DNA of 64,000 bases from Pseudomonas sp. VD-NE ins (lineage in GTDB: Bacteria; Pseudomonadota; Gammaproteobacteria; Pseudomonadales; Pseudomonadaceae), in assembly GCF_031882575.1 (NCBI RefSeq), contig NZ_CP134772.1, positions 6,111,001-6,175,000 on the forward strand, written 5' to 3'. Of this stretch, positions 1-64,000 are shown piece by piece. Each line of letters starts with the position of its first letter. The stretch's first letter is position 1. The notes beneath the pieces are model-generated. The model searched no databases. It was not told the DNA's origin and saw only the letters and a program-made list of their open reading frames with translations. The translations under genes were made by a program, and so were the position numbers.

Positions 1-189
1 ACCAACCTGACGTTCACCGCCGAAGACGAGAGCCGGATGATGCAACCGCTGCTCGACCACAAGGACGCCTTCGAATCGGCCAGGCAATGGCTCAAGGATC
101 ACCCCGAAGACAAGCAGCGCTGGCTTGAGGGTGTGACCACGTTCGATGGCAAACCGGCGGCTGAAAACCTGCAGCTGACCAGCAAATAA
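1..189 (+). CDS. caiX: C-terminal end of a quaternary-amine ABC transporter periplasmic binding protein (CaiX-like), truncated by the window edge
   Basis: An open frame enters from the left edge and stops at TAA 187-189, giving the last 62 residues. Its end (W-L-E-G-V-T-T-F-D-G-K-P) closely matches the end of the choline/betaine binding protein encoded at 8417-9361 (W-L-A-G-V-T-T-I-D-G-K-P), so it belongs to the same OpuAC-like family. It lies directly before the carnitine genes cdhC-cdhA-cdhB, the place occupied by the carnitine binding protein caiX in Pseudomonas. The family member and context are clear. Specificity for carnitine is inferred from position, since the ligand-binding residues lie outside the window. 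Confidence 0.8.
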   Translation, partial: TNLTFTAEDESRMMQPLLDHKDAFESARQWLKDHPEDKQRWLEGVTTFDGKPAAENLQLTSK

Positions 190-204
190 CCCTCTCATTT
201 AAAA

Positions 205-243
205 GCCCCTCACCCTAGCCCTCTCCCAAGGGGAGAGGGAACC
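205..243. repeat. CCCTCACCC-type palindromic repeat
   Basis: CCCTCACCCTAGCCCTCTCCC followed by its inverted partner GGGAGAGGGAACC. The same unit recurs near 2330, 11515, 29762, 45270 and 52250. It sits between caiX and cdhC and could act as a transcript-stabilising or partial terminator hairpin. Confidence 0.75.
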
Positions 244-309
244 GGACGAAGCTTCGCAACCCCGAAACGGGCTGCGGACAGATCCATCACGCCTGAAGGA
301 AACCGCACC

Positions 310-1197
310 ATGAACCACGACGTCATCATCACCTGCGCACTCACCGGTGCTGGCGACACGACCGCCAAGAGCCCGCACGTGCCGGTCACCCCGAAACAGA
401 TCGCAGCGGCGGCCGTTGAAGCGGCCAAGGCCGGCGCCACAGTCGTGCACTGCCATGTGCGCGATCCGCAGACCGGCAAGTTCAGCCGCGACGTGGCGCT
501 GTACCGCGAAGTGATGGAGCGCATCCGCGAGGCGGACGTCGACATCATCGTCAACCTCACCGCCGGCATGGGCGGCGATCTGGAGATCGGCGCTGGCGAG
601 AACCCGATGGAGTTCGGCCCGAACACCGATCTGGTCGGCCCGTTGACTCGTCTCGCCCACGTCGAAGAATTGCTGCCGGAAATCTGCACCCTCGATTGCG
701 GCACCCTTAACTTCGGCGATGGCGACACCATTTACGTCTCCACCCCGGCGCAATTGCGCGCGGGTGCAAAGCGCATTACCGAGCTGGGTGTGAAGGCTGA
801 ACTGGAGATTTTCGACACCGGTCACCTGTGGTTCGCCAAGCAGATGATCAAAGAAGGGTTGCTGGATAACCCGCTGTTCCAGCTGTGCCTGGGCATCCCG
901 TGGGGCGCACCGGCGGATACCACCACGATGAAAGCCATGGTCGATAACCTGCCCGCCGATGCGGTGTGGGCCGGGTTTGGGATTGGCCGGATGCAGATGC
1001 CGATGGCGGCGCAAGCGGTGTTGCTGGGCGGCAACGTGCGGGTCGGGCTGGAGGACAACCTGTGGCTGGACAAAGGCGTGCTGGCAACCAACGGCCAACT
1101 GGTCGAGCGCGCCACCGAGATTCTCAGCCGCCTCGGCGCCCGCGTGCTGACCCCGGCAGAGGGTCGCAAAAAAATGGGCCTGACCCAGCGCGGTTAA
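310..1197 (+). CDS. cdhC: 3-dehydrocarnitine cleavage enzyme CdhC (BKACE family, 295 aa)
   Basis: A beta-keto acid cleavage enzyme (DUF849/BKACE family). Known family chemistry is condensation of a beta-keto acid with acetyl-CoA and cleavage; for CdhC the products are betainyl-CoA and acetoacetate. The zinc-binding H-x-H is visible at residues 47 and 49 in VVHCHVRDP, and the TIM-barrel phosphate loop region FGIGRMQMP lies near residues 223-231. Length is normal for the family. The start ATG at 310 is preceded by GAAGGAAACC. It is first in a cdhC-cdhA-cdhB order matching the characterised carnitine catabolic genes of Pseudomonas aeruginosa, which is the main basis for choosing carnitine over other BKACE substrates. 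Confidence 0.9.
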
Positions 1198-1212
1198 ACC
1201 ATCACTCATTTC

Positions 1213-1308
1213 CCCTGTGGGAGCGAGCCTGCTCGCGAAGAGGCCCGTACATCCGAAGCATGTTCATCAGCAGAGCCACCGCTTTCGCGAGCAGGCTCGC
1301 TCCCACAG
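1213..1308. repeat. REP doublet (REPIN) of the GTGGGAGCGAGCCTGCTCGCGAA type
   Basis: Two inverted copies of TGTGGGAGCGAGCCTGCTCGCGAA face each other across about 45 bases between cdhC and cdhA. The same doublet recurs at about 24414, 28195, 37542, 40582, 49443 and 61352. Confidence 0.85.
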
Positions 1309-1338
1309 TTGATCCCCGAACTATTCAGGAATGTCGCC

Positions 1339-2304
1339 ATGAGCTTTATCACCGAAATCAAAACCTTCGCCGCGCTGGGCAGCGGTGTCATCGGCAGCGG
1401 CTGGGTTGCCCGCGCCCTCGCCCACGGTCTGGAAGTGGTGGCCTGGGACCCGGCACCCGGCGCCGAAGCGGCGCTGCGCAAACGCGTGGCCAATGCCTGG
1501 GGCGCGCTGGAGAAAAACGGTCTGGCACCGGGCGCTTCGCAGGATCGCCTGCGCTTTGTCGCGACCATCGAAGAGTGCGTGCGCGATGCCGACTTCATTC
1601 AGGAAAGCGCCCCGGAACGTCTGGAACTGAAACTCGATCTGCACAGCAAAATCAGCGCCGCGGCCAAACCCAATGCCTTGATTGGATCGAGTACTTCCGG
1701 CCTGCTGCCGAGCGAGTTCTACGAGAGTTCGACGCACCCGGAACGCTGCGTGGTCGGTCACCCGTTCAACCCGGTTTATCTGCTGCCGCTGGTGGAAGTG
1801 GTCGGTGGCAAGAACACCGCGCCGGAAGCTGTGCAAGCGGCGATGAAAGTCTACGAATCTCTCGGCATGCGTCCGTTGCATGTGCGCAAGGAAGTGCCGG
1901 GGTTTATCGCTGACCGCTTGCTTGAAGCGTTATGGCGTGAGGCGCTGCACCTGGTCAACGACGGTGTGGCGACTACTGGCGAGATCGACGATGCGATTCG
2001 GTTTGGTGCTGGTCTGCGCTGGTCGTTCATGGGCACGTTCCTGACTTATACGCTGGCCGGTGGTGATGCGGGCATGCGCCACTTCATGTCGCAATTCGGC
2101 CCGGCGTTGCAGTTGCCGTGGACGTATCTGCCAGCGCCGGAACTGACTGACAAGTTGATTGATGATGTGGTCGATGGCACCAGTGATCAGCTCGGCCGCC
2201 ACAGCATTTCGGCGCTGGAACGCTATCGTGATGATTGCTTGCTGGCGGTGCTTGAGGCGGTGAAGACCACCAAGGAGAAGCATGGAATGAGTTTCAGCGA
2301 ATGA
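1339..2304 (+). CDS. cdhA: L-carnitine dehydrogenase CdhA (321 aa)
   Basis: An NAD-dependent 3-hydroxyacyl-CoA-dehydrogenase-like enzyme that oxidises L-carnitine to 3-dehydrocarnitine. The N-terminal Rossmann motif [11 protein letters not shown] gives G-x-G-x-x-G at about residues 12-20. The conserved [15 protein letters not shown] block follows in mid-protein, then the C-terminal 3HCDH helical domain. I chose ATG 1339, preceded by AGGA, over an upstream TTG at 1309 because 321 aa is the length I recall for characterised CdhA and the extra residues are unlike the family. It lies between cdhC and cdhB, with the REP doublet in the gap before it. Confidence 0.92.
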
Positions 2305-2327
2305 TGTGTCTGGCATGACATCGCTGC

Positions 2328-2486
2328 CCTCACCCTAGCCCTCTCCCGGAGGGAGAGGGGACCAACCGCGGTGTTTATGCGAGCTGCACCGACCTGATCT
2401 ATCGAGCCGAACTCAAGTTTTGAAAGGCCCCCGATCTGCTCCCTTTCCCCCTCTCCCCCCTGGGGGAGAGGGCTGGGGTGAGGGGG
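2328..2486. repeat. Paired CCCTCACCC-type repeats in inverted orientation
   Basis: One unit (CCCTCACCCTAGCCCTCTCCC) lies at 2328-2361 and an inverted unit (GGGAGAGGGCTGGGGTGAGGG) at about 2428-2486, around a spacer of about 65 bases. The pair separates cdhA from cdhB. Confidence 0.75.
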
Positions 2487-2529
2487 TAGCTCTTGATCTT
2501 AACGACCCGCCAACTGCCGGAACCCAATC

Positions 2530-3006
2530 ATGCCCACCCTCACCACCTACCAAACCAGAATCATCCCCGACTGGGTCGACTACAACGGCCACCTGCGTGA
2601 CGCCTTCTACCTGCTGATTTTCAGCTACGCCACCGACGCCCTGATGGACCGCCTCGGTATGGACAGCAGCAACCGCGAAGCCAGCGGCCACTCACTGTTC
2701 ACCCTCGAACTGCACCTCAACTATCTACACGAAGTGAAACTCGACACCGAGGTCGAAGTGCACACGCAAATCATCGGTCACGACAGCAAGCGCCTGCACC
2801 TCTATCACAGCCTGCACAAGGTTGGAGAGGATCAGGAGCTGGCCGGCAACGAACAAATGCTCTTGCACGTCGACCTCGCCGGCCCACGCTCGGCGCCGTT
2901 CGGTGCGCAAACCTTGAGCCGCCTGCAAAACATCGTCGCCGAGCAAAAAGACCTGCCCGCTCCCGCTTACATCGGCCGCGTTATCGCGTTGCCGTCTGCA
3001 AGGTAA
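2530..3006 (+). CDS. cdhB: Betainyl-CoA thioesterase CdhB (158 aa)
   Basis: A hotdog-fold acyl-CoA thioesterase. The D-W-V-D-Y-N-G-H-L-R-D motif near residues 14-24 is the 4-hydroxybenzoyl-CoA-thioesterase-like catalytic region (Asp, then Asn-Gly-His). In the carnitine route it hydrolyses betainyl-CoA, the product of CdhC, to glycine betaine and CoA. The ATG at 2530 follows a repeat-rich gap, and I see only a weak AACCCAATC upstream rather than a clear ribosome site. The dioxygenase gene follows 24 bases after its stop, so the two are probably co-transcribed. Confidence 0.85.
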   Translation: MPTLTTYQTRIIPDWVDYNGHLRDAFYLLIFSYATDALMDRLGMDSSNREASGHSLFTLELHLNYLHEVKLDTEVEVHTQIIGHDSKRLHLYHSLHKVGEDQELAGNEQMLLHVDLAGPRSAPFGAQTLSRLQNIVAEQKDLPAPAYIGRVIALPSAR

Positions 3007-3030
3007 ATCCATCGATCGCAAGGAGCCGCC

Positions 3031-4194
3031 ATGAACACCGCTGCCGCTGTTGCCGACTTCCGTACTTATCCGTTGATCAGCGCGCTTAGTGGCGTGCAGA
3101 GCCTGGCGGATCGCGTTGCCATCCAATGGGCTGACGGTCGCATCAGTCCGTTTCACCACGTCTGGTTGCGGGATAACTGCCCGTGTGAACGTTGCGTCTA
3201 CAACGTCACCCGTGAGCAGGTGTTCGAGATCGTCGATGCCGCTGAAGACCTCAAGCCTGCCGCTGCGTATATCGACACCGATGGCTGCCTGCGCATCGAT
3301 TGGCAGGACGGCCACCTCAGCCGTTTCGATCCCGGTTGGTTGCGCGCTCACGCCTATGACGACGAATCCCGCGCCGAACGCCTGGCCGGCAAACCCAAGC
3401 CTTATCTGTGGCGCAGCGATTTGCAGTTGCCGGTGTTCGACTATTCGGCGCTGATGAACGACAACGCCGCGTTGCTGCAATGGCTGCTCGCCGTACGCGA
3501 CATTGGCCTGACGCAAGTGCACGGCGTGCCCACCGAACCCGGCTCGCTGAAACTTATCGCGCAGCGCATTTCCTTTATCCGCGAAAGCAATTTCGGCGTG
3601 CTGTTCAACGTGCAATCCAAGGCCGATGCCGACAGCAATGCCTACACCGCTTTCAACCTGCCGTTGCACACCGATCTGCCCACCCGCGAGCTGCAACCGG
3701 GGCTGCAATTTCTGCATTGCCTGGTGAATGACGCCGAAGGCGGCGAAAGCATTTTTGTCGATGGTTTTGCGATTGCCGATGCGCTGCGCAGTGAGGATCC
3801 GGCAGCGTTTCAGGCGCTGTGTGAAATCCCCGTGGAGTTTCGCAACAAGGATCGTCACAGCGATTATCGCTGCCTGGCGCCGATTATTGCTTTGGATGCC
3901 TTGGGTCGCGTGGCGGAAATTCGTATGGCGAATTTTTTGCGCGGGGCGTTTGATGCGTCGATGGAGCAGATGCCGTTGTTGTATCGGGCTTATCGGCGGT
4001 TTATTGCGATGACGCGCGAGCCACGGTTTCGGCTGATGCAGCGGCTCAACCCCGGTGAGCTGTGGTGCTTCGATAACCGCCGCACGTTGCATGCGCGCAA
4101 CGCGTTTGATCCCGCCACGGGAGCACGACATTTTCAGGGTTGCTATGTCGATCGGGATGAGTTGTTGTCGGGCATCCTCGTGTTGCAAAGATAG
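3031..4194 (+). CDS. Gamma-butyrobetaine dioxygenase (Fe(II)/2-oxoglutarate dependent, 387 aa)
   Basis: Hydroxylates gamma-butyrobetaine to L-carnitine, feeding CdhA. The N-terminal GBBH-like domain carries the zinc-type cysteine cluster RDNCPCERC at about residues 47-55. The C-terminal TauD-type jelly roll has the iron ligands H213-x-D215 (LPLHTDLP) and the distal H354 (RRTLHARNAF), with the 2-oxoglutarate-binding Arg region near the C-terminus. Length is typical of bacterial and eukaryotic BBOX enzymes. ATG 3031 is preceded by AAGGAG. Co-localisation with cdhCAB supports carnitine synthesis for catabolism. Trimethyllysine hydroxylase is the related alternative but does not fit the context. 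Confidence 0.9.
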   Translation: MNTAAAVADFRTYPLISALSGVQSLADRVAIQWADGRISPFHHVWLRDNCPCERCVYNVTREQVFEIVDAAEDLKPAAAYIDTDGCLRIDWQDGHLSRFDPGWLRAHAYDDESRAERLAGKPKPYLWRSDLQLPVFDYSALMNDNAALLQWLLAVRDIGLTQVHGVPTEPGSLKLIAQRISFIRESNFGVLFNVQSKADADSNAYTAFNLPLHTDLPTRELQPGLQFLHCLVNDAEGGESIFVDGFAIADALRSEDPAAFQALCEIPVEFRNKDRHSDYRCLAPIIALDALGRVAEIRMANFLRGAFDASMEQMPLLYRAYRRFIAMTREPRFRLMQRLNPGELWCFDNRRTLHARNAFDPATGARHFQGCYVDRDELLSGILVLQR

Positions 4195-4206
4195 ACCGCG
4201 TTATCG

Positions 4207-4303
4207 TTCATCGCGGGCAAGCCCGCTCCCACAGGGTTCGGCGGCGTTTCACAAATATGCGACCAGACTCGAAACTTGTGGGAGCTGGCTTGCCAGCGAT
4301 GAC
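4207..4303. repeat. Two REP-type palindromes
   Basis: ATCGCGGGCAAGCCCGCTCCCACAGG lies at 4207-4236 and TGTGGGAGCTGGCTTGCCAGCGATG at about 4277-4302, facing each other downstream of the dioxygenase gene. Confidence 0.75.
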
Positions 4304-4341
4304 GTCGGCAGGAACAACAAATCTCTGACTGATTCACAGCC

Positions 4342-4381
4342 AAAAAAAAGCCCCGATGCAAGCCGTGACAGGATCGGGGCA
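4342..4381 (-). terminator. Rho-independent terminator, minus strand
   Basis: Read on the minus strand, GCCCCGAT pairs perfectly with ATCGGGGC around a 15-base loop, followed by eight T residues. There is no T-run in the plus direction, so it cannot serve the dioxygenase gene. No convincing minus-strand gene ends here, which points to a small RNA (see the next entry). Confidence 0.8.
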
Positions 4382-4483
4382 GAGGGTACTGTTGAGGAGC
4401 TGCCAAGCGAGGGTGACCAAACCTTCGTGTTGCAAGCTGAGTTCAGTGTGCCCACTCCCTTGAGCGGCGAGTTAGCCGAAAGC
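4343..4483 (-). ncRNA. Candidate small RNA, minus strand
   Basis: A minus-strand promoter-like pair (TTGTCG at 4517-4512, TATGAA at 4495-4490, 16-base spacing) sits about 140 bases upstream of the strong terminator at 4342-4381. The only open frame on this strand runs through the terminator and has no ribosome site, so a noncoding transcript is the simplest reading. It does not match any Pseudomonas small RNA I can recall (6S, 4.5S, RnpB, tmRNA, RsmX/Y/Z, PrrF, CrcZ). The 5' end is inferred. Confidence 0.45.
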
Positions 4484-4591
4484 GACCTGTTCATAGCCGT
4501 CGCAGCCACTGCGACAAAACGCCCTTGCCGTGCTCCCGCATGGCTACCAGAATCGAGCCACGACCTCCGTTACCGAAGAAGGATGCGCGTC

Positions 4592-4855
4592 ATGATGTAT
4601 GCCGATTTGATCGATCAGGAAGATTTGTTGGGCCAGCTCAAGGCGTTGGGTATTCAAGTGCCCAGTGGCACGACCGCCGATCAGGCTTGCGAGTGCGCTG
4701 TGCGCGGTCTGGATAATGTTCGCGCGTTTGAACTGCGCAAGATGGTCAAGGACATGTACACCAGCGGCGCCAGCATCCAGCCGGCGGTGCGTCAGGCGAT
4801 CGACAAACAATTACTGCCGGCATTGGCGGACTATCAGCAAAGCCATAGCGCCTGA
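4592..4855 (+). CDS. Small conserved-type hypothetical protein (87 aa)
   Basis: Encodes a soluble, mostly helical protein with no signal peptide, membrane segment or motif I can name. It contains two cysteines in DQACECAVRG near residues 28-37. The start was chosen at ATG 4592 because GAAGAAGGA at 4575-4583 gives good spacing; a longer reading frame upstream overlaps the candidate small RNA and looks non-coding. It lies between the carnitine genes and gbdR, convergent to gbdR. A role in betaine or carnitine metabolism is only a guess from location. Confidence 0.75.
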   Translation: MMYADLIDQEDLLGQLKALGIQVPSGTTADQACECAVRGLDNVRAFELRKMVKDMYTSGASIQPAVRQAIDKQLLPALADYQQSHSA

Positions 4856-4859
4856 CAGC

Positions 4860-4941
4860 AGATCAAAAGATCGCAGCCTTCGGCAGCTCCTACATTGGAA
4901 CGCATATCCCTGTAGGAGCTGCCGCAGGCTGCGATCTTTTG
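4860..4941. repeat. REP doublet of the GGAGCTGCCGCAGGCTGCGATC type
   Basis: GATCGCAGCCTTCGGCAGCTCCTAC and its inverted copy GTAGGAGCTGCCGCAGGCTGC lie around a short spacer. Its position between convergent genes suggests it helps end both transcripts. Confidence 0.85.
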
Positions 4942-4943
4942 CC

Positions 4944-6047
4944 TTACAGCCTTACGCTGGCAAACGTCGATTCATTACGCGCCTGACTCAACGCCGACAT
5001 CGGCCCCGACAGCGGCGACATCACGATCGCCTGCGGCAGCGGCAGCATCGCCACTTGCTGGGTGGTGTTGGAGCCTACGCGCTCGTCACGCGGCGGAATG
5101 CCGAAGTACTCGCGGTAACACTTGGAGAAGTGCGGCGTGGAGACGAAACCACACACCGACGCCACTTCGATGATCGACATCGGCGTTTGCTTGAGCAGTT
5201 GTCGCGCGCGGATCAGGCGCAGCTTCAAGTAATAGCGCGACGGCGAGCAGTGCAGGTATTTCTGGAACAACCGCTCCAGCTGTCGACGCGACACGGCGAC
5301 GTAAACCGCCAATTCGTCGAGGTCGATCGGCTCTTCGAGGTTGGCTTCCATCAGCGCGACGATTTCCTGCAGCTTCGGCTGGTTGGTGCCGAGCATGTGC
5401 TTGAGCGGCACGCGCTGGTGATCCTGTTCGTTGCGGATACGTTCGTAGACGAACATCTCCGAGATCGCGGCGGACAGTTCACGGCCGTGATCGCGGCTGA
5501 TCAGGTGCAGCATCATGTCCAGCGGCGCGGTGCCGCCGGAGCTGGTGAAACGGTTACGGTCGAGGGTGAACAAACGGGTGCTCATGGCCACGCGCGGGAA
5601 AGCTTCCTGCATCGCCGCCAGACATTCCCAGTGCACGCTGCAATCGAAACCGTCGAGCAACCCGGCGCAAGCCAGCGCCCAACTGCCGGTGCACACGGCG
5701 CCGAGGCGCTTGGACTGTCGCGCCTGGCTTTGCAGCCATGAAACGTGTTCGCGGGTGACAGTGCGTTGGATACCGATACCACCGCAGACGATCACAGTGT
5801 CCAGTGGTGGCGCTTTGTGCATGGAGGCATCTGGTGTGATTTGCAAACCGTCACTGGCCCACACCTGGCCGCCATCGACGGTAAGGGTGCTCCAGCGATA
5901 CAGCTCGCGACCGGACAATTGGTTGGCCATGCGTAGAGGTTCTACTGCGGAGGCCAGAGAAATCAGCGTGAAATTGTCCAGCAGCAGAAAGCCGATGGAT
6001 TGAGGCGCACGGTTCTGGGGTTGGGCCCCGGAGTTGAACGACGTCAT
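4944..6047 (-). CDS. gbdR: GbdR, AraC-family activator of glycine betaine catabolism (367 aa)
   Basis: A GATase1/DJ-1-like sensor domain (about residues 15-185, with AVCTGSWALACAGLLDG resembling the nucleophile-elbow region) is followed by an AraC-type double helix-turn-helix (about 220-325, VSRRQLERLFQKYL and the C-terminal PHFSKCYREYFG). GbdR senses glycine betaine and dimethylglycine and activates betaine catabolism and uptake genes. CdhR, the carnitine regulator, is a close relative. I prefer GbdR because the gene is next to sdaB and cbcXWV, as in P. aeruginosa, and the N-terminal sequence fits what I recall of GbdR. The start has GAGGAGATACCGCG before ATG. Confidence 0.85.
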   Translation of the reverse strand: MTSFNSGAQPQNRAPQSIGFLLLDNFTLISLASAVEPLRMANQLSGRELYRWSTLTVDGGQVWASDGLQITPDASMHKAPPLDTVIVCGGIGIQRTVTREHVSWLQSQARQSKRLGAVCTGSWALACAGLLDGFDCSVHWECLAAMQEAFPRVAMSTRLFTLDRNRFTSSGGTAPLDMMLHLISRDHGRELSAAISEMFVYERIRNEQDHQRVPLKHMLGTNQPKLQEIVALMEANLEEPIDLDELAVYVAVSRRQLERLFQKYLHCSPSRYYLKLRLIRARQLLKQTPMSIIEVASVCGFVSTPHFSKCYREYFGIPPRDERVGSNTTQQVAMLPLPQAIVMSPLSGPMSALSQARNESTFASVRL

Positions 6048-6482
6048 CGCGGTATCTCCTCACACAAAGCGGGTGATGGCCTCAGGCGGAGGCTCTTGTT
6101 ATTGCCAGCGTTCTCGCGTGGGAGACGGGCTTTGTTATGACAGAGCAATTGCCATGCCTAAAATTGAATGGCTGTTCAATAACTCCTGAAAACGACGTCG
6201 CGACGTGTCTATACGAGCCGTCCGACGAAAGGTGTTTCGAAGTGCCATTAGTGTTGCTGAGCGCCCTGCCCCGAGGCGTGTGAGCAAATCGGTAGCACTT
6301 GTGGGAACTGGCCTGCGCGCAGTTTGTGGGGAGTGTCACCGCAAGCACGGGTGACGGACGGTAGGGGGTGCTGAATGCATGTAACAGCTGGGAAAGACTC
6401 TTATCTGTTTGCGACGCGCTAAAAGGTGGCGTGATTTATTGTCTGTGTTCACTTGATGAGCAATTTTGACTGGTCTGGCCCC
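6048..6482. other. Intergenic region upstream of gbdR
   Basis: About 435 bases that must hold the gbdR promoter. I see no gene with a credible start or ribosome site. Minus-strand open frames here have shadow-like composition. No operator could be assigned by eye. Confidence 0.5.
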
Positions 6483-6595
6483 ATCGCTGGCAAGTCGAAT
6501 CGTCGCACCGCAGCGCCCACATGGATTTTCTGTGTGATCAAGATATCTGTATCACCTCGGAACCTGTGGGAGCTGGCTTGCCAGCGATGGGGGCA
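6483..6595. repeat. REP-type doublet (TGGCAAGCCAGCTCCCACA class)
   Basis: CATCGCTGGCAAGTCGAATC...CCCACA at 6483-6520 faces CTGTGGGAGCTGGCTTGCCAGCGATG at about 6565-6590. The doublet lies just downstream of the sdaB stop, where it may serve as the 3' hairpin. Confidence 0.75.
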
Positions 6596-6603
6596 ACGCG
6601 GTC

Positions 6604-7980
6604 TCAGCACTCCACAGCACTGACCGCCAATCCACCACGCGATGTCTCTTTATACTTGTCATGCATGTCAGCACCGGTATCACGCATGGTGCGGATCACC
6701 CGGTCCAGCGAGATAAAATGCTGACCATCGCCGCGCAACGCCATCTGCGCCGCGTTGATGGCTTTCACCGCGGCGATCGCATTGCGCTCGATGCACGGCA
6801 CTTGCACCAGGCCACCGACCGGATCGCAGGTCAGCCCAAGGTTATGCTCCAGGCCAATCTCCGCTGCGTTGCACAACTGCTCCGGCGTGGCGCCGAGAAT
6901 CTCCGCCAGCCCCGCCGCCGCCATTGCGCAAGCCGAACCGACCTCACCCTGACAGCCAACCTCAGCGCCCGAGATCGACGCATTCTTCTTGCACAGAATC
7001 CCCACCGCCGCCGCACCGAGGAAGTAGTCGACCACGTTGGCGTCCGTCACCGCTTCGCTGAACTTCATAAAGTAATGCAACACCGCCGGAATGATCCCCG
7101 CCGCGCCATTGGTCGGCGCCGTGACCATGCGCCCGCCCGCCGCGTTCTCTTCATTAACCGCCAGGGCGAACAAGTTGACCCACTCCATGGCACTGAGGGT
7201 CGAGCCGATCACATTGGGCTTGCCCAATTCCTGAAGACTGCGGTGCAACTTCGCCGCACGCCGGCGCACATTCAAACCGCCGGGCAGGATGCCTTCGTGC
7301 TTGAGCCCCTGCTCGACGCAATCCTGCATCGCCCGCCACAGTTTCATCAGCCCGGCGCGAATCTCTTCTTCACTGCGCCAGACCTTTTCGTTGGCCATCA
7401 TCAGTTCGGCGACGCGCAGGTTGTTCTTTTTGCACAGTTCCAGCAGCTCGACCGCGCTGGAAAAGTCGTAAGGCAGTTCAGTGCGATCCAGATCGACCAC
7501 ACCACTGGACGCTTGCGCTTGATCCACGACAAAGCCGCCGCCCACCGAATAGTAGGTGTCGCGGTGCAACTCGCCGTGATCGCCCTCGGCAACAATCGTC
7601 ATCGCATTGGGGTGGAACGGCAGGTTCTCGTCGATCAGGCGCATGTCCCGCGCCCAGACAAACGGCACCGACAAGCGACCATCCAATAACAGTGTGTGAG
7701 TTTCACGCAGGGCCTGGATGCGCGGGCCGATCTGCGACGGGTCGATTGCGTCCGGCCACTCGCCCATCAAACCCATGATCACCGCGTTGTCGCTGCCGTG
7801 CCCAATACCCGTGGCCGACAGCGATCCGAACAATTGCACCTCTATACGGCGCACCTGTTCCAGCTGGTGCTTGTCCCGTAGCGACTCGACGAACAGCGCC
7901 GCGGCGCGCATGGGCCCGACGGTGTGGGAACTGGAAGGGCCGATGCCGATTTTGAACAGGTCGAAAACGCTGATAGCCAT
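6604..7980 (-). CDS. sdaB: L-serine dehydratase, single-chain iron-sulfur type (458 aa)
   Basis: Deaminates L-serine to pyruvate and ammonia. In this locus it consumes serine made from glycine after demethylation of glycine betaine. The N-terminal domain has the [16 protein letters not shown] signature. The C-terminal catalytic domain holds the [4Fe-4S] cysteines C343, C385 and C396 ([25 protein letters not shown]), at the same positions I recall for the E. coli enzymes. Length is normal. ATG 7980 opens the conserved [12 protein letters not shown]. It shares a 436-base divergent control region with cbcX, which contains tandem repeats likely bound by GbdR. Confidence 0.93.
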
Positions 7981-8224
7981 TGCTGCAGAGCTCCTGAGGA
8001 TGCCGGTCCGGGGCGTGAAGCGCCCGCTGGCGGAGCTGCTACGCTCAAGCTGCGATCCGCCGGAATGCCCGCATCATCAGGCTTTTGTCGGAGCGCACGG
8101 CGTCTGACACCGACGCACTCATGTCCACCAGCGCCGCGCGGTTTTCGCCCCGGTTTTTCGCCGTTTTTATACGGTTCAGATGGCCATTGGGGGCTGAAAA
8201 AAGCTGTAAGCGACGTCACTGACA

Positions 8225-8266
8225 CTGGATGCGACCATCCCTGTACTGGATACGACCCCCCCTGTA
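8225..8266. promoter_or_regulatory. Tandem 21-bp direct repeats, likely GbdR operator
   Basis: Two contiguous 21-base repeats (CTGGATGCGACC...CTGTA at 8225-8245 and CTGGATACGACC...CTGTA at 8246-8266) match at 18 of 21 positions. A 21-base period is two helical turns, the arrangement AraC-family activators use for their paired subunits. The site lies between divergent sdaB and cbcX, both expected GbdR targets. Assignment to GbdR is inference. Confidence 0.55.
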
Positions 8267-8416
8267 GGCGTCAGATTTTCACTGGTACATGATCGTTATG
8301 ACTCGATTGCAAGGCGCCGTGGTAGAGCTGTCTCCAGAACGCCATCCAACCGCAACCTATAAGTGCGGTGGTCCACAGTCGGAACACTGCCAAAAAAAAC
8401 ACCAAGGAGTCCATCC

Positions 8417-9361
8417 ATGAAAGGTTCCCCGTCGTTGTTGTTGGCCGCCATGCTGAGTCTGCCGTTACTGGCGCAAGCTGCAGAACCGGCGCAATGCAGT
8501 ACCGTTAACTTCTCCGATGTCGGCTGGACTGACATCACCGCGACCACCGCCACCACCTCCGTTGTCCTCAACGCCCTCGGCTACAAGACCAAGACCACCA
8601 TGATCTCCGTGCCCGTGACCTACAAGTCGCTGGCCGACGGCAAGAACATGGACGTGTTCCTCGGCAACTGGATGCCGACCATGGAAAACGACATCAAGGC
8701 CTACCGCGACGCTGGCACCGTGGAAACCGTGCGCACCAACCTCAAGGGCGCCAAGTACACCCTCGCCGTGCCGCAAGCCCTGTATGACAAAGGTCTGCAT
8801 GACTTCGCCGACATCGCCAAATTCAAGAAAGAGCTCGACGGCAAGATCTACGGCATCGAGCCTGGCAACGACGGCAACCGGCTGATCCAAAGCATGATCG
8901 ACAAGGACGCCTTCGGCCTGAAAACCGCCGGTTTCAAAGTGGTTGAATCATCGGAAGCGGGCATGCTTTCGCAAGTTGATCGCGCGCAAAAACGCGACAC
9001 CGCCGTAGTCTTCCTCGGCTGGGCGCCACACCCGATGAACAAGCGCTTCAAGATTCAATACCTGACCGGTGGCGATGATTTCTTCGGCCCCGATTTCGGT
9101 GCTGCGACCGTGGCGACCAACACCCGCAAGGGTTACGCCGAGGAATGCAGCAACGTCGGTCAGTTACTGAAGAACCTGGAGTTCAACGTCGACATGGAAA
9201 GCGAACTGATGGGCAACATCCTCGACGACAAGATGAAGCCTGACGCGGCCGCCAAGGCCTGGCTGAAAAAGAATCCACAAGTGCTCGATACCTGGCTCGC
9301 TGGCGTGACCACCATTGACGGTAAACCTGGCCTGGAGGCCGTGAAAGCCAAGCTTCAGTAA
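8417..9361 (+). CDS. cbcX: Choline/betaine ABC transporter periplasmic binding protein CbcX (314 aa)
   Basis: An OpuAC-type binding protein that delivers choline and related quaternary amines to CbcW/CbcV. A Sec signal peptide is visible (MKGSPSLLLAAMLSLPLLAQAA, cleavage after AQA). The mature protein has many aromatic residues suited to cation-pi cages, including DVGWTDITAT near the N-terminus and FLGNWMP. ATG 8417 is chosen because AAGGAG lies at 8404-8409 and the signal peptide begins here; frame continues upstream without a signal. The permease gene follows after 66 bases. Confidence 0.9.
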   Translation: MKGSPSLLLAAMLSLPLLAQAAEPAQCSTVNFSDVGWTDITATTATTSVVLNALGYKTKTTMISVPVTYKSLADGKNMDVFLGNWMPTMENDIKAYRDAGTVETVRTNLKGAKYTLAVPQALYDKGLHDFADIAKFKKELDGKIYGIEPGNDGNRLIQSMIDKDAFGLKTAGFKVVESSEAGMLSQVDRAQKRDTAVVFLGWAPHPMNKRFKIQYLTGGDDFFGPDFGAATVATNTRKGYAEECSNVGQLLKNLEFNVDMESELMGNILDDKMKPDAAAKAWLKKNPQVLDTWLAGVTTIDGKPGLEAVKAKLQ

Positions 9362-9427
9362 TCGCTTATGCCGGGTGGGCTCGCCCACCCAGGCTGTTTA
9401 TTTCCTCGCATGCGGACGTTCACTACC

Positions 9428-10273
9428 ATGCTGATTGATCAGAAAATACCTCTAGGCCAGTACATCGCGGGCTTCGTTGAATGGTTGACGCAACACGGCG
9501 CCAGCACTTTCGACGCAATCGCCGTGACACTGGAAACGATGATCCACGGCGTGACGTTTGCGCTCACCTGGTTCAACCCTTTTGTCTTGATCGGCCTCAT
9601 CGCCCTGCTCGCGCATTTCATCCAGCGCAAATGGGGATTGACCGTTTTCGTCATCGCTTCCTTTCTGCTGATCCTCAATCTGGGGTACTGGCAGGAAACC
9701 ATGGAAACCCTCGCCCAGGTCATGTTCGCGACCCTGGTCTGCGTGGTCATCGGCGTGCCGTTGGGCATCGTCGCCGCGCACAAACCGATGTTCTACACTT
9801 TAATGCGTCCGGTACTCGATCTGATGCAGACCGTACCGACCTTCGTTTACCTCATTCCTACCCTGACCCTCTTCGGGCTGGGTGTGGTACCGGGCCTGAT
9901 CTCCACGGTGGTGTTCGCCATCGCTGCGCCGATCCGCCTGACCTACCTGGGCATCCGCGATGTCCCGCAAGAACTGATGGACGCCGGCAAGGCCTTCGGC
10001 TGCTCGCGTCGCCAACTGCTCTCACGGATCGAACTGCCTCACGCCATGCCGAGCATCGCGGCCGGCATCACCCAGTGCATCATGCTGTCGTTGTCGATGG
10101 TGGTGATCGCCGCGCTGGTGGGCGCCGACGGACTCGGCAAACCGGTGGTCAACGCACTGAACACTGCTGATATCGCCTTGGGCTTCGAAGCGGGCCTGGC
10201 GATCGTACTGCTGGCGATCATGCTCGACCGTATCTGCAAACAACCCGACGCTAAAGTAGGGGGTGACGCATGA
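9428..10273 (+). CDS. cbcW: Choline/betaine ABC transporter permease CbcW (281 aa)
   Basis: An inner-membrane permease of the ProW/OpuAB family with a soluble N-terminal stretch and about six membrane helices. The EAA-type coupling motif is visible as VPQELMDAGKAFGCSRRQLL near residues 179-198. The start at ATG 9428 (MLIDQKIPLG) gives 281 aa, the size I recall for Pseudomonas CbcW; the upstream in-frame extension is Pro/Gly-rich and unlikely. Its stop overlaps the cbcV start by four bases (ATGA), indicating translational coupling. Confidence 0.92.
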   Translation: MLIDQKIPLGQYIAGFVEWLTQHGASTFDAIAVTLETMIHGVTFALTWFNPFVLIGLIALLAHFIQRKWGLTVFVIASFLLILNLGYWQETMETLAQVMFATLVCVVIGVPLGIVAAHKPMFYTLMRPVLDLMQTVPTFVYLIPTLTLFGLGVVPGLISTVVFAIAAPIRLTYLGIRDVPQELMDAGKAFGCSRRQLLSRIELPHAMPSIAAGITQCIMLSLSMVVIAALVGADGLGKPVVNALNTADIALGFEAGLAIVLLAIMLDRICKQPDAKVGGDA

Positions 10274-11448
10274 GCATAATTCGCTTCGAAGACGTCGACG
10301 TAATCTTCTCCAAAGACCCGCGCGAGGCGCTCAAGCTGCTGGATCAGGGCATGACCCGCAACGAGATCCTGAAGAAGACCGGACAGATCGTCGGCGTGGA
10401 AAAAGCCACGCTGGACATCAACAAGGGCGAGATCTGCGTGCTGATGGGCTTGTCCGGTTCGGGCAAGTCGAGCCTGCTGCGCTGCATCAACGGCCTCAAC
10501 ACCGTGAGCCGCGGCAAGCTGTTCGTCGAGCATGAAAACCGCCAGATCGACATCGCCTCCTGCACCCCGGCCGAGCTGAAAATGATGCGCACCAAACGCA
10601 TCGCCATGGTGTTCCAGAAGTTCGCCCTGATGCCGTGGCTGACGGTACGCGAGAACATCAGTTTCGGTCTGGAAATGCAGGGTCGTCCGGAGAAGGAACG
10701 CAAGAAGCTGGTCGATGAAAAACTCGAACTGGTTGGCCTGACCCAATGGCGCAACAAGAAGCCTGACGAACTCTCCGGCGGCATGCAGCAGCGTGTCGGT
10801 CTGGCGCGGGCGCTGGCGATGGATGCCGACATTCTGTTGATGGACGAACCGTTCTCGGCGCTCGATCCGCTGATCCGTCAAGGCCTGCAGGATGAACTGC
10901 TGGAACTGCAACGCAAGCTGAGCAAGACCATTGTCTTTGTGAGTCACGACCTCGACGAGGCGCTGAAACTCGGTAGCCGCATCGCGATCATGAAGGACGG
11001 CCGGATCATCCAGTACAGCGTGCCGGAAGAGATCGTGCTGAACCCGGCGGACGACTATGTGCGTACGTTCGTGGCGCACACCAATCCGCTCAATGTGCTC
11101 TGCGGTCGCAGCCTGATGCGCACACTGGACAAGTGCAAACGCATCAACGGTTCGGTGTGCCTGGATCCGGGCGGCGATTCGTGGCTGGATCTGGCCGAAG
11201 GCAACACCATCAAAGGCGCGCGGCAGAATGGTTCGGTGCTGAACCTGCAGAACTGGGCACCGGGGCAAGCGGTGGAGGGCCTGGAGCGCAAGCCGACGCT
11301 GGTGGATTCGAACATTGGTATGCGCGATGCGCTGCAGATTCGTTATCAGACCGGCAACAAGCTGGTGCTGCACGATGACAATCACGTGGTGGGGATTCTG
11401 GGCGACAGTGAGCTGTATCACGCGCTGCTGGGCAAGAATCTCGGGTAA
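10270..11448 (+). CDS. cbcV: Choline/betaine ABC transporter ATP-binding protein CbcV (392 aa)
   Basis: The ATPase of the CbcXWV importer, ProV/OpuAA type. Walker A is GLSGSGKS at residues 60-67, the signature is LSGGMQQRVGLARAL and Walker B is ILLMDEPFSALDP. The protein extends about 120 residues past the ATPase core, in the place where ProV-type proteins carry CBS-like regulatory domains. It is coupled to cbcW by the four-base overlap and followed by a strong terminator at 11467-11497, so cbcXWV forms one operon. Confidence 0.95.
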   Translation: MSIIRFEDVDVIFSKDPREALKLLDQGMTRNEILKKTGQIVGVEKATLDINKGEICVLMGLSGSGKSSLLRCINGLNTVSRGKLFVEHENRQIDIASCTPAELKMMRTKRIAMVFQKFALMPWLTVRENISFGLEMQGRPEKERKKLVDEKLELVGLTQWRNKKPDELSGGMQQRVGLARALAMDADILLMDEPFSALDPLIRQGLQDELLELQRKLSKTIVFVSHDLDEALKLGSRIAIMKDGRIIQYSVPEEIVLNPADDYVRTFVAHTNPLNVLCGRSLMRTLDKCKRINGSVCLDPGGDSWLDLAEGNTIKGARQNGSVLNLQNWAPGQAVEGLERKPTLVDSNIGMRDALQIRYQTGNKLVLHDDNHVVGILGDSELYHALLGKNLG

Positions 11449-11466
11449 TGCGCCAGGTGGGATAAC

Positions 11467-11497
11467 AAAAAGGGATCGCGGTGAGCGATCCCTTTTT
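11467..11497 (+). terminator. Terminator of the cbcXWV operon
   Basis: AAAAGGGATCGC pairs with GCGATCCCTTTT around a short GTGA loop, followed by T residues, 19 bases after the cbcV stop. The A/T symmetry means it could also work in the opposite direction. Confidence 0.9.
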
Positions 11498-11513
11498 GTT
11501 GGGTCAGGGAAAA

Positions 11514-11815
11514 GCCCCTCACCCTAGCCCTCTCCCAGAGGGAGAGGGGACTGACCGGGGGATGCTGCAGATCTACACCGACCTGATCTTGCTTCACCGA
11601 ATCCATAATCGACTCGATCTTTCAAGTCGGCGTATAGCGCAAGACACCTCGGTCAGCTCCCTCTCCCTCCGGGCGGTCCGACGTTGCGGGTGGGTTGGGG
11701 TGAGGGGGTTGTGGCTGGCATTGAAATATTGAGTCGAACTCAGGCATTGAAAAGCCCCCGATCTGCTCCCTTTCCCCCTCTCCCTTAGGGAGAGGGCTGG
11801 GGTGAGGGGGCTTTT
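11514..11815. repeat. Array of CCCTCACCC-type repeats with a conserved spacer
   Basis: Three to four units (about 11514-11550, 11660-11710, 11755-11812) fill the gap between the cbcV terminator and betT. The spacer GAATCCATAATCGACTCG at about 11599 also occurs twice near 52340-52480 and inverted near 29845. No gene was found in this stretch. Confidence 0.75.
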
Positions 11816-11819
11816 GACT

Positions 11820-13817
11820 TTAGCTATACACCCGGCCAAGGAGCTGCCGATGGCTTTCAAACTGATCGAGCACATCGCGTGTGATCTGATCCTGCGTGAA
11901 GCCCATCAGGTCGTAATCCTGGCTGCCGTTGTGCAGATACACCTCGGCGCGATAGTAACGCTGGCGCGCTTCATCGGACTGCGCCGATTCGGTCGGGGTC
12001 GCCAGATAGCCGTCCAGGCTGACTTCGTAAACGAAAGGGTTGCCCTCTTCCATCTCGACGCGCACACCCATGCAGCGCTTGGATTTACCCAACAACGTCT
12101 GCACTTCCAGACCCTGCGCACGCATTTGCGCGGTGGCATCTTCCAGCGCCGGGCTGACCTGCTTGTCCATAAAGCGCTGCACCACCGATTGGCTCGGTTG
12201 CAGGTCCAGTTGCGTCAGACGCTCGCTGAAACCACGACGACCGCGCTCCGCCAGTTGCGCCTGCTCTTGTTCGATCTGCACGTCCTGGCGCATCGCCTTG
12301 TGCAGGCCGAACATGAAGAACACCAGCACCACCGAGAACGGCAGACCGGCCAGTACCACCATGGTTTGCATGGCTTCAAAGTTACCGGCGAACAGAAGAC
12401 CGATGGTCACCAGGGTGATCACCACCGACCAGAAAATCCGCAGCCAGTGCGGCGCATCTTCGTCAACGTTGCCGCCCTTGCAGGACAGATTCGCCATCAT
12501 CACCGCGCCGGAGTCGGCCGGGGTCAGGAACAGCACGAAGCCAACAAAGATCGACACACCGATGACGACTTTCGACGCCGGGTAATGTTCAAGCAATTGA
12601 TAGATCGCCATCGACGGCTGTTCCAGCGCCGTCTTGCCGAGTTCCACCGCCCCATGGTTCATCACCAGGTCCAGTGCCGAGTTACCGAAGATCGACAGCC
12701 AGGCCAGGGTGAAGCCCAGCGGAATCAACAGCACGCCAGCCACCAGTTCACGCACAGTACGACCACGGGAAATACGCGCGATGAACATGCCTACGAATGG
12801 CGCCCAGGAAATCCACCACGCCCAGTAGAACAGGGTCCACAGGCCCATCCAGCGCTCGGACTTGGCGTTATCGCCTTCGTACACATAAAGGTCGAAGGTT
12901 TTCAGCACGATGCCATTGAGGTAGTCACCGATGTTCTGCACGAAGCCGTTGAGCAGGTGCAAAGTCGGGCCAAACAACAGCACGAAAATCAGCAGACCGC
13001 TGAACAACACGATGTTCAGGTTGGACAGACGACGGATGCCGTTTTCCACGCCGGACACGGCAGCGATGGTCGCCACGGTGCTCATCACGATGATCACGAT
13101 CAACAGGTTGGTATTGCTGTGTTCCATGCCAAACAGGTTTTCCAGCCCCGACGACACTTGCAGCGAACCAATCCCCAGGTTGGTCACCAGCCCCAGCAGG
13201 GTCACGAACATGCCGAAGCCGTCCACCGCGTGACCGGCCGCGCCTTTGACCCAACGCTCGCCCACCAGTGGATACAGCGCCGAACGCAGCGCCAGCGGCT
13301 GGTTATGACGGTAAGCAAAGTACGCCACGGCCAAGCCGACCAGTGCATAGATCGCCCAGCCGTGCAGGCCCCAGTGCAGGAAGGTCAGTTGTACTGCCTG
13401 ACGCGCAGCCATGTTGCTGGCCGATGCGCCTTCCGGCGGATTGAAGTAGTGATCCAGTGGCTCGGATGCGCCGAAGTACAACAGCGAAATACCGATACCC
13501 GACGAGAACAGCATCCCCGCCCAGGCGCCGTAACTGAAATCCGGGGTGTCGTCCTTGCTGCCCAGTTTGAGTTTGCCGTACGAGGAAAACGCCAGGCCCA
13601 CCACAAACACCAGGTAGGCGGCGATGACCACCATGTAGTACCAGCCGAAGCTGCGCGACAACCAGGCCTGGGCGATACCCAACAGTCTGCCGGCCTCTTG
13701 CGGGGCGATAATCAGAATGGCGGTCAACAACAGAATCAGCGCGGTAGAGGTGTAAAACACCCAACCGTTGACCGTCACCTTCTCGGGCGGGGTCTTTATA
13801 AGCGAGGCAGAACTCAT
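11820..13817 (-). CDS. betT: High-affinity choline transporter BetT (BCCT family, 665 aa)
   Basis: A proton-coupled choline importer with about twelve membrane helices and a long cytoplasmic C-terminal domain of about 150 residues, as in BetT of E. coli, where it takes part in osmotic control. The BCCT signature is present as WTLFYWAWWISWAPFVGMFI in the middle of the protein, and GIGISLLYFGASEP lies near residues 105-118. I chose ATG 13817 (MSSASLIKTPPEKV), preceded by GGAG, over an earlier in-frame start that adds twelve poorly matching residues. It is divergent from betI-betB-betA and shares their control region. Confidence 0.93.
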   Translation of the reverse strand: MSSASLIKTPPEKVTVNGWVFYTSTALILLLTAILIIAPQEAGRLLGIAQAWLSRSFGWYYMVVIAAYLVFVVGLAFSSYGKLKLGSKDDTPDFSYGAWAGMLFSSGIGISLLYFGASEPLDHYFNPPEGASASNMAARQAVQLTFLHWGLHGWAIYALVGLAVAYFAYRHNQPLALRSALYPLVGERWVKGAAGHAVDGFGMFVTLLGLVTNLGIGSLQVSSGLENLFGMEHSNTNLLIVIIVMSTVATIAAVSGVENGIRRLSNLNIVLFSGLLIFVLLFGPTLHLLNGFVQNIGDYLNGIVLKTFDLYVYEGDNAKSERWMGLWTLFYWAWWISWAPFVGMFIARISRGRTVRELVAGVLLIPLGFTLAWLSIFGNSALDLVMNHGAVELGKTALEQPSMAIYQLLEHYPASKVVIGVSIFVGFVLFLTPADSGAVMMANLSCKGGNVDEDAPHWLRIFWSVVITLVTIGLLFAGNFEAMQTMVVLAGLPFSVVLVFFMFGLHKAMRQDVQIEQEQAQLAERGRRGFSERLTQLDLQPSQSVVQRFMDKQVSPALEDATAQMRAQGLEVQTLLGKSKRCMGVRVEMEEGNPFVYEVSLDGYLATPTESAQSDEARQRYYRAEVYLHNGSQDYDLMGFTQDQITRDVLDQFESHRQLLGRVYS

Positions 13818-14156
13818 GGCACAAATGCTCCAGGCAGTGCGAGAGAAGAACACAAGGCAACACGGAACCCGACCAATCGGTTAGTTGGCAGCCGACCGGC
13901 GGGTGATATAAAGACATCCCGAAAAAAGCCCGAACCTGCCGAAATGGCGCTGCGAATCGCTTTCGTGGCCGAAGGTGGACGGACGTTCATCCGAAACCTG
14001 GCCCTGAGCGTCTTGCCCTTTCAACACGTCCATCGAATCGCGAGCCGCGCCATGCCCCATACAGGTTTCGAGCATTTTTGGATGTCGGATTTATCGCCAC
14101 TTACATGTAGGAAAAATCTGTAGGCAGCGACGATTTGTCGCAGATCTTATTCTTTG

Positions 14157-14176
14157 TTGATTGAACGTTCAATCAA
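14157..14176. promoter_or_regulatory. BetI operator palindrome
   Basis: TTGATTGAACGTTCAATCAA is a perfect 20-base palindrome in the betT-betI intergenic region, 70 bases before betI. TetR-family repressors such as BetI bind palindromes of this form, and TTGA-rich sites of this kind are reported for BetI in Pseudomonas and E. coli. It is placed to repress betIBA and possibly betT until choline is present. Confidence 0.85.
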
Positions 14177-14246
14177 AACAAAATAGACTGGCCGTCAATC
14201 CGATAGGCGTCATTCGCCGCTCGGAAGGCCTAAGGAGATGTGCAAG

Positions 14247-14840
14247 ATGCCCAAGGTCGGTATGCAACCCATCCGCCGCCAACAACTGATCGAAGCCACT
14301 TTGCAGGCGGTCGATCAGGTCGGAATGGGGGACGCCAGCATTGCGCTGATCGCCCGTTTGGCCGGTGTCTCGAATGGCATCATCAGTCATTACTTTCAGG
14401 ACAAGAACGGCCTGATTGCCGCCACGATGCGGTATCTGATGACCGCCCTCAGCGAGAGCGTCACCGCGCGCCGTCAGGCGCTGGCAGATGACAGCCCACG
14501 GGCGCATCTGCAGGTGATCATCGAAGGCAACTTCGACGCCAGCCAGGTCAATGGCCCGGCAATGAAAACCTGGCTGGCCTTCTGGGCCACCAGCATGCAC
14601 CAGCCGTCTTTGCACAGGTTGCAGCGGATCAACGATCACCGTCTGTATTCCAACCTGTGCTGCGAGTTCCGCCGTGTGTTGCCGCTCGAAGATGCGCGCA
14701 CCGCCGCGCGTGGCCTGGCAGCGTTGATTGACGGCTTGTGGTTGCGCGGCGCTTTGTCGGGAGACGCTTTCGACACGGCGCAGGCGCAACAGATCGCTTA
14801 CGAATACATGGATTTCCAATTGGCCAAGAAGGTGAGCTAG
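14247..14840 (+). CDS. betI: BetI, choline-responsive TetR-family repressor (197 aa)
   Basis: An N-terminal TetR helix-turn-helix (about residues 10-55, [19 protein letters not shown]) precedes a ligand-binding C-terminal domain. BetI represses choline oxidation genes, and choline relieves repression. ATG 14247 ([14 protein letters not shown]) is preferred over an ATG nine bases upstream because AAGGAG at 14231-14236 then has normal spacing and the product is the usual 197 aa. betB follows after 88 bases on the same strand, giving the betIBA order. Confidence 0.95.
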
Positions 14841-14928
14841 AGCACACAGAAAACGCTCGGCCCCTGAACGCCACCGCAGCCTCACCGCGGTGGTCAACGC
14901 CAACCACCAATGCACTTGCGAGGACACT

Positions 14929-16401
14929 ATGGCCCGTTTCGAACTGCAAAAACTTTACATCGATGGCGCGTACTCCGACGCCGGCAGCGATGCCACCTTC
15001 GAAGCCATCAACCCGGCTAACGGTGAAGTCCTCGCACTGGTGCAACGTGCGACCAAGGAAGACGTCGAGCGCGCCGTGGTCAGCGCTGAGAAAGGCCAGA
15101 AAATCTGGGCCGCGATGACCGCCATGGAGCGTTCGCGCATCCTGCGTCGTGCCGTCGACATCCTGCGCGAGCGCAACGATGAACTGGCCGCGCTGGAAAC
15201 CCTGGACACTGGTAAATCCTTCTCCGAAACCAAGTACGTCGACATCGTTACCGGTGCTGACGTGCTGGAATATTACGCAGGCCTGGTGCCAGCGATCGAA
15301 GGCGAGCAGATCCCGCTGCGTGACACTTCGTTCGTCTACACCCGTCGCGAGCCGCTGGGCGTGGTCGCCGGTATCGGCGCATGGAACTACCCGATCCAGA
15401 TCGCCCTGTGGAAATCCGCTCCAGCCCTGGCGGCCGGTAACGCGATGATCTTCAAGCCAAGCGAAGTCACCTCGCTGACCACCCTGAAACTGGCCGAGAT
15501 CTACACCGAAGCCGGCGTTCCAAACGGTGTGTTCAACGTCCTGACCGGCAGCGGCCGTGAAGTCGGCACTTGGCTGACCGAGCACCCGCGCATCGAAAAA
15601 ATCTCCTTCACCGGCGGCACCGACACCGGCAAGAAGGTTATGGCCAGCGCATCGGCTTCGTCGCTGAAAGACGTGACCATGGAACTGGGTGGCAAATCCC
15701 CGCTGATCATCTGCGACGACGCCGACCTCGATCGCGCTGCCGACACCGCGATGATGGCCAACTTCTACAGCTCGGGTCAGGTCTGCACCAACGGCACTCG
15801 CGTGTTCGTTCCGGCGCACCTGAAAGCCGCTTTCGAAGCCAAGATCGTTGAACGCGTTGCACGCATCCGCGTCGGCAACCCGGAAGACGAAAACACCAAC
15901 TTCGGCCCACTGGTCAGCTTCGCACACATGGAAAGCGTGCTGGGCTACATCGCCAAGGGTAAAGAGCAAGGCGCTCGCGTGCTGTGCGGCGGCGACCGTC
16001 TGACCGACGGCGAATTCGCCAAAGGCGCATTCGTCGCGCCGACCGTGTTCACCGATTGCACCGACGACATGACCATCGTTCGTGAAGAAATCTTTGGCCC
16101 AGTGATGGCGATCCTCTCCTACGAGACCGAAGAAGAAGTGATCCGCCGCGCCAACGACACCGACTTCGGCCTGGCCGCCGGTATCGTCACCAAAGACCTG
16201 AACCGCGCCCACCGCGTGATTCATCAACTGGAAGCCGGTATCTGCTGGATCAACGCCTGGGGCGAGTCCGACGCAAAAATGCCGGTCGGCGGTTACAAGC
16301 AGTCGGGTGTTGGCCGTGAGAACGGGATCAGCTCGCTGAACAACTTCACCCGCATCAAATCGGTACAGGTCGAGCTGGGCGATTACGTTTCGGTGTTCTA
16401 A
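14929..16401 (+). CDS. betB: Betaine aldehyde dehydrogenase BetB (490 aa)
   Basis: Oxidises betaine aldehyde to glycine betaine with NAD(P)+. The catalytic glutamate is E252 (MELGGKSP) and the nucleophile C286 ([10 protein letters not shown]), the same numbering I recall for the P. aeruginosa enzyme, which supports ATG 14929 as start. The cofactor loop [11 protein letters not shown] lies near residues 226-236. The gene is second in betIBA; a REP-rich gap separates it from betA. Confidence 0.97.
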
Positions 16402-16414
16402 CCCGAGATTTGCA

Positions 16415-16540
16415 TTGCCCGCGAAGGCCTCTTCGCGGGCAAGCCCGCTCCCACAGGTTTGGAGTTGTCCATCCAATTTGTGGCAGCCCCCAATCCCTGT
16501 GGGAGTTGCGGTTCGACGGCTCGACTTGCCAGCGATTCGA
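16415..16540. repeat. REP-type palindromes between betB and betA
   Basis: A GCCCGCGAAGGCCTCTTCGCGGGC hairpin with CCCGCTCCCACAG lies at 16415-16458. A degenerate GTGGGAG...TTGCCAGCGATT unit follows at about 16498-16537. Hairpins here could uncouple betA mRNA levels from betB. Confidence 0.7.
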
Positions 16541-16594
16541 GTGCACAGCACTCGCCAAGGTCCGACCTGACCACTATCAAAGAGGGTGCATTCA

Positions 16595-18298
16595 ATGTCC
16601 CAAGAATTCGATTACATCATCATCGGTGCCGGCTCGGCCGGTAACACACTTGCGACCCGTCTGACTGAAGACGCCGGCGTCACCGTTCTGCTGCTTGAAG
16701 CAGGCGGCCCGGACTACCGTTTCGACTTCCGCACGCAGATGCCGGCAGCACTGGCATTCCCGCTGCAAGGTCGTCGCTACAACTGGGCGTACGAAACCGA
16801 TCCAGAGCCACACATGGACGGTCGCCGGATGGAATGCGGTCGCGGCAAAGGCCTCGGCGGTTCTTCGCTGATCAACGGCATGTGCTACATCCGTGGCAAC
16901 GCGATGGACTACGACGGCTGGGCAAAACTGCCAGGCCTGGAAAACTGGTCGTACCTCGACTGCCTGCCGTACTTCCGCAAAGCCGAAACCCGCGACATCG
17001 GCCCGAACGACTACCACGGTGGTGAAGGCCCGGTCAGCGTGACCACGCCGAAGGCTGGCAACAACCCGCTGTTCCACGCCATGGTTGAGGCTGGCGTACA
17101 GGCCGGTTACCCGCGCACCGAAGACTTGAACGGTTACCAGCAGGAAGGTTTCGGCCCGATGGACCGCACCGTCACGCCGAACGGCCGTCGTGCTTCCACC
17201 GCGCGTGGCTACCTCGACGTCGCCAAGAAGCGTTCGACCCTGACCATCGTCACCCACGCCCTGACCGACAAGATTCTGTTTGAAGGCAAGCGTGCCGTTG
17301 GCGTGCGTTACCTGGTCGGCGACGCCGAAGAGCGTGTTGAAGCCAAAGCACGCAAAGAAGTGCTGCTGTGCTCCGGCGCCATCGCTTCGCCGCAGATTCT
17401 GCAGCGTTCCGGTGTCGGCCCTGCCGAACTGCTGAAGTCGCTCGATATTCCAGTGGTTCACGACCTGCCGGGCGTCGGTGAAAACCTGCAGGATCACCTT
17501 GAGCTGTACCTGCAATACGCTTGCACCCAGCCGGTTTCGCTGTACCCGTCGCTGCTCTGGTACAACCAGCCAGCCATCGGTGCCGAGTGGCTGTTCAACG
17601 GCACCGGCATCGGCGCCAGCAACCAGTTCGAAGCCGGCGGTTTCATCCGTTCGCGTCCGGAATTCGAATGGCCGAACATTCAGTACCACTTCCTGCCGGT
17701 GGCGATTAACTACAACGGCAGCAACGGTGTGAAAGAGCACGGTTTCCAGGCGCACATGGGTTCCATGCGTTCGCCAAGCCGGGGTCGCATCCAGGCCAAG
17801 TCGAAAGACCCGCGCCAGCACCCGAGCATCCTGTTCAACTACATGGCCACCGAGCAAGACTGGCAGGAATTCCGCGACGGCATCCGCCTGACCCGTGAAA
17901 TCATGCAGCAGCCGGCACTCGACGCCTTCCGTGGCCGCGAAATCAGCCCGGGCATCGAAGTGCAAACCGATGAGCAGCTGGACAAGTTCATCCGCGAGCA
18001 CGCCGAAACTGCGTTCCACCCGTCCTGCTCGTGCAAGATGGGCACCGACGAGATGGCTGTAGTGGATGGCGAAGGTCGCGTGCACGGCATGCAGAGCCTG
18101 CGTGTGGTCGATGCCTCGATCATGCCGATCATCACCACCGGTAACCTGAACGCGCCGACGATCATGATCGCCGAGAAAATCGCCGACAAGATCCGTGGCC
18201 GCCAGCCACTGCCGCGTAGCACCGCGCCGTACTACGTTGCGGGCGATGCGCCGGTAAAGGGCAAGCCGATGCGTGATATCACCCCGGCTGCTCAGTAA
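16595..18298 (+). CDS. betA: Choline dehydrogenase BetA (567 aa)
   Basis: A GMC-family FAD flavoprotein that oxidises choline to betaine aldehyde at the membrane. The dinucleotide motif [13 protein letters not shown] is at about residues 11-23, the GMC signature [15 protein letters not shown] is at about 83-97, and the C-terminal active-site region contains [12 protein letters not shown] 16595 gives the conserved [13 protein letters not shown] start and has AGAGGG upstream; an ATG nine bases earlier is less likely. It ends the betIBA cluster. Confidence 0.96.
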
Positions 18299-18318
18299 GA
18301 CTTGATAGCGCATCAAGG

Positions 18319-18416
18319 CTAATCGCTGGCAAGCCAGCTCCCACAGGGTTTTGTGTCGTACACACATAATGTGTTCAGCAAAAAACCTGTGGGAGCCTGG
18401 CTTGCCAGCGATGGGG
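18319..18416. repeat. REP-type doublet downstream of betA
   Basis: ATCGCTGGCAAGCCAGCTCCCACAG and the inverted CTGTGGGAGCCTGGCTTGCCAGCGAT lie across about 45 bases. The doublet is a likely 3' boundary of betIBA. Confidence 0.85.
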
Positions 18417-18578
18417 CCCTGAGATTCAGCACAAATTCCCTCGCTGCACAGTAAATCCCCCTACACCCCCTCTTCACTTGATCCTACCCCCACGCAGGCC
18501 TACTCTAGACCTCGCGCAACCGTTTCACCCCCTCCCCGCCGCTGCTCTACCGCTTCCCCCTGACAAGGAGGTTCCCGA

Positions 18579-20021
18579 ATGTTCGATTTTCACCCCCAGC
18601 TCAAGCAGCGCTTCGCTGCCTTGCGCACGGGCGCTGAGTTTTTTTCCCTGCGATACGTACGCGAATCCGGCCAGTATCTGTCGGTGCGTAAAAACGTCGC
18701 CGAACCGCCGAGCCTGAGCCGCGACGAAGGGGCGATGCTCACCGCTCGCGTCAACGGCGTTGAAGCCTATGCCGCGACCAATGACTTGTCGCAACAAGGC
18801 CTGCAAGCCGCCCTCGAGCGCGCCGAACAGCAAGCCCGCCGGCTCAAGCCGCACGCCTTGCTCGACCTGCGCGATCAGCCGGTGTCCAGCGATCGCGCTG
18901 ATTACTTTTCGCCCAATCTCGAACAAGCCTTTCCATCCCTGAGCGAATGCTTCGAGCTGCTCGGCGCGGAATCCGCTTCGGTACCAAAGGATGAGCGCCT
19001 GGTGAATTGGGAAGTGAGCATCGGCATTACCCACGTCGAACAGATCTACCTGAGCAGCGCCGGGGCTGAATTGCGCCAGGCCCAGCGCTTCATTTATCCA
19101 GGCCTCGACGTCACCGCTTATGACGGCAACGACAGCCAGACCCGCAGCCTCGGCCGCGAGAACTTCGGCCAACAGGGCGGCGCTGACGTGATCAGTCGCT
19201 GCGGTTTGATCGGCGCCGGCCCGCAAGTTGCCGATCAGGCGCTGCAACTGCTGCTCGCGCCGAACACTCCGCCAGGCCCGCGCGACCTGCTGTTGATGCC
19301 GGATCAGATGATGCTGCAGATCCACGAATCCATCGGCCACCCGCTGGAACTCGACCGCATCCTCGGTGATGAACGCAATTACGCCGGCACCAGTTTCGTC
19401 AAAGCCAGCGACTTCGGCAGCCTGCAATACGGTTCCAAATTGTTGAACGTGACGTTCGATCCGGGCATTCCCGAAGAACTGGCCAGTTATGGTCACGATG
19501 ACGACGGCAGCAAGGCCAGCAAACAATTCCTGATTCGTGATGGTTTACTGCTGCGTCCATTGGGCGGGGCGCTGTCGCAGTTCCGCGCCGGTCTCGATGG
19601 CGTTGCCAACAGCCGCGCCTGTGGCTGGAACCGTCCGCCGATCGACCGCATGGCCAACCTCAATATCGAACCGGGCGATCAGCCGCTGAACAAGCTGATC
19701 GAAGGCATCGAGCACGGCATTCTGATGAGCACCAACCGTTCGTGGTCGATTGACGATGCGCGCAACAAATTCCAGTTCGGCTGTGAATGGGGCCAGTTGA
19801 TCGAAAACGGTGAACTGAAAGGTGTGGTGAAAAACCCGAACTACCGGGCGATTTCCGCGCATTTCTGGAAAAGCCTGCGCGCCGTCGGCGACGCCAACAC
19901 CGTCAAGGTGCTGGGCACGCCGAACTGCGGCAAAGGCGAACCGAACCAGGTGATCCGCGTCGGCCACGCTTCGCCGGCCTGCGTTTTCAGCAACGTTGAT
20001 GTATTTGGGGGAGACGCCTGA
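18579..20021 (+). CDS. TldD-family metalloprotease subunit (480 aa)
   Basis: A TldD/PmbA-family protein. Family members form a heterodimeric zinc protease in which the TldD partner carries H-E-x-x-x-H, seen here as IHESIGHPLELDR at about residues 249-261. ATG 18579 follows AAGGAGG. The next gene encodes the PmbA-like partner and overlaps by one base (TGATG), so the two are translated together. Neither sequence sits in the usual tldD-yhdP or yjgA-pmbA context, so I take this as an extra paralogous pair rather than the housekeeping TldD/PmbA. Its substrate cannot be told from the sequence. Confidence 0.85.
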   Translation: MFDFHPQLKQRFAALRTGAEFFSLRYVRESGQYLSVRKNVAEPPSLSRDEGAMLTARVNGVEAYAATNDLSQQGLQAALERAEQQARRLKPHALLDLRDQPVSSDRADYFSPNLEQAFPSLSECFELLGAESASVPKDERLVNWEVSIGITHVEQIYLSSAGAELRQAQRFIYPGLDVTAYDGNDSQTRSLGRENFGQQGGADVISRCGLIGAGPQVADQALQLLLAPNTPPGPRDLLLMPDQMMLQIHESIGHPLELDRILGDERNYAGTSFVKASDFGSLQYGSKLLNVTFDPGIPEELASYGHDDDGSKASKQFLIRDGLLLRPLGGALSQFRAGLDGVANSRACGWNRPPIDRMANLNIEPGDQPLNKLIEGIEHGILMSTNRSWSIDDARNKFQFGCEWGQLIENGELKGVVKNPNYRAISAHFWKSLRAVGDANTVKVLGTPNCGKGEPNQVIRVGHASPACVFSNVDVFGGDA

Positions 20022-21358
20022 TGAGCATTTCGAAGAGTCAGTCCGACGCCTTCAAGGTCATGGTCAATTGGCTGCGCGACAGCGTGCGCGAGCCGGAACA
20101 GTTCACCCTCAGCTTTGCCGCCGAATCCTCGGCGTTCGTGCGGTTCAATCACGCCAAGGTGCGTCAGGCCGGGCAAGTGCAGCAGGCCAACATCGTTCTG
20201 AAACTGATCAACGACGGGCGTCATGCCGACCTGCAAGTCACCCTTTCCGGTGATCAGGAAGGCGATCTGCGACGCCTCGCCGAAGGCCTGCAACAACTGC
20301 GCGAAACCCTGCCGTTGCTGCCGCAGGATCCGTATCTGCTGCTCAATCACAACGGCTGGCAGAGCAAAAATGTGCAGGAGCATCCGCTGCCGGACACCGA
20401 ACAGGTTGTCGATGAAATCTGCACTGCCGCTGAAGGTCTGGATCTGGTGGGCTTCTATGCGGCCGGCCCGATCAGCCGTGGTTTCGCCAGTTCGGCGGGG
20501 GCGTTCGGCTGGCATCAGGCCAACAGCTTCAACTTCGATTTCAGCCTGTTCCACGAGAACGGCGAAGCGGTGAAAGCCAGCTACGCCGGGCATGACTGGA
20601 GCAGCGAAGGTTTCGCCAAGCGCTTCGGCCAGGCCCGCGAGCAACTGGAATTTCTCGGTCGTCCGCTGCGCACGTTGGCACCGGGGCAATACCGCGCGTA
20701 CCTGGCGCCAGCGGCGCTGGAAGAAATCATGGGCATGCTGAGCTGGGGCGGTTTTTCGGCGCAGTCGATTGCCAGCAAGAGCAGCCCGTTGCAGAAGCTG
20801 TATGTCGGCGATCAGGCGTTCAGTCCGCTGCTGTCGCTGGATGAAAAAGTCAGCGAATCGTTGAGCCCGGCGTTTTCCGGCGAAGGTTATCCGCGCAGTG
20901 ATCTGCGCCTGATCGTCGAAGGCAAGGCCGGTGATCAACTGGTTGGCTCGCGCAGTGCAGCCGAATATGGTCTGACCGCCAACGGCGCCGGCGGTGGTGA
21001 AATGCCGAGTGCGTTGAACATGGCGGCGGGCGATCTGTCGCAAGCAGAAATCCTCAAGCAGTTGGGCACCGGGCTGTACATCAGCAACCTGTGGTACCTG
21101 AACTACTCGGATCAACCGGCCGCGCGCATGACCGGCATGACCCGTTTCGCGACCTTCTGGGTCGAGAACGGCGAGATCCAGGCGCCGGTCAGCACCATGC
21201 GCTTTGACGACAGCGCTTACAGCCTGCTCGGTTCGCAGTTGGAAGCGTTGACCGCCGAGCGTGAGTTGTTGCTGTCGGCGAGTACGTACAGCCAGCGCAA
21301 TACCTCGTCGGCATTGCTGCCGGGGGCGTTAGTTAGCCGACTCACGCTAACCCTCTGA
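20021..21358 (+). CDS. PmbA-like partner of the TldD-family protease (445 aa)
   Basis: A TldD/PmbA-family protein lacking the H-E-x-x-x-H metal motif, as expected for the non-catalytic partner. The C-terminal half has the family block LYISNLWYLNYSDQ and ends with a typical SALLPGALVSRLTLTL. It starts at the ATG overlapping the stop of the preceding gene by one base, and the long shared interface family suggests the two products assemble together. The known family activity is removal of leader peptides or degradation of unfolded small proteins. No candidate substrate peptide lies next to it. Confidence 0.82.
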   Translation: MSISKSQSDAFKVMVNWLRDSVREPEQFTLSFAAESSAFVRFNHAKVRQAGQVQQANIVLKLINDGRHADLQVTLSGDQEGDLRRLAEGLQQLRETLPLLPQDPYLLLNHNGWQSKNVQEHPLPDTEQVVDEICTAAEGLDLVGFYAAGPISRGFASSAGAFGWHQANSFNFDFSLFHENGEAVKASYAGHDWSSEGFAKRFGQAREQLEFLGRPLRTLAPGQYRAYLAPAALEEIMGMLSWGGFSAQSIASKSSPLQKLYVGDQAFSPLLSLDEKVSESLSPAFSGEGYPRSDLRLIVEGKAGDQLVGSRSAAEYGLTANGAGGGEMPSALNMAAGDLSQAEILKQLGTGLYISNLWYLNYSDQPAARMTGMTRFATFWVENGEIQAPVSTMRFDDSAYSLLGSQLEALTAERELLLSASTYSQRNTSSALLPGALVSRLTLTL

Positions 21359-21475
21359 CAGCGATCGTTCCCACGCTCTGCGTGGGAATGCAGCCCGGGA
21401 CGCTCTGCGTCCCAGCCAAAAGCGGACGCGGAGCGTCCGTTGAGGCATTCCCACGCAGAGTGTGGGAACGATCAT
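21358..21475. repeat. Nested palindromic repeat (CGTTCCCACGCTCTGCGTGGGAA type)
   Basis: Outer arms CGATCGTTCCCACGCTCTGC and GCAGAGTGTGGGAACGATCA enclose inner arms GACGCTCTGCGTCCCAGCC and GCGGACGCGGAGCGTCCG. This gives a long double hairpin of about 115 bases between the protease pair and the exporter gene. It is a different class from the REP doublets elsewhere in the window. Confidence 0.8.
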
Positions 21476-21497
21476 CAAACAGACAACAAGAGGTTCC

Positions 21498-22925
21498 ATG
21501 CCCAACCGCCCGCCTCTCGACGCCATCACCGCCCGCTGGTTGCCGTGGGTCGTCGCTATCGCTTTCTTCATGCAGTCCCTCGACGGGACCATCCTCAACA
21601 CCGCACTGCCGGCCATGGCTCGCGATCTGGCCGAAAATCCGTTACGTATGCAGGGCGTAATCATCGCCTACATGCTCACCGTAGCGCTGTTGATCCCGGC
21701 CTCAGGCTGGATCGCCGACCGCTTCGGCACCAAGAAAATCTTCTTCGGCGCGATCCTGCTGTTCAGCTTCGGCTCACTGCTCTGCGCCTTGTCGAGCAGT
21801 CTGAGCATGCTGATCGGCGCCCGCGTCATTCAAGGTCTGGGCGGTGCACTGATGCTGCCGGTCGGGCGGCTGGTGGTCCTGCGCGCCTATCCGCGATCGG
21901 AACTGGTGCGGATCATGGGCTTCATCACCATCCCCGGCCTGCTCGGCCCGCTGATCGGCCCGACCATGGGCGGCTGGATGGTCGAGTACCTGACGTGGCA
22001 CTGGATCTTCCTGATCAACCTGCCGGTCGGCGTCATCGGTTGCTATGCGGTGTGGAAATTCATTCCCGACCTGCGCGGCACCGAGCGCACACGTTTCGAT
22101 AGCCTCGGCTTCCTGCTGTTCGGCGCGGCGATGATCCTGATCACCATCGCCATGGAAGGCCTCGGCGAATTGCACCTGCCGCATCTGCGCGTGATGTTGC
22201 TGCTGTTCGGTGGCATGGCCTGTCTGGCGGCGTACTGGTTGCGCGCCGGGCACATCGAGAACCCGCTGTTCGCACCGTCGCTGTTCAAGACCCGCACGTT
22301 TGCCGTTGGTATTCTCGGCAACCTCTTCGCGCGTTTGGGCAGCGGCGCCTTGCCGTTTCTGGTGCCGTTGCTGCTGCAAGTGGCGCTGGGCTATTCGCCG
22401 TCACAAGCGGGGATGAGCATGCTGCCGCTGGCCGCTGCGGCGATGTTCGCCAAATGGATGGCGCGACCGCTGATCGAACGCTTCGGCTATCGAATCGTGC
22501 TGACCGGCAACACCCTGGCGCTGGGGATCATGCTGGCGAGCATGGGCCTGGTCAGCGAGCAGACGCCGTATTGGTTGTTGCTGTGTCTGCTGGCGATTCT
22601 CGGCGCGATCAACTCGCTGCAATTCACCGCGATGAACACGGTGACGCTGATCGATCTCGACGATGCGAGCGCCAGCAGCGGCAACAGCTTGCTCTCGGTG
22701 GTCGCGCAGTTGTCGCTGAGTCTTGGGGTGGCGTGCGCCGGTGCGTTGCTCGGCGGGTTTACGGCAGAAATCGGTAACGATGGCGTGGAAACCGTGCTCG
22801 GCGCCTTCCAGCTGACCTTCGTCACCGTCGGCATCATGGCTATGCTTGCCGCGACGATCTTCTCGCAACTGTCGAAAGAAGACGGTCGCCGCGCCAAGCG
22901 CCCGGAAGAACACATCGAACATTAA
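21498..22925 (+). CDS. MFS drug exporter, DHA2 (EmrB/QacA-type, 14 TM, 475 aa)
   Basis: A proton-driven multidrug efflux pump. The family motif SLDGTILNTALPAMA lies in helix 1 (about residues 30-44), motif A-like GWIADRFGTKKIFF follows helix 2, and about fourteen hydrophobic segments are visible. ATG 21498 (MPNRPPLDAITARWL) has AAGAGG upstream; a longer frame starts inside the repeat and is rejected. No membrane-fusion partner lies next to it, so it probably acts alone in the inner membrane like MdtD. The substrate is unknown. Confidence 0.88.
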   Translation: MPNRPPLDAITARWLPWVVAIAFFMQSLDGTILNTALPAMARDLAENPLRMQGVIIAYMLTVALLIPASGWIADRFGTKKIFFGAILLFSFGSLLCALSSSLSMLIGARVIQGLGGALMLPVGRLVVLRAYPRSELVRIMGFITIPGLLGPLIGPTMGGWMVEYLTWHWIFLINLPVGVIGCYAVWKFIPDLRGTERTRFDSLGFLLFGAAMILITIAMEGLGELHLPHLRVMLLLFGGMACLAAYWLRAGHIENPLFAPSLFKTRTFAVGILGNLFARLGSGALPFLVPLLLQVALGYSPSQAGMSMLPLAAAAMFAKWMARPLIERFGYRIVLTGNTLALGIMLASMGLVSEQTPYWLLLCLLAILGAINSLQFTAMNTVTLIDLDDASASSGNSLLSVVAQLSLSLGVACAGALLGGFTAEIGNDGVETVLGAFQLTFVTVGIMAMLAATIFSQLSKEDGRRAKRPEEHIEH

Positions 22926-23005
22926 CCACTGTTCGTCCAGAACTTTCGAAGAAAGTGGCACGGGGCTGCTACACTGCGCGACATTTTGTTTTGCAGGCCA
23001 GTCCC

Positions 23006-24391
23006 GTGACCACCATCGCCACCGCTTTTAATACTCTGCCGCTGTCCGCCGCCATGCTGGCTAACCTCGAATCCCTCGGTTATGCCCAGATGACGCCGAT
23101 CCAGGCGCAGAGCTTGCCGGTGATCCTCAAGGGGATGGACCTGATCGCCCAGGCCAAGACCGGCAGCGGCAAGACCGCCGCGTTCGGCATCGGCCTGCTC
23201 AACCCGATCAACCCGCGCTACTTCGGTTGCCAGGCACTGGTGATCTGCCCGACGCGCGAGCTGGCCGACCAGGTCGCCAAGGAAATCCGTCGTCTGGCCC
23301 GTGCCGAAGACAACATCAAGGTCCTGACCCTGTGCGGCGGCGTGTCGTTCGGCCCGCAGATCGCTTCGCTGGAACACGGCGCGCACATCATCGTCGGCAC
23401 CCCGGGTCGCATTCAGCAGCACCTGCGCAAGGGTTCGCTGGTCCTCGACGGCCTGAACACGCTGATCCTCGACGAAGCCGACCGCATGCTCGACATGGGC
23501 TTCTACGACGCCATCGAAGACATCATCGTCAAGACTCCGGAGCGTCGTCAGACCCTGCTGTTCTCCGCGACTTACCCGGTGGGCATCAAGCAACTGGCCT
23601 CGAAATTCATGCGTGATCCGCAAACGGTGAAAGCCGAGGCGTTTCACGATGACACGCAGATCGAGCAGCGCTTCTACGAGATTTCCCCGGAAGATCGCAT
23701 GAGCGCAGTGACCAAAGTCCTGCACCACTTCCGCCCGGCGTCGTGCGTGGCGTTCTGCTTCACCAAGCAGCAAGTGCAGGAAACCGTTGATCACCTGACC
23801 GCCAAAGGCATTTCCGCTGTCGGCCTGCACGGCGATCTGGAACAGCGTGATCGCGATCAGGTGCTGGCGATGTTCGCCAACCGCAGTACGTCGGTACTGG
23901 TCGCCACCGACGTCGCCGCCCGTGGTCTGGACATCGATGCGCTGGACATGGTGATCAACGTCGAACTGGCGCGCGATTCGGAAATCCACATTCACCGCGT
24001 CGGCCGTACCGGTCGTGCCGGCGAGAAAGGCATCGCGATCAGCCTGGTTGCTCCGGGTGAAGCGCACCGCGCGCAAGCCATTGAGCAGCTGCAGAAGTCG
24101 CCGCTGAACTGGGATCAGGTCGATAACCTCAAGTCCCAAGGCCTCGCCCCGCTGCAACCGCCGATGACCACGCTGTGCATCGGTGCTGGCCGTAAAGACA
24201 AGGTTCGTCCGGGCGACATTCTGGGTGCTTTGACTGGCGATGCCGGCATTCCCGGTGCGCAGGTGGGCAAGATCGCCATCTTCGACTTCCAGGCTTATGT
24301 AGCCGTGGACCGCACCGTGGCCATGCAGGCCTTGCAGCGTCTGAACGACGGCAAGATCAAGGGCCGTTCGTTGCGCGTCCGTATTTTGTAA
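23006..24391 (+). CDS. dbpA: ATP-dependent RNA helicase DbpA (461 aa)
   Basis: A DEAD-box helicase for late assembly of the 50S ribosome, activated by 23S rRNA hairpin 92. Walker A AKTGSGKT is at residues 50-57, DEAD at 156-159 (LDEADRML), SAT follows, and motif VI is HRVGRTGRAG. The C-terminal 75 residues (CIGAGRKDKVRPGDILGALT...) are the DbpA-specific RNA-binding domain, which separates it from RhlE and SrmB. The start is GTG 23006, giving MTTIATAFNTLPLS; no ATG fits this frame. Confidence 0.95.
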   Translation: MTTIATAFNTLPLSAAMLANLESLGYAQMTPIQAQSLPVILKGMDLIAQAKTGSGKTAAFGIGLLNPINPRYFGCQALVICPTRELADQVAKEIRRLARAEDNIKVLTLCGGVSFGPQIASLEHGAHIIVGTPGRIQQHLRKGSLVLDGLNTLILDEADRMLDMGFYDAIEDIIVKTPERRQTLLFSATYPVGIKQLASKFMRDPQTVKAEAFHDDTQIEQRFYEISPEDRMSAVTKVLHHFRPASCVAFCFTKQQVQETVDHLTAKGISAVGLHGDLEQRDRDQVLAMFANRSTSVLVATDVAARGLDIDALDMVINVELARDSEIHIHRVGRTGRAGEKGIAISLVAPGEAHRAQAIEQLQKSPLNWDQVDNLKSQGLAPLQPPMTTLCIGAGRKDKVRPGDILGALTGDAGIPGAQVGKIAIFDFQAYVAVDRTVAMQALQRLNDGKIKGRSLRVRIL

Positions 24392-24413
24392 ACGATCTTC
24401 GCTCCAAAGAAGA

Positions 24414-24512
24414 TCCCTGTGGGAGCGAGCCTGCTCGCGAATGCAATCTGTCAGTCGACATTCATGTTGAATGACACACCGCTTTCGCGAGCAGGCTCGC
24501 TCCCACAGTTTG
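24414..24512. repeat. REP doublet (GTGGGAGCGAGCCTGCTCGCGAA type)
   Basis: Two inverted copies lie between dbpA and the flavoprotein gene, about 45 bases apart. Confidence 0.85.
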
Positions 24513-24543
24513 TTTTGTAGCGACCCACCATGAGGACACCGTT

Positions 24544-25722
24544 TTGCGCTCTACCGAAGTCGTGATCATTGGCGCTGGCGCCGCTGGGTTGATGTGTGCA
24601 CTGACCGCCGCCGGGCGTGGGCGTCAGGTGTTGCTGCTCGACCACGCGAACAAGGCCGGCAAGAAAATCCTGATGTCGGGCGGTGGCCGCTGCAACTTCA
24701 CCAACATGTACACCGAGCCGAGCAATTTCCTCTCGCAGAACCCGCATTTCTGCAAATCCGCGCTGGCGCGCTACACCCAGTGGGATTTCATCGGCATGGT
24801 CGGCAAACACGCCGTGCCCTACCACGAGAAAAAACTCGGCCAGTTGTTTTGCGATAACAAATCCAGCGACATCCTCGAAATGCTCCTGACCGAATGCGAT
24901 CAGGTCGGCGTCGAACTGCACCTAGACACGTCGATTCAAACGATTGAGAAAGTCGAGAGCGGTTACCTGCTCGACACCACACTCGGACAGGTTCAGTGCC
25001 AGTCGCTGGTGATCGCTACCGGCGGATTGTCGATCCCGACGCTGGGCGCCACCGGTTTCGGTTACCAAGTGGCCAAGCAGTTCGGCCACGAATTGCTGCC
25101 GACCCGTGCCGGGCTGGTGCCATTCACCATCACCGATCAGCTCAAGGAACTCTGCACCGAGCTGTCCGGAACGTCGGTGGATTGTCTGGTCAGCTGCAAC
25201 GATCAGAGCTTTCGCGAGAACATCCTGTTCACTCACCGAGGCCTCAGCGGCCCGGCGATTTTGCAGATTTCCTCGTTCTGGGAATCCGGCGACACCGTGG
25301 AGATCAACCTGCTGCCGGATCACGACGCGGCGAGCTGGCTGCAACAGCAAGTGGCCGAGCGCCCGAACAGCGAGCTGAAAACCCTGCTCGGTGAAATTTT
25401 CACCAAGAAGATGGCCAATCTGCTGGCGGACAACTGGTTTGTGTCCAAGCCGATGAAGCAGTACACCCACGCCGAACTGGCGGAAATTGCCGAGAAGCTG
25501 GGCAGCTGGAAAGTGGTGCCGGCCGGCACCGAAGGTTATCGCACGGCCGAGGTAACGCTCGGTGGCGTCGATACCCGCGAGGTGTCGTCCAAGACCATGG
25601 AATCGCTGAAAAGCCCGGGCCTGTACTTTATCGGTGAAGTCCTCGATGTCACCGGCCACCTGGGCGGTTTCAACTTCCAGTGGGCCTGGGCCTCCGGCTA
25701 CGCCGCCGCGCAGTACGCCTGA
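24544..25722 (+). CDS. YhiN/HI0933-family flavoprotein (NAD(P)/FAD-dependent oxidoreductase, 392 aa)
   Basis: An FAD-binding protein of the BaiN/YhiN family. The N-terminal motif VVIIGAGAAGLMCALTAAGR gives G-x-G-x-x-G at about residues 9-14, followed by MSGGGRCNFTN typical of the family. The C-terminal LGGFNFQWAWASGY flavin block is intact. The start is TTG 24544 with GAGGA eleven bases upstream; the nearby ATG at 24530 is out of frame. Family members are linked to reductase activity of unknown physiological substrate, so I leave the function general. Confidence 0.87.
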   Translation: MRSTEVVIIGAGAAGLMCALTAAGRGRQVLLLDHANKAGKKILMSGGGRCNFTNMYTEPSNFLSQNPHFCKSALARYTQWDFIGMVGKHAVPYHEKKLGQLFCDNKSSDILEMLLTECDQVGVELHLDTSIQTIEKVESGYLLDTTLGQVQCQSLVIATGGLSIPTLGATGFGYQVAKQFGHELLPTRAGLVPFTITDQLKELCTELSGTSVDCLVSCNDQSFRENILFTHRGLSGPAILQISSFWESGDTVEINLLPDHDAASWLQQQVAERPNSELKTLLGEIFTKKMANLLADNWFVSKPMKQYTHAELAEIAEKLGSWKVVPAGTEGYRTAEVTLGGVDTREVSSKTMESLKSPGLYFIGEVLDVTGHLGGFNFQWAWASGYAAAQYA

Positions 25723-25750
25723 TCCCATTCTTTCGAATGTGAAATGCAAT

Positions 25751-25862
25751 CCCTGTGGGAGCTGGCTTGCCAGCGATGAGGCCGGTACATCCAACATCAA
25801 TGTTGAATGTCAGACCGCCATCGCTGGCAAGTCGAATCGTCGCACCGCAGCTCCCACAAGGA
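25751..25862. repeat. REP-type doublet
   Basis: CTGTGGGAGCTGGCTTGCCAGCGATG at 25751-25778 faces CATCGCTGGCAAGTCGAATC...GCTCCCACA at about 25816-25858. The remaining 140 bases up to the FUSC gene show nothing else I can name. Confidence 0.8.
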
Positions 25863-26000
25863 TATGTGCACCATTCAAGATTTAGTTCGGCACAAGATCT
25901 CAAAGGAACACTTTTTGCTGTCAGATGTGATCGGCGCCATTGCGTCGGCGTCATTACTGGCTCAATTTAGCGGCATCGCCTCGGAAGGCCTTCGCACTTC

Positions 26001-28193
26001 ATGTCCTCGACCTCGTTTCGTCAGTCTTTGCGGCGCCTGTGGGCGCTGGATAAATTCAGCTACAGCGTGCGGGTGTTCATCGCCCTGACCGGCAGCATGG
26101 CGCTGTGTTGGTATCAGGATGAAATGGGCCTGCTGATCCCGTTGTTCCTCGGCATCATCGCCAGCGCCCTGGCCGAAACCGACGACAGTTGGCAGGGCCG
26201 CCTCAACGCCCTCGCGGTGACGCTGGTGTGTTTCAGCATCGCCGCGCTGTCGGTGGAATTGCTCTTCCCCTACCCCATCGTGTTTGCCATTGCTTTGGCG
26301 CTGGCCAGTTTCGGCCTGACCATGCTCGGTGCGCTCGGCGAGCGTTATGGCGCGATTGCCTCGGCGACGCTGATTCTGTCGGTGTACACGATGATCGGTG
26401 TTGACCAGCGCGGTGGCGCGGTCACCGATTTCTGGCACGAACCGATGCTGCTGGTCGCCGGCGCCGCGTGGTACGGCTTGCTCTCGGTGGTGTGGCAGGC
26501 GCTGTTTTCCAACCAGCCGGTACAGCAAAGTCTGGCGCGGTTGTTCCGTGAATTGGGTTTTTACCTGAAGCTGAAATCGTCGCTGTTCGAGCCGATCCGA
26601 CAGATGGACGTCGAAGCGCGACGTCTGGAACTGGCCCAGCAAAACGGACGCGTGGTGGCGGCGCTGAACAGTGCCAAGGAAATCATCCTGCACCGCGTCG
26701 GCAACGGCCGCCCCGGCTCGAAAGTCAGCCGTTACCTGAAGCTGTACTTCCTTGCTCAGGACATCCACGAACGCGCCAGTTCCTCGCACTATCCGTACAA
26801 CGCGCTGGCCGAAGCGTTCTTCCACAGTGACGTGCTGTTCCGCTGCCAGCGCCTGTTGCGCCAGCAGGGCAAGGCCTGCCGCGCGCTGGCCGAATCGATC
26901 CAGATGCGCCAGCCGTTCATTTACGACGCGAGTTTCGCCGAAGCCCTGAGCGACCTCGACGCCTCCCTCGAACATCTGCGCATCCAGAGCAACCCGGCAT
27001 GGCGCGGATTGCTGCGCTCACTGCGCGCACTGGCGGCCAACCTCGGCACCCTCGACCGTTTGCTCAGCGACGCGAGTAATCCCGATGCCTTGGCCGACGC
27101 GACCGACAGCAGCCTGCTCGACCGCTCGCCGCGCAATCTCAAGGATGTGTGGATTCGCCTGCGCACGCAGCTGACGCCGACCTCTTTGTTGTTCCGTCAT
27201 GCCCTGCGCCTGCCACTGGCGCTGAGTATCGGCTACGGCATGGTGCATCTGATTCACCCGTCGCAGGGTTACTGGATCATCCTCACCACCCTGTTCGTCT
27301 GCCAGCCAAACTACGGCGCGACGCGGCGCAAACTCGGCCAGCGGATTTTCGGCACGGCCATCGGCCTGACCGTGGCGTGGGCGCTGTTCGATCTGTTCCC
27401 GAGCCCGTTGGTGCAGTCCTGCTTCGCCATCGCTGCCGGGGTGGTGTTCTTTACCAACCGCACCACTCGCTACACCCTGGCGACGGCGGCGATCACCATC
27501 ATGGTGCTGTTCTGCTTCAACCAGGTCGGTGACGGTTACGGACTGTTCCTGCCACGGTTGTTCGATACCTTGCTCGGCAGCCTGATCGCCGGCCTGACGG
27601 TATTCCTGTTCCTGCCGGACTGGCAGGGCCGACGCCTGAACAAAGTGCTGGCCAACACCCTGACCTGCAACAGCATCTACCTGCGCCAGATCATGCAGCA
27701 ATACGCCGCTGGCAAAAGCGATGACCTCGCCTATCGTCTGGCCCGGCGCAATGCGCACAACGCCGATGCGGCGCTGTCGACGACGCTGGCGAACATGCTC
27801 ATGGAACCGGGGCATTTCCGTAAGGAAGCGGATGTCGGATTCCGCTTTCTGGTGCTGTCGCACACCTTGCTGAGTTATCTGTCAGGGCTGGGTGCGCATC
27901 GCGAGACCCAGTTGCCGGCGGATGTGCGTGAGCATTTGATTGATGGCGCCGGGGTGAAGCTGGCAACGAGCATCGACGAAATCGCCCAAGGGCTGGCGAA
28001 CAAGCAGCCGGTGGCGATTCAGAGTGACGAGGAAGAAGCGCTGGCCAATGAGCTGGAGCAGATGCCTGATGAAATTGATGAGGGACAGCGGTTGGTGCAG
28101 ACGCAGTTGGCGTTGATTTGCCGGCAGTTGGGGCCATTGCGGACGCTAGCGGCGCATCTTATCAAGGACACCAGTGAGATCAGCGCTGGCTGA
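26001..28193 (+). CDS. yccS: YccS-type FUSC family inner-membrane protein (730 aa)
   Basis: A predicted inner-membrane transporter-like protein with two sets of membrane helices (about residues 25-150 and 395-520) separated by a large soluble region, the YccS/YhfK architecture of the aromatic-acid exporter (FUSC/PET) superfamily. Length matches YccS. ATG 26001 opens MSSTSFRQSLRRLWALDKFSY. The gene is bounded by REP doublets on both sides and seems to be its own unit. The cargo is unknown; related AaeB proteins export aromatic acids, but that cannot be transferred here. Confidence 0.85.
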   Translation: MSSTSFRQSLRRLWALDKFSYSVRVFIALTGSMALCWYQDEMGLLIPLFLGIIASALAETDDSWQGRLNALAVTLVCFSIAALSVELLFPYPIVFAIALALASFGLTMLGALGERYGAIASATLILSVYTMIGVDQRGGAVTDFWHEPMLLVAGAAWYGLLSVVWQALFSNQPVQQSLARLFRELGFYLKLKSSLFEPIRQMDVEARRLELAQQNGRVVAALNSAKEIILHRVGNGRPGSKVSRYLKLYFLAQDIHERASSSHYPYNALAEAFFHSDVLFRCQRLLRQQGKACRALAESIQMRQPFIYDASFAEALSDLDASLEHLRIQSNPAWRGLLRSLRALAANLGTLDRLLSDASNPDALADATDSSLLDRSPRNLKDVWIRLRTQLTPTSLLFRHALRLPLALSIGYGMVHLIHPSQGYWIILTTLFVCQPNYGATRRKLGQRIFGTAIGLTVAWALFDLFPSPLVQSCFAIAAGVVFFTNRTTRYTLATAAITIMVLFCFNQVGDGYGLFLPRLFDTLLGSLIAGLTVFLFLPDWQGRRLNKVLANTLTCNSIYLRQIMQQYAAGKSDDLAYRLARRNAHNADAALSTTLANMLMEPGHFRKEADVGFRFLVLSHTLLSYLSGLGAHRETQLPADVREHLIDGAGVKLATSIDEIAQGLANKQPVAIQSDEEEALANELEQMPDEIDEGQRLVQTQLALICRQLGPLRTLAAHLIKDTSEISAG

Positions 28194-28194
28194 C

Positions 28195-28284
28195 AGGACG
28201 CCTTCGCGAGCAAGCTCGCTCCCACATTTGTTCTGTGTCATTCACAAATCCAATGTGGGAGCGAGCTTGCTCGCGAAGAGGCCA
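28195..28284. repeat. REP doublet (GCGAGCAAGCTCGCTCCCACA type)
   Basis: Two inverted units lie directly after the FUSC stop and before the convergent binding-protein gene. Confidence 0.85.
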
Positions 28285-28314
28285 TCAGTCATACAGAGGA
28301 TTCTGGATCAACCC

Positions 28315-29052
28315 TCACATCCCATGCTGCCTCAACAACTTGTCATAACTCCCATCCGCCTTCATCGCCGCAATCGCCTTATCAAACCCCGCGACAATCT
28401 GCTCATGCTGCGGATTCTTCAGGCTCACCAGAATGTGCAGGCTGTTCTCACTCAACGGCTTGGGCAAAAACTCCACTGAATTGCGCACCTTGGCGGATTC
28501 CCGCGCCAGGTAATATTTCGCCACATACTCATCTTCCAGCGTCAGCTTGACCCGATCCGCCGCGAGCATGCGCACGGCCATGGCGAAGTTATGCACAGGG
28601 ACTTTCTGCAACGCCGTGTCGGCATCGAACGGCGCCGAATAGGCGTAGCCGCGCACCACCGCAATCGGATAAGTGTGCAGTTGCTGCAGATTGGAATAAT
28701 CGAGTGGCGTGTCTTTGCGCTTGAGAAAACGGATGCGGTTGAGCAGGTATTCTCCGGAAAACTGGCCGAGCTTGGTCCGTTCATCGTTATACCAAGCGTT
28801 GACCAACACATCGTAGCGGCCCTCGCCTACACCCAGCAGCGCCCGCGCCCAAGGCACCTGTTCGTAACCGCTGGCATAACCGGCACGGGCCAGTGCGGTG
28901 CTGACGATGTCAGTGGCCAGGCCGCCATTGACCAGCGTGTCGTCGGTAAAGGGTGGCCAGATATCAAACACCAGCCGCAGCTTGTCCGCTGCAGCGGTCT
29001 GAGCCAGCAAGAGCAATCCGGTCAAAGCAAAGGCTCGATGCAAACGCGGCAT
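28315..29052 (-). CDS. Periplasmic solute-binding protein, amino-acid type (SBP_bac_3, 245 aa)
   Basis: A signal peptide is visible (MPRLHRAFALTGLLLLAQTAAA, cleavage near AAA-DKL). The mature part has the family layout: LRLVFDIWPPFT at the start, LLNRIRFLKRKD in the middle and a C-terminal MKADGSYDKLLRQHGM, the usual end of family 3 binding proteins. No permease or ATPase gene is adjacent, so it may be an orphan receptor or sensor-type protein. A paralogue with similar layout lies at 58345-59157. The ligand is unknown. Confidence 0.85.
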   Translation of the reverse strand: MPRLHRAFALTGLLLLAQTAAADKLRLVFDIWPPFTDDTLVNGGLATDIVSTALARAGYASGYEQVPWARALLGVGEGRYDVLVNAWYNDERTKLGQFSGEYLLNRIRFLKRKDTPLDYSNLQQLHTYPIAVVRGYAYSAPFDADTALQKVPVHNFAMAVRMLAADRVKLTLEDEYVAKYYLARESAKVRNSVEFLPKPLSENSLHILVSLKNPQHEQIVAGFDKAIAAMKADGSYDKLLRQHGM

Positions 29053-29306
29053 GCTTGAAATCCTTAGCGGGCAGGTTGCCCAGCATGTTTTCAGTCAAAA
29101 CCCCAAGGCCCCTTACCGGCAAAACCCAGGCCCTAACATTAGCTCATTGCAGCCAGTGCACAGGGCTCTCCAGCAGATTACACAAAGTCGCCGAGGCTGC
29201 GAGAAAGGAATGATGGCATTTTGACCTTTGTCACAGACTCTTACGCCATCAAGACATCTTTGCCGCAGGCGCTTAGTATCGGGCGACACGTTCAAGGAAT
29301 CGGCAA

Positions 29307-29759
29307 ATGACAATCGAATGGGTCTGCAAACATCACAGTGATCTGGGCAAGGAGCAGCTGTACGCGCTGTTGAAACTGCGCTCGGACGTGTTCGTGGTCG
29401 AACAGAAATGCGCCTATCCGGACCTCGACGGTCAGGATCTGGAAGGCGATACCTATCACCTGATGGGTTGGGAAGATGACCAGTTGATGGCGTATCTGCG
29501 CCTGCTGGATCCGGAATCCCAGGGCGGAGACGTAGTGATCGGCCGCGTGATTACCGCACCACAGGGACGCGGCAAAGGGCTGGGTCACGAGATGATGGAG
29601 CAGGCGCTGAAGCAGGCCGAGAAGCATTGGCCGCAAGTGCCTATCTATCTGTCGGCGCAGGCGCATTTGCAGGGGTATTACGGCAAGTACGGGTTTGTTG
29701 TGGCGGGTGAGGAGTATCTGGAGGATGACATTCCACATATCGGGATGCGTCGTGCCTGA
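29307..29759 (+). CDS. elaA: ElaA-type GNAT acetyltransferase (150 aa)
   Basis: A small single-domain GCN5-related N-acetyltransferase of the ElaA family. The acetyl-CoA pyrophosphate-binding loop is visible as APQGRGKGLGHEMM at about residues 88-101, and the C-terminal Y-Y-G-K-Y-G-F motif is present. Length matches ElaA. ATG 29307 follows AAGGAAT. The substrate is not established for the family. It stands alone between the divergent binding-protein gene and a repeat array. Confidence 0.88.
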   Translation: MTIEWVCKHHSDLGKEQLYALLKLRSDVFVVEQKCAYPDLDGQDLEGDTYHLMGWEDDQLMAYLRLLDPESQGGDVVIGRVITAPQGRGKGLGHEMMEQALKQAEKHWPQVPIYLSAQAHLQGYYGKYGFVVAGEEYLEDDIPHIGMRRA

Positions 29760-29761
29760 AG

Positions 29762-29958
29762 AGCCCTCACCCTAGCCCTCTCCCAGTGGGAGAGGGGACT
29801 GACCGTGGTGTCTGAAGCCAGACGCCGACCTGAAAAACAGTGTCGATTATGGATTCACAGCAGCACTTTCAGGTCGGCGTACCTCTCCAATATCCCCCAA
29901 TCAGTCCCCTCTCCCTCTGGGCGGTCCGACGTTTCGGGAGGGCTAGGGTGAGGGGCTC
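29762..29958. repeat. Paired CCCTCACCC-type repeats with conserved spacer
   Basis: One unit lies at 29764-29800 and an inverted unit at 29900-29955. The spacer contains CGATTATGGATTCA and CAGGTCGGCGTA, the same spacer words seen near 11600 and 52340. Confidence 0.8.
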
Positions 29959-29959
29959 T

Positions 29960-30256
29960 TCAGGGATACTCAAGCACAGCCTTGATCTGCCGCAAATTCC
30001 TCTCGATCCACCCGCGATCAATCGCCCCCCACTCGCGAATCCGATAGCGCCCCGCATGATTACGTGCGCCCTCTTCCTGCTCGAATTCACAAACGATATC
30101 CAGATCCGCCAACGCGGCAATCGTGTCCTGCGCCGTGCGCCGGGGCATGCCGGTCACTTCGGTCAGCGTCGGCACACTCGGGGCCAGACCGCTGTCGATC
30201 AGGTACGCCACATACAAGCGGCGGTAGAAACTGCTTTTGGTCTTGCTGACGTCCAT
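29960..30256 (-). CDS. Small winged-helix DNA-binding protein (98 aa)
   Basis: A basic N-terminus is followed by a helix-turn-helix (about residues 18-55: PSVPTLTEVTGMPRRTAQDTI then the helix ADLDIVCEFEQ) and a beta-wing (GRYRIREWG). This resembles the YfeC-type winged helix proteins of Pseudomonas. It is probably a transcription factor of unknown target. ATG 30256 has GGAAGG upstream; a GTG six bases earlier is less likely. Its start lies 24 bases after the end of the metallopeptidase gene on the same strand, so they may be co-transcribed. Confidence 0.78.
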   Translation of the reverse strand: MDVSKTKSSFYRRLYVAYLIDSGLAPSVPTLTEVTGMPRRTAQDTIAALADLDIVCEFEQEEGARNHAGRYRIREWGAIDRGWIERNLRQIKAVLEYP

Positions 30257-30280
30257 CCCCACCTTCCCGGTTGCGTACGG

Positions 30281-30775
30281 TTAAGCCTGCATATCGCGCC
30301 ACGTCAGGTACACGCGCAGGTCAAACTCGACCTGGTGATACCCCGGCAGCATGTGCTCGCACAATTTATAGAACGCCTTGTTGTGATCAGATTCCTTGAA
30401 ATGCGCCAGTTCATGCACGACGATCATTTTCAGAAAGTCCGGCGCGGCATCCTTGAACAACGAGGCGATACGAATCTCTTTCTTGGCCTTGAGCTTGCCG
30501 CCCTGCACCCGTGAAACCGTGGTGTGCAGACCCAGTGCACGGTGCGTCAGGTCGAGGCGGTTGTCGAACAGCACCTTGTCGATGGCCGGGGCGTTGCGCA
30601 GGTATTCCTGCTTCAGGTCCAGCGCGTAGCTGTACAGCGCTTTGTCGCTCTGCACATCGTGCCGCCCCGAATAGCGTTGATTCAGGTATTCACCCAGCCG
30701 CCCTTCGGCGATCAGTTGGCGCACCTGATCCTGCAATTGCGCGGGGTAGGCCTGGAGGTACTTCAACACAGTCAT
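30281..30775 (-). CDS. YgjP-like M48-type metallopeptidase domain protein (164 aa)
   Basis: A soluble zinc-metallopeptidase-like protein. The zinc motif H-E-x-x-H is visible as VVHELAHFKESDHNKAFY at about residues 119-136, followed by a further His in the YgjP-like pattern. ATG 30775 opens MTVLKYLQAYP; an extension upstream of it is not supported by a ribosome site. The family often sits next to restriction systems, but here it is beside an ordinary regulator and a c-di-GMP gene, so no system link is claimed. Confidence 0.85.
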   Translation of the reverse strand: MTVLKYLQAYPAQLQDQVRQLIAEGRLGEYLNQRYSGRHDVQSDKALYSYALDLKQEYLRNAPAIDKVLFDNRLDLTHRALGLHTTVSRVQGGKLKAKKEIRIASLFKDAAPDFLKMIVVHELAHFKESDHNKAFYKLCEHMLPGYHQVEFDLRVYLTWRDMQA

Positions 30776-30819
30776 GGACGGGCGACACGGTTCGAAAAAG
30801 GTGCGCCAGTGTAGCGAAT

Positions 30820-32943
30820 TCAACCGGGCAGCGCGCTCCAGTCAAACGGTTCGGCGAAGCTGACCGCGTCCTCGGCGATCAATGGCCGCGCAACGAGGAA
30901 GCCTTGCACGTACTCGCAGCCGTGAGCTTGCAGCCATTGGTATTGCTCAATGGTTTCGACACCTTCGGCAATCACCAGCAAGCCGTATTGTTTGCACAGA
31001 CTGATCACCGTACTGACCAGCGAGGCGTCGCGTTTGGAGTCCGGCAATCGCGCAATGAGATGGCGATCCAGCTTGAGGGTATCCAGCTCCAGATCGCGCA
31101 AATGTGCCAGCGAGCAGGGCCCGGAGCCAAAGTCATCCAACGCCACGCGCACGCCCAGATTGCGCAGCAAACGCAGCTGTTTGCGGGTTTCGTCGGGGTT
31201 TTGCATCAACGCTTCTTCGGTGACCTCGACCTCCAGTTGCCGAGGCTGCAAGGCGTGCCGCTCCATGACCTGGCGCAACTCGGTGACCAGATTCGGCAGG
31301 CTGAACTGGGTGTTGCTCAAACTCACGCCGAGCACCAGGTCTTCGGCAAACAGGGTTTCCCAGGCTTTGCGCTGCCCGGCACCGCGATGATAAATCCAGC
31401 TGCCGAGGCGACTGATCAGCCGCGCCTCTTCCAGCAGCGGCAGAAACAATCCCGGCGGCACATCGCCAACGCTCGGATGCTGCCAGCGCAGCAAGGCTTC
31501 AAAACCGCGAATCTGGCCGCTGTCGATGGCCACTTGCGGCTGATACACCAAGTTGAAATCGCGATTCTCGATGGCGGCACGCACGCTCTCTTCAAGCATC
31601 AACCGCGAGCGCGCCCGGCCATTCATTTCATGATCGTAGAAACGATACTGCTGGCGCCCGGCGCGCTTGGCTTCGTACATAGCGATGTCGGAGGCGCGCA
31701 GCAATCCGTCGAGATTCGAGCCGCAGTCCGGATAGGTGGCGATGCCGATGCTGGCGCCGAGGGCGATGTCCAACCCTTCGATCTGCTGACAGATCGACAC
31801 CCGCTCGATGAGTTTTTCGGCAATCTTCGCCGCTTGCTCGGGAAACTCCAGATCCAGCAGCGCGGTAAATTCATCACCACCCATGCGCGCAAGAATGTCG
31901 AACGGCCGCAGACAGGCCTTCAATTGCTCGGAAACCCAGCGCAACACCCGATCGCCAGCGTCGTGACCGAGGGAATCGTTGACCCGTTTGAAGCCGTCGA
32001 GGTCCAGATACAGCAAGACCCAACTGCTGTCGCTGCGCTCACCGCGCAGCAGCAGGTTTTCAACGGTCTGGTAAAACCCGCGGCGGTTAAGCAACCCGGT
32101 CAGTGGATCGGTCACCGCTTGAAATTCCAGTTGCTGGTGCAAGTGTCGAACCACCGACATGTCCAGCACAGTCACCACCATCGCATGTTGCTCAGAAGGC
32201 AATGCTGCGCAGGACAAGGCCACCGGCACTTGCTGGCCGGGCGCGGTGCGCAGCAAGGCATCGTGCAGTCTCAGGGTTTCGCCACGCTTGTAGCTGGCAT
32301 AAAACTCGGAATCGGCCCACAGCGGAATGTGCGGCTTCTGTAGAAAATCGAGAAACTCTTTACCTTCCAGCTCCTTCACCGGCGCATTCAACAACCGCGA
32401 AATCGCCGGATTGGCAAAGCGGATCAAACCATCCTCGCCCACCACCAGAATGCCTTCGGCAGCGTTATCCAGCACCGAAGCATTGAAGGCGCGCGCTACT
32501 TCCAGGTCATGACTCAGGCGCTGCAACGCGCGGCGATTGCGCTGGTGTTCCAGCAACGCCTGCACTTTGGGCTTGAGGATCTGCGGGTCAAAGGGTTTGA
32601 ACAGGTAATCCACCGCACCACTGGCATAGCCCTTGATCACGGCGTCCTGGGATTGCTCGTTGGCGGTCAGAAAGATGATCGGCGTCAGGCGCGTGCGCTG
32701 GCTGCCACGCATCAGGCGCGCCACCTCAAAGCCGTCCATGCCCGGCATCTGCACATCCAGCAGCACCAGGTCGACGTCGTGGGAGAGCAGAATATTGAGC
32801 GCTTCGAAGCCGGAAGCCGCAGTGAGGACGTGCCAATCCTGACGCTGCAGCAACGCGCGCATGCTGATCAGATTTTCAGGGTAATCATCAACGATCAAAA
32901 GGACAGAGCTGCCTTCACCTGGCGGGGGTTGCGCGCATTCCAT
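30820..32943 (-). CDS. Response regulator with PAS, GGDEF and EAL domains (707 aa)
   Basis: A putative bifunctional c-di-GMP enzyme. The receiver domain covers about residues 12-130, with the acid pair D19/D20, phosphoacceptor D63 (LLDVQMPGMDG) and lysine in FKPFDP. A PAS domain follows (about 150-265). The GGDEF active site is intact as ARMGGDEF near 354-358, and the EAL domain starts with FEALLRW near 482 and keeps DDFGSG. Both synthesis and breakdown of c-di-GMP are therefore possible. ATG 32943 is chosen since the residues before it are not receiver-like. No histidine kinase gene is adjacent. Confidence 0.92.
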   Translation of the reverse strand: MECAQPPPGEGSSVLLIVDDYPENLISMRALLQRQDWHVLTAASGFEALNILLSHDVDLVLLDVQMPGMDGFEVARLMRGSQRTRLTPIIFLTANEQSQDAVIKGYASGAVDYLFKPFDPQILKPKVQALLEHQRNRRALQRLSHDLEVARAFNASVLDNAAEGILVVGEDGLIRFANPAISRLLNAPVKELEGKEFLDFLQKPHIPLWADSEFYASYKRGETLRLHDALLRTAPGQQVPVALSCAALPSEQHAMVVTVLDMSVVRHLHQQLEFQAVTDPLTGLLNRRGFYQTVENLLLRGERSDSSWVLLYLDLDGFKRVNDSLGHDAGDRVLRWVSEQLKACLRPFDILARMGGDEFTALLDLEFPEQAAKIAEKLIERVSICQQIEGLDIALGASIGIATYPDCGSNLDGLLRASDIAMYEAKRAGRQQYRFYDHEMNGRARSRLMLEESVRAAIENRDFNLVYQPQVAIDSGQIRGFEALLRWQHPSVGDVPPGLFLPLLEEARLISRLGSWIYHRGAGQRKAWETLFAEDLVLGVSLSNTQFSLPNLVTELRQVMERHALQPRQLEVEVTEEALMQNPDETRKQLRLLRNLGVRVALDDFGSGPCSLAHLRDLELDTLKLDRHLIARLPDSKRDASLVSTVISLCKQYGLLVIAEGVETIEQYQWLQAHGCEYVQGFLVARPLIAEDAVSFAEPFDWSALPG

Positions 32944-33264
32944 GCTGCTTCTCTTGTCGGGACTTTCGGGCGGTTTCCGGTAAAAACCGCACACATACTG
33001 AGCCTTCACTCTAGTACTGGATCCAAGAAAGCAGAAGCTGTCATCAGGCCATCATTTAACCAAAGCGTGAGTTTGCCGACTAACGGTCACCGCTGAAGCC
33101 CCCGGAAACCGGCAGAGATGGCATTTCGACAGGATGTTGACGTCAATCATCTGCCAAACGGGCGTTAACAAATTTTCCCTCTACGCTTATAAAGGCCGCC
33201 CCAAAACGTGCGGGCTAGAGCTTCTGGCACGCACGTGCAGTGAAACTTGAGTGGAAGAACCGAC
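32944..33264. other. Divergent control region between the GGDEF-EAL and PL7 genes
   Basis: 321 bases with no gene. A plausible sigma-70 promoter for the lyase is TTAACA at 33165-33170, a 16-base spacer and TTATAA at 33187-33192. I see no operator. Confidence 0.5.
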
Positions 33265-33933
33265 ATGATCGATCTCGCAACCTGGAACCTCAGCGTTCCC
33301 GTTGGCAGCCCGCCATACACCGTCGAAACCTCCAAACTGGTGAACGGCTTCAAAGATCAGTACTTCCATTCCGACACCGGCACCTTGTTCTTCTGGTCAC
33401 CGGTTACCGGGTCAAAAACCGAAAACGCCATTTATCCGCGCACCGAACTGCGCGAAACCTACAGCAACGGCACCCTGCGCAACTGGTATTACCCAGACGC
33501 CGACAATTCATTGCGCGCGACCGTGACGGTGAACAAAGTACCGAGCTCCGGCAAGATCGTCATCGGCCAGATCCATGCTTATGAAAGCCAGAAGCCGATG
33601 GTCAAACTCGAATACCAGTACAAGACCAAAACTGAAACCGGCAACCTGGTGATCAAGGTGCGCATGCATCCGGATGAGGATGAAAGCCGTGTCATCACGC
33701 TGGCGACCGGGATCAAACTGGATCGCGAATTCAACTACCTCATCCACTTGAGTCCTGGCGGTGCGTTGGGTGTAAGTGCGGCGGGTTATCAGTGGGATTC
33801 ACAGATCAGCGCGACTTGGCGCAACAAGCCGTTGTATTTCAAGGCTGGGGTTTATGTGCAGGACAACACGGGGTACACCAGTGAAGGTGGGCAGGTGACC
33901 TTCTCCAAACTCGACATCGATCACGACAAATAG
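33265..33933 (+). CDS. Alginate lyase, polysaccharide lyase family 7 (222 aa)
   Basis: A PL7 beta-jelly-roll lyase that cleaves alginate by beta-elimination. The three family motifs are present: R-T-E-L-R (YPRTELRE, about residues 57-64), Q-I-H (VIGQIHAY, about 97-104) and YFKAGVYVQ (about 193-201). This supports a catalytic His/Tyr pair. Q-I-H rather than Q-V-H suggests guluronate preference, though that is a tendency only. No signal peptide is seen: the protein begins MIDLATWNLSVPVG, directly at the fold. The short single-domain PL7 protein of P. aeruginosa is similar in this. A strong terminator follows. Confidence 0.92.
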   Translation: MIDLATWNLSVPVGSPPYTVETSKLVNGFKDQYFHSDTGTLFFWSPVTGSKTENAIYPRTELRETYSNGTLRNWYYPDADNSLRATVTVNKVPSSGKIVIGQIHAYESQKPMVKLEYQYKTKTETGNLVIKVRMHPDEDESRVITLATGIKLDREFNYLIHLSPGGALGVSAAGYQWDSQISATWRNKPLYFKAGVYVQDNTGYTSEGGQVTFSKLDIDHDK

Positions 33934-33954
33934 TGATATCAACCAATCAAACGC

Positions 33955-33985
33955 AAAAAAACCCGCCGTTGGGCGGGTTAATTTT
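33955..33985 (+). terminator. Terminator of the PL7 lyase gene
   Basis: AACCCGCC pairs with GGCGGGTT around a short GTT-type loop, followed by AATTTT, 22 bases after the stop. The A-run on the other side makes it work in the minus direction too, where it could end the 87-aa gene. Confidence 0.85.
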
Positions 33986-34104
33986 CTAAGTGAAAAGATA
34001 TGACTCAACGCGAAAATAAAATCACTTAACACACTCGCCAACCAATATATTGCGAGTCAAGTAAAGGACTTGCATCACGATTGAGATCAACATTGTGTCG
34101 ACGT

Positions 34105-34368
34105 TTACTTATACTTGCCCTTCCCAGCTGCAACAGCTGCCTTAATCGCATTGGCATTCGCTGCTCCGCCTCTTTGTTGAATTGCAATTTCAACCTTCTC
34201 AAAACTAGCAATCTCTTGATAAGGGACTGTTTGTTTTGGATCCGCCCCTAGCCCAATCAACAGAGAGGTTGGATCATTCTCTTCCACGATCCCCTCTATC
34301 TCTACGCCAGAATTACTGATGACTTTATATCGTGCACCGAATGTGAAGCTTGCTGCGCTGATACTCAT
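34105..34368 (-). CDS. Orphan small protein (87 aa)
   Basis: I do not recognise this protein. It has no signal peptide or membrane segment. The first 60 residues look like alternating beta strands (FTFGARYKVIS, VEIEGIVEE, SLLIGLG, VPYQEIASFEKVEI), reminiscent of a small Sm/SH3-like barrel. The tail is Ala/Gly/Lys-rich (ANANAIKAAVAAGKGKYK). AAAGGAG lies eight bases before ATG 34368, so translation is likely. Base composition is clearly more AT-rich than the core genes, in keeping with acquired DNA. Confidence 0.7.
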   Translation of the reverse strand: MSISAASFTFGARYKVISNSGVEIEGIVEENDPTSLLIGLGADPKQTVPYQEIASFEKVEIAIQQRGGAANANAIKAAVAAGKGKYK

Positions 34369-34549
34369 GGCCGTACTCCTTTACGAGATTGAAGAGACTC
34401 TATCTTCAACTATAAACAACCCCAAGACACCTGTAATTTCTGACAGTTTTTTATACGATTTTGGAATTATCCAACTTCTAAATTGGCCGGTGAATTGCAG
34501 AACTCTGTACACAAAAGATAACAAACGCACTGCGGACCTGACGGTCTGC
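34369..34549. other. AT-rich intergenic stretch
   Basis: Contains the promoter of the 87-aa gene. A plus-strand open frame crosses this stretch but has no ribosome site and unusual composition, so no gene is called. Confidence 0.4.
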
Positions 34550-34902
34550 ATTCAACAACGTTGTTTAAGCCATCCAGCGGTTACTTCCGGATGCCTACAA
34601 CAGCTTGCGTCGTTGCCTACGGGTACGCCAGAATCCGCCGGCTTGTGCGCCTGGCGGGCCATCGGTAACTTGATTCGCGTCACTGATTTCCAGTGATCGG
34701 GTTTAGTAGCCCGTGGTTTCAAGCGTTGTGCACAAGCATCTGTCAGTCGGGTATTTCCATACCTGCGCTTGATGGTAGCTGTGCGCAGGGCACCTTCGGG
34801 TGCGCCGGCTTGCTCGAAACCCCGGTCTACTAACCTGCGTACAGTTGCCTCCCCTTTGATTTAGTAGCCAAAGCGGGGGCACTCCAATCAGGTTTCGAGC
34901 AA
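34550..34902 (+). promoter_or_regulatory. Structured leader of the DUF6124 gene, candidate translational switch
   Basis: Segment B (34810-34835) can pair in two exclusive ways. With upstream arm A (34699-34724) it forms a long imperfect stem enclosing a GGTAT/ATACC hairpin (34750-34763) and a UUCG-capped GCACC/GGTGC hairpin (34790-34803). With downstream arm C, its TTGCTCGAAACC (34810-34821) pairs perfectly with GGTTTCGAGCAA (34891-34902), and CTACTAA (34828-34834) pairs with TTAGTAG (34861-34867). The B:C stem ends at the base before ATG 34903 and would bury the ribosome site. Further hairpins lie upstream (TCACTG/CAGTGA at 34680-34696). The pairings are seen in the sequence; switching is inferred. 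Confidence 0.6.
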
Positions 34903-35265
34903 ATGACAAAATCAACGCCGCACCCGCCAGAAACAGATCCCGCATCCCCCTACGAATCCCTCGATTCGAAAAAACTCAACGACGCCGCCGAACGCGCCCT
35001 CGACCATTACCTCAAACCGTCCGCCTTCATCATGGCCAGCACACATAAACCCGAACCCATGTACCTCGCCAATCCGAAGTACAACACCGAATCCCTGCTG
35101 GCCAACGCCAGCGAAACCCTGGGTTCAGCCAGCGAAATGCTCAACAACTTCGCCGCCATGCTCGATACCTCACACCGCAAGACCGCGCTAGGCATCGCGC
35201 AGGTGGTCATGCTTGGAGAACTGGCGGTGAATCAGGCGCTGGATCACGTTGAACTGAAGGAATAA
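34903..35265 (+). CDS. DUF6124 family protein (120 aa)
   Basis: A Pseudomonas-specific small protein that I assign to the DUF6124 family (related to DUF3077) from its layout: an N-terminal polar stretch (PPETDPASPYESLDSKKLNDAAERALDHYL), a middle rich in Asn/Ser (NTESLLANASETLGSASEMLNNFAAML) and a helical C-terminus ending NQALDHVELKE. It has no signal peptide or membrane segment, and its function is unknown. ATG 34903 is directly preceded by CAGGTTTCGAG, the only ribosome-site candidate, which lies inside the leader's 12-base pairing segment. A terminator follows. Confidence 0.8.
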   Translation: MTKSTPHPPETDPASPYESLDSKKLNDAAERALDHYLKPSAFIMASTHKPEPMYLANPKYNTESLLANASETLGSASEMLNNFAAMLDTSHRKTALGIAQVVMLGELAVNQALDHVELKE

Positions 35266-35273
35266 CCGCCCAT

Positions 35274-35302
35274 AAAAAAACCCGCTTCATGGCGGGTTTC
35301 TT
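35274..35302. terminator. Bidirectional terminator
   Basis: AACCCGC and GCGGGTT pair around TTCATG. An A-run lies on one side and TTTCTT on the other. It ends the DUF6124 transcript on the plus strand and, with a better T-run, any minus-strand transcript carrying the 17-codon frame. Confidence 0.85.
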
Positions 35303-35314
35303 AAGCCAAATGGA

Positions 35315-35368
35315 TTAAATGTTCCGCATACGCAACATCGACATCAAAATGTGACGGTAGCGCAACAT
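35315..35368 (-). CDS. Possible 17-residue peptide gene
   Basis: The minus strand holds a strong ribosome site AAAGGAG nine bases from an ATG that opens an 18-codon frame, MLRYRHILMSMLRMRNI then TAA. The bidirectional terminator follows 13 bases later. The peptide contains an internal near-repeat (MLRYRHI, MLRMRNI) and is strongly basic. It could be a leader peptide, a toxin-like peptide or chance; only the ribosome site and terminator support it. Confidence 0.4.
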   Translation of the reverse strand: MLRYRHILMSMLRMRNI

Positions 35369-35385
35369 GGAATGACTCTCCTTTA

Positions 35386-35526
35386 ATCACCCGTCTCGGT
35401 ATTCAACTACGCGAAAAACGTATAAATCGTGGCCTGACGCAGGCGCAGCTTGCCGACCTAGAAGGACTGACACGATACAATCGAATAAAGGGGACAAAGA
35501 CACACAAAAGGGGACGAAATCTTGAT
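35386..35526 (+). pseudogene. Remnant of an XRE/HipB-type helix-turn-helix gene
   Basis: A frame without a start codon encodes ITRLGIQLREKRINRGLTQ followed by AQLADLEGLTRY, the first two helices of an XRE-family DNA-binding domain. It then runs directly into a GGGGAC palindromic element and ends. The recognition helix and the rest of the domain are missing. This is a relic cut short by insertion or deletion. Confidence 0.65.
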
Positions 35527-35550
35527 AAATAAATCCGCCCCTTTTTTTTG
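35488..35550. repeat. GGGGAC palindromic element
   Basis: AAAGGGGACAAAG is followed by AAAAGGGGACGAAAT and, inverted, AAATCCGCCCCTTTT, forming a hairpin over 35506-35545. Palindromes of the form AAAAGGGGAC(A/G)..AAATC.GTCCCC are dispersed in gamma-proteobacteria and are often found near Y1 transposase genes, but no transposase is present here. Confidence 0.6.
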
Positions 35551-35771
35551 CACTTTCACCGATATCTCAATCAAACAAATCCGTCCAATTTTGACATTAT
35601 CTCCTTTTGCCACGTCCTTATTTATTAAAAAACCAGAATCCTTATAGCGAAAAAATATTAAAACCTGTCATTTATTACAGGTTACCCGCAAACACTTCTC
35701 ACCTAATCTCATCGACGTAATACGAGACAACCCATATGACTTAATACTTGAATACACAAAAGGTAAATATC
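35551..35771. other. AT-rich spacer with a hairpin
   Basis: About 220 bases of low G+C. The only structure I see is AACCTGT/ACAGGTT at 35662-35683. No gene is found. Confidence 0.4.
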
Positions 35772-36122
35772 ATGAAAAATTACAATGGCTTCGTATTTAA
35801 CGCCGCCGGCGAGGAACATGCCGCCACACTCAGATTTGACGATCCAGCCCAGCAAACTGGCAACATAAGTAACGGCTACATGGACTATTGCGGACTTGAC
35901 TTCGTCGTCACTGGCACCTGCACGAAATCCACTTGGGCTTTTAAGCTTCAAGCGAAATCAGATGCCAAAAATAGAGATGAGCTAAACCATGGCCCAAGCA
36001 TTCTCAATATTGATATGAAATCAACTGATGGAACCGACAGGAACTTGGAAGGTACGGTTACCGTTAAAGCAGGCGGACCGTATGTAGGCCAATCCTTTGG
36101 AATCAGATTCACAAAAGGCTGA
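35772..36122 (+). CDS. Orphan hypothetical protein (116 aa)
   Basis: I do not recognise this protein. It starts at ATG 35772, preceded by AAAAGG with seven-base spacing. It has no signal peptide. The sequence alternates short polar strands (YNGFVFNAA, AATLRFDD, GLDFVVTGTC, WAFKLQAK, LEGTVTVKAGG, SFGIRFTKG), which suggests a small beta-sandwich or barrel. Codon use is AT-rich and differs from the flanking glycolytic genes. It lies between the GGGGAC element and a decayed copy of the fba 3' end, so it probably arrived by transfer. Confidence 0.65.
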   Translation: MKNYNGFVFNAAGEEHAATLRFDDPAQQTGNISNGYMDYCGLDFVVTGTCTKSTWAFKLQAKSDAKNRDELNHGPSILNIDMKSTDGTDRNLEGTVTVKAGGPYVGQSFGIRFTKG

Positions 36123-36152
36123 CATCCTTTATTACCTATGAAACAGGGTGAA

Positions 36153-36236
36153 TCAGTTAACCTTACATTCAGCTGACCCTTCAGATTACGCTGAGATTTC
36201 ACCTCCAGCAAGATCGGCTTAATCTTCGAAGCATTA
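36153..36236 (-). pseudogene. Decayed duplicate of the fba 3' end
   Basis: The minus strand encodes [15 protein letters not shown] then RNLKGQLNVRLT, which aligns with the true end of fba at 36338 onward, [15 protein letters not shown] then [12 protein letters not shown]. The DNA alignment covers about 80 bases with scattered mismatches. It has no gene body upstream, so it is a relic of an insertion or recombination at the fba 3' end. Confidence 0.75.
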
Positions 36237-36286
36237 TGGGTTGCTCTTACTTTTAGATGACTTCGTCAGGCGACAAAATCGCCCAC

Positions 36287-36316
36287 AAAAAACCCGCCTC
36301 ACGGCGGGTTTCTTTT
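36287..36316 (-). terminator. Terminator of fba
   Basis: On the minus strand AACCCGCCGTGAGGCGGGTT is followed by a T-run, 22 bases past the fba stop. Confidence 0.88.
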
Positions 36317-36337
36317 AAAGCAGTCTAACGCTCAGGC

Positions 36338-37402
36338 TTAGTTAACCTTGGCGCTCAACTCACCCTTCAGATAACGCTGATACATCGCTTCCAGCGAGAT
36401 CGGTTTGATCTTCGAAGCATTACCGGCAGTGCCGAACGCTTCATAACGAGCGATACACACATCACGCATTGCGGTCACGGTCGCGCCGAAGAATTTACGT
36501 GGGTCGAATTCGCTCGGGTTGGTGGCCATCAGGCGACGCATTGCGCCGGTGGAGGCCAGACGCAGGTCGGTGTCGATGTTGACCTTGCGCACGCCGTACT
36601 TGATGCCTTCGACGATTTCTTCAACCGGTACGCCGTAGGTTTCTTTGATGTCGCCGCCGTACTGGTTGATGATCGCCAGCCACTCTTGTGGCACCGAGGA
36701 CGAACCGTGCATCACCAGGTGGGTGTTCGGGATGCGCTTGTGGATTTCCTTGATGCGGTCGATCGCCAGCACGTCACCGGTAGGTGGCTTGGTGAACTTG
36801 TAGGCGCCGTGGCTGGTGCCGATGGCGATGGCCAGGGCATCGACCTGGGTGCGCTTGACGAAGTCAGCGGCTTCTTCCGGGTCGGTCAGCATTTGGCTGT
36901 GATCCAGAACGCCTTCGGCGCCGATGCCGTCTTCTTCACCGGCCATGCCGGTTTCCAGCGAACCCAGGCAGCCCAGCTCGCCTTCTACCGAAACGCCGCA
37001 GGCGTGCGCCATGGCCACGGTTTGTTGGGTAACGCGGACGTTGTAGTCGTAGTCGGTCGGGGTCTTGCCGTCTTCGCCGAGGGAGCCGTCCATCATCACC
37101 GAGCTGAAGCCCAGTTGGATCGAGCGCTGGCAGACGTCGGGGCTGGTGCCGTGGTCCTGGTGCATGCACACCGGGATGTGCGGGAATTCTTCGATCGCGG
37201 CGAGGATCAGGTGACGCAGGAAAGGCGCGCCGGCGTATTTGCGAGCGCCGGCCGAAGCCTGGACGATCACCGGGGAGTCAGTCTTGTCAGCGGCTTCCAT
37301 GATGGCGCGCATCTGCTCAAGGTTGTTGACGTTGAAGGCTGGAACGCCGTAGCCGAATTCGGCTGCGTGGTCCAACATCTGGCGCATGCTGATAAGTGCC
37401 AT
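36338..37402 (-). CDS. fba: Fructose-1,6-bisphosphate aldolase, class II (354 aa)
   Basis: A zinc-dependent aldolase that cleaves fructose-1,6-bisphosphate to glyceraldehyde-3-phosphate and DHAP (in Pseudomonas mainly gluconeogenic). The class II signatures are present: [15 protein letters not shown] (about residues 77-91), [12 protein letters not shown] (about 135-146) with a catalytic acid, and zinc ligands in [10 protein letters not shown] and [10 protein letters not shown]. Length is normal for the 354-aa subclass. It lies downstream of epd-pgk, as in many proteobacteria, but two lipoprotein genes and a REP doublet intervene, so it probably has its own promoter. Confidence 0.97.
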
Positions 37403-37541
37403 TGTGTGTGTCTCTCCCGGTTGAGGGTCGTTAATCGTGCCAGCCTGCCGGAGCGGCGGCGGCTATTCAAGTGATTGCAGATCGGGGGTTGAAGCCCGGT
37501 CTGGTGATTCGATAAAGCAAAATCCTGAGAACTGCACAGAT

Positions 37542-37637
37542 CCCCTGTGGGAGCGAGCCTGCTCGCGAAAGCAATCTTGCAGTCGCTGATGCAGTGCCTG
37601 TCAGACCGCTTTCGCGAGCAGGCTCGCTCCCACATTA
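37542..37637. repeat. REP doublet (GTGGGAGCGAGCCTGCTCGCGAA type)
   Basis: Two inverted copies lie between the MliC-like gene and fba. Confidence 0.85.
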
Positions 37638-37654
37638 GAACTGTGGTGTGTCAA

Positions 37655-37987
37655 TTACTGCGCTTTGCAGCCGCGGCCGATCAGGTCATTGGTGGCGACC
37701 CAGTACACCAGGCCTTCCTCTCCCTTGACTTGAAACGCCAGCATGCCGTCGCTGTACAGCGTGCCCGAAGCGCCTGGCTCTTCTTTCAGGCGATAGACCT
37801 GATCACCGCCACCCAGTCGCACGTCGACTTCCTTCTGACCGGCATCGGCGTAACGCCACAGCACCTTGGCCTGGCTGTCGCAGGTCCAGGTCGTCCAGTT
37901 GTCCGCCGGAGCAGACGATTGAAACAGGTTCAACTGCGCGCAACCGCCCAACAATGCCAACGCCGCAATGGCGAACAAGCCTTTCAT
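37655..37987 (-). CDS. MliC-family lysozyme inhibitor lipoprotein (110 aa)
   Basis: A lipoprotein signal peptide with lipobox LLGGC (MKGLFAIAALALLGGC) precedes an MliC-like domain of about 85 residues. W-T-C-D-S-Q-A-K near residue 34 and GRGCKAQ at the end supply the conserved disulfide cysteines, and the YSDGMLAFQVKGEEGLVYW block resembles the inhibitor loop. Family members sit in the outer membrane and block c-type lysozyme. Length is typical. It follows a second small lipoprotein gene by 57 bases on the same strand. Confidence 0.85.
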   Translation of the reverse strand: MKGLFAIAALALLGGCAQLNLFQSSAPADNWTTWTCDSQAKVLWRYADAGQKEVDVRLGGGDQVYRLKEEPGASGTLYSDGMLAFQVKGEEGLVYWVATNDLIGRGCKAQ

Positions 37988-38044
37988 CCGTGTTCCTCGA
38001 CTGACGGCGCACGCCGCCAGCCCTGAGTTAAAGAGTCAGACCCG

Positions 38045-38266
38045 TCAAGGACAACCATGTTCCTTGGCCGGGGTTTGCGTCTCGTATTTGTCCAGACCGT
38101 CCGGCCCGGACCGCTTGTTCAGCACCGGGTTGGTTTCGGCCTGCCAGTCGGCCTGATAGCAGCCCTTCTGCGACTCGCTCGGCGCCGGCGTGGCTTCGGC
38201 CTTCGGGTTACTCCCGCAGGCCGCCAGCGTACCGGTCAGCAACAACAGTGCTAACGACTTGACCAT
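38045..38266 (-). CDS. Small lipoprotein of unknown function (73 aa)
   Basis: Lipobox LAAC follows a short hydrophobic signal (MVKSLALLLLTGTLAAC). The mature peptide is about 58 residues, polar and Pro-rich, with two further cysteines (KGCYQADW and EHGCP) that may form a disulfide. ATG 38266 has AAAGGAGT upstream, so the start is firm despite a longer frame overlapping pgk. It begins 34 bases after the pgk stop and is probably in the pgk transcript. Confidence 0.82.
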   Translation of the reverse strand: MVKSLALLLLTGTLAACGSNPKAEATPAPSESQKGCYQADWQAETNPVLNKRSGPDGLDKYETQTPAKEHGCP

Positions 38267-38300
38267 GTAAACACTCCTTTGCCTGGCCAAACGGGCGGCC

Positions 38301-39464
38301 TCAGGCCTTGGCCCGGCTTTCCAGGACTTCAACGGCTGGCAGCACTTTGCCCTCGACGAATTCGAGGAACGCGCCACCTCCGGTGGAAATGTAGGAGATT
38401 TGTTCAGCCACGCCATATTTATCGATGGCGGCCAGGGTGTCGCCACCGCCAGCGATAGAGAACGCCGAGCTTTCAGCGATGGCCTGGGCCAGCACTTTGG
38501 TGCCGTTGCCGAACTGGTCGAATTCGAACACGCCGACCGGACCGTTCCACAGAATGGTTTTCGACGATTTCAGCAGTTCGGCGAAATTGGCTGCAGTTTG
38601 CGGGCCGATGTCCAGAATCATGTCGTCCGCCGCAACGTCAGCGATCAGCTTGACGGTGGCTTCTGCGGTTTCAGCGAATTCTTTGGCAACCACCACGTCA
38701 ACCGGAAGCGGCACGCTGACTTTGGCTGCGATGGCGCGTGCGGTGTCGAGCAGATCCGGCTCGTACAGCGACTTGCCAACCGGGTGACCGGCAGCAGCGA
38801 GGAAGGTGTTGGCGATGCCGCCGCCGACGATCAGTTGATCGCAGATCTGGCTCAGGCTGTTCAGCACGTCGAGTTTGGTCGAGACCTTGGAGCCGGCAAC
38901 AATGGCAGCCATTGGCTGAGCCGGTGCGCCAAGCGCTTTGCCCAGTGCATCCAGTTCAGCGGCCAGCAGCGGGCCAGCAGCAGCGACTTTGGCGAACTTG
39001 GCCACGCCGTGGGTCGAACCCTCGGCACGGTGAGCGGTGCCGAAGGCGTCCATCACGAACACGTCGCACAGGGCGGCGTATTGCTGGGCCAGTTCGTCAG
39101 CGTTCTTTTTCTCGCCCTTGTTGAAGCGCACGTTTTCGAACAGCACGATGTCGCCGGCCTTGACCTCGACGCCGCCCAGGTAATCAGCCACCAGTGGCAC
39201 TTCGCGGCCCAAGGCCTTGCTCAGGTAGTCAGCGACTGGCTTGAGGCTGTTCTCGGCGGAGAATTCGCCTTCGGTCGGACGGCCAAGGTGCGAGCAGACC
39301 ATCACGGCCGCGCCTTTTTCCAGGGCCAGCTTGATGGTCGGCAGCGAAGCCAGGATACGCGCATCGCTGGTGACAACACCGTCCTTGACTGGGACGTTGA
39401 GGTCTTCGCGGATCAATACGCGCTTACCTTGCAGATCGAGGTCGGACATCTTCAACACGGTCAT
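38301..39464 (-). CDS. pgk: Phosphoglycerate kinase (387 aa)
   Basis: Interconverts 1,3-bisphosphoglycerate and 3-phosphoglycerate with ADP/ATP. The N-terminal signature [16 protein letters not shown] and the substrate-site HLGRPTEG are intact, as is the C-terminal nucleotide-domain loop [16 protein letters not shown] 39464 ([12 protein letters not shown]) gives 387 aa, the normal bacterial size. The epd stop is 12 bases upstream, showing tight epd-pgk coupling. Confidence 0.97.
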
Positions 39465-39476
39465 GGGTCGCACTTC

Positions 39477-40529
39477 CTACGGTTTTTTTGAAGTTGCTGT
39501 TTGCAGATAGTGTTCTGCAACGTCCAGCATTCGGTTGGCAAAACCCCACTCGTTGTCGAACCAGGCCAGGATGTTCACCAGCTTGGGGCCGGAAACACGG
39601 GTCTGACTGGCATCGACGATGGCCGAATGTGGGTCATGGTTGAAATCACAACTGGCGTGCGGCAGCTCGGTATAAGCGAGCAGACCTTTGAGCGGGCCAC
39701 TGGTGGCGGCTTCGCGCAGGATCCGGTTGACCTCGTTGGCGTCGGTCGCCGTGGCGGTCTGCATCGTGATGTCGAGGCAGGACACGTTGACCGTCGGCAC
39801 GCGTACGGCTTTGGCCTGAATTCGCCCGGCAAGTTCCGGCAGCAGGCGCTCGATACCACGCGCCAGACCAGTGGACACCGGGATCACCGACTGGAACGCC
39901 GAACGGGTGCGGCGCAGGTCTTCGTGGTGATAGGCGTCGATCACTGGCTGATCGTTCATCGCCGAGTGAATGGTGGTGATCGACACATAATCGAGGCCGA
40001 TCGCCTTGTCGAGCAGACGCAACAGCGGCACACCGCAATTGGTCGTACAGGAGGCGTTGGACACCAGCAGTTCGTCGCCGGTCAGGCAATCCTGATTGAC
40101 GCCGTAAACGATGGTGGCGTCGACGTCCGCCTCGCTGGCCATCGGCTGCGAGAACAACACGCGTGGCGCACCGGCGTTAAGGAAACGCTGGCCGTCTTCA
40201 CGGGTGTTGTAGGCGCCGGAGCATTCGAGCACCAGATCGACGCCGAGTGACGCCCAATCGATGCCTTCGGGGGTGGCACTGCGCAGGACCTTCACGCAGT
40301 CGCCATTAATATGCAGACAATCGCCTTCTACTCGCACTTCGCCCGGAAAACGGCCGTGGGTGGAGTCGAAGCGTGTCAGGTATTCGATGCTGGCCATGTC
40401 CGCCAGATCGTTGATCGCGACAATTTCAAACCCGGCTTTTTCGCCTCGCTCAAACAACGCACGCAAGACGCAACGACCAATCCGGCCGTAGCCGTTGAGT
40501 GCAACTTTGTAGGGACGCGGTTGAGGCAT
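39477..40529 (-). CDS. epd: D-erythrose-4-phosphate dehydrogenase (350 aa)
   Basis: A GAPDH-family enzyme of the vitamin B6 pathway that oxidises erythrose-4-phosphate to erythronate-4-phosphate. The N-terminal NAD fold shows VALNGYGRIGRCVLRAL, and the active-site Cys lies in SNASCTTNC. Assignment as Epd rather than GapA rests on its place directly before pgk and downstream of transketolase, which handles the same sugar phosphate, and on the N-terminus MPQPRPYKVALNGYGRIG. GAPDH side activity is possible. Confidence 0.92.
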   Translation of the reverse strand: MPQPRPYKVALNGYGRIGRCVLRALFERGEKAGFEIVAINDLADMASIEYLTRFDSTHGRFPGEVRVEGDCLHINGDCVKVLRSATPEGIDWASLGVDLVLECSGAYNTREDGQRFLNAGAPRVLFSQPMASEADVDATIVYGVNQDCLTGDELLVSNASCTTNCGVPLLRLLDKAIGLDYVSITTIHSAMNDQPVIDAYHHEDLRRTRSAFQSVIPVSTGLARGIERLLPELAGRIQAKAVRVPTVNVSCLDITMQTATATDANEVNRILREAATSGPLKGLLAYTELPHASCDFNHDPHSAIVDASQTRVSGPKLVNILAWFDNEWGFANRMLDVAEHYLQTATSKKP

Positions 40530-40581
40530 GGGGTTCTCGATTACCGTGGTGAATCAGGCAGTGCGACGTTGCCCGAACCAA

Positions 40582-40652
40582 CGCTTTCGCGAGCAAGCTC
40601 GCTCCCACAGGGAAATGCATTCCAATGTGGGAGCGAGCTTGCTCGCGAAGGC
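40582..40652. repeat. REP doublet (GCGAGCAAGCTCGCTCCCACA type)
   Basis: Two inverted units with a short spacer lie between tkt and epd, a likely site of mRNA processing or partial termination. Confidence 0.85.
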
Positions 40653-40679
40653 GTCAGCTCAGACGACATCTTTTCTGGA

Positions 40680-42677
40680 TCAGTCTTCCAGCAGCTCTTC
40701 AGCCTGACCCAGGATGTTTTCCAGGGTGAAGCCGAACTCTTCGAACAGTGCCGAAGCCGGAGCCGATTCGCCGTAGGTGGTCATGCCGATCACGCGACCT
40801 TCCAGACCCACGTACTTGAACCAGAAGTCGGCGTGAGCCGCTTCGATCGCGATACGCGCGCTGACCTGCAACGGCAGCACGGCTTGCTTGTAACCGGCGT
40901 CCTGAGCATCGAACACGCTGGTGCACGGCATGGAAACCACACGCACCTTGCGACCTTGTTCGGTCAGCTTGTCGAAGGCCTGAACCGCCAGACCGACTTC
41001 CGAACCGGTCGAAATCAGGATCAGCTCAGGCTCGCCTGCGCAGTCCTTCAACACGTAACCGCCACGGCTGATGTCGGCAATCTGCCCGGCATCGCGTTCC
41101 TGGTGTTGCAGGTTCTGACGCGAGAAGATCAGCGCCGAAGGGCCGTCCTTGCGCTCCAGAGCGTTTTTCCAGGCCACGGCCGATTCAACGGCATCGGCTG
41201 GACGCCAGGTGTCGAGGTTCGGTGTGGTACGCAGGCTGGTCAGCTGCTCGATCGGCTGGTGCGTCGGGCCGTCTTCGCCCAGACCGATGGAGTCGTGGGT
41301 GTAGACGTGGATCACCTGCTTCTTCATCAGCGCCGACATGCGCACGGCGTTGCGCGCATATTCCATGAACATCAGGAAGGTTGCGCCGTAAGGCACCAGG
41401 CCGCCGTGCAGGGTCACGCCGTTCATGATCGCGGTCATGCCGAATTCGCGCACGCCGTAGTACATGTAGTTGCCGCTGGCATCTTCAGCGCTGACGCCCT
41501 TGCAACCTTTCCACAGGGTCAGGTTGGAACCGGCCAGGTCAGCGGAGCCGCCGAGCAGTTCCGGCAGCAACGGGCCGAACGCGTTCAGGGTGTTCTGGCT
41601 GGCTTTACGGCTGGCGATGGTTTCGCCTTTGGCCGCGACTTCGGCGATGTAGGCCGAGGCTTTCTCGGAGAAGTCAGCCGGCAGCTCACCGCTCAGGCGA
41701 CGCACCAGTTCGTTGGCTTCGGTCGGGAATGCAGCGGAGTAGGCAGCGAAACGCTGATCCCACTCGGCTTCGGTTGCGCGACCTTTTTCCTTGGCATCCC
41801 ACTCGGCATAGATGTCGGCCGGGATTTCGAACGGACCGTGGTTCCAGTTCAGCGCCTGACGGGTCAGAGCGATTTCCGCGTCGCCCAATGGAGCGCCGTG
41901 GCAGTCTTCTTTGCCCTGCTTGTTCGGCGAACCGAAACCGATGGTGGTCTTGCAGCAGATCAGGGTCGGCAGCGGGCTCTTGCGCGCGGTCTCGATGGCG
42001 GTCTTGATCTCTTCCGGGTCGTGGCCGTCAACGTTGCGGATCACTTGCCAGTTGTAGGCTTCGAAACGCTTCGGGGTGTCATCGGTGAACCAGCCTTCGA
42101 CTTCGCCGTCGATGGAGATGCCGTTGTCATCGTAGAAAGCGATCAGCTTGCCCAGACCCAGCGTACCTGCCAGAGAAGCGACTTCGTGGGAAATGCCTTC
42201 CATCATGCAGCCATCACCCAGGAACACATAGGTGTGGTGGTCGACGATGTTGTGGTTCGGACGGTTGAACTGCGCCGCCAGGACTTTTTCAGCGAGGGCG
42301 AAACCGACAGCGTTGGCCAGACCCTGACCTAGTGGGCCGGTGGTGGTTTCAACACCCGGGGTGTAACCGAATTCAGGGTGACCCGGGGTGCGGCTGTGCA
42401 GTTGACGGAACTGCTTGAGGTCGTCGATCGACAGGTCGTAACCGGTCAGGTGCAGCAGCGAATAGATCAACATCGAGCCATGGCCGTTGGACAGCACGAA
42501 GCGGTCACGGTCGGCGAACGATGGATTGCTCGGGTTGTGCTTGAGGTAGTCGCGCCAAAGCACTTCGGCAATATCTGCCATACCCATTGGGGCACCGGGA
42601 TGGCCGCTGTTGGCTTTTTGCACGGCATCCATGCTGAGGGCACGAATGGCGTTGGCACGCTCACGACGGCTAGGCAT
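40680..42677 (-). CDS. tkt: Transketolase (665 aa)
   Basis: A thiamine-diphosphate enzyme moving two-carbon units in the pentose phosphate pathway. The thiamine motif GDG...N is visible as [15 protein letters not shown], and the conserved [10 protein letters not shown] and [16 protein letters not shown] blocks are intact. Length is normal. ATG 42677 is preceded by CAGGAGATCAGCG. It produces or consumes erythrose-4-phosphate, the substrate of Epd downstream. The leader contains two hairpins, one followed by a T-run (see the next entry), and the divergent sahR operator lies about 210 bases upstream. Confidence 0.97.
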
Positions 42678-42711
42678 CGCTGATCTCCTGGGTGTGAATA
42701 GATTGAAACGG

Positions 42712-42777
42712 AAAAAAGGAGGGCATTTTCCCTCACCGGAGCGCCTCGGGGCAATGACAGATAGTCATCCGGGGGCG
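42712..42777 (-). promoter_or_regulatory. Hairpin pair in the tkt leader, possible attenuator
   Basis: On the minus strand a stem (CGCC...GGCG with inner ATGAC/GTCAT, 42777-42742) is followed by GAGGG-AAAATG-CCCTC and then CTTTTTT (42734-42712), ending 35 bases before the tkt start. The second hairpin has the form of a weak intrinsic terminator inside the leader. Confidence 0.4.
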
Positions 42778-42883
42778 TTTTTCCAATGGATAGCGGCGCT
42801 TTCTTTTGGTGAAACCTTTCCGCTACTCGTTTGTAGAGTTAACCGGTGAGTGAGAAGTGCAATAAAAAGCGCCATTGATCGAG

Positions 42884-42907
42884 CAATATCAAAACTTTTT
42901 GATATTG
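42884..42907. promoter_or_regulatory. SahR operator palindrome
   Basis: CAATATCAAAA and TTTTGATATTG are perfect 11-base arms around CT. The site lies 40 bases before sahR and between divergent tkt and sahR-metK. It has the form expected of an ArsR-fold dimer and resembles what I recall of SahR sites. Confidence 0.75.
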
Positions 42908-42947
42908 GCCTTGCGATGAATTCCCCCCGTCTCTAGACTGCGGCCCT

Positions 42948-43943
42948 ATGAATTTACGCGTGCCTTCCATTCGCCATGACGATTGCGACGAGCTGGCGGC
43001 CCTGTGCAAGGCCGGCGGCGATCCGTTGCGGCTGAATGTCCTGCGCGCATTGGCCAACGATTCGTTCGGTGTTCTGGAACTGGCGCAGATTTTCGGCATT
43101 GGCCAGTCCGGCATGAGCCACCACCTCAAGGTACTGGCACAGGCTGATCTGGTAGCAACCCGCCGCGAAGGCAACGCGATTTTCTATCGCCGCGCCCTGC
43201 CCCACACCGAACTGCTCGGCGGCAAATTACACGCTGCATTGTTAGAAGAAGTCGACAACCTCGATCTGCCTGACGATGTGCAATTGCGGATCGAACAGGT
43301 TCACGGCCAACGTGCCGCGGCCAGTCAGGACTTTTTCGCCCGGGTCGCGGAGAAATTCCGTGCCCAGCAAGACTTGATCGCAGGCCTGCCGCAGTACCGC
43401 GAAAGCGTGCTGGCCCTGCTCGACAAACTGAACTTCAATGGTGCAGCCACGGCCATTGAAGTCGGCCCCGGCGATGGTGCTTTTCTGCCGGAACTGGCGC
43501 GTCGCTTCGGCACCGTAACCGCGCTGGACAACAGCCCGGCGATGCTCGAACTGGCGCGTCAGGTATGTGAACGTGAACAGCTGGCTAACGTCAGCCTGCA
43601 ATTGGCCGATGCATTGAACGGCACAAGCCTTCAGGCCGATTGCGTAGTGTTGAACATGGTGTTGCACCATTTCGCCGCACCGGCCGATGCGCTCAAGCAC
43701 ATGGCCGACCTGCTGCAACCGGGCGGTAGCCTGCTCGTGACAGAGTTATGTAGCCACAACCAGAGTTGGGCCAGGGAGGCCTGCGGTGATCTGTGGTTGG
43801 GGTTTGAACAGGACGATTTGGCCCGTTGGGCCACCGCTGCGGGACTCGTTCCCGGGGAAAGCCTCTATGTAGGCTTACGTAATGGTTTCCAGATCCAGGT
43901 CCGCCATTTTCAGCGACCGGCTGGCGACACTCACCATCGGTAA
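42948..43943 (+). CDS. sahR: SahR-type regulator: ArsR helix-turn-helix fused to a SAM-methyltransferase domain (331 aa)
   Basis: The N-terminal ArsR/SmtB winged helix (about residues 15-95, LELAQIFGIGQSGMSHHLKVL) is followed by a methyltransferase fold (about 150-320) with motif I as IEVGPGDGAFLPEL near residues 168-181. No metal-binding CxC of classical ArsR proteins is seen. Proteins of this architecture next to methyl-cycle genes are SahR, repressors that respond to S-adenosylhomocysteine. The palindrome at 42884-42907 and the metK gene 18 bases downstream support this. Methyltransferase activity is not expected to be needed. Confidence 0.85.
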   Translation: MNLRVPSIRHDDCDELAALCKAGGDPLRLNVLRALANDSFGVLELAQIFGIGQSGMSHHLKVLAQADLVATRREGNAIFYRRALPHTELLGGKLHAALLEEVDNLDLPDDVQLRIEQVHGQRAAASQDFFARVAEKFRAQQDLIAGLPQYRESVLALLDKLNFNGAATAIEVGPGDGAFLPELARRFGTVTALDNSPAMLELARQVCEREQLANVSLQLADALNGTSLQADCVVLNMVLHHFAAPADALKHMADLLQPGGSLLVTELCSHNQSWAREACGDLWLGFEQDDLARWATAAGLVPGESLYVGLRNGFQIQVRHFQRPAGDTHHR

Positions 43944-43961
43944 ATTCAGGAAAACATCGAG

Positions 43962-45152
<1,191 letters not shown>

Positions 45153-45169
45153 GAACTTCCCGGCTGCAC

Positions 45170-45207
45170 AAAAAGCCCCGCACGGCTCACGCCCTGCGGG
45201 GCTTTTT
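45170..45207 (+). terminator. Terminator of sahR-metK
   Basis: AAAAAGCCCCGCA pairs with TGCGGGGCTTTTT around GGCTCACGCC; strong and symmetrical. Confidence 0.92.
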
Positions 45208-45269
45208 CATGCCTGAAACCGGGAGTTCAACTCAGAACGTTCAGGTCGATGCATATCCAGCAAACCACT

Positions 45270-45316
45270 CGGTCAGTCCCCTCTCCCCCGGGGAGAGGGT
45301 TAGGGTGAGGGGCTGT
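45270..45316. repeat. CCCTCACCC-type palindromic repeat
   Basis: CCCCTCTCCCCCGGGGAGAGG followed by GTTAGGGTGAGGGG; a single palindromic unit between metK and ligB. Confidence 0.75.
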
Positions 45317-45397
45317 TTTTACTGCACAGAAACAAGCCGTAAAACACCCATCCGGCGGAGTAAATATCTTCGCCTAACCTTCAAGCATTCCCCCTGA

Positions 45398-47089
<1,692 letters not shown>

Positions 47090-47186
47090 CTACGCAATCC
47101 CGGCGCGCCGGGAACCCATCGGCCACCGAGGCGCTCCAACAGCGCAGTGCCTGACCGACCCGATTGCCTTTGCACATGGAGCTTTT

Positions 47187-47582
47187 ATGAAATTTTTCGC
47201 ACCGCTCGCCTTACTGACCCTTTGCGGCGTAATGGCCGCCCCTGTGATGGCCGACGAAGACGCCCCGGGCCTGACCGGCTGCGCTGCCAAGAAGCAGGGC
47301 ATCATGAATCAGATCGAACAGGCGAAATCGCGCGGCAATGCCGATCAGCAGGCCGGCCTGCAAACGGCTCTGGATGAAGTGACGAAAAACTGCACCGACG
47401 CGGGGCTGAAGAAAGAACGCGAAAACAAGGTGCTCGACGCCAAGCACGAAGTGAGCAAGCGTCAGGCTGATCTCGACAAGGCCATGAAAAAAGGCGATCC
47501 GGAGAAGATCAACAAGCGCAAAGACAAGCTGGCTGAGTCGCGCAAAGAACTGCAAGACGCGCTGGACGAAATCGATAAGTAA
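47187..47582 (+). CDS. DUF1090 family periplasmic protein (YqjC-like, 131 aa)
   Basis: A signal peptide (MKFFAPLALLTLCGVMAAPVMA, cleavage after VMA) precedes a small helical, highly charged coiled-coil-like domain (GCAAKKQGIMNQIEQAKSRG to the C-terminal KLAESRKELQDALDEIDK). Two cysteines (TGCAAK and KNCTDAGL) are in the family pattern. YqjC is linked to stress regulons in enterics, but its function is unknown. ATG 47187 has GGAGC upstream. It stands alone between ligB and a REP doublet. Confidence 0.88.
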   Translation: MKFFAPLALLTLCGVMAAPVMADEDAPGLTGCAAKKQGIMNQIEQAKSRGNADQQAGLQTALDEVTKNCTDAGLKKERENKVLDAKHEVSKRQADLDKAMKKGDPEKINKRKDKLAESRKELQDALDEIDK

Positions 47583-47586
47583 AAAT

Positions 47587-47656
47587 CAGAAGATCGCAGC
47601 CTGCGGCAGCTCCTACCCTGATCAATGCAGGAGCTACCGCAGGCTGCGATCTTTTA
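47587..47656. repeat. REP doublet of the GGAGCTGCCGCAGGCTGCGATC type
   Basis: GATCGCAGCCTGCGGCAGCTCCTAC faces GCAGGAGCTACCGCAGGCTGC across about 15 bases, between convergent genes. Confidence 0.85.
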
Positions 47657-47660
47657 ATTA

Positions 47661-48110
47661 TCAATGATCGCGAAACTGTTTATGGCAAGCACTGCAGGCA
47701 TCTTCAACTTTCTGCACCGCCGGCCCGAGATTGCTGGCCTTGTACGGCTGAACCTGACTGGCAATCACCAATTCACCGGTGGCCGCTTCAAGGTTGCGGG
47801 CCATTTCCTGAAAACGCGCCTGCTGCTTCCAGACATCGTCCTTGGCGCTGGTGTGATCTTCTTCACGCACCTGCGGAAAATGCTTCCACGGTTCATGGGA
47901 CAACGCATCGAGTTTTACCGCGCCTTCGGCAAACTTCGGTCCGTCGAACGGAATGCGTCCACGCAACATGCCGCCCAGGTCTTCGCCGGTCTTGAGCATC
48001 TGCTTGAAGATCGCCTTGCGTTGGCCCAGCGGAGAATTCGGATCGACACCGCCACAGGCGGAAAGGGTCAGACAGGCCAGCAATACAACAGAAATTCGTT
48101 TAAGAGTCAT
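47661..48110 (-). CDS. Cytochrome c' (class II c-type cytochrome, 149 aa)
   Basis: A secreted or lipid-anchored haem protein. The signal has a lipobox-like LSAC (MTLKRISVVLLACLTLSAC). The mature four-helix bundle ends with the haem motif C-x-x-C-H at the extreme C-terminus (DACSACHKQFRDH), which is diagnostic of class II cytochromes c. Roles in this family include electron transfer and nitric oxide binding. It starts at 48110 and is divergent from mltA, sharing a 128-base promoter gap. Confidence 0.9.
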   Translation of the reverse strand: MTLKRISVVLLACLTLSACGGVDPNSPLGQRKAIFKQMLKTGEDLGGMLRGRIPFDGPKFAEGAVKLDALSHEPWKHFPQVREEDHTSAKDDVWKQQARFQEMARNLEAATGELVIASQVQPYKASNLGPAVQKVEDACSACHKQFRDH

Positions 48111-48238
48111 GGTGGCTTCAGGTCACGGAATTCGGCGGCCAGTATCCTCGCGTCCCCGCCAAACACCAATAGCCCTATTAAAAATACGGGTTGTTCGAGC
48201 GCATGGAGCACTCGGCCAACCGGCACAGGAATCACTCC

Positions 48239-49417
48239 ATGAACAGCCGCTTCCAGGCCTGGCGTCACCCGCTGATCGCAACCCTGCCACTGCTGGCAAT
48301 CCTCGCCGGCTGCACCGGCGGTGACAGCGCCAAGCCAAAAACCCACGCACTGGCCACTTATTCCAGCGCCACCTGGGAAGCCTTGCCGGCAGTATCCGAC
48401 AGCGATCTGGTCGCCGGCTTCGGTTCGTGGCGCAGCGCCTGCACCCGACTCAAGGCTGACGCCGTGTGGGGCACCACCTGCGCCGCCGCAGCCAACGTGC
48501 CGCAAAGTGCTGAAGAGATTCGCGCTTTCCTCAAACAGAATCTCGACGTGTTCGGCCTGCGCGCTGAAAACGACAACCCCAACGGATTGATCACCGGTTA
48601 CTACGAACCGGTCTACCCCGGCAGCCTGACGCCTACCGACACGGCCAATGTACCGGTGTACGGCGTCCCGGAAGACATGATCATTGTCTCGCTGGACAGC
48701 ATTTACCCGGAGCTGAAGGGAAAACGCCTGCGCGGTCGCCTTGAGGGCCGAGTGCTCAAGCCTTACGACGACGCCGCGACCATCGAATCCAAAGGTGTGA
48801 AAGCCCCTGTGGTCGCGTACCTGACCGATCCGATGAACCTGCAATTTCTGCAGATCCAGGGCTCCGGACGCATTCAGACAGAAGACGGCAAACAGCTGCG
48901 CATCGCCTACGCCGACCAGAACGGGCATCCGTATCGCCCAATCGGCCGCTGGCTGGTCGAGCAAGGCGAGCTGAAGAAAGAAGACGTGACCATGAGCGCG
49001 ATCAGCAACTGGGCCAAGGCCAATCCTTCGCGCATCCCGGAACTGCTGGGCAGCAATCCGAGCTATGTGTTTTTCACCCGCAACCCGGACAGCAACGAAG
49101 GCCCGCGCGGTTCGCTGAACGTACCGTTGACGGCCGGCTACAGCGCGGCGGTGGATCGCAAGGTAATTCCGTTGGGCAGTCTGTTGTGGCTATCAACCAC
49201 AAAACCAGATGGCACTGCACTGGTGCGCCCGGTGGCGGCGCAGGATACCGGCGGTGCGATTGCCGGCGAGGTGCGTGCGGATCTGTTCTGGGGTACGGGC
49301 GACGCGGCCGGGCAACTGGCCGGGGACATGAAGCAGCAAGGGCAGATCTGGATGCTCTGGCCAAAAGGTGCCGCGTTGCCGCAAGTGCCGCAGGTGGCGG
49401 ATACAGAGAAGAAGTAA
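48239..49417 (+). CDS. mltA: Membrane-bound lytic murein transglycosylase A (392 aa)
   Basis: An outer-membrane lipoprotein that cleaves peptidoglycan glycan strands to 1,6-anhydromuropeptides. Lipobox LAGC follows the signal (IATLPLLAILAGC). The MltA domain has LITGYYEPVYPGS, and the C-terminal 3D domain keeps the three aspartates, including the AAQDTGGAIAG and RADLFWGTG blocks where the catalytic acid lies. ATG 48239 has AGGAATCAC upstream; the longer frame before it is not supported. Confidence 0.93.
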   Translation: MNSRFQAWRHPLIATLPLLAILAGCTGGDSAKPKTHALATYSSATWEALPAVSDSDLVAGFGSWRSACTRLKADAVWGTTCAAAANVPQSAEEIRAFLKQNLDVFGLRAENDNPNGLITGYYEPVYPGSLTPTDTANVPVYGVPEDMIIVSLDSIYPELKGKRLRGRLEGRVLKPYDDAATIESKGVKAPVVAYLTDPMNLQFLQIQGSGRIQTEDGKQLRIAYADQNGHPYRPIGRWLVEQGELKKEDVTMSAISNWAKANPSRIPELLGSNPSYVFFTRNPDSNEGPRGSLNVPLTAGYSAAVDRKVIPLGSLLWLSTTKPDGTALVRPVAAQDTGGAIAGEVRADLFWGTGDAAGQLAGDMKQQGQIWMLWPKGAALPQVPQVADTEKK

Positions 49418-49442
49418 CCCTTAGGATCTTTGTCGTCTGAAC

Positions 49443-49517
49443 AATGGCTTTCGCGAGCAGGCTCGCTCCCACAGTTGGAATGCATATCCATGTGGGAGCG
49501 AGCCTGCTCGCGAAGAG
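49443..49517. repeat. REP doublet (GTGGGAGCGAGCCTGCTCGCGAA type)
   Basis: Two inverted copies with a short spacer lie between convergent mltA and the MAPEG gene. Confidence 0.85.
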
Positions 49518-49538
49518 GCCATCAGCAACACCCGAGAA

Positions 49539-49922
49539 TCAGACCGACACAAAGAAGAACGAAGCAATCAGCCCCATCCCCACAAACCACACCAGCGAAC
49601 GCAGGATCGCCCAGTCCGCCAGGTAGCAAATGATGTACAGCAGGCGACTGGTAATAAACATCACCGCCAGCACATTGACCGTCACCAACTGCGCGGTTCC
49701 CACCAGGTGCGCGACGATCACCGCCGCTGCAAACGCCGGCATCACCTCAAAGCTGTTCAGTTGCGCCGCGTGCGCCCGACGGGCCACACCGTTGAGACTT
49801 TCGAGAAAGTCGCGCGGATCGTGGTTATCACTCAACCGGTAGCCACCCACTGCTTTCGCCACGCCAGTGCAGATGTATGGCAGAAAAATCGCAATCAACA
49901 CGCACCACAGAGCCACCGTCAT
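49539..49922 (-). CDS. MAPEG family membrane protein (127 aa)
   Basis: Four hydrophobic segments, with the family features of an N-terminal helix, a polar loop containing R-A-H-A-A-Q-L-N-S-F-E-V-M-P-A (about residues 49-63) and R-L-L-Y before the last helix. Eukaryotic relatives are glutathione-dependent eicosanoid and detoxification enzymes; bacterial functions are mostly unknown. It starts at ATG 49922, 39 bases after the EamA gene ends on the same strand, so they may be co-transcribed. Confidence 0.88.
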   Translation of the reverse strand: MTVALWCVLIAIFLPYICTGVAKAVGGYRLSDNHDPRDFLESLNGVARRAHAAQLNSFEVMPAFAAAVIVAHLVGTAQLVTVNVLAVMFITSRLLYIICYLADWAILRSLVWFVGMGLIASFFFVSV

Positions 49923-49961
49923 AACGCCGTCCTTTTTTCGAGTTATAGAATTCGCGAGCGG

Positions 49962-50795
49962 TCAGAACTTCATCACCAGCATGCCGATCAGCACCAGCCC
50001 ACAGGCTAAGAGCCGCGGGCGGCCGAAAGGTTCTTTCAAGTAGCGCATGCCGAACAGCACCACCAGAATCACGCTGATCTCGCGCAACGCTGCCGCTTCG
50101 GCAATAGAGCCCAACTGCATCGCCCACAGCACCAGAGCGTAGCTGGCCAACACGCAGACGCCCACCGCCAGGCCCAGCCTCCATTGCTCACGCCAGAACA
50201 GCATGAACGCCGGACGCTTGGCGACCCACGCCAGCAAGGGAAACGGCCAGGCACTGAGCAGCGTGACCCAGACCAGATAATCCAGTGGATGCGACCAGCG
50301 GCGCAGTGCCTGGCCATCGATGTAGGTGTAGCAACCGATGCACAGACCGATCAGCGCCACCACCGGCAGCATCGACCACGGCAAGTGCTTGCCACCGCCG
50401 CCCTGCCATAGCAAGCAAACCATGCCCAACGGAATCAGCATGATGCCGAATATCTGCTGGGTGGTGAGCACCTCGCCGGCGAAGATCAGTGTCAGCGCCA
50501 GCACTACCAGCGGCGACAAACCGCGCATCAGTGGATAGACCAAGCCGAGATCGCCGACCCGATACGCCTGAATCAGCAGGTAGCGATACAGCAATTCAAA
50601 CGCTGCCGACGCCAGAATCCACGGCCAGATTTCCATGGGCGGCAAGCTCACGAATGGCAACGCGATGGCGACGACCAGCAGCGCCACGCTGTCCATGCAC
50701 GCCACCACCAGCAACCGTTCGGCGCTGAACTTGATTAACGTATTCCACGTCGCATGCAACAGCGCCGCCATCAATACCAACCCCGTCGCCAGCAC
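49962..50795 (-). CDS. EamA-family (DMT) transporter (277 aa)
   Basis: An inner-membrane carrier with about ten helices arranged as two EamA repeats; MRGLSPLVVLALTLIFAGEVLT is typical of the first repeat and EISVILVVLFGMRYLKEPFG of the second. The start is GTG 50795 with AAGGGG upstream. The family exports amino acids and metabolites, but substrate cannot be predicted. It is divergent from an MFS exporter gene. Confidence 0.87.
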   Translation of the reverse strand: MLATGLVLMAALLHATWNTLIKFSAERLLVVACMDSVALLVVAIALPFVSLPPMEIWPWILASAAFELLYRYLLIQAYRVGDLGLVYPLMRGLSPLVVLALTLIFAGEVLTTQQIFGIMLIPLGMVCLLWQGGGGKHLPWSMLPVVALIGLCIGCYTYIDGQALRRWSHPLDYLVWVTLLSAWPFPLLAWVAKRPAFMLFWREQWRLGLAVGVCVLASYALVLWAMQLGSIAEAAALREISVILVVLFGMRYLKEPFGRPRLLACGLVLIGMLVMKF

Positions 50796-50822
50796 GTCTT
50801 ACCCCTTATTTTTATGAGTCCC

Positions 50823-50868
50823 CATGTAGGAGCTGCCGCAGGCTCGGGCCTGCGGCAGCTCCTACAGT
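50823..50868. repeat. REP palindrome of the GTAGGAGCTGCCGCAGGC type
   Basis: TGTAGGAGCTGCCGCAGGC and GCCTGCGGCAGCTCCTACA are fused with almost no spacer, forming a near-perfect hairpin of about 46 bases in the EamA-MFS divergent region. Confidence 0.85.
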
Positions 50869-51059
50869 GAATCGTCGAATAGTCAGATTATTGATTCGCG
50901 ATGTGTCAGCAGCTGTTTATACTGCAAGCGACCACGCCGCACTCAGTTGCGCACAGAAAAATACCAATAATTCCTGCCTGCACCGGCCTCTATCGAGATC
51001 GGTCGTCGGCCTGCGTATGCCTGATCAAAGCGTCAAGACTACCGACAGAGACCTTGCGC

Positions 51060-52229
51060 ATGCCACTCGCCTTGCTTGCACTCGCTGTTGCCGCATTCGG
51101 CATCGGCACAACCGAATTCGTCATCATGGGCTTGCTGCCCGATGTCGCCCGCGACCTCGCCGTGAGCATTCCCCACGCCGGTCTGTTGATCACCGGTTAT
51201 GCGTTGGGCGTAGTGTTCGGCGCGCCGATCCTCGCGATCGGTACCGCGAACATGCCACGTAAAGCAACGCTGCTGGGGATGACACTGATGTTCATCCTCG
51301 GCAATGTGCTCTGCGCCCTGGCGCCAAACTACGTCACGCTGATGGCTGCACGTGTGGTTACGGCGCTGTGCCACGGTGCGTTCTTCGGCATTGGCTCGGT
51401 GGTCGCCGCCGGACTGGTCGCACCGAACAAACGCGCGCAGGCGATTGCGATGATGTTCACCGGCCTGACCTTGGCCAACGTCCTCGGCGTACCGCTGGGC
51501 ACGGCGCTCGGGCAATACGCCGGCTGGCGTTCGACGTTCTGGGCGGTGTCGGTGATTGGTGTGATTGCGGCGCTCGCGCAATGGTTGTGGCTGCCAAAAC
51601 ACATCCCGATGGACAAGGCCAACCTCGCCAGCGAATTCAAGGTACTGGGCAAGGTCAACGTGTTGCTGGCACTGGGCATGAGTGTGCTGGCGTCGACCAG
51701 CCTGTTCAGCGTGTTCACCTATATCGCGCCGATCCTGCAGGACATCACCGGCGTCAGCCCGCACGGCGTGACGGTGATGCTGCTGTTGTTCGGCGTCGGC
51801 TTGACCGGTGGCAGCATGCTCGGCGGGCGTCTGGCCGATAGCCGTTTGTTGCCGTCGCTGGTTGGTGTGGCCTTGGCCGTGGTGGTGATTCTGGCGGCGT
51901 TCAGCCAGACCAGTCGCTCGGTGGTGCCAGCGGCAATCACGCTGGTGCTGTGGGGGATTTTCGCTTTTGCGCTGTGTCCGATTCTGCAATTGCTGATCAT
52001 CGATCAGGCGCATGAAGCGCCGAATCTGGGCTCGACGTTGAACCAGAGTGCATTCAACCTTGGCAACGCGGCGGGTGCGTGGATCGGCGGGCTGGTAGTT
52101 GCCAGTGGCGCGGATCTGGCGGACTTGCCGTGGACGGGTGCGATGGTCGGTGTATTGACGGTGCTGACGGCGCTTTTCTTTATCTATCTGCAACGTCGCG
52201 AAGCGGCTGCGGTCAATGTGTCCGGCTAA
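51060..52229 (+). CDS. MFS exporter of the AraJ/YdhP (DHA1) type (389 aa)
   Basis: Twelve membrane helices beginning MPLALLALAVAAFGIGTTEFVIMGLLP, the diagnostic first helix of the DHA1 group that includes YdhP, AraJ and purine efflux pumps. Motif C-like sequence (GLTLANVLGVPLGTALGQYAGWR) lies in helix 5. ATG 51060 is chosen because the conserved helix begins there; an upstream extension of 53 residues is not family-like. Proton-coupled export is expected; the substrate is unknown. Confidence 0.88.
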   Translation: MPLALLALAVAAFGIGTTEFVIMGLLPDVARDLAVSIPHAGLLITGYALGVVFGAPILAIGTANMPRKATLLGMTLMFILGNVLCALAPNYVTLMAARVVTALCHGAFFGIGSVVAAGLVAPNKRAQAIAMMFTGLTLANVLGVPLGTALGQYAGWRSTFWAVSVIGVIAALAQWLWLPKHIPMDKANLASEFKVLGKVNVLLALGMSVLASTSLFSVFTYIAPILQDITGVSPHGVTVMLLLFGVGLTGGSMLGGRLADSRLLPSLVGVALAVVVILAAFSQTSRSVVPAAITLVLWGIFAFALCPILQLLIIDQAHEAPNLGSTLNQSAFNLGNAAGAWIGGLVVASGADLADLPWTGAMVGVLTVLTALFFIYLQRREAAAVNVSG

Positions 52230-52247
52230 TCGTGTTGTGCCAGACAG

Positions 52248-52550
52248 AGCCCTCACCCTAGCCCTCTCCCAGAGGGAGAGGGGACTGAATGGGGGATATT
52301 TGAGAGATACGCCGACGTGAACCCGCTTTGCTGAATCCATAATCGACTCGGTTATTCAGGTCGATGCATGCCACAGACCATAAGATCGGCTCCCTCTGGA
52401 AGAGGGGACTGATCGGGGGATGCTTCAGAAGTACGCCGACCTGACGCGCATTACCGAATCCATAATCGACTCGGTTATTCAGGTCAATGCATGCCGCAAG
52501 ACAATAAGGTCGGCTCCCTCTCCCTCCGGGAGAGGGCTGGGGTGAGGGAA
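52248..52550. repeat. Composite CCCTCACCC-type repeat array with duplicated spacer
   Basis: Three units with a spacer of about 125 bases duplicated in tandem: GAATCCATAATCGACTCGG then TTATTCAGGTC(G/A)ATGCATG occurs near 52335 and again near 52460. Spacer words match those at 11600 and, inverted, at 29845. No gene is found in this stretch of 410 bases. Confidence 0.8.
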
Positions 52551-52639
52551 GCTTGTGCCCTCTGTCGCTCTCAGCCCATCAAACCCCTGCGCCCAAGCAT
52601 CGGGCGCGCTCCACTCACCCCTCATCCAAAGGACCCCGG

Positions 52640-53905
52640 ATGCTTGAACTTGTCGCCGCTTTCATCTGCCTCACCACCCTCCTCACCTTCGTCAACTTCC
52701 GCTTCATCGGCCTGCCGCCGACCATCGGCGTGATGGTCACCGCGCTGTTGTTCTCGCTGATCCTGCAAGGCCTGAGCGTGCTCGGTTACCCCGGTCTCGA
52801 AGAACGCGTGCAGCAACTGATCGGTCAGATCGACTTCGGCGATCTGCTGATGAACTGGATGCTCTCATTCCTGCTGTTCGCCGGCGCCCTGCACGTCAAC
52901 CTGAATGACCTGCGCAGCTACCGCTGGCCCATCGGCCTGTTGGCGACTTTCGGCGTGTTGATTGCCACCACGGTCATCGGCAGCCTTGCCTATTACATTT
53001 TTGCCCTGTTCGGCTGGCACGTGAGTTTCTTGTATTGCCTGCTATTCGGCGCGCTGATTTCGCCGACCGACCCGATTGCGGTGCTCGGTGTACTGCGTAC
53101 CGCCAACGCCTCGAAGCCACTGAAAACCACCATCGTCGGTGAGTCGCTGTTCAATGACGGCACGGCGGTAGTGGTGTTCACCGTGTTGCTGGGCATCGCC
53201 CAACTCGGCGAAACCCCGACCGTCAGTGCCACCGCCATGTTGTTCGTTCATGAAGCGATTGGCGGTGTGTTGTTCGGTGGGCTGATCGGTTATCTGGTCT
53301 ATCGAATGATCAAGAGTGTCGAACAGCATCAGATCACCGTGATGCTGACCCTGGCGTTGGTCATCGGCGGTTCGGCGATGGCCACGGAGATTCACGTTTC
53401 CGCGCCGATTGCGATGGTCGTCGCCGGTCTGATCATCGGCAACGTCGGGCGTAATCTGGCGATGAACGACATGACCCGCCGCTACCTCGACGGTTTCTGG
53501 GAATTGCTCGATGACATGCTCAACGCGCTGCTGTTCGCGCTGATCGGCATGGAGCTGTTGCTGCTGCCGTTCAACTGGCTGCACGTGGCGGCGGCGAGTG
53601 TGTTGGCGGTGGCCATTCTGCTCTCGCGCCTGCTCACTGTGGCTCCGGCGATTCTGCTGCTGCGCCGCTGGCGGACAGTGCCCGCCGGCACCATCCGGAT
53701 TCTGACCTGGGGCGGTTTGCGCGGCGGTGTCTCGGTGGCACTGGCGCTGGCCCTGCCGCTGGGCCCGGAGCGCGATCTGCTGCTGAGCATCACTTACATC
53801 GTGGTGCTGTCGTCAATCCTGTTGCAGGGGCTGACTATCGGCAAACTGGTCAAGCACGCGACTCGCAACGAGCCCGCGACCACCAGCGAACCTGCTCACC
53901 ACTGA
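52640..53905 (+). CDS. CPA1-type Na+/H+ antiporter (NhaP-like, 421 aa)
   Basis: A monovalent cation/proton antiporter with about twelve helices. The CPA1 ion-site motif is intact as SPTDPIAVLGVLR (about residues 143-155) followed by GESLFNDGTAVVVF (about 170-183), which carry the essential acidic residues. There is no long cytoplasmic tail, so it is the short NhaP form. ATG 52640 opens MLELVAAFICLTTL; AAAGGACC lies upstream. It is convergent with the FNT gene, with stop codons directly adjacent. Confidence 0.9.
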   Translation: MLELVAAFICLTTLLTFVNFRFIGLPPTIGVMVTALLFSLILQGLSVLGYPGLEERVQQLIGQIDFGDLLMNWMLSFLLFAGALHVNLNDLRSYRWPIGLLATFGVLIATTVIGSLAYYIFALFGWHVSFLYCLLFGALISPTDPIAVLGVLRTANASKPLKTTIVGESLFNDGTAVVVFTVLLGIAQLGETPTVSATAMLFVHEAIGGVLFGGLIGYLVYRMIKSVEQHQITVMLTLALVIGGSAMATEIHVSAPIAMVVAGLIIGNVGRNLAMNDMTRRYLDGFWELLDDMLNALLFALIGMELLLLPFNWLHVAAASVLAVAILLSRLLTVAPAILLLRRWRTVPAGTIRILTWGGLRGGVSVALALALPLGPERDLLLSITYIVVLSSILLQGLTIGKLVKHATRNEPATTSEPAHH

Positions 53906-54793
53906 TCATTTTTTGATCTGCTGCGGATCAGGTTTCTCGGCCTGATCCGCCGCATCCTTCGGCGCCCCGCTCTCACTGCGGATCTGCGCATGGCTGATCA
54001 GCGCAAAGATAAAGCTGCCACCAATGATGTTCCCCGCCAGCGTTGGCCCGGCGAAGACCATCCAGAAATCACTCCACGGCAGCTCGCCGGCAAACACCAG
54101 ATACGACACCTCGGCCGAACCCACCACGATGTGAGTGAAGTCGCCGAGCGCCATCAGGTAGGTGATGAGGATGATGATCCACATCTTCGCGCTCTCCATG
54201 GACGGAATCATCCAGACCATGGTGGCGATCATCCAGCCGGAAACGATGCCCTTGGCGAACATTTGGCTGGCGTGGTTTTCCATGACCTTGCGGCCGATTT
54301 CGAGAAAGGCGTGGTCAGTCTTGGTGTCGAAGATCGGCAGTTCGAGCATCACGTACGCGACCAGAATCGTGCCGCACAGGTTGCCGACCAGCACCACTGT
54401 CCACAGACGGATAAGCCGGCCGAAGTTGCGAATGGTTGGTTTGGTCATGACCGGCAGCACGGCGGTCAGGGTGTTTTCGGTGAACAGTTGCTGACGGGCG
54501 AGGATCACTGCGAGAAAACCCGCGCAGTAGCCGAAGCTGGCGATCACTTTGAATTCATCACCGTCGGGCAGGCGCGAATTGAGCAGACCCATGCCCATCA
54601 GTGACAGACCCATGGTCAGCCCCGCCGCCAGCGCCGACCACCAGAGTGCGGCGATGCTGCGCTCCAGCTCCTGATCGCCTTGAGAGCGGATGATTTCGTG
54701 CAGAACGGCCGCGCGAGGCGGCTGGCTTTTCTCGACTTCGTGTTGCTCTTTGGCCGAGAGGTCGGGGGTCTTGCCGTCGGTAGGCGTGGTCAT
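53906..54793 (-). CDS. Formate/nitrite transporter family protein (YfdC-like, 295 aa)
   Basis: A six-helix FNT channel-type protein with an N-terminal charged extension of about 45 residues (TDGKTPDLSAKEQHEVEKSQ) and a Lys/Pro-rich C-terminus. The family's LCGTILVAYV and FTHIVVGSAEVSYLVFAG segments are visible. YfdC-like proteins form a branch distinct from FocA and NirC, without a proven substrate. Its stop directly abuts the antiporter gene stop on the other strand. Confidence 0.85.
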   Translation of the reverse strand: MTTPTDGKTPDLSAKEQHEVEKSQPPRAAVLHEIIRSQGDQELERSIAALWWSALAAGLTMGLSLMGMGLLNSRLPDGDEFKVIASFGYCAGFLAVILARQQLFTENTLTAVLPVMTKPTIRNFGRLIRLWTVVLVGNLCGTILVAYVMLELPIFDTKTDHAFLEIGRKVMENHASQMFAKGIVSGWMIATMVWMIPSMESAKMWIIILITYLMALGDFTHIVVGSAEVSYLVFAGELPWSDFWMVFAGPTLAGNIIGGSFIFALISHAQIRSESGAPKDAADQAEKPDPQQIKK

Positions 54794-54873
54794 GGCGTGG
54801 GAACCGTGGGGGGTGGTGTTTACCTACGACCCCGGCGGCTTGGAATACGTTCTGTGAGCGCCACACTAATAGT

Positions 54874-54972
54874 GTAGGAGCTGCCGAAGGCTGCGATCTT
54901 TTGATCTGCTTTACAAAAAACAAAGTCAAAAGATCGTCCGATCGCGGCCCGAGCCTTCGGCAGCTCCTACAG
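54874..54972. repeat. REP doublet of the GGAGCTGCCGAAGGCTGCGATC type
   Basis: Two inverted units flank GATCTGCTTTAC. They are downstream of the thioesterase gene and upstream of the FNT gene. Confidence 0.85.
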
Positions 54973-54980
54973 GGGTTGCA

Positions 54981-55388
54981 TTATTTGGTGACTAATTCAT
55001 CTTCCTGGAACTGATCTTTCACATATTTGATCTCGGTGCGGCCGTGCGGCGCCGGCAAACCATCTTCACCGAGGTTCACAAACACCATTTTCTCAACGGT
55101 GAGAATGCTCTTGCGGGTGATCTTGTTGCGCACTTCGCAGGTCAGGGTGATCGAGGTGCGGCCGAACTCGGTGGCGGTGATGCCCAGTTCGATGATGTCG
55201 CCCTGGCGCGAGGCGCTGACGAAGTTGATTTCGGAAATGTACTTGGTCACCACGCGCTGATTGCCCAACTGGACGATCGCGTAAATCGCCGCTTCTTCGT
55301 CGATCCAGCGCAACAGGCTGCCACCGAACAGAGTGCCGTTGGGGTTGAGGTCTTCGGGTTTTACCCATTTGCGGGTGTGGAAATTCAT
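54981..55388 (-). CDS. Acyl-CoA thioesterase, hotdog fold (YciA-like, 135 aa)
   Basis: The signature DLNPNGTLFGGSLLRWIDEEAAI (residues 12-34) gives the catalytic Asn/Asp arrangement of the YciA/BACH group of acyl-CoA hydrolases. ATG 55388 (MNFHTRKWVKPEDL) with AGGAGTGAAG upstream is preferred; the longer frame reaches into the ahcY leader. It likely hydrolyses acyl-CoAs in the cytoplasm. It is divergent from ahcY. Confidence 0.88.
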   Translation of the reverse strand: MNFHTRKWVKPEDLNPNGTLFGGSLLRWIDEEAAIYAIVQLGNQRVVTKYISEINFVSASRQGDIIELGITATEFGRTSITLTCEVRNKITRKSILTVEKMVFVNLGEDGLPAPHGRTEIKYVKDQFQEDELVTK

Positions 55389-55535
55389 CTTCACTCCTGA
55401 GTGTCTTGCCGAACGATGGACGGTATCTTGGCAGACTGAGCGGTCAGGCTCCATGCGGCTTCGACTATGGTCGTCATTAACGATCTTCATCTGGCCGACA
55501 GAAACCCTTTGGAAGATCAGTCTAGACGGCTATAA

Positions 55536-57119
<1,584 letters not shown>

Positions 57120-57121
57120 AA

Positions 57122-57297
57122 GCAGCTGCGAGCTTCAAGCTGCAAGCGGCAAGTAGAAGCGGTTGGTTTACTTGCTGCCTGCGGCTGTCGCTGGCTTCTT
57201 CATCGTCATTATGCAGCCGCTGGCCGCAAGCTTCAGGCGCAAGGTTTGGGCGCTCCGCTCTCTTGCAGCTTGAAGCTTGCAGCTTGTAGCTGGAGGT
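57122..57297. repeat. AGCTTGAAGCT-type repeats between ahcY and metF
   Basis: Imperfect copies of GAGCTTCAAGCTGCAAGC at 57128-57150 and the inverse GCAGCTTGAAGCTTGCAGCTT at about 57264-57288 form a long stem with a structured middle (CTGCCTGCGGCTGTCGCTGG, CAGCCGCTGGCCGC). Similar words recur after metF near 58148. Confidence 0.7.
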
Positions 57298-57305
57298 CCC
57301 CTCCG

Positions 57306-58151
57306 ATGTCTCAAGACCGTCGCTACAGCTTCGAGTTCTTTCCGACCAAGACCGATGCTGGGCATGAAAAACTGCTCGCCACTGCCCGTCAGTTGGCCAC
57401 TTACAACCCCGATTTCTTTTCCTGCACCTATGGCGCTGGTGGTTCGACCCGTGATCGCACCCTCAACACCGTTCTGCAACTGGAAAGCGAAGTCAAAATC
57501 CCGGCCGCACCGCACCTGTCGTGCGTCGGCGACAGCAAGGACGACCTGCGCGGCCTGCTGAACGAGTACAAGGCGGCCGGCATCAAGCGTATCGTCGCCC
57601 TGCGTGGCGACCTGCCGTCCGGCATGGGCATGACCAGCGGTGAGCTGCGTCACGCCAATGAGCTGGTTGAATTCATTCGTGAAGAAACCGGTGACCATTT
57701 CCACATCGAAGTTGCCGCTTACCCGGAGATGCATCCGCAAGCACGCAACTACGAAGACGATCTGGCCAACTTCATCCGCAAGGCCAAGGCCGGCGCCAAC
57801 AGCGCGATCACCCAGTACTTCTTCAACGCCGACAGTTATTTCTACTTCGTCGAGCGTTTGCAGGCGCAGGGTGTCGATCTGCCGATCGTTCCGGGGATCA
57901 TGCCGATCACCAACTACAGCAAACTGGCGCGTTTCTCCGATGCCTGCGGTGCGGAAATCCCGCGCTGGATTCGCAAGCAACTGGAAGCCTACGGCGATGA
58001 CACGCAAAGCATTCAGCGCTTTGGCGAGCAAGTCGTCAGCGAGATGTGCGAGCGTCTGTTACAGGGCGGCGCACCGGGGCTGCACTTCTATTCCATGAAC
58101 CAGGCTGAGCCTAGTCTGGCGATCTGGAATAACCTGAAATTGCCGCGTTGA
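57306..58151 (+). CDS. metF: 5,10-methylenetetrahydrofolate reductase (281 aa)
   Basis: Makes 5-methyltetrahydrofolate for methionine synthesis. The TIM-barrel N-terminus YSFEFFPTKT carries the catalytic Glu region, TYGAGGSTRDRT is the FAD/folate loop, and RGDLPSG and QYFFNADSYF are conserved. ATG 57306 (MSQDRRYSFEFF) has GGAGGTCCCCTCCG upstream; the earlier frame lies in the repeat. It is in the ahcY transcript direction and with metK and ahcY covers most of the methyl cycle. Confidence 0.96.
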   Translation: MSQDRRYSFEFFPTKTDAGHEKLLATARQLATYNPDFFSCTYGAGGSTRDRTLNTVLQLESEVKIPAAPHLSCVGDSKDDLRGLLNEYKAAGIKRIVALRGDLPSGMGMTSGELRHANELVEFIREETGDHFHIEVAAYPEMHPQARNYEDDLANFIRKAKAGANSAITQYFFNADSYFYFVERLQAQGVDLPIVPGIMPITNYSKLARFSDACGAEIPRWIRKQLEAYGDDTQSIQRFGEQVVSEMCERLLQGGAPGLHFYSMNQAEPSLAIWNNLKLPR

Positions 58152-58190
58152 AGCAGCTACAAGCTTCAAGCTGAAAGCTACAAGCCAGAT

Positions 58191-58272
58191 CAAAAGATCG
58201 CAGCCTGCGGCAGCTCCTACATTGGGATCTAGTTCACCCTGTAAGAGCTGCCGAAGGCTGCGATTTTTTGCT
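58191..58272. repeat. REP doublet of the GGAGCTGCCGAAGGCTGCGATC type
   Basis: GATCGCAGCCTGCGGCAGCTCCTAC faces GTAAGAGCTGCCGAAGGCTGCGAT, downstream of metF. Confidence 0.85.
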
Positions 58273-58344
58273 TTTAAAAGCCCGAGACAGAGCTTGTGCA
58301 GGCACTTTCTGGCTCTTTCGCGTTTCTCGTCGTAATCTCAAGCC

Positions 58345-59157
58345 ATGCCTTTGATCACGCAGTTATTCGCCGTGCTGGTTTTTGCTTGCCTGAGCTTCGC
58401 TGCTCGGGGCGAGAAGTTGCGTATTGTCACCGAGCCATGGGCGCCTTACGTGTATGAAGAAGGTGGCAAGAACCTCGGGCTGGACTACGAAACCACGGCC
58501 ATCGTCTTCAAACGTCTGGGCATCGAAGTCGAATGGCAATTCCTGCCGTGGAAGCGCTGCCTGTCGATGCTTGAAACCGGTCAGGCCGACGGTGCACTGG
58601 ATATTTTTCACAGTGATGAACGCGACGCGACCCTGCTTTACCCAAGCGAGCCGCTGTCGGACGTCGAGTTCGTGATGTTCTACGCCAACGACCGGCCACA
58701 CCCGTTCCGTAAACTCGAAGAGCTCAAAGGCCTGACCATCGGCACTTCGCCAGGCTATTTGTATAGCCCGGATTTCCGCGAATCGACCCTGTTTACCCGT
58801 GAGCCGGCACCGACCCACGAAGCCAACTTCGGCAAACTGGTGCGCGGTCGCATCGACTTGCTGATCACCGATCGCCGCGTCGGTCAGCATTTGCTCGATG
58901 AATTGAATATTCGCGATCAGATCACCGAAAATCCTACCGTGATTAGCCGCCAAAGCCAGTTTCTGGCGGTTCGGCGCAATGCCGGCATGGATCTTCTGGT
59001 GCAGCGTTTCGGTGCCGAACTCAAACGTTTCAAGCGTGAACCAGCCTACGCCGAGCTGAGCGCACGCTACGGCGCCGCCCCCGCCAGCAGCCCTTCAATG
59101 AATTCAGCCACGGCCAACCGCAAAACCGTTGAGCAGCAGGAAAGCAGCGCGCAGTGA
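58345..59157 (+). CDS. Periplasmic solute-binding protein, amino-acid type (SBP_bac_3, 270 aa)
   Basis: A signal peptide (MPLITQLFAVLVFACLSFAARG) precedes a family 3 binding fold: LRIVTEPWAPYVYEE, then GLDYETTAIVFKRLGIEVEW and a C-terminal lobe with LTIGTSPGYLYSPDF. The tail (PASSPSMNSATANRKTVEQQ) is unusual and may be unstructured. No ABC permease is adjacent. It is a paralogue in layout of the protein at 28315-29052. The ligand is unknown. Confidence 0.83.
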   Translation: MPLITQLFAVLVFACLSFAARGEKLRIVTEPWAPYVYEEGGKNLGLDYETTAIVFKRLGIEVEWQFLPWKRCLSMLETGQADGALDIFHSDERDATLLYPSEPLSDVEFVMFYANDRPHPFRKLEELKGLTIGTSPGYLYSPDFRESTLFTREPAPTHEANFGKLVRGRIDLLITDRRVGQHLLDELNIRDQITENPTVISRQSQFLAVRRNAGMDLLVQRFGAELKRFKREPAYAELSARYGAAPASSPSMNSATANRKTVEQQESSAQ

Positions 59158-59379
59158 TTGCTCTGTTATACTCCGGCGTTCCCGCCAGGCTCACGCCCGG
59201 ACGCCCGGAACCGTAACAGGCCTCTCGACCCGCTACAGCGCAGCTTTGCAGCCCGCGCGAGCGCTCCAGACGTGCCTTCGGAACCGCAGCAGGACCGGAC
59301 GGGATTGCGTCCTCTTAAACGTGATTCGCGCCAGGCAAGACTCCCATTGGGCCAAGCCCTAACTAAAACAGGATTACTC

Positions 59380-61266
59380 ATGTCCTTTGCTTCCCTCGGT
59401 CTCTCCGAGGCTTTAGTCCGCGCCATCGAAGATGCGGGCTATACCGAGCCTACTCCGGTGCAACAGCGGGCCATTCCCGCCGTGTTGCAAGGTCGCGACC
59501 TGATGGTGGCGGCTCAGACAGGTACCGGTAAAACCGGCGGTTTCGCCCTTCCGATCCTGGAGCGGTTGTTCCCCAACGGTCACCCGGACAAATCCCAGCG
59601 TCATGGCCCGCGCCAACCGCGCGTACTGGTCCTGACCCCGACCCGCGAACTCGCGGCCCAGGTTCACGAGAGCTTCAAGATCTACGCCCGTGACCTGAAA
59701 TTCGTCAGCGCCTGCATCTTCGGCGGCGTCGGCATGAACCCGCAGGTTCAGGCCATGTCCCGTGGCGTTGACGTGCTCGTTGCCTGCCCGGGTCGTTTGC
59801 TCGATCTGTGTGGCCAGGGCAGCGTTGATCTGTCCCACGTGGAAATCCTCGTCCTCGACGAAGCCGACCGCATGCTCGACATGGGTTTTGTGCACGACGT
59901 AAAGAAAGTCCTCGCGCGCCTGCCGTCCAAGCGTCAGAACCTGCTGTTCTCGGCGACCTTCTCCAAGGACATCACCGACCTCGCCGGCAAGCTGCTGCAC
60001 AACCCGGAACGCATCGAAGTGACGCCGCCGAACACCACGGTCGAGCGCATCGAACAACGCGTGTTCCGTCTGCCGGCCAGCCACAAGCGTGCGCTGCTGG
60101 CGCACCTGATCACCGCCGGCGCGTGGGAACAGGTGCTGGTCTTCACCCGCACCAAGCACGGCGCCAACCGTCTGGCCGAGTACCTGGACAAGCACGGCCT
60201 GCCGGCTGTGGCGATCCACGGTAACAAGAGCCAGAACGCGCGCACCAAAGCGCTGGCCGACTTCAAGGCCAACCAGGTACGCATCCTGGTTGCGACCGAC
60301 ATCGCCGCACGCGGTCTGGACATCGATCAGTTGCCACACGTGGTCAACTTCGAACTGCCGAACGTCGATGAAGACTACGTGCACCGTATCGGCCGTACTG
60401 GCCGTGCCGGTCGTTCGGGCGAGGCGATCTCGCTGGTCGCGCCGGACGAAGAAAAACTGCTGAAAAGCATCGAACGCATGACCAAGCAGAAAATCGCCGA
60501 CGGCGACCTGATGGGCTTCGATTCGAGCACCATTGAAGCCGAGAAGCCGGAAGTCCGTGAGCGTCCGGACGTGCGCAATCCGCGCAATCCACGTGGCCCA
60601 CGCGGTGATGGCCCGAATGGCGGCGGTGGTGGTGGCGGTCGTAAAGACAAAGGCAAAGACAAGGGCAAGGAAAAACCTGCCGGTGAACGTGGCGAGCGCC
60701 CTGCCCGTCAGCAGAAACCACGTGAAGGCACCCCAGCCCGCGAACAGCGTCCGAGCCAACCACCACGTGCGGCGGCTGATCGTGCACCGGACGAGTTCCT
60801 CGACGACGATGTGGATAACTTCGGTAACCGCGTTGACTACGTGCCCAAGCCTGCCCCGGCTGGCGGTCGCGGCCGTCGTCCAGGCGCACCGGCTCAAGGT
60901 GCTGGCGCAGGTTCGGGCGCACCACGCGGCGGTCAGTCGCAGGGTCGTCAGAACGGTCCGCGCAACAGCAACGGCTCGAGCACCGGCACCCCGCCAGCCA
61001 AACGCAGCGGCGGCCCGCGCAACGGCGCACCGCGTGATGGTCAGTCGGGTCGTCGCGACGACTCCGCCTCGTCCTCGCGCAACCGTCGTCCGGCCCGTGA
61101 CGATCAGCCTCGTAGCGAGCCAGCCGTGCAGAACCCGCGCAGCAACGGCCCGAAGATCATGCACAAGGAATCGAAAGCCGACCGCTTCCCGACGCCTGAG
61201 CAGCTTGATCAACTGCCAAGCCGCCCGCGTGGCGAAAAACCAGCCTTGCTGACCCGCAATCGCTGA
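59380..61266 (+). CDS. rhlE: ATP-dependent RNA helicase RhlE (628 aa)
   Basis: A DEAD-box helicase for RNA remodelling, ribosome maturation and RNA decay. Walker A AQTGTGKT is at residues 45-52, DEAD at 160-163, SAT follows, and motif VI is [13 protein letters not shown]. The C-terminal 240 residues form a long low-complexity Arg/Gly/Pro-rich tail ([40 protein letters not shown]), probably disordered and RNA-binding. ATG 59380 opens [15 protein letters not shown]. An upstream frame of 74 codons has no support. A strong terminator follows at 61285. Confidence 0.95.
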
Positions 61267-61284
61267 GTTAACGCCGCCCTAGAA

Positions 61285-61317
61285 GATGCCCCGCCTCGAA
61301 AGAGCCGGGGCATTTTT
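61285..61317 (+). terminator. Terminator of rhlE
   Basis: ATGCCCCG pairs with CGGGGCAT, followed by TTTTT, 18 bases after the stop. Confidence 0.92.
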
Positions 61318-61351
61318 ATGCCGCAACAAATCCCCCTGAATCACCGCATAT

Positions 61352-61450
61352 CCCCTGTGGGAGCGAGCCTGCTCGCGAAAGCGGTCATTCAGCCAACATC
61401 ATTGCTGACTGACCCGCCGCCTTCGCGAGCAGGCTCGCTCCCACAGGGGA
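61352..61450. repeat. REP doublet (GTGGGAGCGAGCCTGCTCGCGAA type)
   Basis: Two inverted copies with about a 40-base spacer lie between convergent rhlE and yceI. Confidence 0.85.
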
Positions 61451-61467
61451 TGTGTGTGACAGGCAAT

Positions 61468-61504
61468 AAAAAACGCCCCCGGCCTTTCGACCGGGGGCGT
61501 TTTT
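61468..61504. terminator. Terminator of yceI, bidirectional form
   Basis: AAAAAACGCCCCCGG pairs with CCGGGGGCGTTTTT around CCTTTCGA. It lies 16 bases past the yceI stop on the minus strand. Confidence 0.92.
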
Positions 61505-61520
61505 GTGTGGCGGGCGAAAG

Positions 61521-62096
61521 TTATTTAACTTTCACGCCTTCCAGCGAGATGTCCAGATCCGCAGTTTGCGAGGTAGGACCTGGGCCCTTGATCCCGAAAT
61601 CGTTCAGGTTGAGGGTGGTCTTGGCGTTGAAGCCAGCACGCTCGCCGCCCCATGGATCCTTGCCTTCGCCGTTGAACGTAGCCTTGAAGGTCACAGGCTT
61701 GGTCACACCGTGCAGGGTCAGGTCGCCGGTCACGTCAGCCGTCTTTTCACCGGTCGACTTAACAGCGGTGGAGACGAACTTGGCATCAGCAAACTTGCCA
61801 ACGTCCAGGAAGTCTTTGCTGGCGATGTGCTTGTCACGTTCAGCGTGGTTCGACCACAGGCTGGCGGTTTTCACATCAACCGAGATCTTGCTGGCTTCAG
61901 GCTTGGCCGAATCCCACGAGAAAGTACCGTCGAAATCTTTGAAGGTACCGTGGATGAAGCTGTAACCCAGGTGGCTGATTTTCCAGTCAACGAAGGCGTG
62001 CTGACCTTCCTTGTCGATTTTGTAGTCCGCTGCCATGGCCTGAGCCGAGAGCAGTGCAGAACCGATTGCCAGAGCGGCCAGAGTCTTTTTCAACAT
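61521..62096 (-). CDS. yceI: YceI family periplasmic protein (191 aa)
   Basis: A signal peptide ([22 protein letters not shown], cleavage after AMA) precedes the lipocalin-like YceI beta-barrel ([20 protein letters not shown] ... [16 protein letters not shown]). Family members bind isoprenoid-type lipids and are induced by alkali or osmotic stress. The cytochrome b561 gene ends 31 bases upstream on the same strand, a pairing widely conserved in proteobacteria, so the two are probably one operon. Confidence 0.93.
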
Positions 62097-62127
62097 GCTT
62101 TCTTTTCCTTTGAGTCGAGGTTGAATT

Positions 62128-62679
62128 TCAGGCTTTGCGACCGAGCATTCGCTTCAGGGTCGCATCACGATCGATAAAGTGGTGCTTCAATGCTGCCAAC
62201 GCATGGAGGCCGGAAAAAATTACCAGCGCCCACGCGAGCCAGAGATGAATCACCCCGGCGGTATCTGCCTGATCCGGTAGCCCGGAAACCAGTGCAGGAA
62301 CTTCAAACAGGCCAAACACCGGGATCCCGACACCGTCTGCGGTGGAAATCAGGTAACCGGCAAGCATCACAGCGAACAGCGCCAGATACAGAAACCCGTG
62401 GCCGAACTTGGCGCCGATGCGGGTCATGCGGCTGTAGCTTTGCAGCGTCGGCGGCGGTGGGCTGATAAAGCGCCACAGCACCCGCAACACCATCACCCCC
62501 AACAGCACCAGACCGATGCTCTTGTGCAGATCCGGCGCCTCTTTGCGCCAGCTGCTGTAGTAATCCAGCCCGACCATCCACAGGCCCAGCGCGAACAGCC
62601 CGAAGACCACCAGCGCCACGCCCCAGTGCATGAAGATGCTGACCCAACCATAGCGCGAAGAAGAGTTACGTAGCTGCAT
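62128..62679 (-). CDS. Cytochrome b561 (183 aa)
   Basis: A dihaem b-type membrane protein with four helices. Candidate haem-ligand histidines are in [12 protein letters not shown] (helix 1), [13 protein letters not shown] (helix 3) and [14 protein letters not shown] (helix 4). It probably transfers electrons between quinone and an unknown periplasmic acceptor. ATG 62679 ([15 protein letters not shown]) is preferred over an upstream frame. It is first in the b561-yceI pair. Confidence 0.88.
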
Positions 62680-62952
62680 TGCCCAAATCCTGTGAGAACT
62701 GCGAACCAAGACTAGCGAGTTATCTATCGAATTAAAGCGGAAAATTTTGCTTTGAAATATCGAGAAATACGATCAAGAGTCTGGAAGTGACGTGTTAAGG
62801 AAAGATTAAAGGCGATTACGGCGTGGGACGTCTGGACAAATGATCGTTGCTGAAACTCTCGGACGCCTGCACAAGCGCAAGCAAAGGTGGCCGAGGGAAA
62901 CTGTCGAACGGGACAGAGTTATTCAAGTAACCGGCCCTCTATTCATGGCTGA
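62680..62952. other. Intergenic region upstream of cytochrome b561
   Basis: About 270 bases, AT-rich near 62700-62800, expected to hold the b561-yceI promoter. I see no gene or clear operator. Confidence 0.45.
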
Positions 62953-63111
62953 TTAGTTATGAAGTACCGGCGGCGGTTGCAGGCAATCGGCGCTGTACGG
63001 ATCTATCTGGCATTTATGCGCGAGTTCTGAACTATAACCACCAGGAAAGAAACGCCCGTTGGAGCAACCGGGAAGTGCAATCAGCAAAAGTATGAGAGTG
63101 AACGTTTTCAT
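62953..63111 (-). CDS. Small lipoprotein of unknown function (52 aa)
   Basis: Lipobox LPGC follows a short signal (MKTFTLILLLIALPGC). The mature part of about 37 residues has two further cysteines (KCQIDPYSADC) that may form a small disulfide loop. ATG 63111 has AGGAGGTACTTG upstream, a strong ribosome site, so it is likely real although very short. No family is recognised. Confidence 0.75.
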   Translation of the reverse strand: MKTFTLILLLIALPGCSNGRFFPGGYSSELAHKCQIDPYSADCLQPPPVLHN

Positions 63112-63244
63112 CAAGTACCTCCTATTTTTCCCAGCATAGAATTGGCGCTGGGGCATCCGCTATCACCTCACTCTGAGTACTTTGTGGGAAGGCTCCGGTA
63201 CACAAGTAAGCTCCGTGACCGGATGGCGAAGGACAAAAATGCAG

Positions 63245-63278
63245 AAAAAAAACGCGACCCGAAGGCCGCGTTCTTTAT
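63245..63278 (-). terminator. Terminator of the amine oxidase gene
   Basis: On the minus strand AACGCGGCCTTCGGGTCGCGTT is a stem with one mismatch, followed by a run of T residues, 13 bases past the stop. Confidence 0.88.
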
Positions 63279-63290
63279 TGAAGCAAAGGC

Positions 63291-64000
63291 TTACTGCGCC
63301 TTGGTCTCGGTCGTTGCAGCAGGCTTGGCCGCTGGCTTCTTCGCCGGTTCGGCCTTTTTCGCTGCCGGTTTGGCCGGCGTCTTCTTCGCCTCGGTTTTAG
63401 CTGCAGGCTTCTTCGCCGCTGGCTTGGCCGCTGCTTTCTTCGCCGGTTCAGCTTTCACCGGGGCCGCTGGTTTCGGTGGTTCCACCGGAGCTGGCGCGGG
63501 TGCCGGAGTCGGCGCAGGCGCTGGAGCAACCGGAGCTGGAGCCGGCTCTGGCGCCTTCACAGGCTCAGGCTTCTTCTCGTCATCCGAACCACCGAACAGG
63601 TTGCTGAAGAAGTTGCCCTTCTTCGCCGCCACGGCACCCGCCGCGCCTGCCGCTGCTGCGGCCGGAACCACTTTAGCTGGCTCGAACGATTTGCCTGCCG
63701 CCAGATCTTCAACCTGACTGGCCGCACGCTGACCGGTGCGCAATGCGCCTTCCAGGGTGCCCGGGTACAAGGTGTCGGTGTGTTCGCCAGCGAACGTCAC
63801 GCGTTGCAGCGGACGTTCCCACAGGCGCCAGAACTTGCTGATCTGGCCCGGGCCGTAGGCCAGGTACGCGCCGCCCATCGACGGGTCGGTGCTGTAGCGA
63901 CGGATTTCATAACCAGTAAACGAACCACGGGCCTGTGGATAAAACGCGTGCAGACGAATCAGCACCTGATCGACCATTTGCTTGTCGCCGAACGCCTGCA
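63291..64000 (-). CDS. Flavin monoamine oxidase family protein, C-terminal part with Ala/Pro/Lys tail (runs off the window)
   Basis: The gene enters from the right edge, and about 236 residues are visible. The first part is the C-terminal region of an FAD amine oxidase, with the flavin-contacting block FAGEHTDTLYPGTLEGALRTG and WERPLQRVTFAGE. The last 150 residues are a low-complexity Ala/Pro/Lys tail (PAPAPVAPAPAPTPAPAPAP, KKAAAKPAAKKPAAKTEAKK) like a histone-H1 or AlgP tail. The catalytic N-terminal part is outside the window, so substrate cannot be judged. Confidence 0.82.
   Translation of the reverse strand, partial: QAFGDKQMVDQVLIRLHAFYPQARGSFTGYEIRRYSTDPSMGGAYLAYGPGQISKFWRLWERPLQRVTFAGEHTDTLYPGTLEGALRTGQRAASQVEDLAAGKSFEPAKVVPAAAAAGAAGAVAAKKGNFFSNLFGGSDDEKKPEPVKAPEPAPAPVAPAPAPTPAPAPAPVEPPKPAAPVKAEPAKKAAAKPAAKKPAAKTEAKKTPAKPAAKKAEPAKKPAAKPAATTETKAQ

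Follow-up and report, generated by a model that had tools for sequence, protein, structure and literature searches.

The window, a stretch of 64,000 nucleotides from the chromosome of Pseudomonas sp. VD-NE ins (NZ_CP134772.1, positions 6,111,001 to 6,175,000 of the forward strand), contains a gene for a 120-amino-acid DUF6124 protein at 34903-35265, and a leader at 34550-34902 on the plus strand lies immediately upstream of this gene (Table 1). An alginate lyase gene is located at 33247-33933, with the leader and the DUF6124 gene downstream of it; on the far side is an ORF (36338-37402) that by its appearance we take to encode a fructose-bisphosphate aldolase. A preliminary description of this DNA had named the downstream gene as DUF6124, which the Pfam match supports, and had proposed that one leader segment (B) can pair with either of two others, A upstream or C beside the start codon. 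Segment A (34699-34724) reads GGGTTTAGTAGCCCGTGGTTTCAAGC, and A and C do share the words TTTAGTAGCC and GGTTTC(A/G)AGC. The proposed pairing of B with C was found at 12 of 12 and 7 of 7 positions: TTGCTCGAAACC (34810-34821) is the exact reverse complement of GGTTTCGAGCAA (34891-34902), and CTACTAA is complementary to TTAGTAG (34861-34867). The coordinates originally given for CTACTAA (34828-34834) were off by one, however, as the motif occupies 34827-34833. As described, C finishes at the base before the ATG at 34903; b2, the part of C that reads GGTTTCGAGCAA, overlaps the AGG ribosome site (34890-34892) by two bases. The longest inverted repeat in 34550-34902 is 12 nt; in 500 dinucleotide-preserving shuffles of the leader, the longest inverted repeat had a mean of 7.8 and a maximum of 11, and 12 was reached in 0 of 500. 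The promoter-like sequence TTGTGC-17-TAACTT stops just 5' of the first hairpin.

Table 1. Features of the DUF6124 leader and gene, in window coordinates.
Feature	Position	Strand	Basis or remark
22-bp element GCCAGAATCCGCCGGCTTGTGC	34627-34648	+	Holds -35-like TTGTGC (34643-34648) at its end
Predicted sigma-70-like promoter, TTGTGC, 17 nt, TAACTT	34643-34671	+	Pattern match; TAACTT at 34666-34671
5' hairpin GTCACTG..CAGTGAT, at predicted transcript start	34679-34697	+	Corresponds to the stem modeled in RF03163 (c4-a1b1)
a1, TTAGTAG, upstream target of a' (within A)	34703-34709	+	7/7 complementary to a'
b1, GGTTTCAAGC, upstream target of b' (within A)	34715-34724	+	9/10 complementary to b', one A-C mismatch
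C4 antisense RNA (RF01695)	34768-34855	+	71.5 bits, cut-off 45, E 5.7e-14
Mature C4 RNA, candidate by analogy with P1	about 34774-34850	+	77 nt, begins GGT
P2 hairpin of C4, UUCG loop	34790-34803	+	Read in the sequence
b', P3 loop of C4 (first half of B), TTGCTCGAAACC	34810-34821	+	Rfam alignment
a' linker, CTACTAA (second half of B)	34827-34833	+	Rfam alignment
a2 target, TTAGTAG (within C)	34861-34867	+	7/7 with a'
b2 target, GGTTTCGAGCAA (within C)	34891-34902	+	12/12 with b'
DUF6124 protein gene, 120 aa, presumed controlled gene	34903-35265	+	PF19619, E 1.4e-19
Intrinsic-terminator-like AAACCCGC..GCGGGTTT, 3' of gene	35278-35299	+	Read from the sequence

Rfam identified a C4 antisense RNA (RF01695) within the leader, with a full-length match (1-87) well above the curated cut-off. 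A second family, c4-a1b1 (RF03163), matched the 5' part weakly (27.2 bits against a cut-off of 46.7). The preliminary statement that no described RNA family occurs here is therefore incorrect, and by its sequence the window leader is a member of the known C4 family. In the terms used for phage P1, where b' is the P3 loop of C4 and a' the linker, segment A corresponds to a1/b1, B to b'/a' and C to a2/b2; B is thus the core of C4. The UUCG-loop hairpin of the preliminary description is present and is the P2 hairpin of C4. Taken alone, the window C4 (34774-34850) has a predicted fold of -42.9 kcal/mol with three stems, in which the P3 loop carries b' and the linker carries a'.

Citron and Schuster reportedly described the C4 antisense RNA of phages P1 and P7 in 1990. 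In the phage P1 record (AF234172), the annotated order is a1, b1, C4, a2, b2, icd, and the order of parts in the window is identical. C4 of P1 starts with GGT, as does the window C4 at 34774, and the GG there is at the position expected for a 5' end processed by RNase P. In both P1/P7 and the window, the P3 loop holds b' and the linker a', with a2/b2 downstream beside the start codon and a1/b1, which in the window is a candidate target, upstream, all parts of one transcript. The targets differ: those of P1 are icd and ant, whereas the window target is a chromosomal DUF6124 gene. The promoter regions show a parallel: the P1 record has a C1 operator overlapping the c4 promoter, and the 22-bp element of the window holds a -35-like hexamer.

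The C4 match, the complementarity between loop and target, and the P1-like order of parts can be read directly in the sequence. From these and the analogy with P1, we infer processing by RNase P, action in trans on sister transcripts, a translational block, and a role for a1/b1 as second target or decoy. We estimate a probability of roughly 85% that the C4 RNA in the DUF6124 leader is cut out and pairs with a2/b2 over the ribosome site, likely silencing the gene. Following the P1 model (PMC5320573 and PMC8198154), RNase P would free C4 from the transcript; the freed RNA is predicted to fold independently; b' would pair with b2 over the ribosome site and a' with a2. This pairing would block translation of DUF6124 and likely keep the gene silent. 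C4 may also act in trans on sister transcripts, and a1/b1 may serve as a second target or a decoy.

A C4 search of the window's chromosome (6.70 Mb, one contig), in which 150 of 1747 first-look candidates were scored, identified at least 42 matches, 41 of them above the cut-off. When each C4 was folded alone, at least 12 pairs were predicted in the P1 stem in 42 of 42 modules. A DUF6124 gene occurs within 400 nt downstream of 34 of the 42 modules, and for 39 of the 43 DUF6124 matches a C4 lies no more than 1200 nt upstream. In 40 of the 42 modules, c4-a1b1 lies 60-220 nt upstream of C4; 19 of the 41 genome matches to this family scored above the curated cut-off, whereas 22, like the window copy, scored below it. 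The first ORF downstream of modules 5 and 19 encodes DUF3077 (PF11275, identified by scanning proteins), and in modules 1 and 2 DUF3077 is the second ORF, behind a short one. The ORFs downstream of modules 37, 39, and 42 have no Pfam match. The window target is DUF6124 and not icd or ant, the target genes of the P1-type immI operon; among the 42 modules, an antirepressor-like (Bro-N) ORF was detected only behind module 6. This C4 unit (L006, G000:C1:6396084-6396169) is followed by an ORF of 170 aa, of the kind closest to P1 ant. In module 23 (G000:C1:1715007-1715090), the DUF6124 gene is frameshifted, and the b'-b2 match of 5 nt is among the weaker ones.

Unlike P1/P7, this chromosome thus carries 42 copies of C4 with differing codes. 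All 42 P3 loops are different. The a' linker is less diverse (26 words when overlapping 6- and 7-mers are counted separately, about 22 after merging), and it matches both a1 and a2 by at least 6 nt in 42 of 42 leaders. Across the 42 modules, the mean longest contiguous match was longer with a module's own target than with permuted targets for b'-b2 (7.24 vs 4.10), b'-b1 (6.33 vs 4.71), a'-a2 (7.10 vs 4.10), and a'-a1 (7.24 vs 4.55), and for each of these pairings 0 of 10,000 permutations reached the observed mean. When the four pairings were summed, the module's own target was uniquely best in 41 of 42 modules; with a'-a2 plus b'-b2 only, it was uniquely best in 39. Based on b'-b2 alone, this count was 27 of 42, obtained with a P3 loop finder that may place a few stems off by a base. 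Nine modules (5, 13, 22, 23, 31, 33, 36, 39, and 40) show an uninterrupted b'-b2 match of no more than 4-5 nt. In 31 of 42 modules, b2 overlaps a hexamer resembling a Shine-Dalgarno sequence by at least 2 nt; in the other 11, the overlap with the called sequence is smaller. The preliminary description had proposed to judge the leader by whether arms A and C are conserved together and whether pairing is kept while the letters change. In the main, both hold among these paralogous leaders, in the fit of a' to a1 and a2 and in the fit of b' to its own b2 and b1 beyond permutation. Because nearly every C4 loop code fits its own mRNA best, the 42 units may operate side by side with little cross-talk.

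We found 22 matches to the 22-bp element GCCAGAATCCGCCGGCTTGTGC in the genome at ≤3 mismatches, compared with 0 for the reversed control. Based on coordinate comparison, all 22 sit at C4 modules (22 of 42). A loose sigma-70-like pattern, applied without a chance control, occurs upstream of 31 of the 42 modules, with a spacing of 17 in 30 of the 31. Because the 22-bp element was found only at C4 modules, it is plausible as a candidate operator of a common regulator, which would start these units together from the promoter element; shared descent of the modules is a plain alternative.

We aligned 22 modules, picked for carrying the 22-bp element; conservation of the element in this alignment is therefore circular, a problem that does not extend to the variability of b1, b', and b2. 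Mean pairwise identity was lowest in b1 (0.22) and b' (0.29), the most variable segments measured; b2 (0.39) was similar to the spacer preceding C4 (0.35) and to the stretch far upstream (0.30). The values for a1, a2, the a' linker, and the P1 stem were 0.72-0.81. In the accessible text of PMC5320573, a' is named as the specificity part in P1/P7; here, however, b' is more variable than a'.

The site downstream of the alginate lyase gene allowed orthologous units to be compared across genomes of the genus. Of 185 genomes with an alginate lyase match, 55 were read, on the plus strand and mostly over 3.5 kb, and the first C4 match per genome was taken. A C4 was present in the stretch in 27 of the 55 genomes and absent in 28. 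Genome G104 was counted by one of its stretches (L076), as the other (L148) ends before C4, and G198, whose C4 lies on the opposite strand, was outside the comparison. From the 27 we dropped G048 and G005, which have no suitable ORF, and G052, which has an ORF of another kind. The remaining 24 genomes, all with an ORF like that of the window, carry six b' codes, found in 10, 6, 5, 1, 1, and 1 genomes. In 22 of the 24, b' matches the b2 of its own locus over 6-12 nt; the match to b2 of other codes has a mean of 3.9 and a maximum of 6. Codes epsilon and zeta, each found in a single genome, fit the b2 of their own locus over only 4 nt, and some other codes better, up to 6. The contrast is smaller for b1 (own 6.1 vs other codes 4.8). 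At the orthologous site, then, b2 tracks b' clearly and b1 does so less.

Mean protein identity at this site was 81-85% between the three common codes and 79-87% within them; proteins of the rare codes have 65-82% identity to the others. Identity between codes is about the same as within codes; the code has thus changed with hardly any change in the protein, either through leader exchange or step by step. The unit itself is present or absent by genome; based on relatives and paralogs, the homologous stretch extends from about 34551-34595 to 35244-35480. No target-site duplication was clear by eye among one filled site, five C4-free sites, and one remnant. In one genome (L165 45-114), all of the unit beyond the -35 hexamer is missing from the slot, and the 5' end that is left looks like a deletion remnant.

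A broader proposition, for which we consider the odds even, is that Pseudomonas chromosomes hold dozens of mutually orthogonal self-targeting antisense switches built on one phage-type RNA scaffold, each copy with a loop code of its own that is written three times in its transcript (b1, b', and b2) and has been replaced in place during evolution while the protein stays, and all started together from a shared promoter element. If true, they would amount to a naturally bar-coded array for gene silencing that guards a large family of small DUF6124/DUF3077 proteins.

The uncut leaders can also adopt other folds. Of the 42 modules, 20 have a predicted minimum free energy (MFE) structure with the C4 fold, 18 have one with A:B, and 4 have one with B:C; forcing the C4 fold carries a median predicted cost of 0.45 kcal/mol. 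The window is among the four, with its B:C helix favored over the C4 fold by a predicted 9.2 kcal/mol. Because these structures are split among the three folds, A and C may indeed compete for B, adding a further layer of control in cis. Carried further, this suggests a leader switch like that of IsrK, in which A:B leaves C free and the gene on, B:C or the C4 fold turns it off, and a short 5' RNA with a1/b1 acts as decoy or activator, adding to or replacing C4 in trans. In the Salmonella prophage Gifsy-1, the accessible text on IsrK (RF01394; PMC4825925) describes a similar arrangement, an alternatively folding 5' leader RNA that controls a small ORF, with a silent and an active fold and a short IsrK that activates in trans. 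Moreover, isrK stands directly before C4 in published tables for Burkholderia cenocepacia (PMC4603805) and Xylella fastidiosa De Donno (PMC12189769), as far as the accessible parts of these articles extend.

In the window, however, the isrK match (34679-34756) scores 20 bits, under the family cut-off of 50, whereas C4 is the dominant match, and the predicted MFE structure is B:C and not A:B. A simple exact-stem scan of the stretch from a1b1 to C4 detected a terminator-like signal in only 2 of the 42 modules, and MFE prediction for RNAs of this length is weak evidence. We therefore keep the IsrK-like switch as a tentative, rather unlikely alternative or addition to silencing by an excised C4. 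In module 1 (L001), a terminator-like stem with T7 lies between a1b1 and C4, as expected for a short IsrK-like RNA.

Among 59 sampled Pseudomonas genomes, including that of the window, C4 was identified in 54; over all 59, copy number ranged from 0 to 54 with a median of 17. DUF6124 was present in 47 of the 59; seven genomes have C4 without DUF6124, and none has DUF6124 without C4. Copy numbers of C4 and DUF6124 are correlated over the 59 genomes (Spearman 0.88, not corrected for phylogeny). Across the phylum, where at most 10 candidates per genome were scored, C4 occurs in at least 62 of 398 genomes and at least 41 of 212 genera.

Similar units also appear in viral sequence collections. A pattern built from one a' type identified 45 IMG/VR stretches, of which 44 have a C4-like match and 41 have an ORF after C4 similar to the DUF6124 proteins of this genome. 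In one IMG/VR contig (L235 12156-12641, minus strand), a C4-DUF6124 unit lies in what appears by eye to be a P2-like phage gene cluster. According to the accessible text of PMC5320573 and PMC8198154, C4 of P1 is an immunity RNA. The chromosomal C4s could thus be domesticated superinfection immunity against phages or prophages of the same code, with the DUF6124 gene as cargo; the Bro-N ORF behind module 6 (Pfam 3.3e-12; PHROGs anti-repressor Ant 3.5e-12) is also in keeping with such a role. Against this, the C4s find matching targets in their own transcripts, DUF6124 at E 0.01 matched just one among 50,697 phage records and none among 72,556 plasmids, and many of the IMG/VR stretches may consist of host DNA flanking prophages. 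We regard an immunity function as improbable compared with control of the adjoining gene.

The preliminary reading of the leader as an RNA switch stands insofar as the placement suits control of translation, B can pair with A or C, and C lies beside the ribosome site; a metabolite riboswitch or thermosensor, which mutually exclusive helices across a ribosome site would also fit, we reject as extremely improbable, because Rfam places B in an antisense RNA, conservation among the segments measured is lowest in b' and b1, unlike a ligand pocket, and 42 differing loops occur in a single genome. Nothing in the sequence evidence points to control by ligand or temperature.

The window DUF6124 protein is predicted to contain helices at residues 22-37, 40-43, 62-86, and 89-114, and its AlphaFold model has a mean pLDDT of 72 and a pTM of 0.47. 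A Foldseek search of this model against the PDB returned 0 matches at E ≤0.001 (best E 3.0). PADLOC gave no match for four downstream proteins, and NCBIfam gave none for three.

C4 RNAs in Pseudomonadales were predicted in 2010 by Weinberg et al., as cited in the accessible text of PMC5320573. The same text reports 21 Group 1 C4-like sRNAs in the single genome of Acinetobacter baumannii AB5075, with variable a' and b' and with processing at GG inferred from RNA-seq. AB5075 and Pseudomonas sp. VD-NE ins are therefore alike in having many C4 copies per genome with variable a'/b'; however, that text names no targets for AB5075, whereas most copies here match their own mRNA. A search of the open-access literature, with subscription papers and supplements outside its scope, returned no paper on DUF6124 and one for DUF3077, and the accessible open-access text, supplements excluded, gave no description of many C4 copies in Pseudomonas. 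What is new here is thus the many-coded, self-targeting C4 array with DUF6124, the C4 family itself being already known.

On this reading, the classic phage immunity RNA C4 appears as a chromosomal gene-control module in one genus, at up to 54 copies per genome. Almost all copies in the single fully analyzed genome match their own mRNA better than that of any other unit, and this self-fit gives many-copy bacterial C4 RNAs a candidate target set. It would tie the families DUF6124 and DUF3077 to a mechanism that is already known, put 34 DUF6124 genes in one cell under separate C4 keys, and offer dozens of candidate orthogonal antisense pairs.

Other RNA features were observed in passing. A PrrF sRNA gene (L202 1532-1679; 158 bits) adjoins a DUF6124 match without C4 (G000:C1:4238275-4238460), and elsewhere in the window an SAH riboswitch (RF01057) was identified at 55587-55686 on the plus strand, with 67.4 bits against a cut-off of 37.
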